Assembly: GCF_003977755.1 (NCBI RefSeq)
Contig: NZ_RQWN01000002.1
Location: 496,001 to 560,000 of the forward strand
Direction of reading: 5' to 3'
Source of the DNA: Haloterrigena salifodinae
Lineage (GTDB): Archaea; Halobacteriota; Halobacteria; Halobacteriales; Natrialbaceae
DNA: 64,000 bases
A model generated the notes under the pieces. It saw nothing but the letters and a program-made list of their open reading frames with translations. It was not told the DNA's origin and made no database searches. The position numbers were made by a program, and so were the translations under genes. Every line of letters begins with the position of its first letter. Position 1 is the stretch's first letter. Below are positions 1 to 64,000 of the stretch, in pieces.

Positions 1-434
1 CCGTCGGTCGCCGCGGCGTCCTCGCTACCGCCGCCGCCGGATTCCGTCGTCGTCGTGTGATCGATCCCGTACTTCGCGTCGAGCTGGTCGCGCTTGCGAG
101 CGTACCACGCCGAAAGGATCAGCGCGCCGCTCGGGCCACAGACGGCTACCAGGAAGTAGTGCAGCGGGAACTCGATGACCGGCATCGTCGTCGTCATGAG
201 GTCCGGCATCGCGGCCGTCAGGAGCACGGGGCCGAACACGAGGATGGCCCAGGTAACGAATCCGGTCCAGATAATGCGCAGGTGATCGCGCATGAACGGC
301 GTACTCGGATTCAGGAGGTTTACCTCCGCGTTGAGATAGTCGGTGTTTCGGTGGGACTGACCGTGATGCCCGGCCACCCCCCCGTCCGTTGCGGTCCGTT
401 CGTCCGTCGAGTCTTGAGTGTTATTGTCTGCCAT
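1..434 (-). CDS. DUF4212 small subunit of a solute:sodium symporter (partial)
   Basis: The reading frame begins with ATG at 434 and runs off the left edge, so the C-terminus is missing. After a hydrophilic N-terminus come the segment YLNAEVNLL and two hydrophobic stretches around residues 55-80 and 87-108 (WTGFVTWAILVFGPVLL and LHYFLVAVCGPSGALIL), followed by YARKRDQLDAKYGID. This is the pattern of the DUF4212 putative solute:sodium symporter small subunit. In known loci it precedes a large SSS-family permease and lies beside acetyl-CoA synthetase. The acs gene ends 55 bp upstream on the same strand, so co-transcription for acetate uptake and activation is likely. The permease gene itself would lie beyond the window. 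Confidence 0.85.
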   Translation of the reverse strand, partial: MADNNTQDSTDERTATDGGVAGHHGQSHRNTDYLNAEVNLLNPSTPFMRDHLRIIWTGFVTWAILVFGPVLLTAAMPDLMTTTMPVIEFPLHYFLVAVCGPSGALILSAWYARKRDQLDAKYGIDHTTTTESGGGGSEDAAATD

Positions 435-489
435 ATTTTGGTGCAGTGTGTCGATATCGTGTGGTATCGTTCGAAAATCGAGGAAGTGT

Positions 490-2469
<1,980 letters not shown>

Positions 2470-2486
2470 GATACACCACACCCAAA

Positions 2487-2521
2487 CACAACTGGCATAG
2501 TAAAGCCGCCATCTAGTTGTG
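2487..2521 (-). promoter_or_regulatory. inverted repeat flanking the acs promoter
   Basis: CACAACT at 2487-2493 and AGTTGTG at 2515-2521 form a perfect 7-bp inverted repeat 18 bp upstream of the acs start. The 21-bp spacer holds the TATA-like sequence TTTACTATG on the minus strand. A repressor or activator bound across this repeat would cover the core promoter. The role is inferred; the repeat is seen directly. Confidence 0.4.
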
Positions 2522-2728
2522 CAAAATCGACCCGACATAGGGGATGATAGCTAGGGAATATTGACTGTATTAGGAGCATATAGTCGCTTATATCGACCCG
2601 AAACCCCCCGGTCGAACGGTCGCGCGACGAACGAGCGCGGACCGGCCGGACACCGTTCGCCGTCGGACCCGTCACGTGCAGGCCGTTCATCTAGAGGGTT
2701 AGTATCCGACCGATCGACAGGATCTCCG

Positions 2729-4954
2729 TCAGTCGGTCCCGCGAGACTCGTCGCCCGGGTCGTCGAAGAAGGTCCGCAGGAGTTCGTGCTGGCCCTTCCG
2801 CAGGTGGTTGTGCAGCGTCGGCGAGGAGATCCCCATCGCGTCGGCGATTTCCTCGGCCGTGCTTTCCCGGGGCCAGTCGTAGTAGCCGCCGAAGTAGGCC
2901 GCCCGCAGCGACGCCTCCTGACGGTCGGTCAAGCGATCCTCGAGGCCCTCGCGGAACTCGCGAGCGGTCCGGACGTTCCGTTCGGTCTCGCGTTTGCCGA
3001 CCAGTTCGGAGTTGGGGAAGACGGCGCGGAGCCCGTCCAGGATCGTCCGGATATCGGCGTCGACGGCGCATTCGGCCGTGATCGTCGCGGTTCCGCCCAC
3101 GAACCGCGCCTCGAGGACGGTGGTACCGTACTCGGTGAGCGTGACGATCGGACACGAGCTATCAACCACGAACTCGACGCGCCACCCCTCCGCATCGGTC
3201 TCGACCAGCCGGTAGTCTTCGATACCGGGATCGTCCGCGGCGAGATCGAAGACGTCGGCCGGCGACGCCCCCTCGAGGCGCAAGTAGTACAGCTGCATCG
3301 TCTCCGAGACGGGGACGAGCGAGTCGAGTTCGAACCGACAGCCCAGCCGCCGCGAGGCGTCGACGAAGAACGAATCGTCGTCGCGACACTCGAATTCGAG
3401 TTCGACGACCCGATCGGACAGCAGGAGGTTCCGCCGCCGGATCGCCGCGATGGCGTAGCCGACCTGCTGGCCGATCGTCTCGAGCGACCGTCGCTCCTCG
3501 TCGTCGAACGCGTCGTCGTCGTCGGTCGCGACCGAGAGGGTGCCATAGACCGTGTCTCCGTACGCGAGTGGAATGCGCGCGAGGGTTCCCAACTCGTCGG
3601 TGCCACCGTCGCCCTCGTCCTCTCCATCGCCGTCGATTGCGAGGGTGACGCCTCGTCCGATCGAGACGGACGGCTCCCCGTCGACGTCGATCGACTCGAC
3701 CTCGCCGTCACGCCACGCCTCGGAGACCAGTCGGTCGACCGCGTCCGGATCGATCCCGCTGGCGGCGCGCCAGTCCGTCCGCCGGTCCGCGTGGGTCGCC
3801 CGTTCGATCCAGGCACACTCGTAGGCGCCGGCGGCGGTCAGTGCGGCGCAGGTCTTTTCCTCTACCTCCTCGTGATCGGTCGACTCCAGCAACGCACGCG
3901 TCACCGCCCGGTGGGATCGAGCGACGTCGTATCGGCGCTCGAGTTCGTCTCTGCGCGCGCGAAGTTCCTCGAGTTCCTCGTGGGCCGGCGAGACGTCGCG
4001 GACGAAGACCGCGAAGCCGCGGTGTCGCCCCTGATCGTCCCGTAGCGGAGAAATGACCTCGGTGGCACGGAATCGCGACCCGTCCTCGGCGACGCGCCAC
4101 CCTTCGCGTTCGTACCCCGACTCTTCTAAGGCCGTCGCGAGCACCCGTTCGGGGACGCCTTTGTCGACCGCTTCGTCGGTGTAGAACGTCGAAACGTGCG
4201 TGCCGACGATCTCGCCGGCTCGGTAGCCGAACATCGCGGCCGCGCTCCGGTTCCAGCGCTCGACGTAGCCGTCCGAATCGAGACGTAACAGCGCGTACCG
4301 GTCGCTCGCAGCGAGCAGCAGCCGGATGACGCTGTCGTCGCCGACGACGGGACCGTCGCGGCCGCGGCCGGTTCCGGACGGCCGTTCCAGGGCGTCGAAG
4401 GCGTCGATGATCTCGGTGTCGGTCGGTTCGGGGAGGTACGGCTCGAGGGCCTCGAAGCTCCGCCAGCCGCCGGCGGTCTTGACGGCCCGCGGGTTGACGC
4501 CGTGATCGATCAGTGCGCGACGGGCGAAGTATCGACGGAGATCGCTTGTCGAGACGTCGGACAGGTCCGGGCGGTTGAACAGTTCGGCGGCCCGGTCCGC
4601 GACGTCCGAAACGAGCATCTGGAGCCGACGGGCCGTAACGGGGAAGATCCGATCGTCGGTCGTCAGCCCGTTGCTCCGGGCGTAGCGTCGCAACTCGCGT
4701 TCGACGTGGATCGGCAGGTACGCCGTTCGGCCGTCACCGCCGTCGACGGCCGGCACCCGAACCAGATAGCGGGGCGGCTCGATCCTGACCTGCTCGACGT
4801 CGTCGACGGTGAGTTCGGCCAGTTCCCGCGGCCGGAGACCGACGTCGGCACAGAGGCGCACGACCAGCGCCTCGCGATACGTCTCGGCGGCATCGAGGAG
4901 AATCTCGTACTCGTCGCGCTCGAGCGCCGTCGTGTCCACCCCCTCGAGACTCAT
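2729..4954 (-). CDS. Bat-like regulator: integrase-fold domain, PAS, GAF and HTH-10
   Basis: The protein is 741 residues from ATG at 4954 (MSLEGVDTTAL); the frame is open 28 codons further but without a credible start. Residues 1-195 look like a tyrosine-recombinase catalytic domain: LRPRELAEL carries Arg I, SDLRRYFARRAL carries Arg II (His of the usual HxxR replaced by Ser), GGW stands where GH is usual, and LEPYLPEP supplies the tyrosine. A PAS domain follows at about 215-325 (FGYRAGEIVGTHVSTFY), then a coiled linker and a GAF-like domain (about 360-520). A bacterio-opsin-activator region ends in an HTH-10 motif (LTDRQEASLRAAYFGGY, IADAMGISSPTLHNHLRKG). This is the Bat architecture of haloarchaea, a sensor-regulator rather than an active recombinase. 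Its place between two acs genes suggests it controls acetate metabolism (inference). Confidence 0.85.
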   Translation of the reverse strand: MSLEGVDTTALERDEYEILLDAAETYREALVVRLCADVGLRPRELAELTVDDVEQVRIEPPRYLVRVPAVDGGDGRTAYLPIHVERELRRYARSNGLTTDDRIFPVTARRLQMLVSDVADRAAELFNRPDLSDVSTSDLRRYFARRALIDHGVNPRAVKTAGGWRSFEALEPYLPEPTDTEIIDAFDALERPSGTGRGRDGPVVGDDSVIRLLLAASDRYALLRLDSDGYVERWNRSAAAMFGYRAGEIVGTHVSTFYTDEAVDKGVPERVLATALEESGYEREGWRVAEDGSRFRATEVISPLRDDQGRHRGFAVFVRDVSPAHEELEELRARRDELERRYDVARSHRAVTRALLESTDHEEVEEKTCAALTAAGAYECAWIERATHADRRTDWRAASGIDPDAVDRLVSEAWRDGEVESIDVDGEPSVSIGRGVTLAIDGDGEDEGDGGTDELGTLARIPLAYGDTVYGTLSVATDDDDAFDDEERRSLETIGQQVGYAIAAIRRRNLLLSDRVVELEFECRDDDSFFVDASRRLGCRFELDSLVPVSETMQLYYLRLEGASPADVFDLAADDPGIEDYRLVETDAEGWRVEFVVDSSCPIVTLTEYGTTVLEARFVGGTATITAECAVDADIRTILDGLRAVFPNSELVGKRETERNVRTAREFREGLEDRLTDRQEASLRAAYFGGYYDWPRESTAEEIADAMGISSPTLHNHLRKGQHELLRTFFDDPGDESRGTD

Positions 4955-5095
4955 GCTTCGCGCATTCCAGCGGTGCGAATATAATTGTATCGGCGCGAAC
5001 CGACGGTAGACCGGTAATATCGCGAATACGGTGCACAAGTCGTCGCTGTGTGGCGTTTCGTATTATCTGAGATCGCGAAATTAGGTGCGCTGTGG

Positions 5096-7072
<1,977 letters not shown>

Positions 7073-7149
7073 TCTCGTTCGAACCGACGGCAGACAGTGG
7101 AATAAGCGTTAGGTACCGAACTTTTTTAACGAGGTCTTCGCTCGTGGTT

Positions 7150-7199
7150 CGAGAGACCTCCGGTCTCTCGTCATCACGAAAGACGCTTCGCGTCTTTCG
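7150..7199. repeat. paired intergenic hairpins with 3-nt loops
   Basis: The 306-bp gap between the acs paralogue and the antiporter gene contains two perfect hairpins side by side: CGAGAGACC/GGTCTCTCG (7150-7158/7162-7170, loop TCC) and CGAAAGACGC/GCGTCTTTCG (7177-7186/7190-7199, loop TTC). A further GCGGGGCGTTGCCCCGC hairpin and the string CTCACTTCGTTCGCGG follow at about 7257-7305. Similar paired hairpins occur at 29805-29852. They resemble dispersed palindromic elements more than a terminator. No gene is supported in this gap. Confidence 0.6.
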
Positions 7200-7378
7200 A
7201 ACGACTGCGCTCGCTCGAACCCCGTCAAAAAACTTCGATGAAAAAGGTCGCCTCCGCGGGGCGTTGCCCCGCTCCGGCGGAAAACCGCTCACTTCGTTCG
7301 CGGATGCTCGACTTTACTTGTTACCAACGCCTCGAGAAGGGCATTCTCGGAGGGTCTACGGCGATCCAGAGGGATTGG

Positions 7379-9415
7379 TCATCGAAACTGTAGGAACCGC
7401 CGATCGTCGCTTCGCTCGCCGACGGCCGGATAGATTACCACGAAGTTCCCCTCGGTCAGTTCCGCGACGGTCGTCGGCAGCGTTCGTAGCGTCGCGTCCC
7501 AGCCCATCGTGCCCCGGCGGGCGCTCATCGGAACGACCAGCGACGTCTCGTTGACGTCCTCGCGGAGCCTCTCCTCGAGAGCATCCCAGCTTTCGACTCC
7601 GTCGAACGTCGCCGGCACGTCGGGTTCGATCAGTTCGAACGCGCGCTCGAACTGCTCGGGGGTACCGCCGACGACGAGGCCGCGAACCGGCGCGCCAACC
7701 TGCTCCGCGAGGTGTTCGACCGTGTGGACCGCCTCGGAGAACCCGTCGTTGTGTTCGATTCCCGGCGGGAGGACGACCACGACCTCGTCGGTGGTGTTCA
7801 GTGGCTGTCGCACGTGCGAGACCAGCACGAGTTGTTTCGTCCGAATCAACACCCGATCGATCACGTGGCCGAAGACGCGCTGGTGGCGCGGCGCGCCGTC
7901 CCAGCCGATGACCAGCGTCGTGATCCGGTTTTCGAGGGCCGCCCGCACGATTCCCGAGGCGACGTTGGCGTCGACGCGCGTCTGGCTCTCGAGGGAGACC
8001 TCGGCGCCGGCCGTGTAGGCCTCCGTCGCCTCGAGTCGCGACTCGAGGTCCGCGACGTCGGCCTCAGCGCTGGTACCGGGGGCGGCGACGCTCAGAGAGT
8101 ACAGCGGTTGATTCTCGTCGGGTTCGCGCACCAGCAGCGCGAGATCGAGCAGGTGCTCGCTGTACTGGGAGTCGCGCGAAACGGGGACCATGATCCGCTG
8201 CGGGGCCGCCTGCGGATCGTACGCGGTGCGTTCGGACGCGCGAACGATGCCCCGGCCGTAACGGTCGACGATTGCGGGGCTGATCACGCTGACGACGAGG
8301 ATCATCAGTACCGTGGCGTTGAGCATCGCCTCGCCGAACAGGCCCGCCTCGTAGCCGATGAGCACGATAGCCAGCGCCGCGGCCGCCTGGCCCAGCGAGA
8401 GTCCGAACATCGCCATCGTCTCGTCGGTCGAGTAGCCGTACAGCCGCGCGGTCAGCCACGCCGCGACGTACTTCGTCGGGAACAGGAGGCCGACGAACGC
8501 GACGGCGAGCACCAGCGTCTCGAGGCCCTCGGTCAGGACCCGGACGTCGACGAGCATCCCCACGGAAAGCAGGAAGAAGGGGATGAACAGCGCGTTGCCG
8601 ACGAACTCGATGCGGTTCATCAGGGGACCGCTCTCGGGGATCAGCCGGTTGAGAACCAGCCCCGCGAGGAACGCGCCGATGATGTGCTCCACGCCGGCGA
8701 GTTCGGCGAGGAAGGCGCAGCCGAAGAGGACGGCCATCACGAACAGGAACTCGAAGTAGCTCTCCTGGTCGACCGTCCGGAAGAACCACTCGCCCAGCCG
8801 GGGGACGAGCACCCAGATGCCGACGAAGAAGAGCGCGAGCTTCCCCGTCAGCGAGAGCCAGAAGGCCGGGCCCAGTTCGCCCGCTTCGCCGGCCATAACG
8901 ACCGCGAGGACAAGCAACGCGAGGGTGTCGGTGACGATCGTCCCGCCGATCGTCGCCGTGACGCTCTCCGTCTTCGCGATCCCCAGCCGGCTGACGATCG
9001 GATACGCCAGCAGCGTGTGCGAGGCGAAGATCGCGGCGAACAGGGCCGCGGCGCCGACGGAGAGCCCGAGGGCGTAGTAGCCGACGACGGTCCCGACCGC
9101 CTGCGGGATCGCGAAGGAAAGGAGGCCGAAGACGGCGCTCCGGTCCTTGTACGCGATGAACTGGGCGAGGTTGATCTCGAGGCCCGCAACGAACATCAGG
9201 TAGACGATGCCGACCTCGCCCAGCAGCACGATCGTCTCCCCGCGCTCGAGGATTCCGAGGCCGTTGGGACCGATCGCCGCGCCGACGACGATGACGCCGA
9301 TGATCCCCGGGAGCCGGTAGCGGTCGAGCACCAGCGGCGCGACCAGGAAGACGGTCATCGCCAGCCCGAAGATGAGAATCGGATCTTCGACGGGGATCGA
9401 CGCTGCCAGCATCAC
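7379..9415 (-). CDS. CPA2-type monovalent cation/proton antiporter with C-terminal stress-protein-like domain
   Basis: The protein is 678 residues. The first ~385 residues contain about twelve hydrophobic helices with the antiporter signatures [49 protein letters not shown] and [19 protein letters not shown]. This fits KefB/NhaP-like Na+(K+)/H+ exchange across the cytoplasmic membrane. Residues after about 405 ([23 protein letters not shown], then [10 protein letters not shown]) form a cytosolic region resembling tandem universal-stress-protein folds, probably nucleotide-sensing. The Usp gene just upstream at 9594-10088 on the same strand supports a functional link. The start is ATG at 9415, with a second Met immediately after it. 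Confidence 0.88.
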
Positions 9416-9593
9416 GATCCTCTCTGCGGCCGATCCCGCCGTCGACTCACGACTCTCGTCAACTCCGGCTTCCGTCTGAACACGCGTCTACTCGAGACGG
9501 CCTCGGTCGACTACAAACTGGCTCCGATTTTCGCGCCGCGAACCCGAGTGCCCAACGGTGAGACCGACTGACGCCGCGATAGCGGGCGCGGGA

Positions 9594-10088
9594 TCACTCG
9601 ACGGTCGAATCGATGTCCGTGATGTCCTCGGGGTCGACGTCTGCGCCTGGCTCGCGGACGACGTAGACGTCGTAGCGCTGATCGTTGGCGACTGGGCTGC
9701 CGACGCTCGACTGGGGAGCGATCACCGAGCCGGCGTTTTCGGACCCGATGAAGACCACCGACGCGCCGATCTCGCCGGCGACCCGTCGGATCGCGCGGAC
9801 GACGTTGTTCGTCGCCGTCGCGGTCGGTTCGTCGGAACTGACGCGCTCGGTTTGAAACGTCGCTTCCGGGGCGACCTCCATCGCCCGCGTCTCGATGCCC
9901 GCTTCGATAGCCTCCGGATCGAACGGCTCCCCCGCGGCGATCCAGCCGCGGTCTCGAGCGTAGTCGGCGTCGTCGGGGATCACCGTCAGGACGACGACCT
10001 CCTCGTCTAACAGGTCGCCGAACGTCGCGGCCTTCTCGAGTGCTTTCCTCGCCAGTTTCGACCCGTCGAAGGGCACGAGTAGCGTCAT
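9594..10088 (-). CDS. universal stress protein, UspA family
   Basis: The protein is 164 residues with a single Usp fold. It begins MTLLVPFDGSKLARKALEKA, the usual first beta strand and helix, and contains a VVVLTVIPDD strand and ASVVFIGSENAGSV near residue 112-125. The canonical ATP-binding G-2x-G-9x-G-(S/T) motif is only partly present (GSENAG), so nucleotide binding is uncertain. It precedes the antiporter with the Usp-like tail by 178 bp on the same strand, suggesting a shared osmotic or ionic stress role. Confidence 0.85.
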   Translation of the reverse strand: MTLLVPFDGSKLARKALEKAATFGDLLDEEVVVLTVIPDDADYARDRGWIAAGEPFDPEAIEAGIETRAMEVAPEATFQTERVSSDEPTATATNNVVRAIRRVAGEIGASVVFIGSENAGSVIAPQSSVGSPVANDQRYDVYVVREPGADVDPEDITDIDSTVE

Positions 10089-10275
10089 ACGGCTATGTCA
10101 CACGACAGCCGAAGTAAATGTTCGGCCTCCAGCGTAGTACCGGTTTGTCTGCGTACGTCTCGTACTGATGGTAGTAGATATCACCGCTGGTCTTTCCCAT
10201 TTCGATCTTCTGCGAATTCCCCAGATTATCTGTCACGTAGGTGTGGTGTTCTCATCACCTTCTCCGGCGATAACA

Positions 10276-10314
10276 GTCTTGAGGAAGCATCGGCACGGCA
10301 ACGCCAGTCGGTTG
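10276..10314 (-). pseudogene. fragment of a second eCIS-core (DUF4157) gene
   Basis: Thirteen codons on the minus strand read QPTGVAVPMLPQD. The intact DUF4157 protein at 11291-12586 has QQTGAAVSMLPQD just after its HELAH motif. By direct comparison 30 of 39 bases agree. The fragment begins 3 bp past the stop of the 323-residue gene, which therefore may itself have been truncated by a recombination event. The rest of the 228-bp gap up to the Usp gene shows no coding signal I trust. Confidence 0.5.
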
Positions 10315-10316
10315 TT

Positions 10317-11288
10317 TCAGAGAATCGAGGATGTGTGTGTCTGTGCTTCCGGATCGTGGTAGCTGGGATATATCTCGAGCAGTTTGTAGGCGGCGATGGC
10401 CTCGAGTCGGCCGTTCCCCAGCACGCGGAAGTCCTCGGGTGGTTCGACGCCCATCCGCACGAAGCAGTCGCGGATCTGGCACTTGAGATGATGGTCGAGG
10501 AACTCGCGGAACTCGTCGATGGATCGGGGATCGATGGGAGGTAATTCGATCAGCGCGTCCGGGTCGCGTTCGAAGGGATCGTGCTCGGGTTCGCTCACGT
10601 ACTGCTCGCCGCTGTCGTCGAGGTAGGTAGCGTACAGCGAGGAAACGGCATCGACGTACGTACCCTCTTCGAGGGTGATCCCTTCGTCTTCGGCGAGCGC
10701 GACGAGGTCGTCTGCGAAGGCTCGCCAGTCGTCGATGTCGGCCGAAGAGAGCGCGTCGACGGCTTGCTCGGTGAGTGTGTCCTTGGCAAGGTCTAGGCCG
10801 TAGGCGCTGGCCATCTCTCGGGCACCAGCAGCAATGTCGGTCTCGAGGGGGTCGATACCGAGGTAGACGTGCTGGCGGTAGAGGATATTCTCGGAAGCCA
10901 GTGGGGGCTCGGGGATCGGCCGTTCGGTATCATAGTCGTGATAGCTTCTCATCTGCCGGTAGAGATCGCCGAACAATCCCTCGAATTCGCTCTCAGTGAG
11001 GTCTTGAATCGCGAGTCTGACCGCGTTGATGCGCTCGGGATGGCTCTCCGGCGCCACCGTGTCGTAGCCCTCCTCGAGGTAGACGTAGTACCGGGCGAAT
11101 TTCCGTGCCTGCTCGTTGTACTCGTTTTCTTCTGGTGTTCGGTCACTCGGCTTGTCTGCGTATTCCTTGCATTGATGATGCTTTATTTCGCCATCAAATT
11201 CCATTTCGATCACATGCTCAGCGTCGTTATTGTCGATAACACTCAACCCCACACGTTCATCATTTTTTCCAGTGATTAGTCCATCCAT
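10317..11288 (-). CDS. unknown protein paired with the eCIS-core gene
   Basis: The protein is 323 residues and I do not recognise its family. It is acidic and soluble with no signal peptide or membrane segment. It contains an N-terminal region rich in charged and aromatic residues (ARKFARYYVYLEEGYDT) and a C-terminal part with LKCQIRDCFVRMGVEPPEDF. It starts 2 bp after the stop of the DUF4157 gene, so the two are translationally linked. The first ~190 bases are less GC-rich than the surroundings, which hints at transfer. Its C-terminus (QTHTSSIL) abuts a DUF4157 fragment and may not be native. It could be a chaperone, immunity partner or effector; none is shown by the sequence. Confidence 0.7.
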   Translation of the reverse strand: MDGLITGKNDERVGLSVIDNNDAEHVIEMEFDGEIKHHQCKEYADKPSDRTPEENEYNEQARKFARYYVYLEEGYDTVAPESHPERINAVRLAIQDLTESEFEGLFGDLYRQMRSYHDYDTERPIPEPPLASENILYRQHVYLGIDPLETDIAAGAREMASAYGLDLAKDTLTEQAVDALSSADIDDWRAFADDLVALAEDEGITLEEGTYVDAVSSLYATYLDDSGEQYVSEPEHDPFERDPDALIELPPIDPRSIDEFREFLDHHLKCQIRDCFVRMGVEPPEDFRVLGNGRLEAIAAYKLLEIYPSYHDPEAQTHTSSIL

Positions 11289-11290
11289 GT

Positions 11291-12586
11291 TTACTCCCTC
11301 CGACTGTGTCCGACGCCCTGTGAATCATCGATCTGCTCAGATTCACTGAGTAGGTCTTTGACAGTTTTCTCGACGAGTTTCTCGATTTGTGCACCGGCTT
11401 TCCCGGCCAATTCGCTGACGGTTTGGGAGCCTTTATCGTACGCTTTGCCGGTCAGGGTCTTGGTGACGTCGCCGGCGACACCCTTCGCGACTTCTTGACC
11501 GACTGCTGCCCCGCCGATCGTTCCGATCCCCGGCGACACCATCGTTCCGGCGACGGCACCAAGTAAGCCTCCGACCGCGCCGACGGCACCCTGGGTAACT
11601 GCTTTGCCGACACCGTTCGGTGTCGACTCCTCAGCGACAGTCTTCTCTACTGATGAGAGACGGTCTTTGATCTGGGAGACTTCCTCCGCGAGCGTGAGGT
11701 GATCGCTTTCCGCAGCCGCCTGCTCGCGTGCCTGCTCCAACCGTTCCGCGTCCGGCATCCGCTGGACGTGAATCTCCGTTTTGCGCATCCGGAACAGGCC
11801 CAGTTCGCCGCCGCGCATCACGCGATCGGCAGTCTCCTCAGCTTCGCGTTCTAACCGCGGGTCAGGATCGATCTCGAGATCGCCGTCCTGATCTTGAGGC
11901 AACATCGAGACGGCGGCGCCAGTCTGCTGGCGAACGTGGGCGAGTTCGTGGGCCAGCACGTGCTGGCCGCCGGCGCTCTCAGGATCGTACTCGCCGTGGT
12001 TGAACGCGATGTGATTCCCGACGGTAAACGCGCGGGCGTTGATGTCCTCGCAGGCGTTGGCGGCCTGCGGACCGGTATGAATCTGCACGTCGCCCAGCGA
12101 GTCACCCATTCGCTCTTCCATCGCGCGCTGGATCGACGCCTCGAGGGGCTGACCGGGCGAAGAAATGACATCCCGAACAGAGTCGGGAACCTGCGTGTCG
12201 CCGGCGTTTGCGGACTCGTTGTGCGCCCCACGAGATCGTTGGACGGACTTGTTGTTCTGCCGCTCGATATCGGTCGGCACCGCGGCGGGACGCTCCCGCT
12301 GGCGGTCACGAAACTGTTCCATGTCTCGGGGCTTGCCCATCGTGTCGACGGGCATCCCCTCGTCGGCCCACTCCCGGACCTGCTGTGGGCCGTGGTCGTT
12401 GGCGAGGCGCTGGAGGACGGTGTCCAGTCCGTCTTTGTAGCAGTCGACGCCGAACCGCTTTTCGGCGGACCTCGCAGGCTGGCGGTCAGACGATCGGACG
12501 GACGGCGACGACCGCTTGCGGTCCCGACGTCCGCCAGCGGACCGCTCGGTGTCGTCAGTCACCTCACTTAGAGAGCGAAATTCCAT
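11291..12586 (-). CDS. eCIS-core (DUF4157) domain protein with glycine-rich C-terminus
   Basis: The protein is 431 residues. A disordered, basic N-terminus (residues 1-150, many R/Q/S) is followed by the DUF4157 domain at about 155-245: IQRAMEERMGDSLGDVQIHTGPQA, ARAFTVGNHIAFNHGEYDP, VLAHELAHVRQQTG. HELAH is a zincin-like HExxH motif. DUF4157 is the commonest accessory domain of extracellular contractile injection systems and of polymorphic toxins, where it is thought to be a metallopeptidase or loading domain. The C-terminal third has a coiled stretch, then a Gly/Ala-rich hydrophobic region (VGKAVTQGAVGAVGGLLGAV onward) suited to membrane insertion. No sheath, tube or baseplate genes are visible, so it may be an orphan effector or part of a different assembly. 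Confidence 0.85.
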   Translation of the reverse strand: MEFRSLSEVTDDTERSAGGRRDRKRSSPSVRSSDRQPARSAEKRFGVDCYKDGLDTVLQRLANDHGPQQVREWADEGMPVDTMGKPRDMEQFRDRQRERPAAVPTDIERQNNKSVQRSRGAHNESANAGDTQVPDSVRDVISSPGQPLEASIQRAMEERMGDSLGDVQIHTGPQAANACEDINARAFTVGNHIAFNHGEYDPESAGGQHVLAHELAHVRQQTGAAVSMLPQDQDGDLEIDPDPRLEREAEETADRVMRGGELGLFRMRKTEIHVQRMPDAERLEQAREQAAAESDHLTLAEEVSQIKDRLSSVEKTVAEESTPNGVGKAVTQGAVGAVGGLLGAVAGTMVSPGIGTIGGAAVGQEVAKGVAGDVTKTLTGKAYDKGSQTVSELAGKAGAQIEKLVEKTVKDLLSESEQIDDSQGVGHSRRE

Positions 12587-12606
12587 CGATAGATTGATTT
12601 AATCCC

Positions 12607-12622
12607 AGAAATATATATTTCT
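12607..12622 (-). promoter_or_regulatory. palindromic TATA region of the DUF4157 operon
   Basis: AGAAATATATATTTCT is a perfect 16-bp palindrome about 21-36 bp upstream of the ATG at 12586, where a haloarchaeal TATA box would sit for a leaderless or short-leader mRNA. The palindrome may also serve as a binding site. It is embedded in AT-rich DNA that contrasts with the flanking genes. Confidence 0.55.
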
Positions 12623-12973
12623 TTGTAATAACAGTTCGACAGAAGCATTCTGAATACGGTGCCAACCGCATTGGGACGCCCCCGCTACCGATGACCTACT
12701 AAGATTCCACCACCCACCTGCTCGACGAACTCGTCTGTATCGCCGTTCTCCTGCGGGAGCTCTCTGCTAACAGGGACGAGATCACCGCCGGCGGGACCGC
12801 CGATGCTCTCGAGCGACTCGAGGACCTCCACGCGACCGACCGCGCGCCGGGCGAGCCTTGCCTCGTCGTCCTCGTTATCTGAACAGCATCCCACTGCTCA
12901 GGCGAGGCGGTCGGCAGCGTCACGCATCGACTCGTCGGTGAGGGTAGAACGACCGCTTCGCCGTCGGCGACGG
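12623..12973. other. 351-bp stretch with no supported intact gene
   Basis: A GTG at 12977 overlaps the stop of the DUF2299-like gene (GTGA) and opens a minus-strand frame reading TVADGEAVVLP. Only in another frame does it continue naturally as LTDESMRDAADRLA and stop. A further GTG frame at 12894-12685 reads VLESLESIGGPAGGDLVPVS. The pieces look protein-like but lie in different frames, so a decayed small gene coupled to the upstream operon is possible. I cannot assign it. Confidence 0.3.
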
Positions 12974-13456
12974 TCACTCGTCGCTCTCCGGTTCCACTTG
13001 GACGCCGATCGTCGCGACGACGTTTCGGACGTAGCGCATGCTCGTCGCGATCGACATGATGCCGTCCATCAGGGCCTGCTGGCTGGCCTCGTCGGGGTAG
13101 ACACGATACTCAACTTGGACAGTTTCCGCCTCCCGGAGCTGACAGGCCGCACCGTCGGGGTCGAGGAACGTGTAGAACCCCGGCGTCGCCGCCAGCATCG
13201 GCCCGACGTACTGGAGGAGTTCGCTTCGGTGCTGGTCGTCGCGGAGCAACTCCTTCGTTCGCTCCGTGTCGAACCCGCTTCGACCGACGATCCGGACGGG
13301 ACCGAACTCCTCCTCCTTGATGACGTGGACGGGCAACCGCGAGAGTTCGACCTGCAGGTTGAATGCGGTGTCCTCATCGGAGTGGGCCGTCACACCCCGA
13401 ATCGCCGTTTCGTCCAACCAGTGGCGAACCTGGGTCTCGCTAACGTGTCTCGTCAT
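12974..13456 (-). CDS. DUF2299-like small protein
   Basis: The protein is 160 residues and soluble, with alternating alpha/beta character. It begins MTRHVSETQVRHWLDETAIRG and contains SRLPVHVIKEEEFGPVRIVG, a two-strand pattern, then helices with DDQHRSELLQYVGPMLA. The overall design resembles the archaeal DUF2299 family, which has a fold like type III secretion chaperones; this match is from memory and moderate. It lies at the downstream end of the acidic-protein operon, 96 bp after the previous gene, so it could chaperone one of those proteins. Confidence 0.6.
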   Translation of the reverse strand: MTRHVSETQVRHWLDETAIRGVTAHSDEDTAFNLQVELSRLPVHVIKEEEFGPVRIVGRSGFDTERTKELLRDDQHRSELLQYVGPMLAATPGFYTFLDPDGAACQLREAETVQVEYRVYPDEASQQALMDGIMSIATSMRYVRNVVATIGVQVEPESDE

Positions 13457-13552
13457 ACGAGAGCGACGGCTGCAGTTGGGATAAGCCTTCAGCGGTCTCC
13501 TGCCAGGGTTTCGTGACGGTCCATTGCGCGTCAGTGCGAGCGGAAGGATCGC

Positions 13553-14530
13553 TCAGTGGCGTTTGGGCATCGTCGAGTGACGCGTCGTCTTCATATCCGC
13601 GCGCTTCGACGGCGGCGGCGCCATCGTCGAGTGTCGGGTCCCGTCGCCGCCGCCCCCGTCGCTCGATCCGAGCCCGGAACCGAGTAGTCCGTCGTCTTCC
13701 TCGTCCGCTGCGTTGCCGTCGTCCTCACCGTCGCCTTCGCCGCCGACGGAACTGGCGCTTCGCTCCTGCAGTCGCTCGTGGAGTCCCTCGAGGTCGTCGC
13801 CGACGCCCGTCAGCGAGGACTCGACCGTCGACCGAAGCTGGTCGCCGATGTCCGAGCCGCTGTCCTCGTCATCGCTCTCGAGGAGTCCGCTGGCTTCGCC
13901 GACCGTTTCGGCGGCGGCCTCGATCGTTTCTCGTGCGCCGCCCTCGCTGTCGGCGTCGTCGCCGTCCTCGTCGGATCCGGTGTCGCTAGCCGACGCCTCG
14001 GCGCCGCTATCGCCGCCGCTCTCGTCTCCCGAGCCGAGTACAGTCTCGAGCAGTCCGTCGTCCTCGGCTCCCTCGTCCTCCTCGTCTCGGTCGCCCTCGC
14101 TGTCGGCCTCCGCGTTCGACTCGCCCTCGTCGCCGGCGTCCGATTCGGCCGTCGCTTCCTCGCCGTCCCCAATCGACGACCGGAGTGCGTCGACGGCGCC
14201 CTCGAGTGCCCCCTCGTCGTCGTCATCGGCCAGATTCGAGAGGTGCAACAGCCGCTGGAGGTCCGCGACCTGCTCCGGATCGCCCCGCGCGATGGCCGCC
14301 GGAATGGAGTCCGGCTCGCTGCCGTCGGGCAGCGTGTCCAGCCCGACCGCCGCGAGCAGTTCGTCCGGCTCCGCGGACTCGAGGAGGTCGTTGGCCTCCG
14401 CGGCGGTCTCGAGGAGGTCCGCGCCGTCAGAATCGCCGTCCTCGTCGCCGAGCATCGACCCGCTCGAGGTCTCGGCGGCGTTCAGTATCTCGGTCACCCG
14501 ATCGTGGAGGTCCTGGCTATCCTGGTTCAT
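13553..14530 (-). CDS. very acidic, low-complexity protein of the eCIS-core locus
   Basis: The protein is 325 residues. The N-terminal ~110 residues look folded and helical (SQDLHDRVTEILNAAE, ADLLETAAEANDLLESAEPD, LDTLPDGSEPDSIPAAIARG). The middle is almost entirely D/E/S/G. A shorter helical part (ESSLTGVGDDLEGLHERLQE) precedes a basic tail with the repeated word RHSTM (TRHSTMAPPPSKRADM, TTRHSTMPKRH). The polarity change from highly negative body to short positive tail is striking. Family not recognised. Same strand and orientation as the three acidic neighbours, 111 bp after the previous gene. Confidence 0.7.
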   Translation of the reverse strand: MNQDSQDLHDRVTEILNAAETSSGSMLGDEDGDSDGADLLETAAEANDLLESAEPDELLAAVGLDTLPDGSEPDSIPAAIARGDPEQVADLQRLLHLSNLADDDDEGALEGAVDALRSSIGDGEEATAESDAGDEGESNAEADSEGDRDEEDEGAEDDGLLETVLGSGDESGGDSGAEASASDTGSDEDGDDADSEGGARETIEAAAETVGEASGLLESDDEDSGSDIGDQLRSTVESSLTGVGDDLEGLHERLQERSASSVGGEGDGEDDGNAADEEDDGLLGSGLGSSDGGGGDGTRHSTMAPPPSKRADMKTTRHSTMPKRH

Positions 14531-14641
14531 GGGTTCCCTCGCTGTCCGCGCCGCGGTCCACAGTTCGCCGTTCGCCGATCGCTGCCGTCCGGGCCGCCAC
14601 TCGAGGGCGGACGGCGACGATTCGGTTTCGGCCGCCGGTCG

Positions 14642-15598
14642 CTATCCCGCTTCGGCCTCCGCCTCTTCGTCGTCTTCGTCCTCGTCGGTCACCGCCGCGA
14701 TGATCTCCTCGGTCATCTTCTCGCGGCTGAGGTTCGCCTTCACGTCGACGTCCTTGGCCACCGATTGTAGGTCGTCGTAGGACATGATACCGAGGAAGTC
14801 CTCCAAGGTGTCACGCCGCAAGTCCTCGATGTCTTCGACCGACGGCTCGGAGTCGTCGCTCGCTTCCGCTTCGGCCTCTTCGGATTCGTCCTCGGTCGCC
14901 TCCGCTTCGTCGCTTTCAGCTTCCGACTCGGCTTCGTCTTCCGATTCAGCTTCGTCACCTCCATCCTCCGACTCGGCCTCGTCTTCCGCCTCCTCCTCGT
15001 CGCCTTCATCCTCCGACTCGGAGTCGTCCGCTATTTCTTCCTCCTCACCTTCAGCTTCGGACTCGGCCTCGTCTTCCGCTTCCTCGCCCTCATCCTCTTC
15101 CCCCAGAACGTCACCGAGTCCGCTTTCCTCACCGATGCTCTCGACGACCGACTCGATGGTCTCTTGCGTACCGCTCTCGCTTTCGGCTTCCTCGCTCTCG
15201 TCGCTCTCGGATTCGCTTTCGTCAGTATCGCTCTCGAGCAGGCCCTCGAGACCGCTCTCTCCGGAGACGCCCTGGGCCAGCGACTTGACCGACTTCTTCG
15301 CGTCGTTTTCTTCGACCGTCTCCCGGAGGGAATCACGGATCGCGGCCGTGAGGGACGACTGCATTTCCTTGCGGTTCTTCCCCTCCTCGAGGCCTTCAGC
15401 GATCGATTCGTGGATTCCACGGCCGATCGCCCCGCCGAGTTCGCGCCCGACCTGCTCGCCGAGCTCGCGGCCGACCGCTGCGCCGACCTCGCCGCCGTCG
15501 ATGCTGTCCTCGAGGCTGCCGTCGCCGAGCACGTCGGCCACGTCGAGTTGGTCGCTCACCTCCTTGGCGACCAGCTTCCGCAGTCCGCTCTCAGCCAT
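14642..15598 (-). CDS. acidic glycine-zipper protein with C-terminal helical domain
   Basis: The protein is 318 residues from ATG at 15598 (MAESGLRKLVAKEVSDQL); a GTG three codons upstream is an alternative. Residues ~35-75 hold a glycine zipper (GGEVGAAVGRELGEQVGREL, then GGAIGRGIHES), then a helical KKSVKSLAQGV region. A long D/E/S/A tract covers about 130-255. A compact C-terminal helix-rich segment (VEDIEDLRRDTLEDFLGIMS, LQSVAKDVDVKANLSREKMT) is reminiscent of SAP/Rho-N-like helical modules. Glycine zippers support oligomer or membrane packing. Function unknown. It shares the zipper design with the 203-residue neighbour upstream. Confidence 0.7.
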   Translation of the reverse strand: MAESGLRKLVAKEVSDQLDVADVLGDGSLEDSIDGGEVGAAVGRELGEQVGRELGGAIGRGIHESIAEGLEEGKNRKEMQSSLTAAIRDSLRETVEENDAKKSVKSLAQGVSGESGLEGLLESDTDESESESDESEEAESESGTQETIESVVESIGEESGLGDVLGEEDEGEEAEDEAESEAEGEEEEIADDSESEDEGDEEEAEDEAESEDGGDEAESEDEAESEAESDEAEATEDESEEAEAEASDDSEPSVEDIEDLRRDTLEDFLGIMSYDDLQSVAKDVDVKANLSREKMTEEIIAAVTDEDEDDEEAEAEAG

Positions 15599-15658
15599 GG
15601 CGCTCACCTCGGGCCGTGACGGACGATCCGCCGTCGGGAAGCTGCTTTCGTACCATGG

Positions 15659-16270
15659 TTAATCCTCCTCGGCTTCGACGGCGTCCTCTTTCTCGGCCTC
15701 GGACTCCTCGCCACTCTCATCGTCCGCCGCGGCTTCGTCCTCTTCGCCGTCCTCGGCCTGGCTGTCGTCGGTGTCCTCATCGCCGGACGCCTCGGATTCG
15801 TCATCCACTGATTCGTCCGACTGTTCGTCCTCGACCGATTCGGATTCCTCCTCTTCCTCCGCCGATTCGTTAGCTTCCTCTTCGGTGTCGTCCGCGTCCT
15901 CGTCCTCGACCGATTCGTCAGCATCCTCTTCGGCCTCGACTTCTTCTTCCGCAGCCTCTTCTTCGAGACCCTCCGCTTCAGCTTCGGCTTCCTCTTCCTC
16001 GGCCGCTTCAGCTTCGGCTTCTTCTTTGTCGCCGAACAGTTCCTCAAGGACCATATCACCGATCGCTCGACCGATGGATTCGCCGATCTTCCGGCCGATG
16101 AGCGCGCCGATCTGGGCGCCGATGGCCTCTCCGAGGGGCTGGTCCTCCTCGATCTTGTCCTCCCACTGTGTGCCCTCGATCAGGTCCTCGATGTCGATGT
16201 TCTGGGCGACCTTCTCGAAGTCGATGCGCTGGGCCATTGACTTGGACTCGGTGTCGGATTCTCCGCTCAT
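15659..16270 (-). CDS. short acidic glycine-zipper protein
   Basis: The protein is 203 residues. After AQRIDFEKVAQNIDIEDLIE comes a zipper helix (LGEAIGAQIGALIGRKIGES, IGRAIGDMVLEELFG), followed by 120 residues of almost pure E/A/D/S with coiled-coil-like periodicity. It starts 2 bp after the stop of the 425-residue acidic protein and is probably translated from the same mRNA. Its sequence plan (zipper then acidic rod) matches the downstream 318-residue protein, so these may be paralogous structural subunits. Family not recognised. Confidence 0.7.
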   Translation of the reverse strand: MSGESDTESKSMAQRIDFEKVAQNIDIEDLIEGTQWEDKIEEDQPLGEAIGAQIGALIGRKIGESIGRAIGDMVLEELFGDKEEAEAEAAEEEEAEAEAEGLEEEAAEEEVEAEEDADESVEDEDADDTEEEANESAEEEEESESVEDEQSDESVDDESEASGDEDTDDSQAEDGEEDEAAADDESGEESEAEKEDAVEAEED

Positions 16271-16272
16271 TG

Positions 16273-17550
16273 TTAGGCTGCCTCCGCTGTTGCGTCTGAC
16301 TGATCGCCTGTCTCTTCCTGCTCCTCGTCGGGTTCTAGCTGTTCGATTAGCTGCTCGATTACCTCACTGACGACCATCGCCACGATGTCCTCGACCGGCA
16401 AGCTCGGTATGAGCCCGGCGAGGCCCTTTTTCGCCCGATTGCCGGCGGCTGAGATCCGCCCGGGTGATTCGGTCGCTTCCTCGTCTTCGTCCGCTTCCTC
16501 CGCTTCTTCGTCTTCCGCTACGTCTGCTTCCTCCGGCGGTTCTTCGTCTTCGTCCACCGTCGCTTCGTCCGGAGTCTCTTCTTCGGCTTCTTCCTCCGCT
16601 GGTGCTTCTTCTTCGGCCTCGCCGCCGAAGAGCCCGCGGAGCCACTTGACCGGCTTGCCGAGAATCCCCTTCACCCAGCTGAACAGCGAGGAGATCCGGC
16701 CACCGGACTCCGCTTCTTCCTCGCCTTCTTCGCCCTCGGCTTCCTCCTCGCCGTTCGCTTCCTCGCCACCGATTCCCAGCAGCCCCAGCAGCTTGCTGAA
16801 CAGTTCCTTCGGCTTGCTCAGCAGTCCGCGGAGGAACTTCTTGGGCTTCTCGAGGATGCCACTGAGGAGGTCTTTCGCCTTCCCCGGGACCTTCTTGAGC
16901 AGTTCGAACGGCTTTTTCAGGAGCTCTTTCGCCTTGTCGATCATCGCACCGGGGCCGTCCAGCAGCCCCGTCACGGCGGACAACAGGTTCCCGAGGAGGT
17001 TGTTACTGCCCGGCCGTGCCGACACGTCGAGCTGGACCGGATTCAGGTTGACCTCGAGTCCGAGCAGATCGAGGAAGAGACCGTCGAGATCGAGATGGAG
17101 AATGCCGGAAGCATCGTCGCCTTCGTAGACCGCTTCGGCGTCGTCGGCGTGGCCTTCCGCTCGCTTGTCGTCGGTGAGTTCACCGGTTTCGTCTCCGACA
17201 TCTCGTTCCTCTTCCTCTGCCTCCTCGTCCTCAACCTCTTCTTCTTCAGCTTCTTCCTCCTCTTCGGCTTCCTCGTCCTCAACCCCCTCTTCTTCAGCTT
17301 CTTCCTCCTCTTCGGCTTCCTCGTCCTCAACCCCCTCTTCTTCAGCTTCTTCCTCCTCTTCGGCTTCCTCGTCCTCAACCTCCTCTTCTTCGGCTTCTTC
17401 CTCCTCTGCTTCCTCGTCCTCAGCCTCTTCTTCTTCGGCTTCTTCCTCCTCTTCGGTTTCTTCTTCTCCAGCCTCGGCCTCTTCCGTATCGTCTTCCGAC
17501 GCGTCGTCGGCATCAGCTGTCGATTCCTCGTCGTTACCCTCCTCGGCCAT
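16273..17550 (-). CDS. acidic protein with basic amphipathic helices and a PGxxNLLGNLL motif
   Basis: The protein is 425 residues from ATG at 17550. Alternatives are ATG at 17691 or 17700, adding 47-50 residues; a TATA-like CATATAAT just upstream of 17691 argues for a start further in. Order of parts: an E-rich tandem-repeat rod (about residues 25-120), the segment LDLDGLFLDLLGLEVNLNPV, then VSARPGSNNLLGNLLSAVTG, a conserved motif I know from various secreted or surface proteins of archaea and bacteria. Lys/Pro amphipathic helices follow (KAKELLKKPFELLKKVPGKA, LEKPKKFLRGLLSKPKELF), then a second basic hydrophobic segment (FSWVKGILGKPVKWLRGLFG) and a final helix VVSEVIEQLIEQLEPDEE. This charge segregation fits membrane or surface association. 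Function unknown. Confidence 0.65.
   Translation of the reverse strand: MAEEGNDEESTADADDASEDDTEEAEAGEEETEEEEEAEEEEAEDEEAEEEEAEEEEVEDEEAEEEEEAEEEGVEDEEAEEEEEAEEEGVEDEEAEEEEEAEEEEVEDEEAEEEERDVGDETGELTDDKRAEGHADDAEAVYEGDDASGILHLDLDGLFLDLLGLEVNLNPVQLDVSARPGSNNLLGNLLSAVTGLLDGPGAMIDKAKELLKKPFELLKKVPGKAKDLLSGILEKPKKFLRGLLSKPKELFSKLLGLLGIGGEEANGEEEAEGEEGEEEAESGGRISSLFSWVKGILGKPVKWLRGLFGGEAEEEAPAEEEAEEETPDEATVDEDEEPPEEADVAEDEEAEEADEDEEATESPGRISAAGNRAKKGLAGLIPSLPVEDIVAMVVSEVIEQLIEQLEPDEEQEETGDQSDATAEAA
17223..17411 (-). repeat. 48-bp in-frame tandem repeat
   Basis: Units begin at 17223, 17271, 17319 and 17367 (exact 48-bp spacing), with a 45-bp variant ending near 17411. Each begins CCTCGTCCTCAAC on the plus strand and encodes a 16-residue block of the type VEDEEAEEEEEAEEEG in the acidic protein. 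Being a multiple of three, copy number can vary without breaking the frame. Confidence 0.85.
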
Positions 17551-17833
17551 CTCTGCCTGACCCCCGTCGGTCAGAACCCTGCGATCCGCTCGCGCCGCGT
17601 GCTCACCGTCGTGACGATGGCTCGAGTGATCCTCGACTGCCACGGGATCCGAACATTCCTCGGAACCATCATCTCCTAGACCCGTTGTCATTATATGCAA
17701 AACCCATGCGAGTGGGCGTTGTGGTAATTTCCCTTGCGTATGCGACTAGTGGCGGGAACGGCCGCTCAAGGCCGACTTCGGCCGGGAAAACGAGTGATGG
17801 TGAGCGGGTCTCGAACCGGTTATGGCAGCTCCC

Positions 17834-19156
17834 TTATTCGACCGGGGCCACGTGCAGGGCGTACTCGCCGCGGGTCTTGCCCTCGTCGTGGTAGGCCACG
17901 GGTTCCTCGATCGCCGCCAGCGTCCCATCGTCGACGGCGGCGGCGGTCGCAATTCCCGCGAGTCGGTCGACCCGTTGTGGTCCGGACTCGAGGTCGAACC
18001 GGCGAACGGCGTGGGTTTCGGGGTCACGAACGCGGAAGTTCTGCGCACAGGGTACGACGATCGTCTCGCCGTCAGCGGCGAGGCCGTGAACGAAGCCCCG
18101 GACCTCGTCGTCCCACGCCAACTCGCCGTCGGCGTCGAAGGTCGCGGTCCGGTGCTCGTTCGGGTGCCGGTTCTCCGTCTCGCGACTCTCGACGGCGTAG
18201 GTGTTTCCGGTTACGAACGTCACGCGCCCGTCTGCCGCGTACGCGTGGTTCGGGTAGGCGTACAGCGTCTCGCCGTCGATCTCGGTTTCGACCGCCAGAT
18301 CGACGCGCCAGCGCTCGGCGCCGCCGGGACCGAGCAGATAGCCCCGTTTATCGCCGTGGCTCGAGACCGCGATCGAATCGCCGTCGACGGAAACGTCGCC
18401 GACGCGCCGATCGCCCTCGGTGCCGGGGTCCCAGGTCCATGCGAGGTCGCCCGACGCTGTTTCGAGGACGACGAGTCCGACGTCGTGATCGCCCATACAG
18501 CGGTTGTAGCCGACCGCCAGTCGCTCGCCGTCGGCGTCGAGGTCGATCGCGATCGGGGAGGCGTCGGTCTCGTACGTCCAGCGCACCGTTCCGTCGGGAT
18601 CGAACGCGTAGACGGTGCTGTGCCACTGCTGCGTCTCGCCGTCGCGCTCGTACCGTCGCGCGGCGGCGTAGAGGCACTCGTTGCCGTCGGCGTCGGTGCC
18701 GCTCTCGAGGGCGACCACGTACGGGAGGTAGAAGACGGTGTCCTTGACGGCCTCGCCGAGGTCGTCGACGGTGTCGTACCGCCAGCGTCGTTCGCCGGTC
18801 GCGGCGTCGTAGGCTGCAATCGTGCCGGTCTCGCCGCGGCCGGCGACGATCACCGTCTCCGCAGTATCGCCGTCGCTCTTGGTCCCGCCACCCGACAGCG
18901 TCGCGATTCCGACCGCGTGGTCCGGATGGTCGGCCGTCCAGCGGGCCTCGAGCGAGTCCGAGTCGACCTCGCGGGCGGTGACGGTGCCGTCCCACTCGCC
19001 GGTGACGACGAGGTCGCCGCTCTCGGCGACGTGAACCGCGGATCGGGTCCACATGTGGCGGCTCCGGGCCGTCTCGATCTCGCCGAGTGGGACCGACCGG
19101 AACTCGCGGTCGCCGTCCCGGTCGGCTTCGCAGTCAGCATCAGCGGTTTCGGCCAT
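17834..19156 (-). CDS. beta-propeller (PQQ/WD-like) protein of the cobalamin operon
   Basis: The protein is 440 residues with no signal peptide, so cytosolic. Repeats of the type GxIxAYDAATGERRWRYDT, TVYAFDPDGTVRWTYET and DVGLVVLETASGDLAWTWDP mark at least six propeller blades. It starts 2 bp after DUF3209 and is the last gene of the long cbi operon. Beta-propeller proteins of this type recur in haloarchaeal cobalamin clusters, but their role is not established. Binding of a tetrapyrrole or scaffolding is a guess. The 133-bp gap downstream contains a small GGCCGA/TCGGCC hairpin that may end transcription. Confidence 0.8.
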   Translation of the reverse strand: MAETADADCEADRDGDREFRSVPLGEIETARSRHMWTRSAVHVAESGDLVVTGEWDGTVTAREVDSDSLEARWTADHPDHAVGIATLSGGGTKSDGDTAETVIVAGRGETGTIAAYDAATGERRWRYDTVDDLGEAVKDTVFYLPYVVALESGTDADGNECLYAAARRYERDGETQQWHSTVYAFDPDGTVRWTYETDASPIAIDLDADGERLAVGYNRCMGDHDVGLVVLETASGDLAWTWDPGTEGDRRVGDVSVDGDSIAVSSHGDKRGYLLGPGGAERWRVDLAVETEIDGETLYAYPNHAYAADGRVTFVTGNTYAVESRETENRHPNEHRTATFDADGELAWDDEVRGFVHGLAADGETIVVPCAQNFRVRDPETHAVRRFDLESGPQRVDRLAGIATAAAVDDGTLAAIEEPVAYHDEGKTRGEYALHVAPVE

Positions 19157-19158
19157 CG

Positions 19159-19530
19159 TCAGTCCTCTACCGGGAAGGTCTCGTGGAGGGTGTCGTGAGC
19201 GTCCCCGAGGCCGTCGACGATACTCCCGCCCTGCGTGCGCAGTCGCTGGACCGCGCGCTCGGCGTCGCGAACCGCCAGCAGTCGTCCTCGCGTGTAGTCG
19301 TACTCGGGGTCGTCGTCATCCATCGCGGCGACCTCCTCCTCCAGATCCACGAGGGCCGCGTCGAGATGGCGTTCGACCTCGGCGAGGCTCTCGGCGTTCG
19401 CGAGCCCTTCGATCGGGCCTTCGAGGTGGCCCTCGAGTTCGTTCTCCGCGTGGTCGCGGGCGCTGTCGTCCCCGACGCCGAGGACGTTCATCAGTCCGAG
19501 TCGTAGTGCTTCGATTTCGTAGCAGCTCAT
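19159..19530 (-). CDS. DUF3209 family protein
   Basis: The protein is 123 residues. The start is ATG at 19530, giving MSCYEIEALRLGLMNVLG, the family's characteristic N-terminus; the frame is open 19 codons further but is not conserved-looking. The rest is helical with LVDLEEEVAAMDDDDPEYDY. In haloarchaea DUF3209 is consistently encoded next to CbiX and is assumed to help cobalt insertion or ferredoxin handling. It lies 75 bp after cbiX and 2 bp before the propeller gene. Confidence 0.85.
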   Translation of the reverse strand: MSCYEIEALRLGLMNVLGVGDDSARDHAENELEGHLEGPIEGLANAESLAEVERHLDAALVDLEEEVAAMDDDDPEYDYTRGRLLAVRDAERAVQRLRTQGGSIVDGLGDAHDTLHETFPVED

Positions 19531-19605
19531 GAGTGTGTGTAGTGACTGTTCGGAGTCGTGTTTTTCGTCTCGAGTGCGTCGGTGCACGTCGGTCGGTTCA
19601 GTCCG

Positions 19606-20838
19606 TTACAGCGTCTGATCGACGAGGTCGCTGACGATGCGATCCCGATCGAGGTGGTCGCCGACGATCCGTTCGGCGTCCCCGCTATCGACGTCACCGT
19701 ACCAGATCCCGTCCGGGTAGACGGCGACCATCGGTCCGTCGCCGCAGCGTCCCAGACACGAGGAGCGCGTGATCCGCGCGTCGCAGTGGTCGGAATCCCG
19801 CACCTCCTGTCGGAGTCGCTCGAGGACCGACGGCGAGCCCATCTCGGCGCAGGTCTGGTTCATGCAGACCGCGACGTGCTTTTCGGGCGCGTCGTGGCTG
19901 TGGGGTTCGTCGTCGACGTCTTCGCGGTCAGCGTGGGCCTCCTGATGGGCCAGCGCACGCAGCATGGCTCGGGCGCCGCCGACGTCCTCCTCGTAGCCCT
20001 CGAGGTCGACCTTGTACTTGCACGTGTCACAGGACATCTCGACGCTTCCCGACCTAGCCTCCTGCCAGCGGTCGGCGAAGACGTCCAGCAACCGGGAGTC
20101 GGTGCCGAGCGGGTCGCCGGCCAGCGCCTCGACGTAGGGGTAGTCGTCGTCGAAGTCGGCCGTCCAGTCGCGCACGCGCTGGGTCAGCACGCCGTCACCG
20201 AGCATGTACGGCAGGACGACGACCGCGTCGGGCCGGTGCTTCGAGAGCCCGTGGAGGGTGTCCTCGAGCGTCGGTTCGGTGACACCGATGAAGGTCGCCT
20301 CGACGCGATCGAATTCGCGGCCCTCGTAGAGCAGGCGGGCCAGCTTGTGCACGTCGCCGTTGGCGTCCGGATCGCTCGAGCCGCGGCCACAGAGGACGAC
20401 GGCGACGTCGTCTTCCGCGCGATCGACGCCCAGTTCGGCCTCGACTTCGGTGGCGCGGTCGTCGAGTAGGTCCAAGATCGCGGGATGGATGCCCAGGTGG
20501 GCGCCGTTGTTGATCTCGAGGTCGTGTTCGGCCCGGGCCTGCTCGAGCGCCAGCGGCACGTCGTTCTTGACGTGGCTCGCGGCGAACAGCGAGCAGTGGA
20601 CGATGGTTACCTGCGACGTGACGGGCGCGAGTTGCGCGAGCGCCTCGTCGATCGCCGGCTCCGCGAGTTCGAGGAACGCGGCGTCGACTGGGATGCCGAG
20701 TCGGGACTCGAGGCCGGCGGCGAGGTCCCGAACCTGTTCGTTGGACTTCTCCCGGCGGGAGCCATGGCCCACCAGCAGGAGCGCCTCGTCGTCGAACGCG
20801 GCCGTCGTCGCGGGCGTGGTCTCGTCGGATTTGCTCAT
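19606..20838 (-). CDS. cbiX: sirohydrochlorin cobaltochelatase fused to a 2Fe-2S ferredoxin domain
   Basis: The protein is 410 residues. The N-terminal ~250 residues are CbiX: LLLVGHGSRREKSNEQV with the metal-coordinating His, VVLCGRGSSDPDANGDVHKLA and VVVLPYMLGDGVL. This domain inserts Co2+ into sirohydrochlorin at the start of the anaerobic B12 route. A middle MSCDTCKYKV motif and a His/Asp segment (HADREDVDDEPHSHDAPEKH) follow. The C-terminal ~95 residues are a thioredoxin-fold 2Fe-2S ferredoxin with CMNQTCAEMG and SSCLGRCGDGPMVAVYPDG, giving four or more cysteines. The fusion implies redox-linked chelation. Confidence 0.93.
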   Translation of the reverse strand: MSKSDETTPATTAAFDDEALLLVGHGSRREKSNEQVRDLAAGLESRLGIPVDAAFLELAEPAIDEALAQLAPVTSQVTIVHCSLFAASHVKNDVPLALEQARAEHDLEINNGAHLGIHPAILDLLDDRATEVEAELGVDRAEDDVAVVLCGRGSSDPDANGDVHKLARLLYEGREFDRVEATFIGVTEPTLEDTLHGLSKHRPDAVVVLPYMLGDGVLTQRVRDWTADFDDDYPYVEALAGDPLGTDSRLLDVFADRWQEARSGSVEMSCDTCKYKVDLEGYEEDVGGARAMLRALAHQEAHADREDVDDEPHSHDAPEKHVAVCMNQTCAEMGSPSVLERLRQEVRDSDHCDARITRSSCLGRCGDGPMVAVYPDGIWYGDVDSGDAERIVGDHLDRDRIVSDLVDQTL

Positions 20839-20871
20839 CTTGGGAGTTCGGAATCGGGATCTGTCGGTCGG

Positions 20872-21597
20872 TTACTCGTCGTACGCCGTCGCCTGCTCGA
20901 GGCTCCGCTCGAGTTTGCGGCGGCGACTCGGCGCGAAGAGGCCGGTCGCCTCGCAGCCCTCGTAGAGCCACGTGCCGAAGTCGGGTGCGGCGTCGTCGTC
21001 GACGCCGAACCAGTAGCCGCCCGACGAGGTCTCGGAGAGTTCGTCGTACGGGGCCTCGACCGGACTCTCGTCGATCAGGTCCTGTACGAGCTCGAGCAGT
21101 TCCGCGTCGTCGTGGACGAACGAGATGCCGACGGTGCCGCTCGAGGACTTGAAGCAGACGGTGCCACAGCCCTCGAGCAGCCCTCGGAGGAGCTCTCGAT
21201 CGTGGCTCGAGAACGCGCCGAAGCGGTAGTTGCCGCGGCCGTCGACGGGGAGCCCGAGCGCGCCGCTGCGGCCCAGAAGACCCGAGTCGTCGGTCCCGTC
21301 GTCGGCCCCGATCGAGAGTGTGTACTCGTCCTCCGTGCGCGTGATCGACGTATCGTGAGCGTAGTCTCGAGTCGTCGTCTCGTGCTCGAGGTCGCCGCCC
21401 GCGACGGCCGCGAGCACCTGTGCGGACTCCTCGTCGTTGGTGACGACCTCGATACCGCTATCCGAGACGTCGCCGCTGCCGGCGACGTGGCCCCAGAAGT
21501 ACGCCGTTGCTGGGTGGCCCGCAAGCGGATCCGACGGAACCGCGATCTCGAGCGGCGTTTCGTCTCCGTCGTCGGCTTTCGGTTCGGTCTCGCTCAT
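20872..21597 (-). CDS. cobalamin-cluster protein with a LAGLIDADG-like fold
   Basis: The protein is 241 residues. In haloarchaea such genes are simply called cobalamin biosynthesis protein. I see a pattern typical of LAGLIDADG endonucleases: RFGAFSSHDRELLRGLLEGC, GTVGISFVHDDAELLELVQD, and near the end FGTWLYEGCEATGLFAPSRR plus KLERSLEQ. The place of the catalytic Asp (LxGxxDGDG) is occupied by EGCGTV, so nuclease activity is unlikely and co-option is probable. The start overlaps the stop of the ferredoxin gene by 4 bp. The function in B12 synthesis is unproven. Confidence 0.7.
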   Translation of the reverse strand: MSETEPKADDGDETPLEIAVPSDPLAGHPATAYFWGHVAGSGDVSDSGIEVVTNDEESAQVLAAVAGGDLEHETTTRDYAHDTSITRTEDEYTLSIGADDGTDDSGLLGRSGALGLPVDGRGNYRFGAFSSHDRELLRGLLEGCGTVCFKSSSGTVGISFVHDDAELLELVQDLIDESPVEAPYDELSETSSGGYWFGVDDDAAPDFGTWLYEGCEATGLFAPSRRRKLERSLEQATAYDE

Positions 21598-21860
21598 TCG
21601 CCCACCTCCTCGACGACGATGGCGTCCGTCGGACAGGCCGCCGCGGCCTGCTGGGCCTCGTCGATTCGATCGTCGTCGAACGTCGCGACGACCCGTTCGG
21701 CGGTATCGGCGACCTCTCCCTCGCAGTCGTAGACCGGATCCGCGTTGGGATCGATCGTCGCGAGGCCGTCCCCGCCCTCGACGAACCGCGGATCGCGAGT
21801 CAGGCAGGCGAAGATGCCGTCACAGGCGTCCTTCTCGATGGTGACTTCGTATCGTGGCAT
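21594..21860 (-). CDS. small ferredoxin, 3Fe-4S/4Fe-4S type
   Basis: The protein is 88 residues: VTIEKDACDGIFACLTRDPR, a lone CEGE in the middle, and AACPTDAIVVEE at the C-terminus. The cysteine set (DAC, FAC, YDC, AACP) fits a single-cluster ferredoxin with an incomplete N-terminal motif. It is embedded between cbiH1 (8 bp) and the LAGLIDADG-like gene (4-bp overlap), so it likely donates electrons within corrin synthesis, for example to ring contraction. Confidence 0.85.
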   Translation of the reverse strand: MPRYEVTIEKDACDGIFACLTRDPRFVEGGDGLATIDPNADPVYDCEGEVADTAERVVATFDDDRIDEAQQAAAACPTDAIVVEEVGE

Positions 21861-21868
21861 GCTGGTCC

Positions 21869-22906
21869 TCAGTAGTCGTACTTCGTCTCGTAGCCCCGGG
21901 GCGTGACCATCCGGTCATCCCAGACGTAGGTGTCCTCGGTGCCGACGACGATCGTCGTCGTCATGTCGATGATTTCGCTCTCGCCGAGGTCCTCGAGTTC
22001 GGCGAGTTCGGTGATCATCACCTGCTCGTCTTCGCGGCCGGCGCCGTGGACGATGCCGACGGGCGTGTCGGGGTCCCGATGCGTGAGGAGAATCTCGCAG
22101 GCCTTCTGGAAGTTCTCCCGGCGCTTGCGACTCCACGGGTTGTAGATCGTGATCGTGAAGTTCTCGCTGGCGACGGAGTGCAGTCGGGATTCGATCTCCG
22201 GCATCGGGACGAGATGGTCCGATAATGAGACCGAGACGGTGTCGTTCACCAGCGGCGCGCCCAGTCGGGCCGCACAGGACTGCGCTGCGGGGACCCCCGG
22301 AACCACGTCGAAGTCGACCATCGAGGCCGTCGCGCCCTTGGACTCTAAGATCTCGAGGGCCAGCCCCGCCAGCGCGTAGACGTTGGGGTCGCCGCTGCCG
22401 ACGATGGCGACGTCGTTGCCCGCCAGCGCGCGGTCGATCGACTCCTCAGTGCGGGAAACCTCGCCGCACATCGGTGTGTCGTAGATCTCGTCGGCTTCCT
22501 CGGTGATCTCGTCCGGAATGAGTTCGATGTAGGTCGTGTAGCCGACGATGTGGTCGGCCTCGAGCAGCGCCGTCTTGGCGCGCTCGGTCATCCCCTCCGG
22601 ATGACCGGGACCGAGGCCAACGGCGATCAGCTGGCCGGGCTCGGCGTCGAAGTCCTCGATCGTCGCGCCGACCTCCTTCTCGTTGCTGCCCGAGTCGTCG
22701 GAGCCCGAGGCCCCGCACGAACTCGAGGACGAGGAATCGGAGCTCGAGGAGGCGCCGCATTTGGAACTGCTCGAGTCGTCCGTCTCGTTCGAGGAAGCGC
22801 CGCACTTCGATTCTGAGGACGAGGTCTCGGCCTCCGTGTCGGTGCTCGAGGCGCCGCACTTGGACGTCGATTCGTCGTCAGCGTCTGCGTTGGTGTCCGT
22901 ACTCAT
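21869..22906 (-). CDS. cbiH1: precorrin-3B/cobalt-factor III C17-methyltransferase with CGAS-repeat N-terminus
   Basis: The protein is 345 residues. Residues ~75-345 form a canonical tetrapyrrole methylase: LIAVGLGPGHPEGMTERAKT, ALAGNDVAIVGSGDPNVYAL, VDFDVVPGVPAAQSCAARLG and NFTITIYNPWSRKR. The first ~75 residues are a Ser/Asp-rich extension with four CGAS words (SKCGASSTD, SKCGASSNE, SKCGASSSS, SSCGASGSD), which I have not seen as a standard part of CbiH. One cysteine per repeat suggests metal handling. It lies 20 bp after cbiH2 in the same operon. CbiH performs C17 methylation and ring contraction. Confidence 0.92.
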   Translation of the reverse strand: MSTDTNADADDESTSKCGASSTDTEAETSSSESKCGASSNETDDSSSSKCGASSSSDSSSSSSCGASGSDDSGSNEKEVGATIEDFDAEPGQLIAVGLGPGHPEGMTERAKTALLEADHIVGYTTYIELIPDEITEEADEIYDTPMCGEVSRTEESIDRALAGNDVAIVGSGDPNVYALAGLALEILESKGATASMVDFDVVPGVPAAQSCAARLGAPLVNDTVSVSLSDHLVPMPEIESRLHSVASENFTITIYNPWSRKRRENFQKACEILLTHRDPDTPVGIVHGAGREDEQVMITELAELEDLGESEIIDMTTTIVVGTEDTYVWDDRMVTPRGYETKYDY

Positions 22907-22926
22907 TGGTGTGTAGTATCTCTCTT

Positions 22927-23799
22927 TCAGAAGTCGTCGACGTCACGCCCGCCGCGCGGGGTGACGAGGTACGTTCGGTCGTCGTTGCGCCAGGTCTCGG
23001 TCTCGTGGTTGCCGATGATCAGCGAAGTGCCCATGCCGGAGACCTTGTCGTCATGGTCGGCGGCCTCGCCGAGGGTCGTGATGAACTGGCTCTCGCCGTT
23101 CCGGCCGGCGTCAGCGCGGCCCGCGTCGTTGACGATTGCCACGCGAGCGTCGTCGGTCCGCTCCTCGCGGACGATCTCGACCGCCTTCTCGTAGTTGCGC
23201 CAGCAGTTGTAGAGGACGATCACGAAGTCGCTGATTGCCGCGGCGCGCAGTTTCTCCTCGATTTCGTCCCAGCCGCGCCACTTGTCCGACAGCGAGATCG
23301 TACAGAAATCGTTGCAAAGCGGCGCGCCGACGTTGGCCGCGCCGCCCAGCGCCGCCGTCATGCCGGGGACGATCTCGATCGGGACGTCCGTGGCGTCCTC
23401 TTCTTTCGCCATTGTGAAGACGAGGTCGGACTTGCCGTAGACCGACGGATCGCCGCCGGAGACGTGGGCGACGTCCTTCCCCTCGCGGACGTAGTCGAAC
23501 GCCGCGCGGGCGAGTTCGATCTGGCGGCCCATCGTCGAGCGGACGATCTCCTGCTCGAAGCCGTCCTCTCGGGTCGCGATGCCGTCTTCGTCAGTCCGCT
23601 CCTCCGCGGGGATCGTGCCGTCATCGCGCAGGAACTCCTGGTAGAGGCTCGAGGCGATAACGACCTCCGAGGACTCGATGACCTCCTTGGCCCGCTTGGT
23701 CATGTGGTCGGGCAGGCCGGGGCCGATGCCGACGACGTAGAGGGTGCCGTGGTCGTCTGGGGTGCCGTCGCCGCTGGTAGCTGCGTCCTCGACGCTCAT
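22927..23799 (-). CDS. cbiH2: precorrin-3B C17-methyltransferase, second paralogue
   Basis: The protein is 290 residues and has the tetrapyrrole methylase fold: LYVVGIGPGLPDHMTKRAKE, GKDVAHVSGGDPSVYGKSDL, IEIVPGMTAALGGAANVGAP and FVIVLYNCWRNYEKAVEIVR. It lacks the CGAS extension of its neighbour. Haloarchaea commonly carry two CbiH proteins in tandem, and which one contracts the ring is not evident here. Its start overlaps the cbiG stop by 4 bp. Confidence 0.92.
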   Translation of the reverse strand: MSVEDAATSGDGTPDDHGTLYVVGIGPGLPDHMTKRAKEVIESSEVVIASSLYQEFLRDDGTIPAEERTDEDGIATREDGFEQEIVRSTMGRQIELARAAFDYVREGKDVAHVSGGDPSVYGKSDLVFTMAKEEDATDVPIEIVPGMTAALGGAANVGAPLCNDFCTISLSDKWRGWDEIEEKLRAAAISDFVIVLYNCWRNYEKAVEIVREERTDDARVAIVNDAGRADAGRNGESQFITTLGEAADHDDKVSGMGTSLIIGNHETETWRNDDRTYLVTPRGGRDVDDF

Positions 23800-24791
23800 C
23801 GACCGATCGCCACCGTAACCTCGTTCTCGTAGCTGATCTTCTCTAAGACCAGTTCCTGCTCAGCCCCGCCGGCGATGGCGGAGGCCTCGGAGACGCCGGG
23901 CCAGCCGATCAACTCCTTGGACTTCGAGGGTGTCGGTCCCTCGTGTTCGAGCAGCGTCTCCTTGTCGAAGGCGACGACGCCCAAATCGAGTTCCTGCGCG
24001 GCCTCGAGCAGTCCCTCCTCGTCTTCCTTCCGCGTCGCGGTGCCGACGAACTCGACGTCCTCGAGTTCGTAGTCCGTTCGCTCGAGGGCTTCCTCCCAGG
24101 CCTCGAGGAACGCCTCCTTGTCGGCGCCGGAGACGCTGCCAGTGCCGAGGACGACGCCCTCGTCTTTGTTGCGCTTGAGGACGGTCACGTCGTCGCCGAC
24201 GAGGACGGCCTTCGGTCCCTCGAGTCGCTCGACGGGGCCGAGGTTATCGTCCAGCACGGCGAGGTTGGTCTTCACCGTCGAGTCGCCGTTGACGACGTGG
24301 GTGTCCATCGCCTTCGCACGGGACTCGACGCCTTGCTTGCCCGCAGCCTCCGAGGCCGTGGTCATGGCCGGCACGGCGCCCATCGTCGCCAGATCCTGGG
24401 CGACCTGATTCGCCCCGTGGTGGCCGCCGGTGATCGGAATCGCCCACGTCAGTTCCTCGTCGACGACGCAAATCGCGGGATCGTCCCACTTGTCGTCGAG
24501 CAGGTGGGCCGTCTTCCGCATCGCGATCCCCGAAGCCATGAGGCCGATGAAGCAGTCGTACTCGCCCCAGTGCTCCTCGAAGACGTCGCCGTGGTACTCG
24601 ATGATGTCGATCGTCTCGTAGCGATCGCCGATCTCCGATTTGATCTCCTCGGCGGTGTCCATCTTCCGGCCGAAGGAGATGATCGCGATCTCCTCGGCGA
24701 CTTCGCCGTCCGAATCCGCCGTCGAACAGTGTCCGCCGCCGGAGTCCGATCCGCCGTCGTCGTTCGCGTTGTCAGCGTTGTCCGTACTCAT
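23796..24791 (-). CDS. cbiG: cobalt-precorrin-5A hydrolase
   Basis: The protein is 331 residues. After a D/N/G-rich leader with GGGHCS come the CbiG N-domain (IAIISFGRKMDTAEEIKSEI, CFIGLMASGIAMRKTAHLL), the central ICVVDEELTWAIPITGGHHG, and the C-domain VVLGTGSVSGADKEAFLEAW and VGVVAFDKETLLEHEG-like segments. CbiG opens the delta-lactone ring and releases acetaldehyde in the anaerobic pathway. It starts 2 bp after the cbiF stop and overlaps cbiH2 by 4 bp. Confidence 0.93.
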   Translation of the reverse strand: MSTDNADNANDDGGSDSGGGHCSTADSDGEVAEEIAIISFGRKMDTAEEIKSEIGDRYETIDIIEYHGDVFEEHWGEYDCFIGLMASGIAMRKTAHLLDDKWDDPAICVVDEELTWAIPITGGHHGANQVAQDLATMGAVPAMTTASEAAGKQGVESRAKAMDTHVVNGDSTVKTNLAVLDDNLGPVERLEGPKAVLVGDDVTVLKRNKDEGVVLGTGSVSGADKEAFLEAWEEALERTDYELEDVEFVGTATRKEDEEGLLEAAQELDLGVVAFDKETLLEHEGPTPSKSKELIGWPGVSEASAIAGGAEQELVLEKISYENEVTVAIGR

Positions 24792-24793
24792 AA

Positions 24794-25699
24794 TTAATCG
24801 TCTCCTGCTTGCGTTTCCGATTCGTTCGCGTCGCTCGAGTCAGGGCCGCGGTTCGCCCAATCACCGTAGAGAAACGAGCGCTCGTAGCCCGCGCCGGTCA
24901 CTGCGTCGCCGATGACGACCAGCGCCGAGGCCCGGTAGCCGGCCTCCTCGACCTTGTCCGCGATCGATCCGATATCGCCGACGATCACGTCCTCGTCCGG
25001 CCACGAGGCGTGGTAGATCACTGCGACCGGCGTCTCGGGGTCGTGATCACCCTCGAGCAGCCGATCCATCGTGTCCCGAACCGCGTGGGTCCCGAGGTAA
25101 ATGCAGGTCGTCACGTCGCCCATCTCCACGAAGTCGGAGATGTGGTCCTCCTCGGGCGTCAGGGTCTTGCCCTGCGGCCGGGTGAAGGCGACGTGGTTCG
25201 ACACTTCGTTGAGCGTCAACTGCGTCCGCAGCGTCGCGCTCGCGGCGAAGGCCGACGTGACGCCCGGCACGAAGTAGGTCGGTACGCCCTCGTGTTCCAG
25301 CGCGTCCATCTGCTCGAGCGCCGCGCCGTAGATGGCGGGGTCACCGCTGTGGAGCCGGACCACGTTGTCGCCGTTCTCGTAGGCGTCCCGCATCAGCGGG
25401 ATAAGTTCCTCGAGGTCCTTGCCGACCGAATTCACCAACTCCGCGTGGCCGCAGTACTCGTCGAGGAGTTCGCTGTTGACAAGCGAGCCCGCATGGACCA
25501 CGAGGTCGGCGTCCTCGAGCAGTTCCTTGCCCGCGACGGTCAGCAGTCGCGGGTTGCCGGGGCCGGCCCCAACGAAGGGGATCCCTTCCTGTTCGTCGCC
25601 GGCGCTATGCTCGAAGATCCTGTCGTCGAGTTCCTCGCGGCGGCGTTCGCCCTGCGAGTCGATCGCGTCCTGCGGGTCGTTCGGTGTGTCCTCAGTCAT
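24794..25699 (-). CDS. cbiF: cobalt-precorrin-4 C11-methyltransferase
   Basis: The protein is 301 residues. CbiF/CobM signatures are GIPFVGAGPGNPRLLTVAGK, DLVVHAGSLVNSELLDEYC, NVVRLHSGDPAIYGAALEQM, YFVPGVTSAFAASATLRTQL and VAFTRPQGKTL. The N-terminal ~38 residues are a charged haloarchaeal extension. It overlaps the cbiL stop by 4 bp in the cbi operon. Confidence 0.95.
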   Translation of the reverse strand: MTEDTPNDPQDAIDSQGERRREELDDRIFEHSAGDEQEGIPFVGAGPGNPRLLTVAGKELLEDADLVVHAGSLVNSELLDEYCGHAELVNSVGKDLEELIPLMRDAYENGDNVVRLHSGDPAIYGAALEQMDALEHEGVPTYFVPGVTSAFAASATLRTQLTLNEVSNHVAFTRPQGKTLTPEEDHISDFVEMGDVTTCIYLGTHAVRDTMDRLLEGDHDPETPVAVIYHASWPDEDVIVGDIGSIADKVEEAGYRASALVVIGDAVTGAGYERSFLYGDWANRGPDSSDANESETQAGDD

Positions 25700-26511
25700 C
25701 GGTGGCCTCCACAGTCGCCGCCCTCACAGCCCTCGGCGTGCTCGAGGGCGACGACTTCCCCGCCGTCCGCGACGGGTTCGCCGCTCGAGTTGCCGTCGTT
25801 CGCAGTCGCGTCGTCCGCGTCGTCCTCCTCGAGGAACGCCGCCGTCGCCTGTTCGACCTCGAGGCTCTCCTTCTCGGCGTAGGCGAGCGTGTAGTAGTCG
25901 CGCTCGTCGATCTCTTCGGGGTCGTCGGTGACGATCGTCTCGCCCTGTTCCATGAACAGCCGGCGGCCGTAGGTCACGTCGTAGCCGGCCTCGACGAGCC
26001 CCTCGTGGGTCGCCGGCGCGTCAGTGACCTTGAACAGGATCATCCGGTCCGGACCCGTGGGGCTCGCGCCGCTCGCCGCTTCGCGCAGCGAGAGCCCGGC
26101 ACCGGCCTCGATTTCGACCCCCATCGCGGTCGCGAAGGCCGTCACCGCGCTGACGCCGGGGACGATCTCCAACTCGACCTCGGTGTGGAAGGCATCGATC
26201 GTCCGGCGAAGGTGGCCGAACGTCGAGTAGACGTTCGGATCGCCCAGCGTGACGAAAGCGACGTCGCCGTCGCGTGCGTTCGGCGCGATCTCCGCCGCGG
26301 CCTCCTTCCACGCGGCCCGCAGTTTCTCCTCGTCCCTGGTCATCGGGAAGTCGAGGTCCCCGATCTTCGACTCGTCAACGTGTTTCAGCGCGACGGTTCG
26401 AGACAAGCGGCCCGGCGAGTAGACGACGTCAGCGTTCTCGAGAATCTCCTTCCCGCGGACGGTCACGAGGTCGGCCTCGCCGGGACCGAGTCCGACGCCG
26501 TACAGCGTCAT
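25696..26511 (-). CDS. cbiL: precorrin-2 (cobalt-factor II) C20-methyltransferase
   Basis: The protein is 271 residues. It starts directly with the SAM-binding GxGxGPG-type strand (MTLYGVGLGPGEADLVTVRG), followed by VAFVTLGDPNVYSTFGHLRR, LEIVPGVSAVTAFATAMGVE and YYTLAYAEKE. The tail is a low-complexity acidic stretch ending ALEHAEGCEGGDCGGHR, a possible metal-binding CxxxxCxxH end. It overlaps cbiT by 4 bp and cbiF by 4 bp. Confidence 0.94.
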   Translation of the reverse strand: MTLYGVGLGPGEADLVTVRGKEILENADVVYSPGRLSRTVALKHVDESKIGDLDFPMTRDEEKLRAAWKEAAAEIAPNARDGDVAFVTLGDPNVYSTFGHLRRTIDAFHTEVELEIVPGVSAVTAFATAMGVEIEAGAGLSLREAASGASPTGPDRMILFKVTDAPATHEGLVEAGYDVTYGRRLFMEQGETIVTDDPEEIDERDYYTLAYAEKESLEVEQATAAFLEEDDADDATANDGNSSGEPVADGGEVVALEHAEGCEGGDCGGHR

Positions 26512-27116
26512 CGAGTCACCTCGCCCCCGTCCGCTGCGACTTTCTCACCGTCGTCCGACTCCGAATCGGCCGTCGCGCTCCCGACCAGCATGTACACCGG
26601 GTTGTCCGAGTTGAAACTCGTCGCGCCGGCGAGTTCGTAGCCGTGGCTCACCTGAAACTGGACGACCTCCTCCAAGATATCGCGCTCGCGGAACGCCTCC
26701 GTCGCCTTCCCGGCGACCTCGAGTCGCGAGACGTTCATCACGATGCGGTCGACCTCGGTCTCAACGGCGTGGTCGAGGACAGCCTCGAAGTTGCGGCTCC
26801 CGCCAAGGAAGAGCACGTCGGCGTCGTCGGGCAGCCCCTCGGGGGCTTCCGCGTTGCGCAACTCGACGTCGGCCGATACCGATTCCTCGTTCGCAGCGAG
26901 GTTCCGCTCGGTCGTCTCGAGCCGTTCGGCCTTCCGCTCGAGGGCGGTCACTCGCCCGGCCCGCTGTGCGGCTTCGATGGTGACGGCCCCCGTACAGGAG
27001 CCGACCTCCGCGAAGTGGTCGTCCGCCTCGAGCGCGAGCTTCGAGGCGACGACGGCGCGGACCTCGGACTTCGTCGGCCCGGCCTTCGCGTCGTGTGGAA
27101 GCGCGATGGGTGGCAT
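26508..27116 (-). CDS. cbiT: cobalt-precorrin-6B C15-methyltransferase (decarboxylating)
   Basis: The protein is 202 residues with a class I SAM methyltransferase fold: DAKAGPTKSEVRAVVASKL, DDHFAEVGSCTGAVTIEAAQ (motif I), VTALERKAERLETTERNL and DADVLFLGGSRNFEAVLDHA. ATG at 27116 gives MPPIALPHD; a TTG four codons upstream is less likely. This is the first gene of the cbiT-L-F-G-H2-H1-fdx-X operon. CbiT methylates C15 and removes the C12 acetate carboxyl; its partner CbiE is at 32650-33570. Confidence 0.93.
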   Translation of the reverse strand: MPPIALPHDAKAGPTKSEVRAVVASKLALEADDHFAEVGSCTGAVTIEAAQRAGRVTALERKAERLETTERNLAANEESVSADVELRNAEAPEGLPDDADVLFLGGSRNFEAVLDHAVETEVDRIVMNVSRLEVAGKATEAFRERDILEEVVQFQVSHGYELAGATSFNSDNPVYMLVGSATADSESDDGEKVAADGGEVTR

Positions 27117-27140
27117 CACCCGTGGCAACAGCAGCCTCCC

Positions 27141-27157
27141 CTAAAACAATTTTGTTT
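27141..27157 (-). promoter_or_regulatory. promoter region and inverted repeat upstream of the cbi operon
   Basis: AAACAA (27144-27149) and TTGTTT (27152-27157) form an inverted repeat around a TT spacer, 27-41 bp upstream of the cbiT start. On the minus strand the sequence TTTTAGG at about 27146-27140 sits at TATA distance. This site differs from the GTTGT-N5-CGCAAC palindrome near cbiA and cobN, so the two cobalamin groups may be controlled differently. Confidence 0.4.
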
Positions 27158-27284
27158 GGTGTAGAGCAAGTTCGGTTGCTCAGTTGCGGTTGGAGTAGTT
27201 CAAGAAAACTTGTTCTTCGAAGCGGAAGAACCGACTCGAGCGCGTCGAACACGGGCGAAAAAGCGTCGTCTTGAGGCAACCCGT

Positions 27285-28205
27285 TCACTCCGTCTCGACC
27301 GAGACGTCGAACTTTCCGCGCCACCGGTAGCGCCGCCCGCCCCAGACGAACGTCCGTCGGACGAGGCCGTACGCGAGCAGAGGAATCGCCGCCAACGCGA
27401 CCGGATACGCCGCGAGGAACGTCCACCGGCGAACGCCGAAGGCGGCGTAGACGCCGGCCATCGCGACCGTCAGTAGCATCAGCGCGGGGAGCGGAAACAG
27501 CACGCACCCGGCGGTGAGTGCCGATCCCAGGACGAACTGGCCGGCGGTTGCAACCGGATCGTGATACCGGACGATCTTCGTGAACCGAACCTGATTCTCG
27601 AGCGTTTCGCGGACCGAACCCCCGATTTCGACGCGACGCGTCCGCTCGACGCTCGTGATATCGGCGTACTCCATGAGGAGGCCGTCGTCGCTCACCGTCC
27701 GCCGGAGGTCCGTGAGGAACGCCTCCTCGTCGATATCGTCGCGTTCGAAGACGAGCGACCCGCCCCAGGGAACGTCCCCGAGGGAGACGGCGAGCGTTCC
27801 GCTGATCACGTGCGTCGGCTCGAGGAGTTTGGCGAGCGGATCCTGGCCGACGAAGACCGGGACTTCCGTGGTCGGTCCGTACCGCTCGTAGTCGCTTCGT
27901 AATCCATCGAGCCAGTCGGGAGGGTGGTGATAGTCGTCGTCGGACCAGACGAGGCGATCGCACTCGGCCGCGTCCATCCCGACTGCGATCGCGTTCGCCT
28001 TCCCGGAGCAGCCCTCGGGTTCGCCCGCGACCACCAGTCTGACCGCCTCCGGACGGTCGTCGATTCGCTCGGCGACCGACTCGGTCGCCGCGTCGCAGAC
28101 CACGAGGAGTTCGTCCCCCGAGCGCAGTTGCGCGGCGATCTCCTCGCAGGCGTCGTTCCACCCCGTCGTAGGTAGAATGACGCTGACCGGCGTCGGATCT
28201 GCCAT
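27285..28205 (-). CDS. family 2 glycosyltransferase, membrane-anchored
   Basis: The protein is 306 residues. The N-terminal GT-A domain has VSVILPTTGWNDACEEIAAQ, a nucleotide-sugar strand ELLVVCDAATESVAERI, SGKANAIAVGMDAAECDRLV and the DxD-like WSDDDYHHPPDWLDGL. ENQVRFTKIVRYHD (QxxRW-like region) follows. The C-terminal part has two to three membrane helices (SALTAGCVLFPLPALMLLTV, FLAAYPVALAAIPLLAYGLV). This resembles ceramide-glucosyltransferase-like GT2/GT21 enzymes acting on lipid acceptors at the membrane. The substrate is unknown. It sits between the two cobalamin clusters without an evident link. Confidence 0.82.
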   Translation of the reverse strand: MADPTPVSVILPTTGWNDACEEIAAQLRSGDELLVVCDAATESVAERIDDRPEAVRLVVAGEPEGCSGKANAIAVGMDAAECDRLVWSDDDYHHPPDWLDGLRSDYERYGPTTEVPVFVGQDPLAKLLEPTHVISGTLAVSLGDVPWGGSLVFERDDIDEEAFLTDLRRTVSDDGLLMEYADITSVERTRRVEIGGSVRETLENQVRFTKIVRYHDPVATAGQFVLGSALTAGCVLFPLPALMLLTVAMAGVYAAFGVRRWTFLAAYPVALAAIPLLAYGLVRRTFVWGGRRYRWRGKFDVSVETE

Positions 28206-28324
28206 ATCCTCGCTATCGACCCACCTGGTGATGAAATGATAGGTTATCGGAGGCGAAATCGACGTTCGACTCCATCTATCGAGCGGCGATCGAACTGACG
28301 ATTGATCGGAACGGATCGCCGCGG

Positions 28325-29638
28325 TCAGCGACTGCTCTCCTCGAGGAACCGATCGAACGCCCCGCTCTCGGCGTGGACGTGGACGTAGGTCCCCAGCGAC
28401 TCGTACTCGGTGAGGCCGTCGTGGTCGCCGTCGATCCCGTCACCGCGGACGGTCTCGAAGGCGAAGCGGGCGTCGGCGTCGACGTCGGCGCTCGAGTAGT
28501 GGAACTCGTGGCCCCGAATCGTCTCGCCACGAGCGGCGGTCAGCGTCCCCTCGAGGGCCTCGAGTTCGACGTGATCGAGCGCCTGATAGCGGTCGTGCAT
28601 GGTGACGTCCGCGGGGAGGATGCCGGCCATCTCGCGGCGGTCGCCATCGGTCGTCGTCAGCGACCGACTCATGGCCATCAGACCGCCGCACTCGCCGAGG
28701 ACGGGCAGCCCCTCGCTCGCGAGTCGACCGAGTTCGTCGAGCGTGTCGCTCGACTCGAGTTCCGCGGCGTGGAGTTCCGGATAGCCGCCGGGGAGGTAGA
28801 CGCCGTCGCAGTCGGGGACGGGATCGCCCGCGACGGGCGAGAACGCGACCAGGTCGGCGCGCTCGCGGAACCGCTCGATCGTCGCCGGATACCGGAAGCA
28901 GAAGGCGGCGTCGCTGGCGACGGCGATCGTGGCGTCGACTGCGGCGGCGCTGTGGACCGGCGACGGCGTCTCGGGTGCGGGCGGCTCCCTCGCGACGGCG
29001 GCCAGCCGTTCGGCTTCGAGCGACTCGGCGACCTCCCGCAGCGCGTCTTCGGGGAGGGTGGCCTCCGCACCCATCTCGAGGCCCAGGTGCCGGTCGGGAA
29101 TCTCGAGATCGTCGTTCGGCGGAATCCGCCCGAAGTACTCGAGGTCGTCGGGGAGGGCGTCGCGAATGCCCTGCTCGTGACGGCCGCCGTGGGCGCGCTG
29201 GGCGACGATGCCGGCGACCTCGACGTCACGACCGATGGCGTCGGCGTACTCCTTGAACCCCAGTGCGGTCGCCGCGACGCTCTCCATGCCGGCCTTGGCG
29301 TCGACGACGAGGACGACGGGGAGGTCGAGCGCTTCGGCGACCATCGCCGTGCTCGAGCCGTCGCCGTCGTAGAGACCCATGACGCCCTCGACGACGCAGA
29401 TATCGCCCTCGCCGCGCCGGTAGTTGCGCCGGAGTCCGTCTTCTCCCTCGAGCCAGCGATCGAGCGTGCGGGAGGGCCGGCCCGCGATCGCCTCGTGGTG
29501 GCTCGGATCGATGAAGTCCGGGCCCGCCTTGGCCGGCTGGACCGCGTAGCCGGTGTCCTCGAGGGCCTGCACGATCGACAGCGTCGCGACCGTCTTCCCG
29601 ACGCCGGAACTGACGCCGCCGAGGACGAATCCGTTCAT
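28325..29638 (-). CDS. cbiA: cobyrinate a,c-diamide synthase
   Basis: The protein is 437 residues from ATG at 29638; another ATG lies immediately upstream at 29641. The N-terminal ATP-grasp-like/dethiobiotin-synthetase domain has MNGFVLGGVSSGVGKTVATL (P-loop), QPAKAGPDFIDPSHHEAIAG and GDICVVEGVMGLYDGDGSS. The C-terminal glutaminase domain has DCDGVYLPGGYPELHAAELE, LPVLGECGGLMAMSRSL (Cys nucleophile) and ETIRGHEFHYSS. It amidates the a and c side chains using glutamine and ATP. The upstream frame extension to 29818 crosses the operator and promoter and is not credible. Confidence 0.95.
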   Translation of the reverse strand: MNGFVLGGVSSGVGKTVATLSIVQALEDTGYAVQPAKAGPDFIDPSHHEAIAGRPSRTLDRWLEGEDGLRRNYRRGEGDICVVEGVMGLYDGDGSSTAMVAEALDLPVVLVVDAKAGMESVAATALGFKEYADAIGRDVEVAGIVAQRAHGGRHEQGIRDALPDDLEYFGRIPPNDDLEIPDRHLGLEMGAEATLPEDALREVAESLEAERLAAVAREPPAPETPSPVHSAAAVDATIAVASDAAFCFRYPATIERFRERADLVAFSPVAGDPVPDCDGVYLPGGYPELHAAELESSDTLDELGRLASEGLPVLGECGGLMAMSRSLTTTDGDRREMAGILPADVTMHDRYQALDHVELEALEGTLTAARGETIRGHEFHYSSADVDADARFAFETVRGDGIDGDHDGLTEYESLGTYVHVHAESGAFDRFLEESSR

Positions 29639-29645
29639 CATTGTG

Positions 29646-29661
29646 GTTGCGTTCGCACAAC
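29646..29661 (-). promoter_or_regulatory. candidate cobalamin operator upstream of cbiA
   Basis: On the cbiA coding strand the sequence GTTGTGCGAACGCAAC ends 4 nt before ATG 29641 and 7 nt before ATG 29638. It is palindromic at GTTG/CAAC, and matches the site between cobN and chlID (GTTGTATTAGCGCAAC) at GTTGT and CGCAAC, only the central five bases differing. Position between TATA and start suits repression of a leaderless transcript. The regulator is unknown. Confidence 0.6.
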
Positions 29662-29804
29662 TGAACTTGAATCCGTCGGTGGGGAGTACGAACGGCTCGA
29701 CGAGTACTGTATGAGGAACCTCGAGAAGGGTTCGAGTGAAAATGAACGTTCTGCTATCGTGGCAACAGGGGATCGCCACACCCTCCCCAGCCGATTTCTG
29801 CTCA

Positions 29805-29852
29805 CGGGTGCGAAGCACCCGTTCGCATGGTTCGCGGAACCTTCGGTTCCGC
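29805..29852. repeat. paired intergenic hairpins in the 416-bp gap after cbiA promoter
   Basis: CGGGTGC/GCACCCG (29805-29811/29815-29821, loop GAA) and GCGGAACC/GGTTCCGC (29834-29841/29845-29852, loop TTC) are perfect hairpins, followed by ATTCACTTCGTTCACTCG at about 29863. A recognisable degenerate copy lies inside cbiE at 33411-33453. The rest of 29662-30077 shows no gene that I trust. Confidence 0.65.
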
Positions 29853-30077
29853 GCTAACGCTCATTCACTTCGTTCACTCGCTCATCCCTCGCGCGAGTTC
29901 GTCGATCGGCCCTCACAGTCGTTCGGACCGATCGTCGGCGCGCGCCGCCGCAAACCGAGTTCGGGATCAAACCGTTCTGTAGCGATCTGTACAGTACACA
30001 GCGATCGATACCCGAGAAGCAGTCCGAGGCGACCGAAACCGAGTTGGGAGTGGTCCGCGTTCGAGGAACCGAGACCA

Positions 30078-30638
30078 ATGAGCGACGCGAGAAGTGCTAC
30101 CGAAACGGTGCCGGCGCTGAAGGAGCGCGCCGGCGTCGTCAACGCCCTGCTCGACGGCACGCAGACCGTGCTTGTTCGTCACCCGACGCTCGATCCAGGC
30201 ACGATCGACGACGAATTCGTACTCTATCCGGCCTATAGCCATCAGGACCCCGCGCGGTACCAGTCGCGATACGAGCACTACTACCATCGCTCGAGCGCGA
30301 AACCCGACGCCGGCGTGCCGATCCGCGCCGTCGCCGACGTCCGCGAGGAATACCGCGTCTCGAGTGACGCCCTCGAGGCGCTGGCTCGCCACTACGTCTA
30401 CACGCCGGACGGCCTGCGCGACAAGTACGACCCGGAAGACGACCTGCGCGTGCTGTTGCTTCGCGTGTCGGCGCTCGTGTCACCGCGACTCGCCGAAGAG
30501 CGGGGCAGCTACCGCGGCTGTCGCGCGTGGATCGACCTCGAGGATGACGTCGACGTCGATACCGAGGCCTCGCTCCCCGTGCTCGATGACGTGGCGTTCG
30601 CGGAGCGACGGGCCGCGGTTCGGGACGTCCTCGAGTGA
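30078..30638 (+). CDS. DUF1802 family protein
   Basis: The protein is 186 residues from ATG at 30078 (MSDARSATETVPALKERAGV); the frame is open far upstream but crosses the hairpin repeats. It begins with ALKERAGVVNALLDGTQTVL and VRHPTLDPGTIDDEFVLYPA, characteristic of DUF1802, a family of unknown function with a possible nuclease-like core (VLLLRVSALVSPRLAEERGS). Soluble. No operon partner is obvious; the next gene is 83 bp away. Confidence 0.8.
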   Translation: MSDARSATETVPALKERAGVVNALLDGTQTVLVRHPTLDPGTIDDEFVLYPAYSHQDPARYQSRYEHYYHRSSAKPDAGVPIRAVADVREEYRVSSDALEALARHYVYTPDGLRDKYDPEDDLRVLLLRVSALVSPRLAEERGSYRGCRAWIDLEDDVDVDTEASLPVLDDVAFAERRAAVRDVLE

Positions 30639-30721
30639 TCGCGTGAGCGGGCCGTTTGGTACCGATTCCCACCACCGACGAACTTAACCGCTCGAGTCGG
30701 CTACGACCGTCGGATCGAACT

Positions 30722-30895
30722 ATGAGTGGGAAAAGCGGGAGTGACACCGAGATCGAGCACCACCTTCGGGAAGCGCTGCAGCACTTGAGCGAGGCCCGCG
30801 ACGCCGACGACCTCCGAAAGACCAACGCTGTCGCGCTCGAAGAGGTCGAGAACACCGTTTCGACGGTCCTGCGGGAGTACGAGCAGGACGAGTGA
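30722..30895 (+). CDS. 57-residue haloarchaeal helical protein
   Basis: ATG at 30722 gives a short, acidic, fully helical protein (IEHHLREALQHLSEARDADD, VALEEVENTVSTVLREYEQ) with coiled-coil heptads. A TATA-like ACTTAACC lies about 33 bp upstream. The family is not recognised beyond resemblance to small haloarchaeal conserved proteins. Its own promoter and lack of overlap suggest independent expression. Confidence 0.65.
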   Translation: MSGKSGSDTEIEHHLREALQHLSEARDADDLRKTNAVALEEVENTVSTVLREYEQDE

Positions 30896-31060
30896 GGCCG
30901 AACCGATCGATCGCTCCAGCGCAGGGGTGCCGTCCGCGGCCGGCCGATCGAGACGGGGACGTCCGTGACCTCGCGCGGAGTCTCACCACGGTGCCGGTTC
31001 TCGAAACAGTTATTTTGTTCGACGGGCGATTGCAGGGAACAATGTCGTTCGAAGATTGTC

Positions 31061-31080
31061 GGATCGGTTCGAACCGATCC
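31061..31080. promoter_or_regulatory. perfect 20-bp palindrome upstream of the methyltransferase
   Basis: GGATCGGTTCGAACCGATCC is self-complementary over all 20 bases and ends 26 bp before the GTG start at 31107. A TATA-like TTATTTTG lies 45 bp further upstream (31010-31017), so the palindrome would be within the 5' leader. It may act as an operator or an mRNA hairpin. Confidence 0.5.
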
Positions 31081-31106
31081 GCAGGCCGGACCAGGGGTAG
31101 CCAGTC

Positions 31107-31787
31107 GTGACGACTCGAGACGACGAGGCCGTCAAAGAGCGCGTCCAGCAGTATTGGGACGACCGTTCGGAGTCGTACGACGGAGACAGCCACCACGCCA
31201 TCCACAGCGACGAGCAGCGCGACGCGTGGCTGTCGATCCTCCGGGACTGGACCGGTGACGGTGACCCACCTCGGCGAACTCTCGACGTCGGCTGTGGAAC
31301 GGGCGTCATCTCGCTGTTGCTGGCCGAACTCGGTCACGACGTCACCGGAGTCGACCTCTCGACGGACATGCTCGAGCGCGCTCGAGCGAAAGCCCGCGAC
31401 CGCGGCCGGTCAGTCGAGTTCCGAAACGGGGACGCGGAATCGATCTCGGATCCCGAAAACGCGTACGATCTGTTGACGGCCCGGCACCTCGTCTGGACGC
31501 TGCCGAACCCGTCGGCGGCGCTTCGGGAGTGGCAACGAGTCGTCCGTCCGGGCGGCCGGATCGTCCTGATCGAGGGCCACTGGGACTTCGACGAGGCGTT
31601 CGACGGGTATCAGGAGATCCACGACGAGTTGCCGCTGTACGACGGCCGGCCGCCGGGAGAGTTGGTGGACGTACTCGAGAAACACGGGCTCGAGCGGGTC
31701 GAGTACGAGCCGCTGATGGAGTCGGTGCTCTGGGGCGAGGAGCCGAACTACGAGCAGTACGTCGTCGCCGGCGACGTTCCAGAGTGA
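31107..31787 (+). CDS. class I SAM-dependent methyltransferase
   Basis: The protein is 226 residues, start GTG at 31107. Motif I is RTLDVGCGTGVISLLLAELG, acidic loop GVDLSTDMLERA, motif II region NGDAESISDPENAYDLLTAR, and motif III WQRVVRPGGRIVLIEGHWDF. This is a UbiE/Methyltransf_11-type fold. The substrate cannot be read from sequence. It lies in the gap between cbiA and cbiE, but its type is not one of the corrin methylases. Confidence 0.88.
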   Translation: MTTRDDEAVKERVQQYWDDRSESYDGDSHHAIHSDEQRDAWLSILRDWTGDGDPPRRTLDVGCGTGVISLLLAELGHDVTGVDLSTDMLERARAKARDRGRSVEFRNGDAESISDPENAYDLLTARHLVWTLPNPSAALREWQRVVRPGGRIVLIEGHWDFDEAFDGYQEIHDELPLYDGRPPGELVDVLEKHGLERVEYEPLMESVLWGEEPNYEQYVVAGDVPE

Positions 31788-31908
31788 GACGGGGCGGGAG
31801 AGACCGAACGGAGACGGTGACGGACCGCCCGCGATACCATCGATCCGATCTGCTAGAGTTTTATGAGTTGACACGTACTCGGCGGGAACACACGATGGGG
31901 ACCGTCGA

Positions 31909-32577
31909 ATGACGACCGACACGGAATCGAAGTCGAGGGAGACTGCGAGATCGATCCGCGATCCGCGGGTCGTCGGCCGAGGGCTCCTCCTCGTCGGAGC
32001 GCCGTTTCTCCTCGCTGTCGTTCTGTGGTTCCATCCGAGCGCGGGCGACGAGCCGTTCGCGGCCCTCTCGCCGGTCGTGGACACGTGGTTTCTCGTCCAC
32101 GCGCTCCTGTTACCGCTCTTCGGCCTCCTCGGGATCGGCCTCTACGTACTGCTGCGCGAGTACCGCGGGACCGTCGCGACCGTCGGACGGGTCGGCGTCG
32201 CGGTGTATCTCGTCTGCTATCTCGCGTTCGAAGCGATCGCCGGCATCGCGACGGCCGTCCTGATTCGAGAATCCGGTGACCTCGCTGCCGACCAGCGAGA
32301 GGGCGTCGCAGCGGTCGTCGACGTCGTGCTGACGGAGCCGATCGACGGCGTCGCGGGCCTGCTGGCGGTCGTCGGGACCGTCGGTAACCTCGTCGCTGTG
32401 CTCGCGATCGCCGTTTTGCTTCGGCGCTCGGGCGCGCCGCTCGTCCCGGTCGTCCTGCTCGCCGGTTCGCCGATCGGTCTCGTCGCCCACGGTGCCACTC
32501 CGGGAGCCACGACCGGTATACTGGCGTTCTGTTTCGGCGTCGCGTGGCTCGAGTTCCGCTGGCGCTTAGCAGACTGA
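31909..32577 (+). CDS. six-helix membrane protein of unknown function
   Basis: The protein is 222 residues. After a ~22-residue charged N-terminus there are about six hydrophobic helices: GLLLVGAPFLLAVVLWFHP, WFLVHALLLPLFGLLGIGLY, GVAVYLVCYLAFEAIAGIAT, GVAGLLAVVGTVGNLVAVLA, PVVLLAGSPIGLVAHGATPG and GILAFCFGVAWLEF. It is not a recognised transporter family. Spacing of 121 bp from the preceding gene and a TTTTATGA element upstream suggest its own promoter. Confidence 0.75.
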   Translation: MTTDTESKSRETARSIRDPRVVGRGLLLVGAPFLLAVVLWFHPSAGDEPFAALSPVVDTWFLVHALLLPLFGLLGIGLYVLLREYRGTVATVGRVGVAVYLVCYLAFEAIAGIATAVLIRESGDLAADQREGVAAVVDVVLTEPIDGVAGLLAVVGTVGNLVAVLAIAVLLRRSGAPLVPVVLLAGSPIGLVAHGATPGATTGILAFCFGVAWLEFRWRLAD

Positions 32578-32649
32578 CGAAAGAAACGGCGTCGAGTCGT
32601 CGGCGGATCACGACGCACGCCGACGAACCGCCGACGCGAATCGTCGGTT

Positions 32650-33570
32650 TCAGCGCCGCGCCGACGTTATGGTCTTCGATTCGATCGGCTGTCGAACGGC
32701 GAGCACGACCAGATCCGAGAACGGCGTGTCTTCCGTTCCGGTTCCGCCGGCGTGCTCGGACAACTCCGCCAGCGTGAATCGGTGGATCGCTTCGTCCTTG
32801 TGGGTCAGCTTCTCGAGCACCAGCGCCTCGAGGTCGGGGTCGGCACCCTCCTCAAGCAGGAAGGCGGCGATATCGCCGGGCATCCGGTCGTAGGGCCGCG
32901 GGAGCACGAGCAGATGGCGCTCGTCGACCGTCGCGGCGGCCGCGAGGCGTTCCATATCGGACTCGAGGTCGCCGCTCTTGTGCAGCGTGACGAACTCGGT
33001 GTCCTCCATCGGGGTGCGGGCGCGGCTGGCGGCCATCTGGAGCGAGGAGATGCCGGGGACGATACGGACCGGGGTATCGGAATCCTCACGCTCGACCGCG
33101 CGCTGTACCTTCCCGACGAACTGGTAGCCCGAGTGATTGGGGTCGCCCATCGCCACGGCGGTTCCCGACTCGCCGGCTGCAACGCGTTCGCCGAACGCCT
33201 CGAGCGCCTCGGCCTCGTCCTTGTACCCGCAGGTCAGCAGATCGGCGTCTGTCAGGTCCTCGACGAACTCGACGACGGTCGTGAAGCCGACGACGACGTC
33301 GGCCTCCTCGATCGCTCGCCGACCGCGAGGAGTCAGATATTCCTGATTCCCGGGACCGACGCCGACGGCGTAGACTGGGTCGTCCGCTCCGACGGTTTCA
33401 CCGTCCTCCCGCGGGCTGTGCCCGCTCGAGTGGTTCGCGGAACGTTGGTCCGCGCTATCTCCGCCTCGCTGCCCCTCCGGTGCAGCGCCTTCGTCGATAT
33501 CCGGCTCCGGCGCTGCGGCCGCGAACGTCGCCGGATCCGGCCCCGCCTCGAGGTCGTACTCGTCGCTCAT
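32650..33570 (-). CDS. cbiE: cobalt-precorrin-7 C5-methyltransferase
   Basis: The protein is 306 residues. The catalytic domain begins at about residue 65: PVYAVGVGPGNQEYLTPRGR, IEEADVVVGFTTVVEFVEDL, ESGTAVAMGDPNHSGYQFVG and VRIVPGISSLQMAASRARTP. The N-terminal ~60 residues are low-complexity, and residues ~35-55 are encoded by DNA that resembles the intergenic hairpin element at 29805-29852. It overlaps cbiC by 4 bp and is last in cobN-cbiC-cbiE. It works with CbiT (26508-27116). Confidence 0.92.
   Translation of the reverse strand: MSDEYDLEAGPDPATFAAAAPEPDIDEGAAPEGQRGGDSADQRSANHSSGHSPREDGETVGADDPVYAVGVGPGNQEYLTPRGRRAIEEADVVVGFTTVVEFVEDLTDADLLTCGYKDEAEALEAFGERVAAGESGTAVAMGDPNHSGYQFVGKVQRAVEREDSDTPVRIVPGISSLQMAASRARTPMEDTEFVTLHKSGDLESDMERLAAAATVDERHLLVLPRPYDRMPGDIAAFLLEEGADPDLEALVLEKLTHKDEAIHRFTLAELSEHAGGTGTEDTPFSDLVVLAVRQPIESKTITSARR
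33411..33453. repeat. palindromic element inside the cbiE coding region
   Basis: GCGGGC/GCCCGC (33411-33416/33420-33425, loop TGT) and GCGGAAC/GGTCCGC (33437-33443/33447-33453, one mismatch, loop GTT) reproduce the order, spacing and flanking words (CGAGTGGTTCGCGGAACGTT then GCGCTA) of the intergenic pair at 29805-29852. Translated on the minus strand it gives the Ser/Gly/Asp-rich part of the CbiE leader. Confidence 0.6.
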
Positions 33571-34328
33571 TCGTCCTTGCTTTCGGATTCGACCCTCGCC
33601 GCTCGAGCGTCAGCCGTCACCTCGAGTTCGAGGTCGTCGGTCCGCACGTCCTTCGCGACGTGGATCAGTTCGTTCGTCAGCGCCGCGGCCAGCCCGCTGC
33701 CGCCGCGTCGGCCGACGTTCGTGATCGCGGGCACGTCGTATTCCTCGCTGACCCCGCGGATGCGCTGACGGCTCTCTTCGGCCTTGACGAAGCCCACGGG
33801 CGTCGCGACGATAGCGGCGGGTCGGGTGCCGTTCTCGATGCAGTCGGCCAGCGCGAACGCCGCTGTGGGGGCGTTGCCGATCGTCGCGATTGCGCCGTCG
33901 TAGACGCCCTGCTTGTCGAGTTCGAGCACCGACGCCGCAGTGCGGGTCATGCCGGTCTCCTTCGCCAGCTCGGCGCCGTTGCCGATCGCCTTGCGCTTCT
34001 CGCAGTTGTGGCCGCGGCCGGTGATCCCGGCCTTGGACATCGTGATGTCCGTGACGATGGTCGCCTCCTCGAGGACGGCTCGAGCGCCGGCGCGGACGGG
34101 CGCGTCCTCGTCGTCGCCGAGATCGTCACCGCCGGTGAACTCGATCAGGTGCTGAAACTCGATGTCGCCCATCGAGTGGACCGACTTCTGGCGGACGCGG
34201 TCGGCCAGCGTCTCGTCGGGGACGAACTGTCGGACGATATCCATGCTCGTCTCGGCGATATCCATCGCGTTCTGCGTCGTCGCGCCCAGATCGGCGTACT
34301 CCTGCTCGAACTCCTGACTGTCGCTCAT
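33567..34328 (-). CDS. cbiC: cobalt-precorrin-8 methylmutase
   Basis: The protein is 253 residues. Signatures are VRQKSVHSMGDIEFQHLIEF (with the catalytic-type His region), TIVTDITMSKAGITGRGHNC, TRTAASVLELDKQGVYDGAI, AIATIGNAPTAAFALADCIE and AIVATPVGFVKAEESRQRI. It migrates the C11 methyl to C12, forming cobyrinate. It overlaps cbiE by 4 bp and is preceded by a 27-codon frame that bridges it to cobN. Confidence 0.94.
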   Translation of the reverse strand: MSDSQEFEQEYADLGATTQNAMDIAETSMDIVRQFVPDETLADRVRQKSVHSMGDIEFQHLIEFTGGDDLGDDEDAPVRAGARAVLEEATIVTDITMSKAGITGRGHNCEKRKAIGNGAELAKETGMTRTAASVLELDKQGVYDGAIATIGNAPTAAFALADCIENGTRPAAIVATPVGFVKAEESRQRIRGVSEEYDVPAITNVGRRGGSGLAAALTNELIHVAKDVRTDDLELEVTADARAARVESESKDE

Positions 34329-34408
34329 CGGGTATCACTCTCCGGGCCTCGCGTATCGGTCGTCGGCCAAACACCTTCGCCGGTCGCTGCGATCGTCCGG
34401 TCAGTCAT
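34325..34408 (-). CDS. possible 27-codon bridging ORF between cobN and cbiC
   Basis: ATG at 34408 overlaps the last codons of cobN and the stop TGA overlaps the ATG of cbiC (ATGA). The frame is unbroken across the whole 72-bp intergenic gap and reads MTDRTIAATGEGVWPTTDTR, then GPESDTR. It might couple translation of cbiC to cobN rather than make a functional peptide. GC-rich DNA can give such frames by chance. Confidence 0.25.
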   Translation of the reverse strand: MTDRTIAATGEGVWPTTDTRGPESDTR

Positions 34409-37400
34409 CCTGGGCCACCTCGGCGCCCACGGCGTCGTTGGTCGTGCGCGCCTCGAGGTCGCCCTCGACCTCGAGATTCAGATCGCGCAGGCGGTCGACG
34501 GTCTCGTCGTCTGCGTCCCACAGGTCGCGCTCGATCGCCTCGAGCAGGGTGTCCGTGATGGACTCGAGCGCCCACGGGTTGACGTCGCGCATCCACTCCT
34601 GGCGGTCCGCGTCGAAGGCGAACTTCTCGGCGACCTCTTCCCAGAGCGTATCCGAGACGACGCCGGTGGTAGCGTCCCAGCCCAGCGTCACGTCGACGGT
34701 CGTCGAGAGATCGCCGGCGCCCTTGTAGCCGTGCTCCTCCATGGACTCGAGCCAGTCCGGGTTGAGCACGCGCGAGCGCATCGCCTTGCGGACCTTCTCC
34801 TCGTTCGTGTAGACGTCGACGTTGTCGGGGTCCGAGGAGTCGCCGACGTAGGAGGCGGGCTCCTCACCCGAGATCTCTGATACCGCCGAAATGAAGCCGC
34901 CGTGGAAGGCGTACCAGTCCGAGGAGTCGAACTCGTCCTGTTCCATCGTGTCCTCGATCTTCACGGTGGCGTCGACGGACGAGAGGCGCCGCTCGAAGGC
35001 GTCGTGGGCGTCGGAGACCCGACCACGCGATCCCATCGCGTAGCCGCCCCACTGGACGTAGACGCTCGCGAGGTCGGAGCGGTCGTCCCAGTTGCCCTCG
35101 TCGACGGCCTTGTTCGTCCCGGCACCATAGCCGCCGGGCCGGGTCGTGAACACGCGGTGTTTCGCGGCCTTGCGGGCGTCGGATTCGTCGAGGTCCTCTT
35201 GTTCTTGCAACTCTTCGGCTTCCTCCTCGACGTGTTTCTTCACGTAGTTCATCTCGAGGGGTTCGTCGAGGTCGACGACGGCGTCCACGGCGTCGTGGAC
35301 GACCCCCGCCGCAGCAGGGAAGGCGTCGCGGAACAGCCCGGAGACGCGGGTCGTCACGTCGATTCGGGGTCGATCGAGTTCCTCGAGCGGGATCGGCTCG
35401 ACGTCGTCGATCCGGCCGGCGTCCGTCCACTCGGGTTCGACGCCCATCATCGCGAGCACCTGGGCGATCGTCTCGCCGCGGGTGCGGACCGTGGGGGTTC
35501 CCCAGGCGACCACGCCGATCTCTTCGGGGTACTCCCCTTCTTCAGAGTGATGGCGCTCGAGGACGCCCTCCGCGACTTCGCTGCCGACCTGCCACGCGGC
35601 CTTCGCGGGAACCTTCCGCGGGTCGAGCGTGTAGAAGTTCCGCGCGGTCGGCAGCAGGTCGACGCCGCCGCGGGTCGGCGCGCCCGATCCGCCGGGGGGC
35701 ACGTACTCGCCCGAAAGGGCGTCCGCGGTTCGCGGGATCTCGTCCTCGGCGCCCTGGACGCGGGGCTGGGCCTCCTCGCAGATGTAGGCCAGCGCCTTCC
35801 GCAGATCGTTGTGGGCGCCCGACTTCGCGCGCCCGTCGCCGATCGTCTCGAGGTCGACGACGAGCAGATTCATGTTCACCTCGTCGTCGGGGCCGGCTTC
35901 GCGCTCGGAGACCGGGATGTCGAAGTCGTGTTCGGCGAGCGTCTCGATCAGATCGACGCTGGTCTCGTGGACCACGTCGGCGGCCTCGGCGTAGGTCATT
36001 CCGAGATCCTCGTCGTACTCGCCGGGCGACTCGAGCATCGTCTCGTAGTCGACGCCGAGCGCACCGGCCACGCTCTCGCGCAGGCTCGGTGCGCCGGGGT
36101 TCTCGAGTCGGGTGAGCGCGACGAGGTACTCCACGAGGCGCTCGTCGGCTGGCGGCTCGGACATCGTGTGCAGCCCCAGCCGGATCTGGGTCGTCTTCAC
36201 GTCGGTGAGGTACTCGTGGATGCGCTCGACCAGTTCGTCGACGTCGACCTCGTCCCCTGCGACCTCGCCTTCCGCGAGGGTCGATCCGGCCTCGTCGGGG
36301 CCGCGAACGTCTGCTTTCTCGTCGATAGAGCCCGAGACTCCGAGCTCGACGGCGAGATCGAGTTCCTCGACTTTCTCGCGCATGAGAGCTTCGAGGTGGT
36401 CGCCGTCATCGGCCCGGGCGTCTTCCATCCCCGCTTCGCGGTACTGGTTCGCGAGTTCCTCGAGTTCCGAGAGTTCGTCGTACGTGCCGGCGTTCCGCAT
36501 GACCGGGGTCAGATAGTCGACGATGGCGGCGTAGGAGCGCCGTTTGGCCTGCGTTCCTTCCCCCGGATTATTGACGATATACGGGTAGACGTTCGGGATG
36601 TCGTCGATCAGTTGATCGGGTGCGCTCGCGCCATTGAGGCCGACCGTCTTGCCGGGGAGCCACTCGAGGCTGCCGTGGGTCCCGAGGTGGACGACCCCGT
36701 CGGCCTCGAACGTGTTGTGCAGCCAGCCGTAGAAGGCGTAGTAGTCGTGTGGCGGCTGCAGGTCCGAGTCGTGGTAGACCTTCGAGGGATCCATCCCGAA
36801 CCCGCGCGGCGGCTGGACGGTGACGAGTACGTTGCCGAACTCGACGCCCGGAATCGCGAACGGGCGGTCGGGGACCTCGCCCCACTCGTCGACGACGTTC
36901 TCCTGGAACCGCTCGTCGGCGTCGCTGAACCACTCCTCGTAGGTGTCCGGCGAGACGACGTCGACGGAGAGGTCGCGGACGTCTTCGGGCGCGATCCAGC
37001 GGTCCTCGAGCGTGAGCTGTGCGGTCAGCTTTTCGACCAGCGACTGCCCGTCTTCAGGCATTTCGTCGCCCAGATCGTACCCGCGGGCGTCGAGTTCCTC
37101 GAGCAGATTCACCGTCGACTCGGGACTGTCGAGACCGAACGCGGTCCCGATCCCGTCGTCGCTCGGCGGATAGTTGTGGAGGACGACAGCGACCTGTTTG
37201 TCTTCGTTGGGCGTGTGCCGAAGCTCGGCCCAGTTGACCGCCAGCCGCGTGGCGTGGTCGACCCGGTCCTCGATCGGGAAGTGGTGTTTCGGCGCCGACC
37301 CGATGCCCGCCTCGTCGTCGGTGCGCTCCTTCCCCGAGATCGGGTGCGTGATGACGTTGCCGTCGAACTCCGGCAGCGCGACCGAGAGCGCGAGTTCGAA

Positions 37401-38297
37401 GCCCATCACGCCCGTGTCGCTGGACTCGTACCGGGACCGCGAGCGCATGGTGGTAATCGTCTGGAGGACCGGGACGCCGAGACGGTCGAGGAAGACGTCC
37501 TCGGCGCTCGAGCCTTCGTCGCTGGCGCTGCGGCCGCGCTCGTCCATCGAGAGCGAGAACATGAAGGAAGAGAGCACGGCGTCCACGACGGGTCGGCCTG
37601 CGTCGTCGATCAGCCAGTTGTCGGTGACCCATTCGGCGTCTTCCTGCTCGTCGGTGTCCGTCGCGGGGTTACAGAAGATCGGCAGGGCGTTTGCTCCCTG
37701 CTTCTCGAGCGCCCGGACCTGCGCGTCGACGTAGCGGGTGTTCTCGTGGGTCCAGTGGGACTCGTAGAACCAGATCGCGACCGTCGGCTTTCCGGGGTCG
37801 TGGGTCCCGAGCAGGTCCTCGTACTCGATTCCCGGGTGGTCGGGGTGGTAGACCCCCTCCGTGGGGAGTTCGGCGGGGTCGTCGTATTCGACGTCGCGGC
37901 CCTCGTATTCGGAGACCAGAAACCGGCACAGGTTGGCGACATTGATCGTGCCGCCTTTCTCCAGATAGTCGTAGACGAGGTCGCGATGGGCCTCCGAGAC
38001 GGTCGTGTCCTCGAAGGCGAAGGCGTCGCCGGTCGCCTTGACGATCAGCGGCACGCCCGCCTCCTCGAGGGCGCCCGTCGCGTAGTCGTAGCCCGGCATG
38101 CTGTCCTCGGCGCCGTGCAGCCAGAAGATCGCTGCCGCGGCGTCGGTCAATTCCTCGACGAACTCCTCGACGGCGGCCTCGTCCTCGAGGTCGCTCTCCG
38201 AGCGAACCACGAGGTCGATATCCTCGAGTCGCTCGGCGGCCCGGCCGATCGAGCCGAGTTCGTTCTCCGTAGCGGTGTAGATCCCGATCGTAGTCAT
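34401..38297 (-). CDS. cobN: cobaltochelatase large subunit
   Basis: The protein is 1298 residues, normal for CobN/BchH-type chelatases. ATG at 38297 gives MTTIGIYTATENELGSIG. Typical segments are AAIFWLHGAEDSMPGYDYAT, VAIWFYESHWTHENTRYVDA, NALPIFCNPATDTDEQED, VNNPGEGTQAKRRSYAAIVD, DGVVHLGTHGSLEWLPGKTV, RVSGLFRDAFPAAAGVVHDA and NPWALESITDTLLEAIERDL. It binds the corrin substrate and inserts Co2+ late, with an ATPase motor encoded divergently as chlID. It has an acidic insertion around residues 665-690. Confidence 0.95.
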   Translation of the reverse strand: MTTIGIYTATENELGSIGRAAERLEDIDLVVRSESDLEDEAAVEEFVEELTDAAAAIFWLHGAEDSMPGYDYATGALEEAGVPLIVKATGDAFAFEDTTVSEAHRDLVYDYLEKGGTINVANLCRFLVSEYEGRDVEYDDPAELPTEGVYHPDHPGIEYEDLLGTHDPGKPTVAIWFYESHWTHENTRYVDAQVRALEKQGANALPIFCNPATDTDEQEDAEWVTDNWLIDDAGRPVVDAVLSSFMFSLSMDERGRSASDEGSSAEDVFLDRLGVPVLQTITTMRSRSRYESSDTGVMGFELALSVALPEFDGNVITHPISGKERTDDEAGIGSAPKHHFPIEDRVDHATRLAVNWAELRHTPNEDKQVAVVLHNYPPSDDGIGTAFGLDSPESTVNLLEELDARGYDLGDEMPEDGQSLVEKLTAQLTLEDRWIAPEDVRDLSVDVVSPDTYEEWFSDADERFQENVVDEWGEVPDRPFAIPGVEFGNVLVTVQPPRGFGMDPSKVYHDSDLQPPHDYYAFYGWLHNTFEADGVVHLGTHGSLEWLPGKTVGLNGASAPDQLIDDIPNVYPYIVNNPGEGTQAKRRSYAAIVDYLTPVMRNAGTYDELSELEELANQYREAGMEDARADDGDHLEALMREKVEELDLAVELGVSGSIDEKADVRGPDEAGSTLAEGEVAGDEVDVDELVERIHEYLTDVKTTQIRLGLHTMSEPPADERLVEYLVALTRLENPGAPSLRESVAGALGVDYETMLESPGEYDEDLGMTYAEAADVVHETSVDLIETLAEHDFDIPVSEREAGPDDEVNMNLLVVDLETIGDGRAKSGAHNDLRKALAYICEEAQPRVQGAEDEIPRTADALSGEYVPPGGSGAPTRGGVDLLPTARNFYTLDPRKVPAKAAWQVGSEVAEGVLERHHSEEGEYPEEIGVVAWGTPTVRTRGETIAQVLAMMGVEPEWTDAGRIDDVEPIPLEELDRPRIDVTTRVSGLFRDAFPAAAGVVHDAVDAVVDLDEPLEMNYVKKHVEEEAEELQEQEDLDESDARKAAKHRVFTTRPGGYGAGTNKAVDEGNWDDRSDLASVYVQWGGYAMGSRGRVSDAHDAFERRLSSVDATVKIEDTMEQDEFDSSDWYAFHGGFISAVSEISGEEPASYVGDSSDPDNVDVYTNEEKVRKAMRSRVLNPDWLESMEEHGYKGAGDLSTTVDVTLGWDATTGVVSDTLWEEVAEKFAFDADRQEWMRDVNPWALESITDTLLEAIERDLWDADDETVDRLRDLNLEVEGDLEARTTNDAVGAEVAQDD

Positions 38298-38331
38298 CGC
38301 GTTTTTAAACCTCTGTTGTATTAGCGCAACT
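38298..38331. promoter_or_regulatory. 34-bp divergent promoter with shared palindrome (cobN/chlID)
   Basis: The two start codons are only 34 bp apart. TTTTTAAA (38302-38309) is at TATA distance (-23 to -30) for chlID. CTAATA on the minus strand (38324-38319) is at TATA distance for cobN. GTTGTATTAGCGCAAC (38315-38330) overlaps the cobN TATA and abuts the chlID start. Both mRNAs should be leaderless, and one bound regulator could control both. The palindrome matches that before cbiA. Confidence 0.6.
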
Positions 38332-40533
38332 ATGGTTGCAGAGTCCGGAGACAAAAAGCTGTCGTCGCTTCCCTTCCCGGCGATCGTCGGCCAAAACGAG
38401 TTGAAGCGGGCGCTGCTCGCCGTCGCCGCAAACGACGGTCTCGACGGCGCCCTGATCGTCGGCGAGAAGGGGACCGCGAAGTCGACCGCCGTTCGCGGGC
38501 TCGTCGATCTCCTCCCCGACCAGCGGGCTATAGCCGACTGTCCCTACGGCTGTGCGCCCGACGACCCGAACCTGCAGTGTGTCGACTGCCGCGAACGCGA
38601 CAGCGAGGAGTTGCCCGTCGAGACCCGTCCCGTCCCGCTCGTGACCCTCCCGCTGGGCGCGACTCGAGACCGCGTCGTCGGCACCCTCTCGGTCGAGGAC
38701 GCCCTCGCCGGAAGCGCGGACTTCGATCCCGGCCTGCTCGCCCGCGCCCACCGCGGGATCCTCTACGTCGACGAGGTCAACCTGCTGGACGACCACCTCG
38801 TGGACGTCGTCCTCGACGCGGCCGCCAGCGGCGTCAACACCGTCGAACGCGACGGGGTCAGCGTCTTCCACCCCGCCGAGTTCACCCTCGTCGGGACGAT
38901 GAATCCCGAGGAGGGCGACCTCCGGCCCCAACTGCGCGACCGATTCGCCCTACAAGCCACCGTCGAGGGCTGCCGGGAGATCGACCAGCGCGTCGAGGTC
39001 ATCGATCGGGCGCTCGAGGCGGACGCCGGCAACGGCGCCGACGACACCGACCCGTGGGCCGAGTACGCTGACAAGACCGAGACCCTGCGCGCGGACCTCG
39101 CGGCGGCCCGCGATCGCCTCGACGAGGTATCCCTCCCGGACGATTTCAAGGCTGAAATCGCCGACCTCTGCCTCGAGGCCGGCGTCGACGGCCACCGCGG
39201 GGACGTGGCGACCGCCCGGGCCGCGATGACCATCGCGGCGCTCGAGGGGCGGACAACGGTCATCGAATCGGACGTTTACGAGGCCGCCAGCTACACGCTT
39301 CCCCACCGGCTTCGGAGCACGCCGTTCGAAGACGAACCCGACCTCGAGGACCTCCTCGAGGATCGGTTCGACGAGGAGTCGCCGGACGAGGGCGAGCGCG
39401 ACGACGATGCGGACGGCGACGAGTCCGCGGACGGAGACGAAGGAGACGAGTGCGGGAGCGACGACGGTGAGACGGGAACCGAATCCGGCGGCGAGCGCAG
39501 CGACGGCGACGACGATTCGGAGACCGACGATTCGGGACCCGAACGCCGACCCGACGAGGCCGACGACCCGACCGGCGGCGAACCGTCGCCCGCCGAAGCC
39601 GGTAACGGGAACGACGGGACCGAGGACGACGACTCGAGCGAATCCGATTCGAACGACGGCGACGGGAGCGACGACAGCGGTGGGAACGGCGACGAAGACG
39701 AGGTGGCCCAGCCGCTCGTTCCCGGCCAGCAGCGCGCCGACGTCGCCGAGATCGGCGAGGCGGCGGCGCCCAACCTCGAGACGCCCGACGCCGAGAGCGC
39801 GGACGCGGCGACGGCGGGCGGCTCGCGGGCGAGCACGGGTCCCAGCGCGGACAACCGCGGCGCTCGAGTCCGAACCGAACCCGCGTCGAACGACGGTCCG
39901 ATCGACGCGGCGGCGTCGGTTCGCTCCGCCGCGGCCCGCGGCGACTCCCGCGTTCGGACGCAGGACCTCCGGCAGTCGGTGCGCCGCGGCGATACCGCGG
40001 CGACGATCGTCTTCGCGGTCGACGCTAGCGCCTCGATGCGCCCGGCGATGCGCACCGCGAAGGGCGTCGTGTTGGACCTGTTGCGCGACAGCTACGAACA
40101 CCGCGATCGGGTCGCGTTCGTCGCCTTCGCCGGCGAGGACGCCGACGTTCTTCTGCCGCCGACCGACAGCGTCTCGCTGGCCGCGCGCCACCTCAAGGAG
40201 CTTCCCTCCGGCGATCGGACGCCCCTGCCGGCGGGTCTCGAGACCTCGCGGCGAGTCCTCGAACGCGCGGAGACGGACGCTTCGGTCGTCGTCTGCGTGA
40301 CCGACGGCCGGGCGAACGTCGCCGACGGGAGTCCGACCGAGGCGACCCGGCGGGCGGCCCGAGGGCTCGCGGCCGAGGACGCGACGGTGATCGTCGTCGA
40401 CGCCGGCGACGACTCTCGGGCCGGCCTCTCGGAACTGGTCGCCGGCGAGACTGGTGGCGACGTGGTCGCCCTCGAGGCGCTGTCGCCCGAAACGGTCCGC
40501 GCCGCGGCCGATCGGGCCGCAGACGAGCGATAG
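38332..40533 (+). CDS. chlID: chelatase ATPase subunit, fused AAA+ and VWA domains
   Basis: The protein is 733 residues. The N-terminal AAA+ domain has FPAIVGQNELKRALLAVAAN, Walker A GEKGTAKST, a four-cysteine insertion (DCPYGCAPDDPNLQCVDC), Walker B ILYVDEVNLL and GTMNPEEGDLRPQLRDRFAL. A ~170-residue D/E/S/G linker (about 350-520) ties it to a VWA domain with the MIDAS FAVDASASMRPAM and VVCVTDGRANVADG. This is the combined motor (CobS/CobT or ChlI/ChlD equivalent) for CobN. It is the only plus-strand cobalamin gene here. Confidence 0.93.
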   Translation: MVAESGDKKLSSLPFPAIVGQNELKRALLAVAANDGLDGALIVGEKGTAKSTAVRGLVDLLPDQRAIADCPYGCAPDDPNLQCVDCRERDSEELPVETRPVPLVTLPLGATRDRVVGTLSVEDALAGSADFDPGLLARAHRGILYVDEVNLLDDHLVDVVLDAAASGVNTVERDGVSVFHPAEFTLVGTMNPEEGDLRPQLRDRFALQATVEGCREIDQRVEVIDRALEADAGNGADDTDPWAEYADKTETLRADLAAARDRLDEVSLPDDFKAEIADLCLEAGVDGHRGDVATARAAMTIAALEGRTTVIESDVYEAASYTLPHRLRSTPFEDEPDLEDLLEDRFDEESPDEGERDDDADGDESADGDEGDECGSDDGETGTESGGERSDGDDDSETDDSGPERRPDEADDPTGGEPSPAEAGNGNDGTEDDDSSESDSNDGDGSDDSGGNGDEDEVAQPLVPGQQRADVAEIGEAAAPNLETPDAESADAATAGGSRASTGPSADNRGARVRTEPASNDGPIDAAASVRSAAARGDSRVRTQDLRQSVRRGDTAATIVFAVDASASMRPAMRTAKGVVLDLLRDSYEHRDRVAFVAFAGEDADVLLPPTDSVSLAARHLKELPSGDRTPLPAGLETSRRVLERAETDASVVVCVTDGRANVADGSPTEATRRAARGLAAEDATVIVVDAGDDSRAGLSELVAGETGGDVVALEALSPETVRAAADRAADER

Positions 40534-40660
40534 CGTCGACGTCGATCGGATCGTTCGGATCTAATCTGGTCAGTCAAAGAAACTTTCATATCGACTGGAA
40601 CGTACGCGATGGCGGATCAATATCCATTTCAGCGCCCTCGCTCGTTATCCGACGAGAACT

Positions 40661-42286
40661 ATGAGTAACGCGGGGGACGAATTCAGTAATCGGGACGCTG
40701 ACAGGGGTACAGACGCGGATTCCGGGGTCGCCGTCAGCGAGGACATCGAGTACGGTATCGACGAGAAACCACCGCTCGGCGAATCGCTCGTCCTCGGCAT
40801 CCAGCACTACCTGACGATGGTCGGGGCGAACATCGCGGTGCCGCTGATTCTGGCGGACGCGATGGGGATGCTCGAGAACGCGAGCCCGTCGGTCACCGCG
40901 CGGTTCATCGGCACCTTCTTCGTCGTCTCGGGGATCGCGACGCTGGCTCAGACGACCTTCGGGAACCGCTATCCCATCGTGCAGGGGGCGCCGTTCTCGA
41001 TGCTCGCGCCGGCGCTGGCGATCATCACCGTCGTCACTTCGGGCGGTGTCGGGGGCGGCGCAGGCTGGCAAGCCGCGTTGCTCCAGTTGCAGGGCGCGAT
41101 CATCGTCGCCGCGACGGTGCAGGTCGCGATGGGCTATCTCGGTCTCGTCGGGAAACTTCGGCGGTTCCTCTCGCCGGTCGTCATCGCGCCGACGATCATG
41201 CTCATCGGCCTTGCGCTGTTCAACGCCCCGCAGATCACCGCCTCGAACCAGAGCTGGCCCCTGCTCGGACTAACCCTCGGCCTCATCCTGCTGTTCTCGC
41301 AGTACCTCGACGTCAAGCACAGAGCGTTCCGGCTCTATCCTGTTATCCTGGCGTTGGTGATCGCGTGGGTCGTCGCCGCCGCGCTGTCCGCTGGCGGCGT
41401 CATCACCGACGCTCATCCCGGCTACGTCCCGCTTGGCGACGTCACCGACACGCAGCCGCTCCTGCCGATCTACCCGTTCCAGTGGGGGACGCCCCAGATC
41501 ACGACCGCGTTCGTCGTCGGGATGTTCGCGGGCGTGCTCGCGTCGATCGTCGAGAGCATCGGCGACTACTACGCGGTCGCCAACATCACCGGCTCGGGAG
41601 CACCGAGCGAGAAGCGAATTAACCACGGTATCGGGATGGAAGGACTGATGAACGTCTTCTCCGGGATCATGGGCACCGGCGGCTCGACCTCCTACTCCGA
41701 GAACATCGGCGCGATCGGACTGACCGGTGTCGCCTCGCGGTACGTCGTCCAGCTCGGCGCCGTCATCATGATCGTCTTCGGCTTCATCGGCTACTTCGGG
41801 CAACTGGTCGCGACCATCCCGGATCCGATCATCGGCGGACTCTTTATCGCGATGTTCGCCCAGATCGTCGCCGTCGGCATCTCGAACCTCCGTCACGTCG
41901 ATCTCGACTCCTCGAGGAACACCTTCGTCATCGGTTTCGCGCTGTTCGTCGGGCTGGCGATTCCGGCCTACATGGGGAACTTCGAGAGCACGATCGCGTT
42001 CCGCGAGGCGATCGACCTCGAGGCCACGCTCGCGGGCCAGCCGGGGTGGCTCGAGGCCGCGGCACAGGCCATCGTCGACACGATATTTATCATCGGCTCG
42101 ACCGGGATGGCCGTCGGCGGCCTCGCGGCGCTGGTGCTCGACAACACGATCCCCGGCAGCCGCGAGGAGCGCGGCCTGGCCCACTGGGATCGGATCACCG
42201 AGGACGAGTCCGAGTTCGAGAGCTTCTGGGACCGCTGGCTCGGGGCCGACGACAACGCCGCGTTCGACGCGGAGCGACAGGACTGA
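40661..42286 (+). CDS. NCS2 xanthine/uracil permease
   Basis: The protein is 541 residues with about 12-14 helices and NCS2 signatures: SLVLGIQHYLTMVGANIAVP, GNRYPIVQGAPFSMLAPALA, VVGMFAGVLASIVESIGDYY, ITGSGAPSEKRINHGIGMEG and GTGGSTSYSENIGAIGLTGV. It is a proton- or sodium-coupled uptake system for uracil or purines in the cytoplasmic membrane. The exact substrate is not resolved: SIGDYYA favours the xanthine/uric-acid branch. The N-terminus carries a 35-residue acidic extension. Confidence 0.9.
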   Translation: MSNAGDEFSNRDADRGTDADSGVAVSEDIEYGIDEKPPLGESLVLGIQHYLTMVGANIAVPLILADAMGMLENASPSVTARFIGTFFVVSGIATLAQTTFGNRYPIVQGAPFSMLAPALAIITVVTSGGVGGGAGWQAALLQLQGAIIVAATVQVAMGYLGLVGKLRRFLSPVVIAPTIMLIGLALFNAPQITASNQSWPLLGLTLGLILLFSQYLDVKHRAFRLYPVILALVIAWVVAAALSAGGVITDAHPGYVPLGDVTDTQPLLPIYPFQWGTPQITTAFVVGMFAGVLASIVESIGDYYAVANITGSGAPSEKRINHGIGMEGLMNVFSGIMGTGGSTSYSENIGAIGLTGVASRYVVQLGAVIMIVFGFIGYFGQLVATIPDPIIGGLFIAMFAQIVAVGISNLRHVDLDSSRNTFVIGFALFVGLAIPAYMGNFESTIAFREAIDLEATLAGQPGWLEAAAQAIVDTIFIIGSTGMAVGGLAALVLDNTIPGSREERGLAHWDRITEDESEFESFWDRWLGADDNAAFDAERQD

Positions 42287-42362
42287 GCGGCTGTCACTTG
42301 CGTTCTCGTGAGCCACAGTGCAACCCGTCGACCTATGTGTGCGGGAGCCTACAGTATTCTCG

Positions 42363-43190
42363 ATGGCAGAACTCTCCCTCGAGGACGGCACGCTCTGGTA
42401 CGAGACGCGCGGCGACGGACGGCCGCTGGTGTTCATCCACGGCGGTTGGATGAACGGACAGGCCTGGCGGCCCCAGATCGACCGCTTCGACGACGACTAC
42501 GAGGTCGTCACCTTTGACGTCCGCGGCCACGGCCAGACGGGAGCGACCGAGGCGGACCAGTACTCGGTCGAACTCTTCACCGACGACCTCGAGGCCTTAC
42601 TCTCGCATCTCGACCTCGAGGCGCCGATCCTCTGTGGCCTCTCGCTTGGGTCGATGGTCGTCCAGGAGTTCATGGACCGCCACCCCGACCGTGCGGCGGG
42701 AGCGATCCTCGGCGGCGCGGTGCGCTCGATGCCGCCGCTGGACATGCCCACGGGGCTGAAGCCTTTCATGTCGCCGCTGCCCGCACTCACGACGTCGCTG
42801 TCGCTGACGGGGTCGAAGACGACGTTCCGGTCGATGCTGGGATCCATTCGAGCGACCACCGGCGAGCGCTGGCTCTCGGTGAACCCGGAGATTCAGTCGC
42901 AAGCGATCGACGCCGTCGACGAGATCGGTCGCGACGAGTTCCGCAAGGTGTTCGACGCGCTCTACCGCTACGAGCCGTCGAACCTCTCCCACGTCGAGAC
43001 GCCGACGCTGGTCGTCCACGGCGAACAGGAGGCGCCGCTGGTCAAACGACAGGGCCGACAACTCGTTTCGGAGGTCGGCGGCGCCGAACACCTGGAACTG
43101 TCCGACTCGGGCCACCTCGTCAACCTCGATCGTCCGAACGCGTTCAACACCGCGAGCGAGACGTTCCTCGAGACGGCCAGCGCCGCGTAA
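42363..43190 (+). CDS. alpha/beta-fold hydrolase
   Basis: The protein is 275 residues from ATG at 42363 (MAELSLEDGTLWYETRGDGR); the open frame begins 15 codons earlier. HGGW oxyanion motif at FIHGGWMNGQAW, nucleophile elbow CGLSLGSMV (Ser), acid region TLVVHGEQEAPL and His in LSDSGHLVNLDRP. This is a typical esterase/lactonase-type family member with unknown substrate. It starts 77 bp after the permease on the same strand. Confidence 0.87.
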   Translation: MAELSLEDGTLWYETRGDGRPLVFIHGGWMNGQAWRPQIDRFDDDYEVVTFDVRGHGQTGATEADQYSVELFTDDLEALLSHLDLEAPILCGLSLGSMVVQEFMDRHPDRAAGAILGGAVRSMPPLDMPTGLKPFMSPLPALTTSLSLTGSKTTFRSMLGSIRATTGERWLSVNPEIQSQAIDAVDEIGRDEFRKVFDALYRYEPSNLSHVETPTLVVHGEQEAPLVKRQGRQLVSEVGGAEHLELSDSGHLVNLDRPNAFNTASETFLETASAA

Positions 43191-43364
43191 TCAACGCATA
43201 GTACGAAAACGATCGCACTCGAGCGATGTGCGATGCGTCGTCCGTTCTCTCAGACTCTGGTTCACGTCGTGGATTTGACTCCGCGTTGAGTCTCTGAAAA
43301 ATGCTGCTTAAGACGAGATAAGCGGCGCTATCGCTGTTCGAAGGTAATATGTGGTATGGAATAT

Positions 43365-43669
43365 GAGTGTGGAAGCCGCGATTGCCCGGCGTTCCGGCCG
43401 GGGGAATCCCGGTTGCCTCCTCCACCCCGCAACCCGTCGAGCGACAGGTGTCCGGCGGTCCACTGCTCGCTTCCGCGCCTGATGGGCTGTCGCCGACTAA
43501 CCGCGATGGGACGTCCCTGCGGACGGCCATCGCGGACCGCTGTCCCCGACGGACGAGGCTTCTGCGTTGGCTCCCGGGGCCCCGGCCGGTCTGACCGGAC
43601 GCCCGCGGTGTTTGGTCCCCACTAAAGGCCATATCGCGGGTAACGAGCAGGGCCTAACTGCCCGACCTA
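43365..43669 (-). ncRNA. ffs: archaeal SRP RNA (7S RNA)
   Basis: On the minus strand the sequence starts near TAGGTCGGGCAGTTAGGCC, has GTTACCCGCGATATGGCC of the Alu-like 5' domain, and contains the domain IV hairpin GGCGCGGAAGCGAGCAGT at about 43463-43480 inside a CGGCGACAG/CCGCCGGACACC stem. A GTTGCGGGGTGGAGGAGGC helix and long complementary arms (CCGGCCGGGG with CCCCGGCCGG) also occur. Length is about 305 nt, as for haloarchaeal SRP RNA. Ends are estimated to within several bases. The RNA is part of the SRP19/SRP54 complex for membrane targeting. The flanking gap 43191-43364 shows no gene. Confidence 0.88.
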
Positions 43670-43779
43670 TCCATCTCTGTATAGGGGAAGGTAACTTAAG
43701 GACCTTTCGTCTCTCCGATCGCCGGACGACGCGGTGATCGGTCGTGGCGATCAGTTCGATGCGCGACTCGACCGTCCGA

Positions 43780-45108
43780 TTAGTCCGACGTCGCGTCCGC
43801 CTCGCGCAACGCGTGCAGTCCCGCGCTGGGGAAGAACGCGGTTTCGCCGACGACGGGCGCAACCTTGTTGCCACTGCTGCTCGAGGCGTCGGTCTCGTAG
43901 CGCCACAGGCGATCGCCCGTGGCACCGTCGTGCGCTCTCATCGCGTTCAGCCCGCTGACATAGACGACGCCGTCGGCGACGACCGGCGGTCGGTCACCGG
44001 CCGTTTCGGTCGTCCAGTGCTGCGCGCCGTCATCGGCGTCGAGCGCGGTCAGTCGCCACGAGTTCGTGACGTACAGCGTTCCATCGTCGACTGCCGGCGA
44101 CGAGACGGAGTTTAGCCCCGAGCCGTGGCCGCCGCGTTCGACCGGCTGGCGCCAGCGGAGCGTGCCGTCGCGCCCGAGCGCCGCGATGGTACCGTCGCCG
44201 AGCGGAACGTAGCAGGCGTCGTCGGTGACGGTCGGCGAGCCGCTGACCGCGTTCCCGAAGTCCTTCGACCACAACCGCTCGCCGTCCGCGGCCGATAATG
44301 CAGTGAATTCCATGCCGCCCTGATAGACGGTCCCGTCAGCCACCGCCGGCGGCGTCGGCCAGTACATCCTCTCGTTGCCGAGGGGTTTCGTCCAGCGCTC
44401 GCGCCCGGTCTCGATATCGATCGCCACCAGCGTCGGCGGATCGGCGTACGTGGTGTTGATCGCGTAGGCCGTTCCGTCGGCGACCGTGACCGCGTCGGAG
44501 AAGTCTCGCTCGAGTCGCCAGCGTTCGGTTCCCGCGTCGGCCTCGAGCGCGACGACCGATCCGCCGAGGATGAGGACGACCGCACCCTCGGCGACGACGG
44601 TCGATCCGAACGTGGTGCCGCGGGGATAGGACCACTCCCACTCGATATCGCCGGTCGCGCCGTCTAGCGCGTAGACGACCGTCTCCGCGCTGTCGTCGCC
44701 GACGGAGTGATTCTCGGGGACGTAGACCGTCCCGTCGACTATCGCCGGTGTTCCGATTTCGTAGTGTGAGTCGTCGTCGCCCTCGCGGAACGTCCAGACG
44801 GCGTCGACGTCGGCGGTCGGTCCGGCGTCGACGGTGTTCCCGACGTGGTCCGGTCCGTACTGGAGCATCCGGTACGGGTCGGCGGCGGCCAGCGTCTCCC
44901 GCAGTTCGGCCGTCTCGTCTGACGAGTCAGTCGGTTCCTTGTCGGATTCGGTATCGCCGTCCCCACCGTTCACGTTCTTGGTTTCGTCCTCGTCCCCCTC
45001 GAGCGCGCCGAGACAGCCCGTCAACCCGGTCGTCAGCGCCACTCCCGCGGCCGAGAGCAGGGCGCGGCGGCTACGACCGCCGGAAATCTGTTCTGCTTTG
45101 AATTTCAT
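43780..45108 (-). CDS. secreted PQQ-like beta-propeller lipoprotein
   Basis: The protein is 442 residues. The N-terminus is a Tat-type lipoprotein signal: GGRSRRALLSAAGVALTTGL followed by the lipobox LTGC. An acidic linker (DEDETKNVNGGDGDTESDKE) precedes propeller blades such as VVYALDGATGDIEWEWSYPR, VVALEADAGTERWRLERDF and LTALDADDGAQHWTTETAG. It is probably anchored outside the membrane. Role unknown; BamB-like propellers in archaea are common and diverse. Distinct from the cytosolic propeller at 17834-19156. Confidence 0.87.
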   Translation of the reverse strand: MKFKAEQISGGRSRRALLSAAGVALTTGLTGCLGALEGDEDETKNVNGGDGDTESDKEPTDSSDETAELRETLAAADPYRMLQYGPDHVGNTVDAGPTADVDAVWTFREGDDDSHYEIGTPAIVDGTVYVPENHSVGDDSAETVVYALDGATGDIEWEWSYPRGTTFGSTVVAEGAVVLILGGSVVALEADAGTERWRLERDFSDAVTVADGTAYAINTTYADPPTLVAIDIETGRERWTKPLGNERMYWPTPPAVADGTVYQGGMEFTALSAADGERLWSKDFGNAVSGSPTVTDDACYVPLGDGTIAALGRDGTLRWRQPVERGGHGSGLNSVSSPAVDDGTLYVTNSWRLTALDADDGAQHWTTETAGDRPPVVADGVVYVSGLNAMRAHDGATGDRLWRYETDASSSSGNKVAPVVGETAFFPSAGLHALREADATSD

Positions 45109-45207
45109 ATATACTGATGAATATCAAGAAAATATATAGATAGGGGTTCCGTCGGCAACCGAGGCCGACATCGGACCGGCTCGAACGCTCCGTCGACCGC
45201 CTCGAGA

Positions 45208-45404
45208 CTACCGAGATCCGCCGACGTCCCACGAGAGCCCAATCTCGTCGGTCTCGAAGCCCGGCATGTCGATCGGCAGGACGAACTTGTCGTCCTCCTC
45301 GTACAGTCGTAGTCGTTGCCGCCTCGGTCGCTAAACAGTTGGGACGGTACGTCGAGGCTCTGCGTCCAGGTGCTTGCATCGGTCGGAGCACCATAGCTGT
45401 TCAC
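45208..45404 (-). pseudogene. frameshifted and truncated Hsp20 gene
   Basis: From a GTG at 45404 the minus strand reads NSYGAPTDASTWTQSLDVPS, QLFSDRGGNDYD. The natural continuation is in another frame: LYEEDDKFVLPIDMPGFETD, EIGLSWDVG, then a stop at 45208. The second part is the start of an Hsp20/alpha-crystallin domain (YEEDDxFVLxIDMPGF). The frameshift lies near 45300, and the rest of the domain is missing. The remainder of 45109-45553 contains nothing else I can support. Confidence 0.7.
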
Positions 45405-45553
45405 CTCAAATTCAATAGTAGATTGTTCGCGGTTCGCGATAAGTTTGTCAGTTCATTCGGTGTGTTACTGTGGAAAGGAGGGTAATGACAGAATAGTTCG
45501 AACGCGTCCGACGGAGGAAAAGGCCCATTAGTTTCCCGACACCTCGACTAGGT

Positions 45554-45889
45554 ATGGGACTTGGCAGCACCGCAAAGAAGATTCAGAGCCTCTCGGAGCG
45601 AGCCGAGGCGATGTACAAGCAGGTTCAGCAACTCCAGAAGCGGATCATCTCGCTGGAAGAGGAGATGGACGAGACGCACGACACGGTCAACCGAATGGAC
45701 CACCAAATGACCGAACAGCGCGCGCTCCTGCTGGCCATCGCCGACGAACACGACCTCGACGGCGAACAGATCCTCGCCGACGCGGCCATCGATGAGGCCG
45801 AACTCGAAGCCGAGGAGAGCGACGCCGCTGTGGACGAGACGACCGACGAATCGGCGGACGCCGACGCGAGCGACGCGACGGCCAAATAG
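45554..45889 (+). CDS. DUF5798 family coiled-coil protein
   Basis: The protein is 111 residues. A basic N-terminus (MGLGSTAKKIQSLSERAEAM) leads into a long coiled coil (YKQVQQLQKRIISLEEEMDE, TVNRMDHQMTEQRALLLAIA) and an acidic D/E/A tail. This is the haloarchaeal DUF5798 family of unknown function. It has its own promoter region after the Hsp20 remnant. Confidence 0.8.
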   Translation: MGLGSTAKKIQSLSERAEAMYKQVQQLQKRIISLEEEMDETHDTVNRMDHQMTEQRALLLAIADEHDLDGEQILADAAIDEAELEAEESDAAVDETTDESADADASDATAK

Positions 45890-46000
45890 GGCACTCGGGA
45901 ACGGTTCCCGGGTCCGGGGGAGTCCAGCCCCGAACGGTCGACCGACCGATGTGGACGTATAGGGAAAGCCCTACGGCCACGGCTCCCGTTTTTCGAGTCG

Positions 46001-46981
46001 ATGACGAGCCACGAGCAGCCGGTCGACTCGGTGCTCGAGACGATCGGTCGAACGCCGCTGGTCGCCCTGCAGGACGGACCCGCTGGCGTCGACCTGTACG
46101 CGAAACTCGAGACGTTCAACCCCGGGGCCAGCGTCAAGGATCGTATCGGCCGGTACATGCTCGAGGCGATGCTCGAGCGTGGAGAGCTCTCCGAGGACGG
46201 GACGATCATCGAACCGACCGCGGGGAACACGGGGATTGGGTTCGCGATCGCCGCCGAACAGCTGGGTCTCGAGGCGATCTTCGTCGTCCCGGAGCGGTTC
46301 AGCGTCGAGAAACAGCAGCTGATGGCCGCGCTGGGCGCCGAGATCATCAACACGCCCACGGACGCGGGGATGGGCGGGGCGATCGAGCGCGCCCACGAAC
46401 TGGCCGCGGAACTCGACGACGCCGTCGTTCCCCAGCAATTCTCGAATCCGCTCAACGTCGAAGCCCACTACGAGACCACCGGGCCCGAGATCTACGAGGC
46501 GCTCGACGGCGAGGTGGGCGCCGTCGTCGCCGGCTGTGGCACCGCGGGGACGCTAATGGGCATCGCGAAGTACGCCCTCGAGCAGGACGAGTCGACGTAC
46601 GTCGCCGCGGTCGAACCCGAGGGCTCGATCTACGGCGAGACGCTGGGTGACGACCGCGAGGAGGACGAGTACAAGATCGAGGGGATCGGCACCCACGACC
46701 TGGCGACCAACGAACTGTTCGATCCCGACCTCGTCGACGCCGTCTACGCGATCCCGGACCGGGACGCCCACGACGAGCTCCGGCGCCTGGCCCGCGAAGA
46801 GGGCCACCTCGTCGCCTCGAGTGCGGGCGCCGCGAGCGTCGCCGCGAAGCGGGTGGCACGGGCGATTTCGACGGGCGAGATCGACGCGCCCCACGAGACC
46901 GTCGTGACGGTGTTTCCGGACTCGAGCGAGCGCTACCTCTCGAAGGGGATCTATCGGTCCTTCGAGGAGTGGGAGGGCTAA
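46001..46981 (+). CDS. cysteine synthase / cystathionine beta-synthase family enzyme
   Basis: The protein is 326 residues, fold type II PLP enzyme. ETIGRTPLVALQDGPAGVDL, the PLP lysine in NPGASVKDRIGRYML, substrate loop EPTAGNTGIGFAIAAEQLG, phosphate loop AGCGTAGTLMGIAKY, and ASSAGAASVAAKRVARAI. It lacks the C-terminal CBS domains of eukaryotic enzymes. O-acetylserine sulfhydrylase or related beta-replacement activity is likely, in cysteine or methionine metabolism. A TAGGGAAAG motif lies 37 bp upstream. Confidence 0.9.
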   Translation: MTSHEQPVDSVLETIGRTPLVALQDGPAGVDLYAKLETFNPGASVKDRIGRYMLEAMLERGELSEDGTIIEPTAGNTGIGFAIAAEQLGLEAIFVVPERFSVEKQQLMAALGAEIINTPTDAGMGGAIERAHELAAELDDAVVPQQFSNPLNVEAHYETTGPEIYEALDGEVGAVVAGCGTAGTLMGIAKYALEQDESTYVAAVEPEGSIYGETLGDDREEDEYKIEGIGTHDLATNELFDPDLVDAVYAIPDRDAHDELRRLAREEGHLVASSAGAASVAAKRVARAISTGEIDAPHETVVTVFPDSSERYLSKGIYRSFEEWEG

Positions 46982-47059
46982 CGCCGAACGGCGCCGGAAG
47001 ACGGGACGAAAACGACAGTCATCAGTACACTGATTATGTCTCCCTCTTAGAAACGGCAT

Positions 47060-48214
47060 ATGTCCCTCCCACCAGCTGCGCTCCCCGACGCGGGCTGTCC
47101 GCCCCCACTCCGGGCGCGCGTCGAGCGGTACACGAATCAGGGAGGGCTCATCGGCGCGTTCACCTACGCGCTGACCGTCCTCGAGACCGACGATGAGACC
47201 CTCGCCGCGGCGACCGCGTCGATCCCGACGAATCTCTTCGTCACGAGCAGCCTCCACGACGACGCGATCGACGAGTCGGGCGACTGGAACGCGGCCGATC
47301 GCAAACGCCGGCTGAACGAACGCATCACTCTGGGCGACCTCGTCTTTACGAACGTCGTCGAGGCAGCGCGGTCGCTCCCCGCGTACGCTGATCTGACACC
47401 CGTCCTCGAAACCGTCCGCCAGATCGGGCGGGGGCAACTCGCGGAAGACCACCTCGAGCCGTCGACGGCAACCCTCGAAGACGCCGTCGCCCGCGTCGAC
47501 GCACGCGGGGCCGTCTGGGGCGATCTCGCGGTCGCGCTGGTCGATGCCGTCGCGGACTACTCCAAGACCCAGTGCGAGATGCTCCGTCGACTGACGAGAA
47601 ATGGTATGTTCGTCCTCACCGTCGTGGACGACGTCGAGGACCTGCCCGCGGACGTCGGCAACGGCGTCGCGAACGTGCCGCGTGCGCTCTACGACGGCGA
47701 CCTCTCGACCCGCGAGTCACCGGCCGCCGTCGTCGATGCCTTCCTCGGCTCCGACGCCCCCGATCGTCTCGAAGCGATTCTCGCCGAACGCCGGACCGCA
47801 CTCGGCGCCGACGCCCGCGCGTTTGCAGCGACGCTCGACTGTCCCGAGACCGACGTGCTGGCGGCCGTCCGTCGGGCGCTGTCGTGGTACTGCGATACGG
47901 TCTGTTCGGTGCCGGTCGAGGCGACCGTGCCGCCGGAGCGCCAGCGACGCGTTCGGGCGGAACTGGTCGACGACGAGGCGTCGACGCGGCGGACGCTCGC
48001 GTCGGCCATCGCCGAACTCCCCCTCGAGACCGGATCGCTGCCGGTCGACCTCGACGCGGTCATCGACACCGTCGTCGAACTCCCCGCAGCTCCGCTCGCG
48101 GACGTCCTCAGTATGGTCACGCACGTCGCGACGATCGCCGACGACGTGATGAGCACGTCGCTGGCCGACGCCCTCGACGTTCTCGAGCGACGAGCATCGA
48201 CACCGCAGTCGTAA
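47060..48214 (+). CDS. isoprenoid-synthase-fold (polyprenyl synthetase-like) protein
   Basis: The protein is 384 residues and mostly helical. Two aspartate motifs stand at family-like positions: VTSSLHDDAIDESGDW near residue 65 and FVLTVVDDVEDLPADVGNG near residue 193. These match the HDDxxD and DDxxD Mg-diphosphate sites of trans-prenyl transferases. The flanking sequence is otherwise divergent and the C-terminal 150 residues are unlike FPP/GGPP synthases. It may make or bind a polyprenyl diphosphate. A DGGGP synthase lies 1.5 kb away on the other strand. Confidence 0.65.
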   Translation: MSLPPAALPDAGCPPPLRARVERYTNQGGLIGAFTYALTVLETDDETLAAATASIPTNLFVTSSLHDDAIDESGDWNAADRKRRLNERITLGDLVFTNVVEAARSLPAYADLTPVLETVRQIGRGQLAEDHLEPSTATLEDAVARVDARGAVWGDLAVALVDAVADYSKTQCEMLRRLTRNGMFVLTVVDDVEDLPADVGNGVANVPRALYDGDLSTRESPAAVVDAFLGSDAPDRLEAILAERRTALGADARAFAATLDCPETDVLAAVRRALSWYCDTVCSVPVEATVPPERQRRVRAELVDDEASTRRTLASAIAELPLETGSLPVDLDAVIDTVVELPAAPLADVLSMVTHVATIADDVMSTSLADALDVLERRASTPQS

Positions 48215-48242
48215 TCCGTCGTTCGACCGTCGTCGCTAGCCT

Positions 48243-48653
48243 TCAGGCGGCGAGCCGCCGGTGTTCGACCTTCATACACCGATCCTGGACGACCCGCCGG
48301 CCGTCGTCTTCGGCTCGGGCCGCGGCCTCGTCGTCGCGGATCCCCTGCTGGGTCCAGACGACCGTCACGTCGTCGCGCTCGAGGGCCGCGTCGACGATCC
48401 CGCTGACCTCCTCGCTGGGCCGGAAGATGCAGACGACGTCGATCTCCGCGTCGACTTCGTCGAGCGAATCGTAGACCTCCCGCTCGAAGATTTCGTCGGC
48501 GTACGGGTTGACCGGAATCACGTCGTAGCCGCGCTCGAGCAGGTACTTGGGCACGTCGTGGGCCGCCTTCCCCGGCGTGCTCGAACAGCCCACGACCGCG
48601 ATCGTCTCGTACTCGAGGATCTCCTCGATCTCCTCCGCGGTATCGACTGGCAT
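48243..48653 (-). CDS. CoA-binding (YccU-type) domain protein
   Basis: The protein is 136 residues from ATG at 48653 (MPVDTAEEIEEILEYETI). Rossmann-like CoA-binding domain: IAVVGCSSTPGKAAHDVPKY, YDVIPVNPYADEIFEREVYD, IDVVCIFRPSEEVSGIVDAA and TVVWTQQGIRDDEAA. Stand-alone members are thought to bind CoA or nucleotides, often in acyl-CoA metabolism. Its 3' end faces the prenyl-synthase-like gene with a 28-bp gap. Confidence 0.88.
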   Translation of the reverse strand: MPVDTAEEIEEILEYETIAVVGCSSTPGKAAHDVPKYLLERGYDVIPVNPYADEIFEREVYDSLDEVDAEIDVVCIFRPSEEVSGIVDAALERDDVTVVWTQQGIRDDEAAARAEDDGRRVVQDRCMKVEHRRLAA

Positions 48654-48751
48654 GGTAGTCTCAAGTACGCGCTCGGCGCTGAAACGTTTCGGGGTCTCGT
48701 ACCGCCGGTACCTGACTCGAGATGGGATGGTCACTGCACTGCGTCGAACGC

Positions 48752-48826
48752 CACGAAAGCCCACCCGCGGTGGCACGACCGGCCAGCCGACTCGGATGAG
48801 ACTGAAAGAGCCAGGGCTTTCGTGGT
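48752..48826. repeat. long inverted repeat CCACGAAAGCCC
   Basis: CCACGAAAGCCC (48752-48763) and GGGCTTTCGTGG (48815-48826) are exact inverted copies separated by 51 bp, in the 272-bp gap between the CoA-binding and RecA-like genes. The right arm extends as TGTTTGCAGTCGATGCAGG. Such strings are common between haloarchaeal genes and may be decayed mobile-element ends. Confidence 0.5.
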
Positions 48827-48925
48827 GTTTGCAGTCGATGCAGGAGTCCCAATGAACCCCTAACGCGCGATATCAGCGCTCGGAAAACGAAACGTGAAGC
48901 CAGCGGTCGCGAACGAGACTGCTAC

Positions 48926-49558
48926 TCAACTCGAGAGGCCGGCGGTCCGAATCTCGGGTTCCTCGCCGTCGGTGGGCTCTTCGAGTTCGATGACGGCGTC
49001 GAACAGCTGTTTGAGCGTGTTCATGGTCTGGTCGTCGTGGGCCGTCGAGTCGATGACGTACAATCCCATGGCGTCGGCGCTCTGGATCCGGCCCGTGAAG
49101 ACGTGGAGGAACCGGAACACGGTCTGGAGATCGGAGTACATCAGCAGCGTCGACACCGAGTGTAACAGTACGCGGTTCTCGGTCAGGCCGTGGCCCTCGT
49201 AAAATTCCTGGAGGAACTCCGAGAGTTTAATCCCGATACCGGTCATGTCGACCGGCGAGGAGGCGTACTTGATCCGCGGATCGTCGTCGACGGTACCGAT
49301 CCCGCGCTGTTTCGTGACGCAGTCGACGATCCCGACGTCCGGATCGACGCCCGCCTCGAGCGAGTCGGTGAACGTCTCGAGAACCTTGTCGGCGCTGTCT
49401 TTGGTCGTCACGACGATCGAACCGTTACCACGGTTGGCGCCGCTGGCGAGGATGTCGAAGGCGATCTCGCGCTTTCCCGTCAGTGGCGGGCCCGCAATGA
49501 GCAGGTTCGTCCCGGGCTCGATGTCGGCGTCCGGGAGGACATCTGCGAGGTCATACAT
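48926..49558 (-). CDS. RecA/KaiC-like (RAD55 family) ATPase
   Basis: The protein is 210 residues. Walker A is GPPLTGKRE in NLLIAGPPLTGKREIAFDIL, with a DCVTKQRGIGTVDDDPRIKY switch region and a Walker-B-like strand (NRVLLHSVSTLLMYSDLQTV). It is shorter than KaiC with one ATPase domain and no Zn finger. Haloarchaeal relatives are annotated as RecA-superfamily ATPases in signal transduction. Start ATG at 49558. Confidence 0.83.
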   Translation of the reverse strand: MYDLADVLPDADIEPGTNLLIAGPPLTGKREIAFDILASGANRGNGSIVVTTKDSADKVLETFTDSLEAGVDPDVGIVDCVTKQRGIGTVDDDPRIKYASSPVDMTGIGIKLSEFLQEFYEGHGLTENRVLLHSVSTLLMYSDLQTVFRFLHVFTGRIQSADAMGLYVIDSTAHDDQTMNTLKQLFDAVIELEEPTDGEEPEIRTAGLSS

Positions 49559-49727
49559 GCCAAATACTCACATCCATACAGCCGTAGTGGAATCCGCTGG
49601 CTACTCCGGCGTGTGATATGAGAATGCGGTATCCAGCTTATATTACTTTTGATTGTACAGGCACAACTATTGCTTATTCCCCACGGTTGTGGGTCGACAA
49701 CCGCCGGCGCTGCCACCGCGAACGGTC

Positions 49728-50582
49728 TCAGAACACGGCGGGCATCGCCGCCGCCCGCCCCACGATAAACGCCAGCGCGGCGAGAAACATCCCATACTTG
49801 AGATGTCCCTGTCCCGCCGTCGGATTCGAGAAACTCTCGTAGGCCGCATAACACATCACGGCGACGGCCGGACCAACCACGACCAGGTACGCGACCCCGA
49901 AGTCCTCGAGGAGGACGTACGGGAGCGGGCTCGCCGCGGCGCCGATCGCGAGCAGCCCCGTCGCGACGTACAGCGCACGGCGCTCCCCGATAGCGATCGG
50001 GAGCGTGTTGAGTCCCTCCTCGCGGTCGCCCTCGACGTCCTCGACGTCCTTGATGATCTCCCGTGTCAGCGTCGTGATCGCCGAGAGTAGGAAGAGAACG
50101 GCCGCGGGCGCCATGTCGCCCACCGCGGCGGCCCCGAAGAGGAACGAACTCCCGACGAGGTAGGCGACCAGCGCGTTCCCGACTCCCGGCAGCCCCTTGA
50201 AGACCTCCGTGTACGCCACCAGCGCGACGAGGTTGATCCCCGCGATGGCCAGCGCCGCCGGCGGGAGCGTCACCGCGAGCGCGACGGCCGCGCCGAAGCA
50301 GACGAGACTGAACGCGAGCGCGCCGCGCGGACTCACCGCTCCGCGGGGAATCGGCCTGTCGGGCTGGTTGATTCGGTCGATCTCCCGATCGAAGTAGTCG
50401 TTGATCGCGTTGCCGGCGCCGACCGCGAGCGCCGTGGCGGCGACCGCCGTCGCGACCCGAACCGGCTGGTCGACGACGCCGCCCGCGACGAACGCGCCGA
50501 TGAATGGCAAGACGCTCGCCGCGATCACGTTCACCGGCCGCGTCAACTCGAGGAGTCCGCGGCCCGTCTCGCCTGCTGTCAT
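49728..50582 (-). CDS. ubiA: digeranylgeranylglyceryl phosphate synthase (UbiA family)
   Basis: The protein is 284 residues with about eight membrane helices. First Asp motif NAINDYFDREIDRINQPDRP with PIPRGAVSP; second REIIKDVEDVEGDREEGLNT with LPIAIGERRAL. These are the marks of archaeal UbiA prenyltransferases that attach the second geranylgeranyl chain in ether lipid synthesis. Start ATG at 50582. Confidence 0.92.
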   Translation of the reverse strand: MTAGETGRGLLELTRPVNVIAASVLPFIGAFVAGGVVDQPVRVATAVAATALAVGAGNAINDYFDREIDRINQPDRPIPRGAVSPRGALAFSLVCFGAAVALAVTLPPAALAIAGINLVALVAYTEVFKGLPGVGNALVAYLVGSSFLFGAAAVGDMAPAAVLFLLSAITTLTREIIKDVEDVEGDREEGLNTLPIAIGERRALYVATGLLAIGAAASPLPYVLLEDFGVAYLVVVGPAVAVMCYAAYESFSNPTAGQGHLKYGMFLAALAFIVGRAAAMPAVF

Positions 50583-50765
50583 AGGCTGGACTGGTCAACG
50601 CTGGTGGTTAAACGGTGCGATCCGCCGCGGCGAGACGGCGGGGAGAAAACGGCGGCCTCGAGTCCCCCGCTGTGGCTGGCGACTACGGTAATCGCTGGCG
50701 AGAGCGCGGGTTAGTGGCGGTACGAGACGCGGTGCAAAGTCGCCTCGAGGGGCTGGCGCGGAGCG

Positions 50766-50948
50766 TTACTGCCACTCCTCGAGATCGCACAGCGTGTCGA
50801 CGTCGACCGAGAGCCACTTGGTCACGCGCTCGTCACCGGTGGCGTCGGCCGGGACGGCCGTCCAGACGTCCTCGTCGTCGGTGAGCAACTCGAGCGGCAT
50901 CGCTGCGGCCTGCTCGTCGTCGGGGATGGGGGTCTCGTTTACCGTCAT
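50766..50948 (-). CDS. small acidic haloarchaeal protein (DUF7511-like)
   Basis: The protein is 60 residues. MPLELLTDDEDVWTAVPADA, TGDERVTKWLSVDVDTLCDL matches the haloarchaeal pattern (E-VWT-xPADATGDExxTxW) that I associate with DUF7511. Function unknown. It lies just upstream of the tRNA-Arg hot spot on the opposite strand. Confidence 0.75.
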   Translation of the reverse strand: MTVNETPIPDDEQAAAMPLELLTDDEDVWTAVPADATGDERVTKWLSVDVDTLCDLEEWQ

Positions 50949-51113
50949 GGCACATTCGATCGTTGACTATCCATGACAAAGACCCCCTGAGCCAATTTTC
51001 ACCGACTGAGAAGTGCGGGTAAAGGTCGCGGACTCGTGGTGCGTGTGGTGGTGGCTATCGAAAGCGTCCCAAATCGAGTGACTTATACGGCACCGCCGGA
51101 AATTCAGTGGTGA

Positions 51114-51188
51114 GGGCGCTTAGCTCAGTCTGGACAGAGTACTTGGCTTCGGACCAAGCTGTCGCGGGTTCAAATCCTGCAGCGCCCA
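51114..51188 (+). tRNA. tRNA-Arg (anticodon TCG)
   Basis: Acceptor stem GGGCGCT/AGCGCCC with discriminator A, D-arm GCTCAGTCTGGACAGAGT, anticodon arm CTTGG-CTTCGGA-CCAAG (anticodon TCG at loop positions 3-5) and T-arm GCGGG-TTCAAAT-CCTGC. No intron is seen. CCA is not encoded. Its 3' end is the anchor of several integration events downstream. Confidence 0.97.
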
Positions 51189-51195
51189 TACATTT
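51176..51195 (+). repeat. attachment-site copy 1 (3' end of tRNA-Arg)
   Basis: CCTGCAGCGCCCATACATTT spans the last 13 bases of the tRNA and 7 bases beyond. The identical 20 bp occur at 54014-54033. After it the next ~150 bp (up to about 51345) also resemble the DNA after copies 2 and 3, including CGATTATCGGTCGAACG and the hairpin ATAATCGCC/GGCGATTAT at about 51205-51235. Confidence 0.9.
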
Positions 51196-51391
51196 GACGT
51201 GCAATAATCGCCCGAGAGCGCGGCGATTATCGGTCGAACGACCATCTTCTCTGCTTTCGTTCGATCATCGAACGGACGATTAGGTGCCACCGGGATTCGC
51301 GTATGTCCAAACTGGTCGCCTTCGAGAAAATCGATCACCGATTGACGTACACTCTTCTGTTCGCGCTGGATGAGGCAATAAAGGGCCGAGA

Positions 51392-52300
51392 TCACCCGGT
51401 CAGCTCTGTTCTCTCGTCGAGTGGTTCAGAATCCGCTCTAACCGACGCGTAGATTCGGTCGGCCCACTCACACGCGATCGATGCATCCGTATCGACGAAT
51501 ACCTGCATGAGTCCAGTGGACTCATCGTAGCCCCCGATTCCGATGTGCTCGTCAAAAATAGCCAGACCATACGGGAGCTCGTCACGCGTCCTGAGGGTCA
51601 GGTGCCCGCGACCAACCGCCTCTCGGGCGCGTTCCGGGTACGTCTCGAATAGCTTCTCGACGATGTTGGGCAGATAGACGATTTCGGTGTCGGTCGCTTC
51701 GAAGATCTGGTGGTGGAACTCGCCTAGGACGAGCGGTGCCATGTGCGTCGTGTTGAACCCCCGGAAGGTCTCGGAGTCCTTGAGCAACGATAGGAACCGT
51801 TCGACCGGCTGGTAGGGATCGTCCGGTTTGGCGAGCGTGACCGTCGCGTCCACGAACGGTTCGAGAACGAACTCCTGATGGTCCTCACAGATGACATCCA
51901 ACAGTGGTGACAACCGGTGAACAGTACGCACGTTCGCCTCGAACCGGAGGACCTCGTCGGCAACGGCCTCACCGGCCCCGGTCAACTGGAACCGGCCGTC
52001 GATTTTTTCGACGAACCCCTGTTCGTCGAGCCACTGCGTGAAGCGGTGACTCGTCGCCCGCGAAACGTCCAAACGCTCTTCGATCTCCCGACGATCGAGC
52101 GGCTCGTCGCGGAGTGCTTCTAGGACGGGTCCATGACGAACGATCTCCCCGAGCAAATCCGTATCAACACGCTCGCCCGCTGCGTCGAGCCGTTGGCCGA
52201 GATACTGTTGGTTTCGAGCGTTCTCCAGGACGGCCTCCAGAACCGGTGAACCAGGAGGGTGGTGTTCGTCGGTCGGGTGATCGTCTTCGTGGAACCCCAT
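51392..52300 (-). CDS. HTH regulator with FilR1 (DUF1724) domain, cassette A
   Basis: The protein is 302 residues from ATG at 52300 (MGFHEDDHPTDEHHPPGSPV). Winged HTH at about residues 55-115: LDRREIEERLDVSRATSHRF, TQWLDEQGFVEKIDGRFQLT. C-terminal ligand domain: ETFRGFNTTHMAPLVLGEFH, EIVYLPNIVEKLFETYPE, STGLMQVFVDTDASIACEWA. This is the haloarchaeal/methanogen FilR1-type architecture, cytosolic. A close paralogue is at 62458-63354. The open frame continues far upstream through the opposite gene and is not meaningful. It is likely to control the divergent oxidoreductase. Confidence 0.88.
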   Translation of the reverse strand: MGFHEDDHPTDEHHPPGSPVLEAVLENARNQQYLGQRLDAAGERVDTDLLGEIVRHGPVLEALRDEPLDRREIEERLDVSRATSHRFTQWLDEQGFVEKIDGRFQLTGAGEAVADEVLRFEANVRTVHRLSPLLDVICEDHQEFVLEPFVDATVTLAKPDDPYQPVERFLSLLKDSETFRGFNTTHMAPLVLGEFHHQIFEATDTEIVYLPNIVEKLFETYPERAREAVGRGHLTLRTRDELPYGLAIFDEHIGIGGYDESTGLMQVFVDTDASIACEWADRIYASVRADSEPLDERTELTG

Positions 52301-52405
52301 GGAAACCACTAGTTCGGTAGTGTGTATCACGGATAGTAATTCTATCGTACGCAAAGCGAGAGCCATCTCACTTCCTGAAACAGTGCGTATTCCATCGAAC
52401 ATCTT

Positions 52406-52424
52406 TCCGTGAATGAGGCTAACA
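52406..52424 (+). promoter_or_regulatory. conserved 19-bp block upstream of the oxidoreductase
   Basis: TCCGTGAATGAGGCTAACA ends 23 bp before the ATG at 52448. The cassette C methyltransferase has the same block with one base changed (62330-62348) at exactly the same distance, though the downstream genes are unrelated. The DNA on the regulator side is also conserved. An operator for the paralogous regulators is the simplest reading; an N-terminal coding extension (MNEAN) is the alternative. Confidence 0.6.
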
Positions 52425-52447
52425 GCCACGCAACCGACCAAGCGTAT

Positions 52448-53848
52448 ATGGCACAACCGACGATCGAAGACGAAGAGATTGAACGGTTCGAAGCAACGCT
52501 GCACGGCGACCTCATTCGGCCCGACGACGCCGAGTACGACGACGCCCGCGCAGTCTGGAACGGGATGATCGACAAGTATCCAGAGCTGATTGCGCGGTGT
52601 CGAGGCGCGGCGGACGTCATCCAAGCCGTCGAATTCGCTCGCGAGACCGACCTTCGCGTGGCTGTCCGGGGCGGTGGCCACAACGTCGCTGGGACGGCCG
52701 TCTGTGAAGACGGCCTCGTGATCGACCTTTCGGAGATGAGGGGAGTTCGAGTAGACCCTGATGAACGGACAGTGTGGGTCCAGGGCGGTGCCACGTGGGC
52801 CGACGTTGATTACGAAAGCCAGGCGTTCGGCCTGGCGACTCCTGGCGGTGTCGTTTCGGACACGGGCGTCGCCGGACTTACGCTCGGCGGCGGCATCGGG
52901 CATCTTCGGTGTAAATATGGCTTGACCTGTGACAACCTCGTTTCCGTCGATCTCGTCACGGCCGATAGCGAGTTTCTGACCGCCAGCGAGGAGGAAAACG
53001 AGGAGCTCTTCTGGGGACTTCGCGGTGGCGGCGGCAACTTCGGCGTGGTGACCGGCTTCGAGTTCGAGCTCCACCCAGTCGGGCCGGACGTTGCGACCTG
53101 TCTGGTATTCTACCACGGCGACGACCTGGCGGACGTCTTGTCGGCCTACCGCGAGTACGTCGATTCCGCTCCCCGCGAGGTCAGCACGCTCATCTTCGCC
53201 GGCGAACTCCCCGACGAAGAACTGTTCGATGCCGGCGTTCTCCACGAGCCGAAGTTCGCTATCATGGGGTGTCACTCTGAGGATGTTGAGGTCGGCAAAG
53301 GGGAGCTAGCGCCATTACGGGAATTCGCCGATCCTCTCGCGGACTTCAGCGGGACGATGACCTACGCTGACTTCCAGCGGATTCTCGACGAAGACTATCC
53401 TGACGGGCTGCGTTACTACTGGAAATCGCTGTATCTTGACGGGCTCTCCGAGTCAGCCATCGATCGGATCGCGTATTGGGCCGACGCGGCACCCTCGCCG
53501 CTCTCGACAGTCGATGTCTGGCAACTAGGCGGGACGATTACTGACGTCGGCGTCGAAGAGAACGCGTTCGCCGGCCGGCACGCACCATACCTCCTCGGCG
53601 TTGAGGCGAACTGGGAGGATCCCCAGATAGACGATGCCAACGTGGAATGGGTCCGCGACTGTCTGGCCGACATGCGACAGTTCTCCGACGGTTCGGTCTA
53701 CTTGAACTTCCCGGGCTTCCTGAAGGACAACGACGAAATGATGGAAACCACGTTCGGGTCAACGTACGAGCGGTTAGTGGCGTTGAAAAACGAATACGAT
53801 CCGATGAACCTCTTCAGCCTGAATCAGAACATCAAGCCGACAACATAG
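52448..53848 (+). CDS. FAD-linked oxidase (berberine-bridge-enzyme-like)
   Basis: The protein is 466 residues from ATG at 52448 (MAQPTIEDEEIERFEATLHG); a GTG start 13 codons upstream is possible. The FAD-binding PCMH domain shows RVAVRGGGHNVAGTAVCEDG, WVQGGATWADVDYESQAFGL, GVVSDTGVAGLTLGGGIGHL and ELFWGLRGGGGNFGVVTGFE. The berberine-bridge C-terminal region has YDPMNLFSLNQNIKP. The bicovalent-FAD His is present in RGGGHN; a Cys before the GHL motif is not obvious. It oxidises an unknown alcohol, amine or sugar. It is divergent from the FilR1-type regulator. Confidence 0.9.
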   Translation: MAQPTIEDEEIERFEATLHGDLIRPDDAEYDDARAVWNGMIDKYPELIARCRGAADVIQAVEFARETDLRVAVRGGGHNVAGTAVCEDGLVIDLSEMRGVRVDPDERTVWVQGGATWADVDYESQAFGLATPGGVVSDTGVAGLTLGGGIGHLRCKYGLTCDNLVSVDLVTADSEFLTASEEENEELFWGLRGGGGNFGVVTGFEFELHPVGPDVATCLVFYHGDDLADVLSAYREYVDSAPREVSTLIFAGELPDEELFDAGVLHEPKFAIMGCHSEDVEVGKGELAPLREFADPLADFSGTMTYADFQRILDEDYPDGLRYYWKSLYLDGLSESAIDRIAYWADAAPSPLSTVDVWQLGGTITDVGVEENAFAGRHAPYLLGVEANWEDPQIDDANVEWVRDCLADMRQFSDGSVYLNFPGFLKDNDEMMETTFGSTYERLVALKNEYDPMNLFSLNQNIKPTT

Positions 53849-53962
53849 GGGGCAGCCAGACATTGCTATTTTCCCGCCAGCCATGATTAATTCGCGTTTC
53901 GCCTACTGTATCTGGTTGGATATATTCATAGGATGTCAGAGCCTTACTTTCAGACATTCGAA

Positions 53963-53983
53963 TTCAGATGTCTCACGCCTGAA
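53963..53983. repeat. terminal hairpin of cassette A
   Basis: TTCAGATGT-CTC-ACGCCTGAA forms a stem with one mismatch and one wobble. The equivalent in cassette C (63424-63444) is TTCGGGCGT-CCC-ACGCCCGAA, perfect. One position shows a compensating G-C to A-T change. In both cassettes it lies 28 bp before the GAGCCTG that begins the att repeat. Confidence 0.65.
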
Positions 53984-54013
53984 AGGTCAATTCGTTCGAT
54001 AGGCGAACCGGAG

Positions 54014-54033
54014 CCTGCAGCGCCCATACATTT
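54014..54033 (+). repeat. attachment-site copy 2
   Basis: CCTGCAGCGCCCATACATTT is identical to the tRNA-Arg 3' end and its first downstream bases. It lacks the rest of the tRNA (preceded by GAACCGGAG). It ends cassette A and begins segment B. The following ~150 bp again show AATAATGGCC/GGCAATTAT and GTGTCACCGGGATTCGCGTA, near-matches to the DNA after copy 1. No gene is supported between 53849 and 54409 apart from these ends. Confidence 0.9.
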
Positions 54034-54409
54034 AGTGTGGAATAATGGCCATAAAGCGTGGCAATTATCTGTCGAACAGGCCTGATTTTGCTTTCGTTCG
54101 ATGGGCTATTGAGCGAGTGGGTGTCACCGGGATTCGCGTACATCCAAACCGGTCAGTAGAGAGAAAATTAATCGCCAATTGGCGGCCGATCATCGCTGGA
54201 GACTACCGCCACCCAAACCCTATCAAAAGTTCTGTGCTGCATCTCTCATGGGGCCCTCGTTTATTTCGCCCCATCAGAACTGAACTAACCGTGAAGTACT
54301 GCGTGCATATCTACCGAGCGCTGGCTCCAAACGATGGGAGTACGAGGGCGAATCACCCACGTGCAGATGAAGACCACATTTAACCGTTCCACCCAACTAC
54401 CGGTTGCCA

Positions 54410-57400
54410 ATGAGTCAACAGGGCGAACGCAGTGACCAACCGGGGACGCCGGGTCTCGAAAGCGGCCTCGAGGCATTGCGTCAGAGTCCTGAGTTTCGCG
54501 GCCCGGTCGAACCACCCGATAGCCATGACCACGTCAACGACCATTTCGCACTTATATATAAGAATCGAGACGAACAGTTCGCGGCCGCCATCCCATTCAT
54601 CCGCCAGGGACTCGAGCAGGGCGAGCGATGCCTGTACGTCGCGGATGACAACTCGAAAGCAGAAGTACTGGAAGCGATGCGGGCCTACGGCATTGACGTG
54701 GACGGTGCCCTCGACTCGGGTGCGCTATCCGTCCACACGGAAGCGGACACGTACCGCAGGACCGGCGCGTTCGATCAGGATGCGATGCTGGAGTTCTGGG
54801 AGGACTCCCTAACGGAAGCAACAGACGAGGACGGCTACACGGGAATCAGGGCAGCCGCCGAGATGACGTGGGCGCTGGATGAGGATACGAGCCCCGATCA
54901 ACTGGTCGAGTACGAAGCGGCCCTCAACTCCCTGTTCCAGAACGAGGACTACACCGTCATGTGTCAGTATAATCGCGAGCGGTTCCCACCCGAGGTGCTC
55001 GAAGACGTCATCGAGACCCACCCGCACCTCATCCACGACAACATGGTCTCTCACAACGTCTACTACACTCCTCCCGAGGAGTTCTTCGGCCCCGAACGGC
55101 CAGCCGACACGGTCGATCGGATGATGGGGAACCTGCGCGAGCAGACCGAGGCGAAGACGGAACTCCAGCAATCGAAAGAACACTTCAAGCAGATCTTTGA
55201 GAGCAGCCACGACGCTATCCTCATCGTTGACCCCGACGCAGACGAAATCCTCGACGCAAATCCGGCCGCATCCGAGATGTTTGGATACGCACGAGACGAG
55301 TTGCTGGCGCGCGGCCCCTCCGACTTATATCCCGACGAACACGACAGATTCAGTACGTTCGTTGACGAGGTGGTCGAAGATGGGATCGGCTGGACAGACG
55401 AACTCACCTGCCGCACTAGGGATGGGGTCCGGATTCCGACTGAGATCTCGGCGTCCCAAATCGAGGTCGATGACCGCCCGGTCATGTTCGCGGCGATCCG
55501 CGACATCACCGAGCGCAAGGAACACGAGCAGGCCCAACAGAGATTGTACGAGATTGTGGCCGATTCCGACCGGCCGTTCGACGACAAACTCCAAGCGGTA
55601 CTCGAACTCGGCTGCGAGCGGTTCGACCTCGAATACGGCGGGATCGCCCGCATCGATCCGACGGCCGATCTGTTCGAGGTGGAGACCATACGCGGGGACC
55701 ACGACCACCTCGTCCCTGGCGAGCAGTATCCGCTCTCCGAAACCTACTGCCGATTGGTGACGGGCGACGGAGAAACCGCTGCCGTCACCGACCCTATAAG
55801 CGAGGGGTTCGAGGGGAAACTGTGCTACGAGCGCTTCGGCGTCCAGGCATACCTCGGAAGCCACCTCGAAGTCGATGGTGACGTCGATCGGACGTTCTTC
55901 TTCGTCTCGAACGAACCACGGAAGGAGGAGTTCTCAGAGGCCGAACGCACGTTCCACCACCTGATGGGGCAGTGGGTGGAGTATGAACTCGAACGCAGGC
56001 AGGCCGCGGAGGAACTGCGCGAACAAACCCACACCCTCGAAACGATCAACCAGGTGGGCAACTCACTGGCCGCCGAACTCGACCTCGAGAATCTGGTGCA
56101 GGAGGTTACAGACGCCGGTACGGAAATAACCGGCGCGGAGTTTGGTGCCTTCTTCTATAACGTCATCGATGACCAAGGCGAATCCTACACGCTCTATACC
56201 CTCTCAGGAGTACCTGATGAGGAATTCGAAGACTTCCCGATGCCGCGCAATACGGAGGTCTTCGGCCCGACCTTTCACGGCGAGGGGGTCGTCCGCTCGG
56301 ACGACATCACCAAAGATCCGCGGTACGGTAACAATGCGCCCTACGATGGGATGCCCGAAGGCCATCTGCCCGTCTGCAGTTACCTGGCGGTTCCTGTAAT
56401 CTCGAACTCCGGTGAAGTACACGGTGGCCTTTTCTTCGGCCATTCGGAGCGGGGCATCTTCACCGAGAAGGATGAAAACATCATCACCGGGATTGCTGCC
56501 CAAGCGGCCGTAGCCATTGATAACGCTCGTCTGTATGAAACTGCGCGCGAAAGCGAGGAGCGATTCCGAGCGTTGGTCACCGCGAGTTCGGAAGCCGTGT
56601 TTCGCATGAGCTCTGATTGGAACAAAATGCACCACCTCGAAGCCCAGGGCTTCCTCGCCAACACAAACGAACCGACCAGCGACTGGCTTGATAAATACAT
56701 TCTCCCGGGCGACCAGGAGCGCATCATGGAGGCCGTCAACGAAGCCGTCCGGACCAAGAGTACATTCGAGCTTGAACACCGAGTGGAGCAGGTCGATGGC
56801 AGCCTGGGCTGGTCATTCACGCGTGCGGTACCAATGCTGAATGAGGACGGTGACATCGAGGAATGGATTGGTATGGCGAGCGACATCACCGAGCGCAAGC
56901 ATCGCCAGCAGGAACTCGAACAAACTAACGCACAACTGGAACGCTCGAACGCCGAATTGAAGCGGTTCGCCTACGCCGCCTCTCACGACCTCCAGGAGCC
57001 GTTACGGATGGTGTCGAGTTATGTTCAACTGCTCGAACAACGATATGCCGACGATCTCGATGCCGACGCACAGGAGTACATCGAGTTCGCCGTCGATGGT
57101 GCCGACCGGATGCGCGAAATGATCGATGCGTTGCTGCAGTATTCACGGCTCAACACGAGTGACAAAGAATTCGAACCCGTGGACTGTAATGGCGTGCTCG
57201 CCCAGGCGACGGATAATCTCCAAATCGCCATCGAAGAGAGCAGCGCCGAGATTACCTCGGATTCACTGCCCACGGTCATGGGCGACGAGCAGCAACTGGT
57301 GCAGCTGTTCCAAAATCTGCTCGATAACGCTATTACGTACGCTGGTGATGAGCCGCCGCATATTCACGTCACTGCTGAGAAGCAAAACGATGAATGGGTG

Positions 57401-57634
57401 CTGTCGGTCCAGGATAACGGAATCGGGATCGATTCGGAAAAAGCTGAGGAGATCTTTGAGGTGTTCAACCGCCTCCACACCCCTGACGAGTATGCCGGCA
57501 CTGGTATTGGACTCGCACTCTGCCAACGGATCGTTGATATTCACAATGGCCGCATTTGGGTTGAGTCGGAACTCGGTGAGGGGTCGACTTTCTCATTCAC
57601 AGTTCCCGAGAAGAAAGCGAGCAAATCCGCATAG
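54410..57634 (+). CDS. multi-sensor histidine kinase (MEDS-PAS-GAF-GAF-PAS-HisKA-HATPase)
   Basis: The protein is 1074 residues from ATG at 54410; TTTAA at about 54380 fits a leaderless start. Order: MEDS domain (about 45-200, DHFALIYKNRDEQFAAAIPF), PAS (about 235-345), Bat-type GAF (about 355-510), second GAF (about 520-695, EITGAEFGAFFYNVIDDQGE), PAS (about 700-820), HisKA with phospho-acceptor in RFAYAASHDLQEPLRMVSSY, and HATPase with N box QLFQNLLDNAITYAG and VQDNGIGIDSE, GTGIGLALCQRI. No transmembrane segment, so it senses cytosolic signals. A response-regulator remnant follows at 13 bp. Confidence 0.93.
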   Translation: MSQQGERSDQPGTPGLESGLEALRQSPEFRGPVEPPDSHDHVNDHFALIYKNRDEQFAAAIPFIRQGLEQGERCLYVADDNSKAEVLEAMRAYGIDVDGALDSGALSVHTEADTYRRTGAFDQDAMLEFWEDSLTEATDEDGYTGIRAAAEMTWALDEDTSPDQLVEYEAALNSLFQNEDYTVMCQYNRERFPPEVLEDVIETHPHLIHDNMVSHNVYYTPPEEFFGPERPADTVDRMMGNLREQTEAKTELQQSKEHFKQIFESSHDAILIVDPDADEILDANPAASEMFGYARDELLARGPSDLYPDEHDRFSTFVDEVVEDGIGWTDELTCRTRDGVRIPTEISASQIEVDDRPVMFAAIRDITERKEHEQAQQRLYEIVADSDRPFDDKLQAVLELGCERFDLEYGGIARIDPTADLFEVETIRGDHDHLVPGEQYPLSETYCRLVTGDGETAAVTDPISEGFEGKLCYERFGVQAYLGSHLEVDGDVDRTFFFVSNEPRKEEFSEAERTFHHLMGQWVEYELERRQAAEELREQTHTLETINQVGNSLAAELDLENLVQEVTDAGTEITGAEFGAFFYNVIDDQGESYTLYTLSGVPDEEFEDFPMPRNTEVFGPTFHGEGVVRSDDITKDPRYGNNAPYDGMPEGHLPVCSYLAVPVISNSGEVHGGLFFGHSERGIFTEKDENIITGIAAQAAVAIDNARLYETARESEERFRALVTASSEAVFRMSSDWNKMHHLEAQGFLANTNEPTSDWLDKYILPGDQERIMEAVNEAVRTKSTFELEHRVEQVDGSLGWSFTRAVPMLNEDGDIEEWIGMASDITERKHRQQELEQTNAQLERSNAELKRFAYAASHDLQEPLRMVSSYVQLLEQRYADDLDADAQEYIEFAVDGADRMREMIDALLQYSRLNTSDKEFEPVDCNGVLAQATDNLQIAIEESSAEITSDSLPTVMGDEQQLVQLFQNLLDNAITYAGDEPPHIHVTAEKQNDEWVLSVQDNGIGIDSEKAEEIFEVFNRLHTPDEYAGTGIGLALCQRIVDIHNGRIWVESELGEGSTFSFTVPEKKASKSA

Positions 57635-57647
57635 GTAGTGGTTCGTA

Positions 57648-57728
57648 ATGAGTGAGGGAATCGGGATTCTGCTGGCCGAGGATAACCCGGTCGATGTTCG
57701 TCTCATGTACTTAGCAGATGGTCGGTGA
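57648..57728 (+). pseudogene. truncated response-regulator receiver
   Basis: ATG at 57648 reads MSEGIGILLAEDNPVDVRLM, YLADGR, then stops. ILLAEDNPVDVRL is the first strand and acidic pocket of a receiver domain, about a fifth of its usual length. It would have been the kinase's partner. Nothing resembling the rest of the domain is found in the 285 bp up to 58013, which I see as non-coding and AT-richer. Confidence 0.75.
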
Positions 57729-58013
57729 ACTCGTGACCGATACGCGCTACTCAATTCAGCAAGACGCTACGAGCTCATGACTCCTCCATCACTTACGCCG
57801 GTTTTCAAATCCTCGAAAAACAGCCACCTTATGTCTGACGTAACAATCGCTCGTGTTGATTCAACAAAACAAAAGCAGTACTCATAACCGAGAGCAGTAC
57901 GCAAAGTAAGAACGCGATATATAATAGCTGACGTCGGTCAGCGGTGAACTGACGCCAACTTCGTTTGAGTTCTATTGATGCAATTCGAATAGCACCACAC
58001 ATACCAATCTAAT

Positions 58014-58376
58014 CTAATTATCTCTAGGCATTCTTTCCCCCGCTTCAAAGACCCTCTGGTAAAAAGGTGCGAGTACAATCATCCCAACAGCTGCCGAAAT
58101 GAAGGTCGTCGCATCGCCTGAATGTATCGGTTGAAATAAGACAACATAGCCCGCACCCATTGCGCTCCCAAGCCAACCACCAGTAAGTGAAAATGGTCGC
58201 TGGTTGAGGAAATAACCAATAGCAAAAAGGAGTGCGGAAAATCCAACGAACCCACCCGCGACAAGCGTCCAGTTCGTGTTTTCACTCGCCGTGAGAAGAT
58301 ACATTATCACGCCGGTGAGAGCAGCACTGATCCCATTAAGGACGATGAGTTTGAGGTTGAATTGGTTGGTGGCCAT
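58014..58376 (-). CDS. four-helix small membrane protein near halocin-like gene
   Basis: The protein is 120 residues with about four hydrophobic helices: LKLIVLNGISAALTGVIMYL, WTLVAGGFVGFSALLFAIGY, GGWLGSAMGAGYVVLFQPI and FISAAVGMIVLAPFYQRVF. Start ATG at 58376. Family not recognised. It lies 108 bp downstream of the broken halocin-C8-like gene on the same strand, so an immunity or export role is conceivable but unproven. Confidence 0.72.
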   Translation of the reverse strand: MATNQFNLKLIVLNGISAALTGVIMYLLTASENTNWTLVAGGFVGFSALLFAIGYFLNQRPFSLTGGWLGSAMGAGYVVLFQPIHSGDATTFISAAVGMIVLAPFYQRVFEAGERMPRDN

Positions 58377-58484
58377 ACGTATCTATACTGTAGATATCAC
58401 AATAAAAGTTACTTCCCAATATATTTATAATATCTATTATTGCCATATCATAAATAAAGTGGGCTATGGACGAGGATGAGAGAC

Positions 58485-59049
58485 CTAGCAGAGGTCTAGA
58501 CGGGGGTCTGCACAGAGTTCTTCGTAATCGTACTGTCCAGCACATCCTTTGCCAGCGGTGATTTTACAGGCGATTTGGGTGAAGGTAAAGCAGGTTCCAC
58601 CAGCAATGTAACCTGAACCTGAAAGAACTCCACAAATGAATGCAGTGCCTGCCCCCCATCCAATCTGGCAGATGAGTTCGAAGCATTTCTTACACCCCCA
58701 GCAGCCAAGATCAAATTGTTGCGCTGTAACTGCATCGCTCTGAACTGCGATTGTATCAGTGGATGCAGGCGGGATACCACCGTATGTGCTTACCTCACCG
58801 CCCTCTATCGCGTTGATTTTCGTTGCTTCTTTAGGGATATTTTCATTCGGATCGTTGATGTATTTCAGTTCGGCTATGGAGATTCCATTTTAATCAATCC
58901 CCGTCGTTTGACACGATCTTCACTGCGGAGTCCACTGAGAGTTTCCCCTGTCTCTGCACAACCGCTGCCGTCGTCGACGGAGTCATTGATCTCTTCAATT
59001 TGGTGTCAATGTCGTCAGGTTCTTTCACCAGTTCTGGACCACATTTCAC
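58485..59049 (-). pseudogene. frameshifted halocin-C8-like precursor
   Basis: The C-terminal frame (58889-58485) ends in a cysteine-rich peptide: QQFDLGCWGCKKCFELICQI, GWGAGTAFICGVLSGSGYIA, GGTCFTFTQIACKITAGKGC, AGQYDYEELCADPRLDLC. It has ten cysteines, as mature halocin C8 does, with the same GCxxC start, FICG core and length near 76. No start codon exists in this frame after the upstream stop at 58892-58890. Protein-like sequence continues in the next frame (EEINDSVDDGSGCAETGETL, SGLRSEDRVKRRG) and then in a third (KCGPELVKEPDDIDTKL from GTG 59049), so at least two frameshifts are needed. An ATATATTA box precedes. The N-terminal signal/immunity part is short or lost. Confidence 0.72.
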
Positions 59050-59704
59050 GAGTCAATTAGTAATATATTGTAATTAACAGCTGTTATTATACCTTACAGT
59101 GGAATTATTCCATCAGCTGAATTAGAACTTAAAAGAATAGTGTCCAAAAATCTAATTAGCTATTTATATAGTCTAGATTAGATTTAATGTGTTCAAATGT
59201 ATTGTATGCCCATTTAATCAGATCCGGATCATCGTTCAATAGGCAATTCGAAAGTTGACCGCGCTCATACCCACCTACGAGAACACGATCAATGACGAAG
59301 TATCGGGACGACGGGGTCCCTCGAGGAGTCGTTTCTGACTGACTCGACGCATCAGAGGAGATTCTCGACAGGCATTACGACCGTGCCAGCCGGGCGAATG
59401 AGCGTCCCGACACTGGCAGATTATCCAAGGAAAATGAACACGAAAACTGGAAGTAAGAAGGTAGCAACGATCGGACCAGTTAACGCCTACAGCGCCCACT
59501 TCTCTGCGACGGTGTCGAGTACTTACACTGCATTCGACGAGATCCGTTTCCGCGACGAGTCGTTCTCTCTCCTTCACCGACAGGGTTAAGCGAGAACGTT
59601 TTGATCGGTCTATTCGATAACAGTCCTATGCAGCGATCACAGTGGACTCGAACAGTTGCGATCCGAAGGCGCGACCGGTTCGCACACCCGACGACGGCAA
59701 GTCC
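59050..59704. other. AT-rich 655-bp stretch without a supported gene
   Basis: The part 59050-59230 is very AT-rich for this genome (for example TAGCTATTTATATAGTCTAG near 59160) and holds the promoter of the halocin-like pseudogene. The part 59270-59640 is nearer normal composition, with weak open frames on both strands that I cannot link to a family. Probably decayed accessory DNA. Confidence 0.5.
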
Positions 59705-60817
59705 ATGAGCCGACACCGGCGAACGTTCCTCGCGACCGCCGGAGCGGTCGCATTCGGCGGCTGTGCCGTCCCCGAAGGCGATCTGGCCGTCACCGACGAC
59801 CGCGGTTCCGCTGCCGATCGCGACGGCGGGCGCGGCGAAACGACGATCGGCTTCGCCGGCGATACGATGCTCGGGCGTGAGCTCAACCGGCAGTACGGGC
59901 GGTCCAACGTCGACCCGGCGACGGTCTGGGGCGATCTCCGGCCCCGGCTCGAGTCCCTCGACGGCGTCTGCTGTAACCTCGAGTGCTGTCTGTCGACGCG
60001 CGGCGAACCGGCCCCCGGTCGGACGTATCACTTTCGCGGCGATCCGGAGTGGGCGGTTCCCGCGCTGAGTGCGGGGAACGTTCAGTTCGCATCGCTGGCG
60101 AACAATCACGCGATGGATTTCGGACCGGTGTCACTGACCGACACGATAGACGCGCTCACCGAGGCGGGAATCGACGTCGCGGGTGCCGGCGAGACGCCGG
60201 CGGCGGCCCGCGCGCCGGCCACGTTTTCCGTCGGCGACGTCGACGTCGCCGTCGTCTCGTTCGCCGACCGATACGCGGGTTACGCTGCGACCGACGGCCG
60301 GCCGGGAATCGCCCACATCGCTCCGGATCCGTCGGCCTCCGAAACCCGGCGGGTCGTCGGCGACGCGATCGAGCGCGCGAAGGCGACCGATCCGGATCTC
60401 CTCGTCGCCTCCGTTCACTTCGGGCCGAACTGGGTCGAGCGTCCCAGCGGACGGCTCGTCGCGTTCGGTCACTGGCTCGTCGATCGGGGCGTCGACCTCG
60501 TTCACGGTCACAGCGCCCATGTCGTCCAGGGAATCGAACAATACGGCGACGGCGTCGTGCTCCACGACACCGGCGATTTCGTCGACGATTTCGGGGTCAA
60601 GGACGGCCTCCAGAACGACCGCAGCTACCTCTTCGAAGCGACGCTCGAGGACGGAGAGCTCCGGGAGATACAGCTCGTTCCGATCGAGATCGACGACGGC
60701 GTCTCTCGCGCCGGCGAGGACGCGGCGGCGTGGCTCAGAGAGACAATGCGCGCTCGATCCGCGCCGTTCGAGACGACGTACGAACGGGACGGAGAGGGGC
60801 TCGTGGTCCCGCTGTGA
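59705..60817 (+). CDS. CapA-family (PGA_cap) Tat lipoprotein
   Basis: The protein is 370 residues from ATG at 59705: MSRHRRTFLATAGAVAFGGC, a twin-arginine signal with lipobox AFGGC. The metallophosphatase-like CapA domain shows IGFAGDTMLGRELNRQYG, CCNLECCLSTRGEPAPGRTY, VQFASLANNHAMDFGPVSLT, DVAVVSFADRYAGY and VDLVHGHSAHVVQGIEQYGD. Members are linked to poly-gamma-glutamate or capsule synthesis, and the catalytic role is uncertain. The protein is exported folded and probably lipid-anchored outside. It is normal in GC content, unlike the DNA before it. Confidence 0.9.
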   Translation: MSRHRRTFLATAGAVAFGGCAVPEGDLAVTDDRGSAADRDGGRGETTIGFAGDTMLGRELNRQYGRSNVDPATVWGDLRPRLESLDGVCCNLECCLSTRGEPAPGRTYHFRGDPEWAVPALSAGNVQFASLANNHAMDFGPVSLTDTIDALTEAGIDVAGAGETPAAARAPATFSVGDVDVAVVSFADRYAGYAATDGRPGIAHIAPDPSASETRRVVGDAIERAKATDPDLLVASVHFGPNWVERPSGRLVAFGHWLVDRGVDLVHGHSAHVVQGIEQYGDGVVLHDTGDFVDDFGVKDGLQNDRSYLFEATLEDGELREIQLVPIEIDDGVSRAGEDAAAWLRETMRARSAPFETTYERDGEGLVVPL

Positions 60818-60825
60818 CCGACCGC

Positions 60826-60913
60826 GCTCGCTTCGGACCACGCCGTCGCGTCCGCGCCGTCAGGCGCGGAGAGGCCGCCGTGTGACGGCTGACGGGGCAA
60901 ATCCTGCAGCGCC
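60826..60913 (+). repeat. attachment-site copy 3: split tRNA-Arg remnant
   Basis: CGCTTCGGACCACGCCGTCGCG (60826 onward, near-match to the tRNA anticodon arm and variable loop) is followed by a 47-bp insert, then GGGCAAATCCTGCAGCGCC (to 60913), which matches the T-arm and acceptor 3' strand over 16 exact bases (CAAATCCTGCAGCGCC). It cannot make a functional tRNA. The DNA after it (GTGGCGATTATCAGTCGAAC) again resembles the left end of cassette A. Confidence 0.8.
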
Positions 60914-61223
60914 ATATTCCTGTCGCGAGCAAATCCGCGGGCGACGGTACCACCATTCTCGCCGAACAGTGTGGCGATTATCAGTCGAACGGCGATCTTC
61001 TCTGATTTCGATCACCAGTTGAGCGGGGTGTGATTGCCTCTGGGAGTCGCGTCCAACCAACCTCGCGGCAATCCAGCGAATCGACCGCTAAGTGACAGGG
61101 ACGCTGCGTGAACTCGAGCTTTCGTGTCCGCCGCGTGTTGGACCGGCCAGTAAAACACTCAGCGGCACCGCCACCGTTCTCAGTAGCCCCGGCTGCATCG
61201 CCGACAATCGGGAGGAGGCGGCG

Positions 61224-62306
61224 TCACGGTTTGGCCTCGAGCACGAGGTTGAACGGCGTCTCAGCCGCTCGACGGACCCGCGTGAACCCGCCCGCAGTGA
61301 TCACCTCGCGGAGGCGCGCTTCGCCGGCCTGAGCACCCAGAACCGGGTCGCCGCCCTGGGCGAGCGAGTTCGGTACGCAGGCCAGCGTCGAGGCGCAGTA
61401 GAACGCCCTGCTCACCGTGTTCAGGTTCTTCTCGAGCTGATCGTTGGCGAACGGCTCGACCAACATCCACGCTCCGTCATCGGCGAGCGTCTCCCGGACG
61501 TGTGACGCCACGCCGACCGGATCACCCATGTCGTGGTACGCGTCAAACATCATCACGAGGTCGTAGTCGGCCCCGTCGTACTCCGTTGCGGTTGCCACCT
61601 CGAAGCTGATGCGGTCTGCCACACCGGCGTCTTCGGCTCGCTCGCGGGCGACCTCGATCGAGTGATCGTGGTAATCGACGGCGACGAACGCCGAATCGGG
61701 GTAGGCCTCGGCCATGATAATCGTCGACGCACCGTGACCGCAGCCGATGTCGGCTACGCGCGCTCCGTCCCTGAGCCTCGCGCTCATTCCATCGAGCGCG
61801 GGAATCCACTCGTCGACGAGATTCGTCTCGTAGCTGGGCCGATAGAAGCGTTCAGTTCCGTGACACACGTCTGCGTCTTGCTCGTGCCAGCCCACGCCCT
61901 CGCCGGTTCGGAAGGCGGCTTCGAGCTCCGAGAGGCTCCGCTGGTACCCCATCAGCCCCTGGAACCCGCCAGCGAGGAACGCGGGGCTGTCTTTATCGGC
62001 CAGTAGCGCCGCTTGCTCGGGTGTGAGACCGTAGCGGCCCGTCTCAGGATCGTAGGTGACGTATCCGCCGGCCGCTCCCGCATTGAGCCACTCGGTGACG
62101 TACGGTTCCACGGTGTCGGTCCGCTCGGCCAACTCGGCAGGCGAGACCGGTCCGCCGTCGGCTAACGCCTCGTAGAGGCCGAGCCTGTCGCCGATAACGA
62201 TCAGCGGCGCGTAGTAGGCCACTCCTAGTTCGTTGACGGCCATTCCGACGAGTTCATCCAACTGTTCTTCGTCGACCGGTTCGTCGGCGGTAGTCGGTAG
62301 TGCCAT
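61224..62306 (-). CDS. SAM-dependent methyltransferase with winged-helix N-domain
   Basis: The protein is 360 residues from ATG at 62306 (MALPTTADEPVDEEQLDELV); a GTG 13 codons upstream is the alternative. An N-terminal winged-helix domain like that of Rv2258c-type methyltransferases (YAPLIVIGDRLGLYEALADG, VSPAELAERTDTVEPYVTEW) precedes the Rossmann SAM domain: ARVADIGCGHGASTIIMAEA, FVAVDYHDHSIEVARERAED, YDLVMMFDAYHDMGDPVGVA and GAWMLVEPFANDQLEKNLNT. Substrate unknown, probably a small molecule. It is divergent from the regulator at 62458. Confidence 0.88.
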   Translation of the reverse strand: MALPTTADEPVDEEQLDELVGMAVNELGVAYYAPLIVIGDRLGLYEALADGGPVSPAELAERTDTVEPYVTEWLNAGAAGGYVTYDPETGRYGLTPEQAALLADKDSPAFLAGGFQGLMGYQRSLSELEAAFRTGEGVGWHEQDADVCHGTERFYRPSYETNLVDEWIPALDGMSARLRDGARVADIGCGHGASTIIMAEAYPDSAFVAVDYHDHSIEVARERAEDAGVADRISFEVATATEYDGADYDLVMMFDAYHDMGDPVGVASHVRETLADDGAWMLVEPFANDQLEKNLNTVSRAFYCASTLACVPNSLAQGGDPVLGAQAGEARLREVITAGGFTRVRRAAETPFNLVLEAKP

Positions 62307-62329
62307 ATCTGGACAGTGGACGGCGAACG

Positions 62330-62348
62330 TGTTGGCCTCATTCACGGA
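62330..62348 (-). promoter_or_regulatory. conserved 19-bp block upstream of the methyltransferase
   Basis: On the minus strand TCCGTGAATGAGGCCAACA, one base different from the block at 52406-52424, ends 23 bp before the ATG at 62306. The distance to the ATG is the same in both cassettes. See the cassette A block for interpretation. Confidence 0.6.
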
Positions 62349-62457
62349 GATTCCGTTTCACGGACTGAACGCCGTTTCAGTGCGTGAGAGTGACTGTCTC
62401 ATCACGTACGAGATAGAGCTACTACCGTTGCTACCCTATCTCGAGCTAGTGACTGAC

Positions 62458-63354
62458 ATGGACGTTCCCGAAGACGACCAACTCACGTTCAATCCACCGG
62501 CATCGCCGATCGTAGAGGCGGTCATGCAGAACGCGCGGAACCAGCAATACCTCGGTAAGCGCCTCAACGCGGCAGGCACCCGCGCCGACCCGGACCATCT
62601 CGGCGACATCGTCCGGCACGGGCCGGTTCTCGAGGCGCTCCGAGCGGAGCCCCTGGATCGCCGCGAGATTGAGGATCGCCTCGACGTTTCGCGGGCGACG
62701 AGCCACCGCCTGACGAGGTGGCTCGACGAACAGGGGTTCGTCGAGAAGACGGACGGTCGGTTCCGGTTGACGGGTCGCGGCGAGGCGGTCACCGACGAAG
62801 TTCTCCGATTCGAGGCGAACGTGAGCACCGTCCACCGGATGGGACCGCTGTTGGACGTGATCTGTCCGCACCACGCTGAGTTCGCCATCGAACCGATGAT
62901 CGATTCGACCGTGACGGTCGCTGAACCGACCGTCCCGGACCGACCTGCCGAGCGGTTGATCTCGCTCGTCGGCGAGTCGGAAACGTTCCGGGGGTTCAAC
63001 ACGACGCATCTGGCGCCGCTGATGATCGGCGAGTTCTACCAGCGAGTATTTGACGGCACCGAAGCTGAACTCATTTACCCACCGGACATCGCCGAGAGGC
63101 TGCGTGAAACGTATCCGACCCGCGTGACTGAGGCGGTCGATCGTGGACGGTTGACCCTCCGGACTCGCGAGAAACTCCCGTACGGACTCGCGCTCTTCGA
63201 CGAACGCGTCGGACTCGGCGGATACGACGACGACACAGGGCTGATGCAGGTGTTCGTCGACACGGACTCGCCCATGGCCCGCGAGTGGGCCGAACGGGTC
63301 TACGCGTCGATTCAGGCGGACTCTACGCGACTCGACAGTCGGATAGAGCAGTGA
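62458..63354 (+). CDS. HTH regulator with FilR1 (DUF1724) domain, cassette C
   Basis: The protein is 298 residues from ATG at 62458 (MDVPEDDQLTFNPPASPIVE). It is colinear with the cassette A regulator and shares long stretches: ARNQQYLG, VRHGPVLEALR, EPLDRREIE, DVSRATSHR, WLDEQGFVEK, VLRFEANV, ETFRGFNTTH and GLMQVFVDTD. The same winged HTH and FilR1-type domains are present. The duplication includes its promoter (words GTTTCAG, GTGAGA, GTACGA, CTAGTG upstream of both). Likely autoregulated and controlling the divergent methyltransferase. Confidence 0.88.
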   Translation: MDVPEDDQLTFNPPASPIVEAVMQNARNQQYLGKRLNAAGTRADPDHLGDIVRHGPVLEALRAEPLDRREIEDRLDVSRATSHRLTRWLDEQGFVEKTDGRFRLTGRGEAVTDEVLRFEANVSTVHRMGPLLDVICPHHAEFAIEPMIDSTVTVAEPTVPDRPAERLISLVGESETFRGFNTTHLAPLMIGEFYQRVFDGTEAELIYPPDIAERLRETYPTRVTEAVDRGRLTLRTREKLPYGLALFDERVGLGGYDDDTGLMQVFVDTDSPMAREWAERVYASIQADSTRLDSRIEQ

Positions 63355-63423
63355 CACCCCGCTCGCAAGAGCGGATGGATATCAGTACAATCTATTACTC
63401 GTTTTTCCTCTCAAACCGCTAAA

Positions 63424-63444
63424 TTCGGGCGTCCCACGCCCGAA
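63424..63444. repeat. terminal hairpin of cassette C
   Basis: TTCGGGCGT-CCC-ACGCCCGAA is a perfect 9-bp stem with a 3-nt loop, 28 bp before the degenerate att copy. It corresponds to the hairpin at 53963-53983. It could also terminate the regulator transcript 70 bp downstream of its stop. Confidence 0.65.
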
Positions 63445-63471
63445 ATATTGATTCGGTCGTCCGTCGAACTA

Positions 63472-63487
63472 GAGCCTGTCGCGCTCC
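63472..63487 (+). repeat. degenerate attachment-site copy 4
   Basis: GAGCCTGTCGCGCTCC corresponds to GAGCCTGCAGCGCCC at 54011-54025. It is preceded by the conserved hairpin at identical spacing, which is why I accept it. The region 63488-63667 shows no gene. Confidence 0.5.
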
Positions 63488-63667
63488 TTGTCAAAGCGAG
63501 CAAGACCGACCGCTCGAGCACACTCGAAAGCAAGCGGCGGCCGTCGGGCTCTCGGCCAATACCGGTAACGATAGTGACACAAACCCGCGGTTAACGACGG
63601 CTTGACGAGCCCCACCGTGCAGACGCACGCCCCGAGCATTTACCCGCTAATCCGGTACCCGGCGGTG

Positions 63668-64000
63668 ATGGTCCGAACCGAAGCTAACAGAAACCGCTGG
63701 TTGATCGCGCTCTCGGCAATCGCGATCCACCTCTCCATCGGATCGATTTACGCGTACAGCGTCTATCAGAACCCGCTTCGCGACGAGCTAGGGTGGGCGA
63801 TATCCGACGTCTCGCTGGCCTTTACCGTCGCGATCGTCTTCCTCGCGCTCTCGGCGGCATTCCTTGGGGGGTTCGTCGAAAACCACGGCCCGCGGACCTC
63901 GGGACTGATCGCCGCCGGAACGTTCGGCCTCGGAATCATCGGCGCCGGCGTGAGCGTCCAACTCGAGAGCTACGCCGCGTTCGTCCTGACGTTCGGCGTG
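63668..64000 (+). CDS. MFS transporter, oxalate/formate-antiporter-like (partial)
   Basis: Translation from ATG at 63668 gives MVRTEANRNRWLIALSAIAI, HLSIGSIYAYSVYQNPLRDE, LGWAISDVSLAFTVAIVFLA, with FLGGFVENHGPRTSGLIAAG before the right edge. GSIYAYSVY and the helix 2-3 loop GxxxExxGPR are typical of OFA-family major facilitators for monocarboxylates. The C-terminal three quarters lie outside the window. Confidence 0.82.
   Translation, partial: MVRTEANRNRWLIALSAIAIHLSIGSIYAYSVYQNPLRDELGWAISDVSLAFTVAIVFLALSAAFLGGFVENHGPRTSGLIAAGTFGLGIIGAGVSVQLESYAAFVLTFGV

Follow-up and report, generated by a model that had tools for sequence, protein, structure and literature searches.

The window analysed here, a stretch of 64,000 nucleotides from a contig of Haloterrigena salifodinae, contains on its minus strand what is very likely the relic of a halocin-C8-like cassette, probably acquired horizontally, in which only the gene for a four-helix membrane protein is intact. 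The genes of this cassette are homologous to, and arranged in the same order as, those of intact relatives in other genomes of the order; all but the four-helix gene carry lesions, and the stretch that holds them is absent from a congener.

A broken halocin-C8-like precursor gene

The C-terminal part of the precursor lies in a minus-strand frame (58488-58889, with the stop at 58485) that is open for 134 codons and, as the preliminary description had noticed, lacks any ATG, GTG or TTG; the sole alternative start is a CTG at 58868. Its translation contains ten cysteines, including those of the motifs GCWGC, FICG and the terminal LDLC, and its C-terminus scores 29.7 bits against the NCBIfam model of halocin C8 (TIGR04449), above the curated cut-off of 24. 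When its last 75 residues were compared with a profile of distant family members the score was 50.6 bits, whereas 1000 shuffles in which every cysteine was held fixed averaged near 0 and reached 17.8 bits at most; the likeness to halocin C8 thus extends beyond the cysteines. The precursor C-terminal part and an intact homologue from Haladaptatus sp. DYF46 share 77% identity over 132 residues (E 4e-69), and in direct comparison with L015, which we take to be halocin C8 itself as it agrees with the published peptide and is from the same genus, 59 residues align at 37% identity (E 4e-9). These comparisons uphold the kinship with halocin C8 that had been proposed from the sequence, and the shuffles exclude a match by cysteines alone. 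The count of ten cysteines had likewise been read correctly, but its agreement with halocin C8 is a coincidence. Ten cysteines are conserved across the family alignment, of which the pseudogene copy keeps nine; the canonical cysteine of the IGC motif has become a tryptophan (residue 78 of P0001), and an extra cysteine at KKC, among the members compared common only to Haladaptatus, brings the total to ten. An Rfam search gave no match, a scan of IMG/VR recovered no viral relative, and no solved structure for the halocin-C8-like family was found by sequence.

Alignment to the DNA of the intact Haladaptatus gene reveals that about 310 nt are absent at 58884/58885 (minus strand), where the frame changes, and this internal deletion is the main lesion of the precursor gene. 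With it have gone residues ~54-157 of 289, comprising the Tat hydrophobic segment together with the greater part of the HalI-like propeptide; the Hac8_like_N domain, which spans residues 82-175 of the intact homologue, falls mostly within the deleted part, and no Pfam match to it was found in the window. Downstream of the deletion, the remainder of the propeptide and the mature peptide, including the stop, occupy 58485-58883 on the minus strand (tblastn 77% identity, E 1e-68; TIGR04449). Upstream of it, an N-terminal part (58886-59005, minus strand; matching residues 14-53 of the intact precursor by tblastn at 80% identity, E 8e-16) ends just past the Tat twin-arginine motif RRGLIKM, and further N-terminal homology continues in another frame up to about 59034, beyond a second lesion, a short indel near 59004. 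The preliminary description had recognized a halocin-C8-like gene broken in frame and had followed its homology upstream through two frame switches, placed at about 58880 and 59000; identity, break and switches all hold good (near 58884 and 59004), but the breakage that it attributed to frameshifts is due chiefly to the deletion, and indel errors are not its cause.

The precursor gene is thus a pseudogene and not the product of sequencing slips. An error of sequencing or assembly, by which the gene would be intact in the organism and its frame broken by indels in the record, would fit the frame switches at two points and the low dN/dS of the C-terminal part relative to Haladaptatus; we nevertheless regard it as highly improbable, because indel errors do not yield a gap of ~310 nt that takes out the Tat segment and most of the propeptide, and neither the truncation of the neighboring regulator and permease genes nor the substitution of a conserved cysteine is produced by point indel errors. 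There is hardly any chance, either, that translation of the C-terminal frame, from the CTG or by frameshifting, still yields an active peptide. The 134 codons of this frame are free of stops and the mature residues are mostly conserved, but no usual start codon is present in frame, the hydrophobic export segment after the twin arginine has been deleted so that no translatable frame with a Tat signal is left, the propeptide is largely missing and one conserved cysteine is lost. Given the deletion, the second frame break, the lost cysteine and the truncation of the regulator and permease, no halocin can be made from this locus, and secretion of a killing peptide by the broken gene is not expected. 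Lineage-specific changes at conserved sites, which are few, affect 3 of 41 positions in the mature peptide and 1 of 22 in the four-helix protein.

Intact relatives and the origin of the cassette

Halocin-C8-like matches were recovered in 25 of the 392 genomes of the order that were searched. The nearest intact precursor, an open 289-aa frame from Haladaptatus sp. DYF46 (L057), carries a twin-arginine motif with a hydrophobic stretch after it, a Hac8_like_N propeptide (Pfam PF22862) and a C8 domain (TIGR04449); the next nearest are from Halostella pelagica, Natrinema mahii, N. pallidum and Halopiger goleimassiliensis. In all five of these genomes the precursor stands in an intact and collinear array of four genes, namely an HTH regulator (HVO_A0261_N + FilR1_middle), the precursor, a four-helix protein of ~125 aa and an 11-12-TM protein of ~540 aa; the search for intact homologues and their neighbors, suggested at the outset, thereby identified the system to which the broken gene belongs. 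As no significant Pfam or NCBIfam match was found for the last of these proteins, we use "permease" only as a label for its many predicted membrane helices.

All four genes were recovered in the window by tblastn, with only the four-helix gene intact (58014-58376, minus strand, its 120 codons at 58017-58376). This gene had been noted before as a downstream neighbor; its presence is not incidental, since it is a member of the same cassette. The regulator survives as a C-terminal fragment of 43 codons (59162-59290, minus strand; 53% identity, E 1e-13) that aligns to residues 208-250 of the Haladaptatus sp. DYF46 regulator, its family being taken from the Pfam matches of that intact protein, and the permease as an N-terminal fragment of ~56 codons (57841-58008, minus strand; 57% identity, E 2e-16). 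Compared with the Haladaptatus cassette, in which all four genes are intact, the order is the same and the precursor and four-helix proteins are 77% and 83% identical. Permease and regulator families also adjoin the true halocin C8 gene (e.g. L037, L070; permease 27% identity, E 3e-28), and we therefore see the cassette as a branch of the halocin C8 system (ProC8/HalI; TIGR04449, PF22862; Natrinema, Haloterrigena). The pseudogene shares with this system the homologous cysteine-rich C-terminal domain, and its intact relatives share the Tat signal, the Hac8_like_N propeptide, the HTH regulator and the 12-TM permease. It differs from halocin C8 in being broken and in having lost one conserved cysteine, and its intact relatives differ in having the four-helix gene directly behind the precursor, where halocin C8 genes proper have none.

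In Natrinema, Halopiger and Halostella (L031-L034) the intact cassette lies just upstream of a CTP-synthase-like gene, which suggests either that this chromosomal position is old and shared or that it is a hot spot of integration. Among plasmid records no homologue of the four-helix protein was found and the halocin-C8-like genes are only distant; a hypothetical protein of the halophilic archaeon DL31 (CP002989.1:63950-64267) matches only residues 9-110, the N-terminal third of the Haladaptatus precursor, and may be a precursor that lacks the C8 domain. The genome of H. salifodinae itself has two more halocin-C8-like genes in open frames: one (G000:C3:536335-536601(-); L027, L037, L098) is close to halocin C8 proper at 60 bits, and the other (G000:C7:38326-38526(-); L100) is divergent, at 25.8 bits and in a 321-aa frame.

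The stretch 57839-59484 has a GC content of 45%, against 64.5% for the window. In the congener G329 both flanks are present at 94-95% identity with 30 nt between them and the stretch itself is absent; neither the four-helix gene nor a close relative of the precursor was found in the five congeners searched, and the nearest relative belongs to another family (Haladaptatus). Adjoining the regulator fragment on the plus strand (59291-59452) is the C-terminal remnant, with an internal stop, of a probable tyrosine recombinase. No Pfam match was found for this 54-aa fragment, which shares 63% identity with another frame of the genome, 201 aa long, that we take to resemble haloarchaeal integrases. 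Loss in all the congeners could in principle also explain the absence, but horizontal gain followed by decay is the simplest reading. Measured against Haladaptatus, at a dS of about 1, the four-helix gene has a dN/dS of 0.095 and the surviving part of the precursor one of 0.14, and at so deep a divergence these low values mostly reflect selection before the decay. They point to two once-functional genes and a comparatively recent break; the value for the four-helix gene does not prove that it is under selection at present.

Two other features of the window may be recorded here. A short, truncated start of a response-regulator-like gene (57647-57727, plus strand) stands behind the gene for a 1076-aa histidine kinase, and is older than the halocin relic, as G329 and G240 share this stretch. 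Between 13553 and 17700 on the minus strand, a strong base skew (AT skew about -0.4) coincides with very acidic predicted proteins rich in Glu, Asp and Ser.

The four-helix protein as a candidate immunity protein

By analogy with halocin C8, the precursor of the intact relatives would be exported via the Tat pathway and cleaved to free a disulfide-rich killing peptide of ~75 residues. The four-helix protein may protect the producer from within the membrane, and the permease may serve export or protection. In H. salifodinae the four-helix protein could still be made and act as the product of an orphan immunity gene against related halocins.

An AlphaFold model of this protein has four helices, at low confidence (pLDDT 58), and a counterpart that is 83% identical to it is encoded directly behind the intact Haladaptatus precursor. 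A profile search of the 392 genomes returned seven strong matches (E 2e-39 or better), which are also the sequences, or near-copies of them, from which the profile was built; single-sequence searches found the same genomes. All seven are encoded directly behind a halocin-C8-like precursor, the broken one in the case of the window, so that among the strong matches the family is dedicated and adjacent to a bacteriocin gene. Six weaker matches (E 5e-6 to 7e-4) have no obvious halocin neighbor and may be unrelated. Searches of Pfam, NCBIfam and PADLOC gave no significant match of the four-helix protein to a known immunity family.

Small membrane proteins are frequent in this position across the wider family. 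Counting downstream ORFs of 55-150 aa on the same strand, with at least 2 predicted membrane spans and a start no more than 120 nt downstream, we found one behind 14 of 26 halocin-C8-like precursors; the same DNA holds 212 other large ORFs, and just one of these has such a neighbor (Fisher p 9e-15). With the close clade of five members set aside, the count is still 9 of 21 precursors (p 6e-10). The p-values are rough, because some of the background ORFs are uncertain and the loci are in part related to one another, but the contrast between loci and background is large. Loci of halocin C8 proper have no small membrane gene directly downstream of the precursor, and immunity to halocin C8 is reported to reside in the HalI part of its precursor (review PMC11509114). 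This distribution, with small membrane genes behind other precursors and none behind that of halocin C8 with its HalI, makes it natural to infer that the small membrane proteins confer immunity in trans. We did not find these genes described in the searchable literature, a scope outside which the main specialist papers on halocin C8 fall.

For the four-helix protein itself we put the chances of an immunity role at about even. Halocin C8 itself carries its immunity within the precursor, in HalI, and on that precedent a second immunity protein would not be required. The main rival holds that the protein assists the permease, in export or maturation; the gene would then survive here only because the decay is recent. 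In favor of this alternative, every intact cassette has the four-helix gene placed after the precursor and before the permease, and the homologous permease of halocin C8 loci has a 74-aa membrane-type ORF immediately before it; dN/dS, moreover, cannot distinguish retention from recency. It is harder to reconcile with the eight loci (L066, L068, L069, L073, L074, L076, L078, L079) in which small membrane ORFs are found right behind precursors and no permease of the family was found nearby, or with G105 (L075), where the four-helix gene follows the precursor and the permease lies on the precursor's opposite side; we consider the accessory role possible but somewhat improbable. The 74-aa ORF abuts the start of a 534-aa permease (L037-L039) and is a possible counterpart of the four-helix gene. 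As to immunity, we tentatively propose, at a little below even chances, that much of the halocin-C8-like family relies for it on separate, lineage-specific small membrane proteins, instead of or besides HalI, and that the present locus is an orphan immunity gene kept after loss of the toxin. Class II bacteriocins of bacteria have small membrane immunity proteins whose genes lie beside the bacteriocin gene, and the arrangement seen here, with the gene for a small multi-helix membrane protein next to that of the bacteriocin, is alike; the four-helix candidate differs in its archaeal context and in having no Pfam or NCBIfam immunity match.

The pseudogene belongs to a known bacteriocin family and is ordinary in itself. 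Less ordinary is the finding that many halocin-C8-like precursors, other than those of halocin C8 proper, are followed by a small membrane gene, and this offers a testable hypothesis of immunity. Halocin C8 is the known case of a single gene for both peptide and immunity; if the proposal is correct, dedicated small membrane genes following most of the other precursors would alter this one-gene picture and provide concrete candidates. The relic in H. salifodinae illustrates how an archaeal weapon locus decays, with what may be the antidote as its last intact gene.
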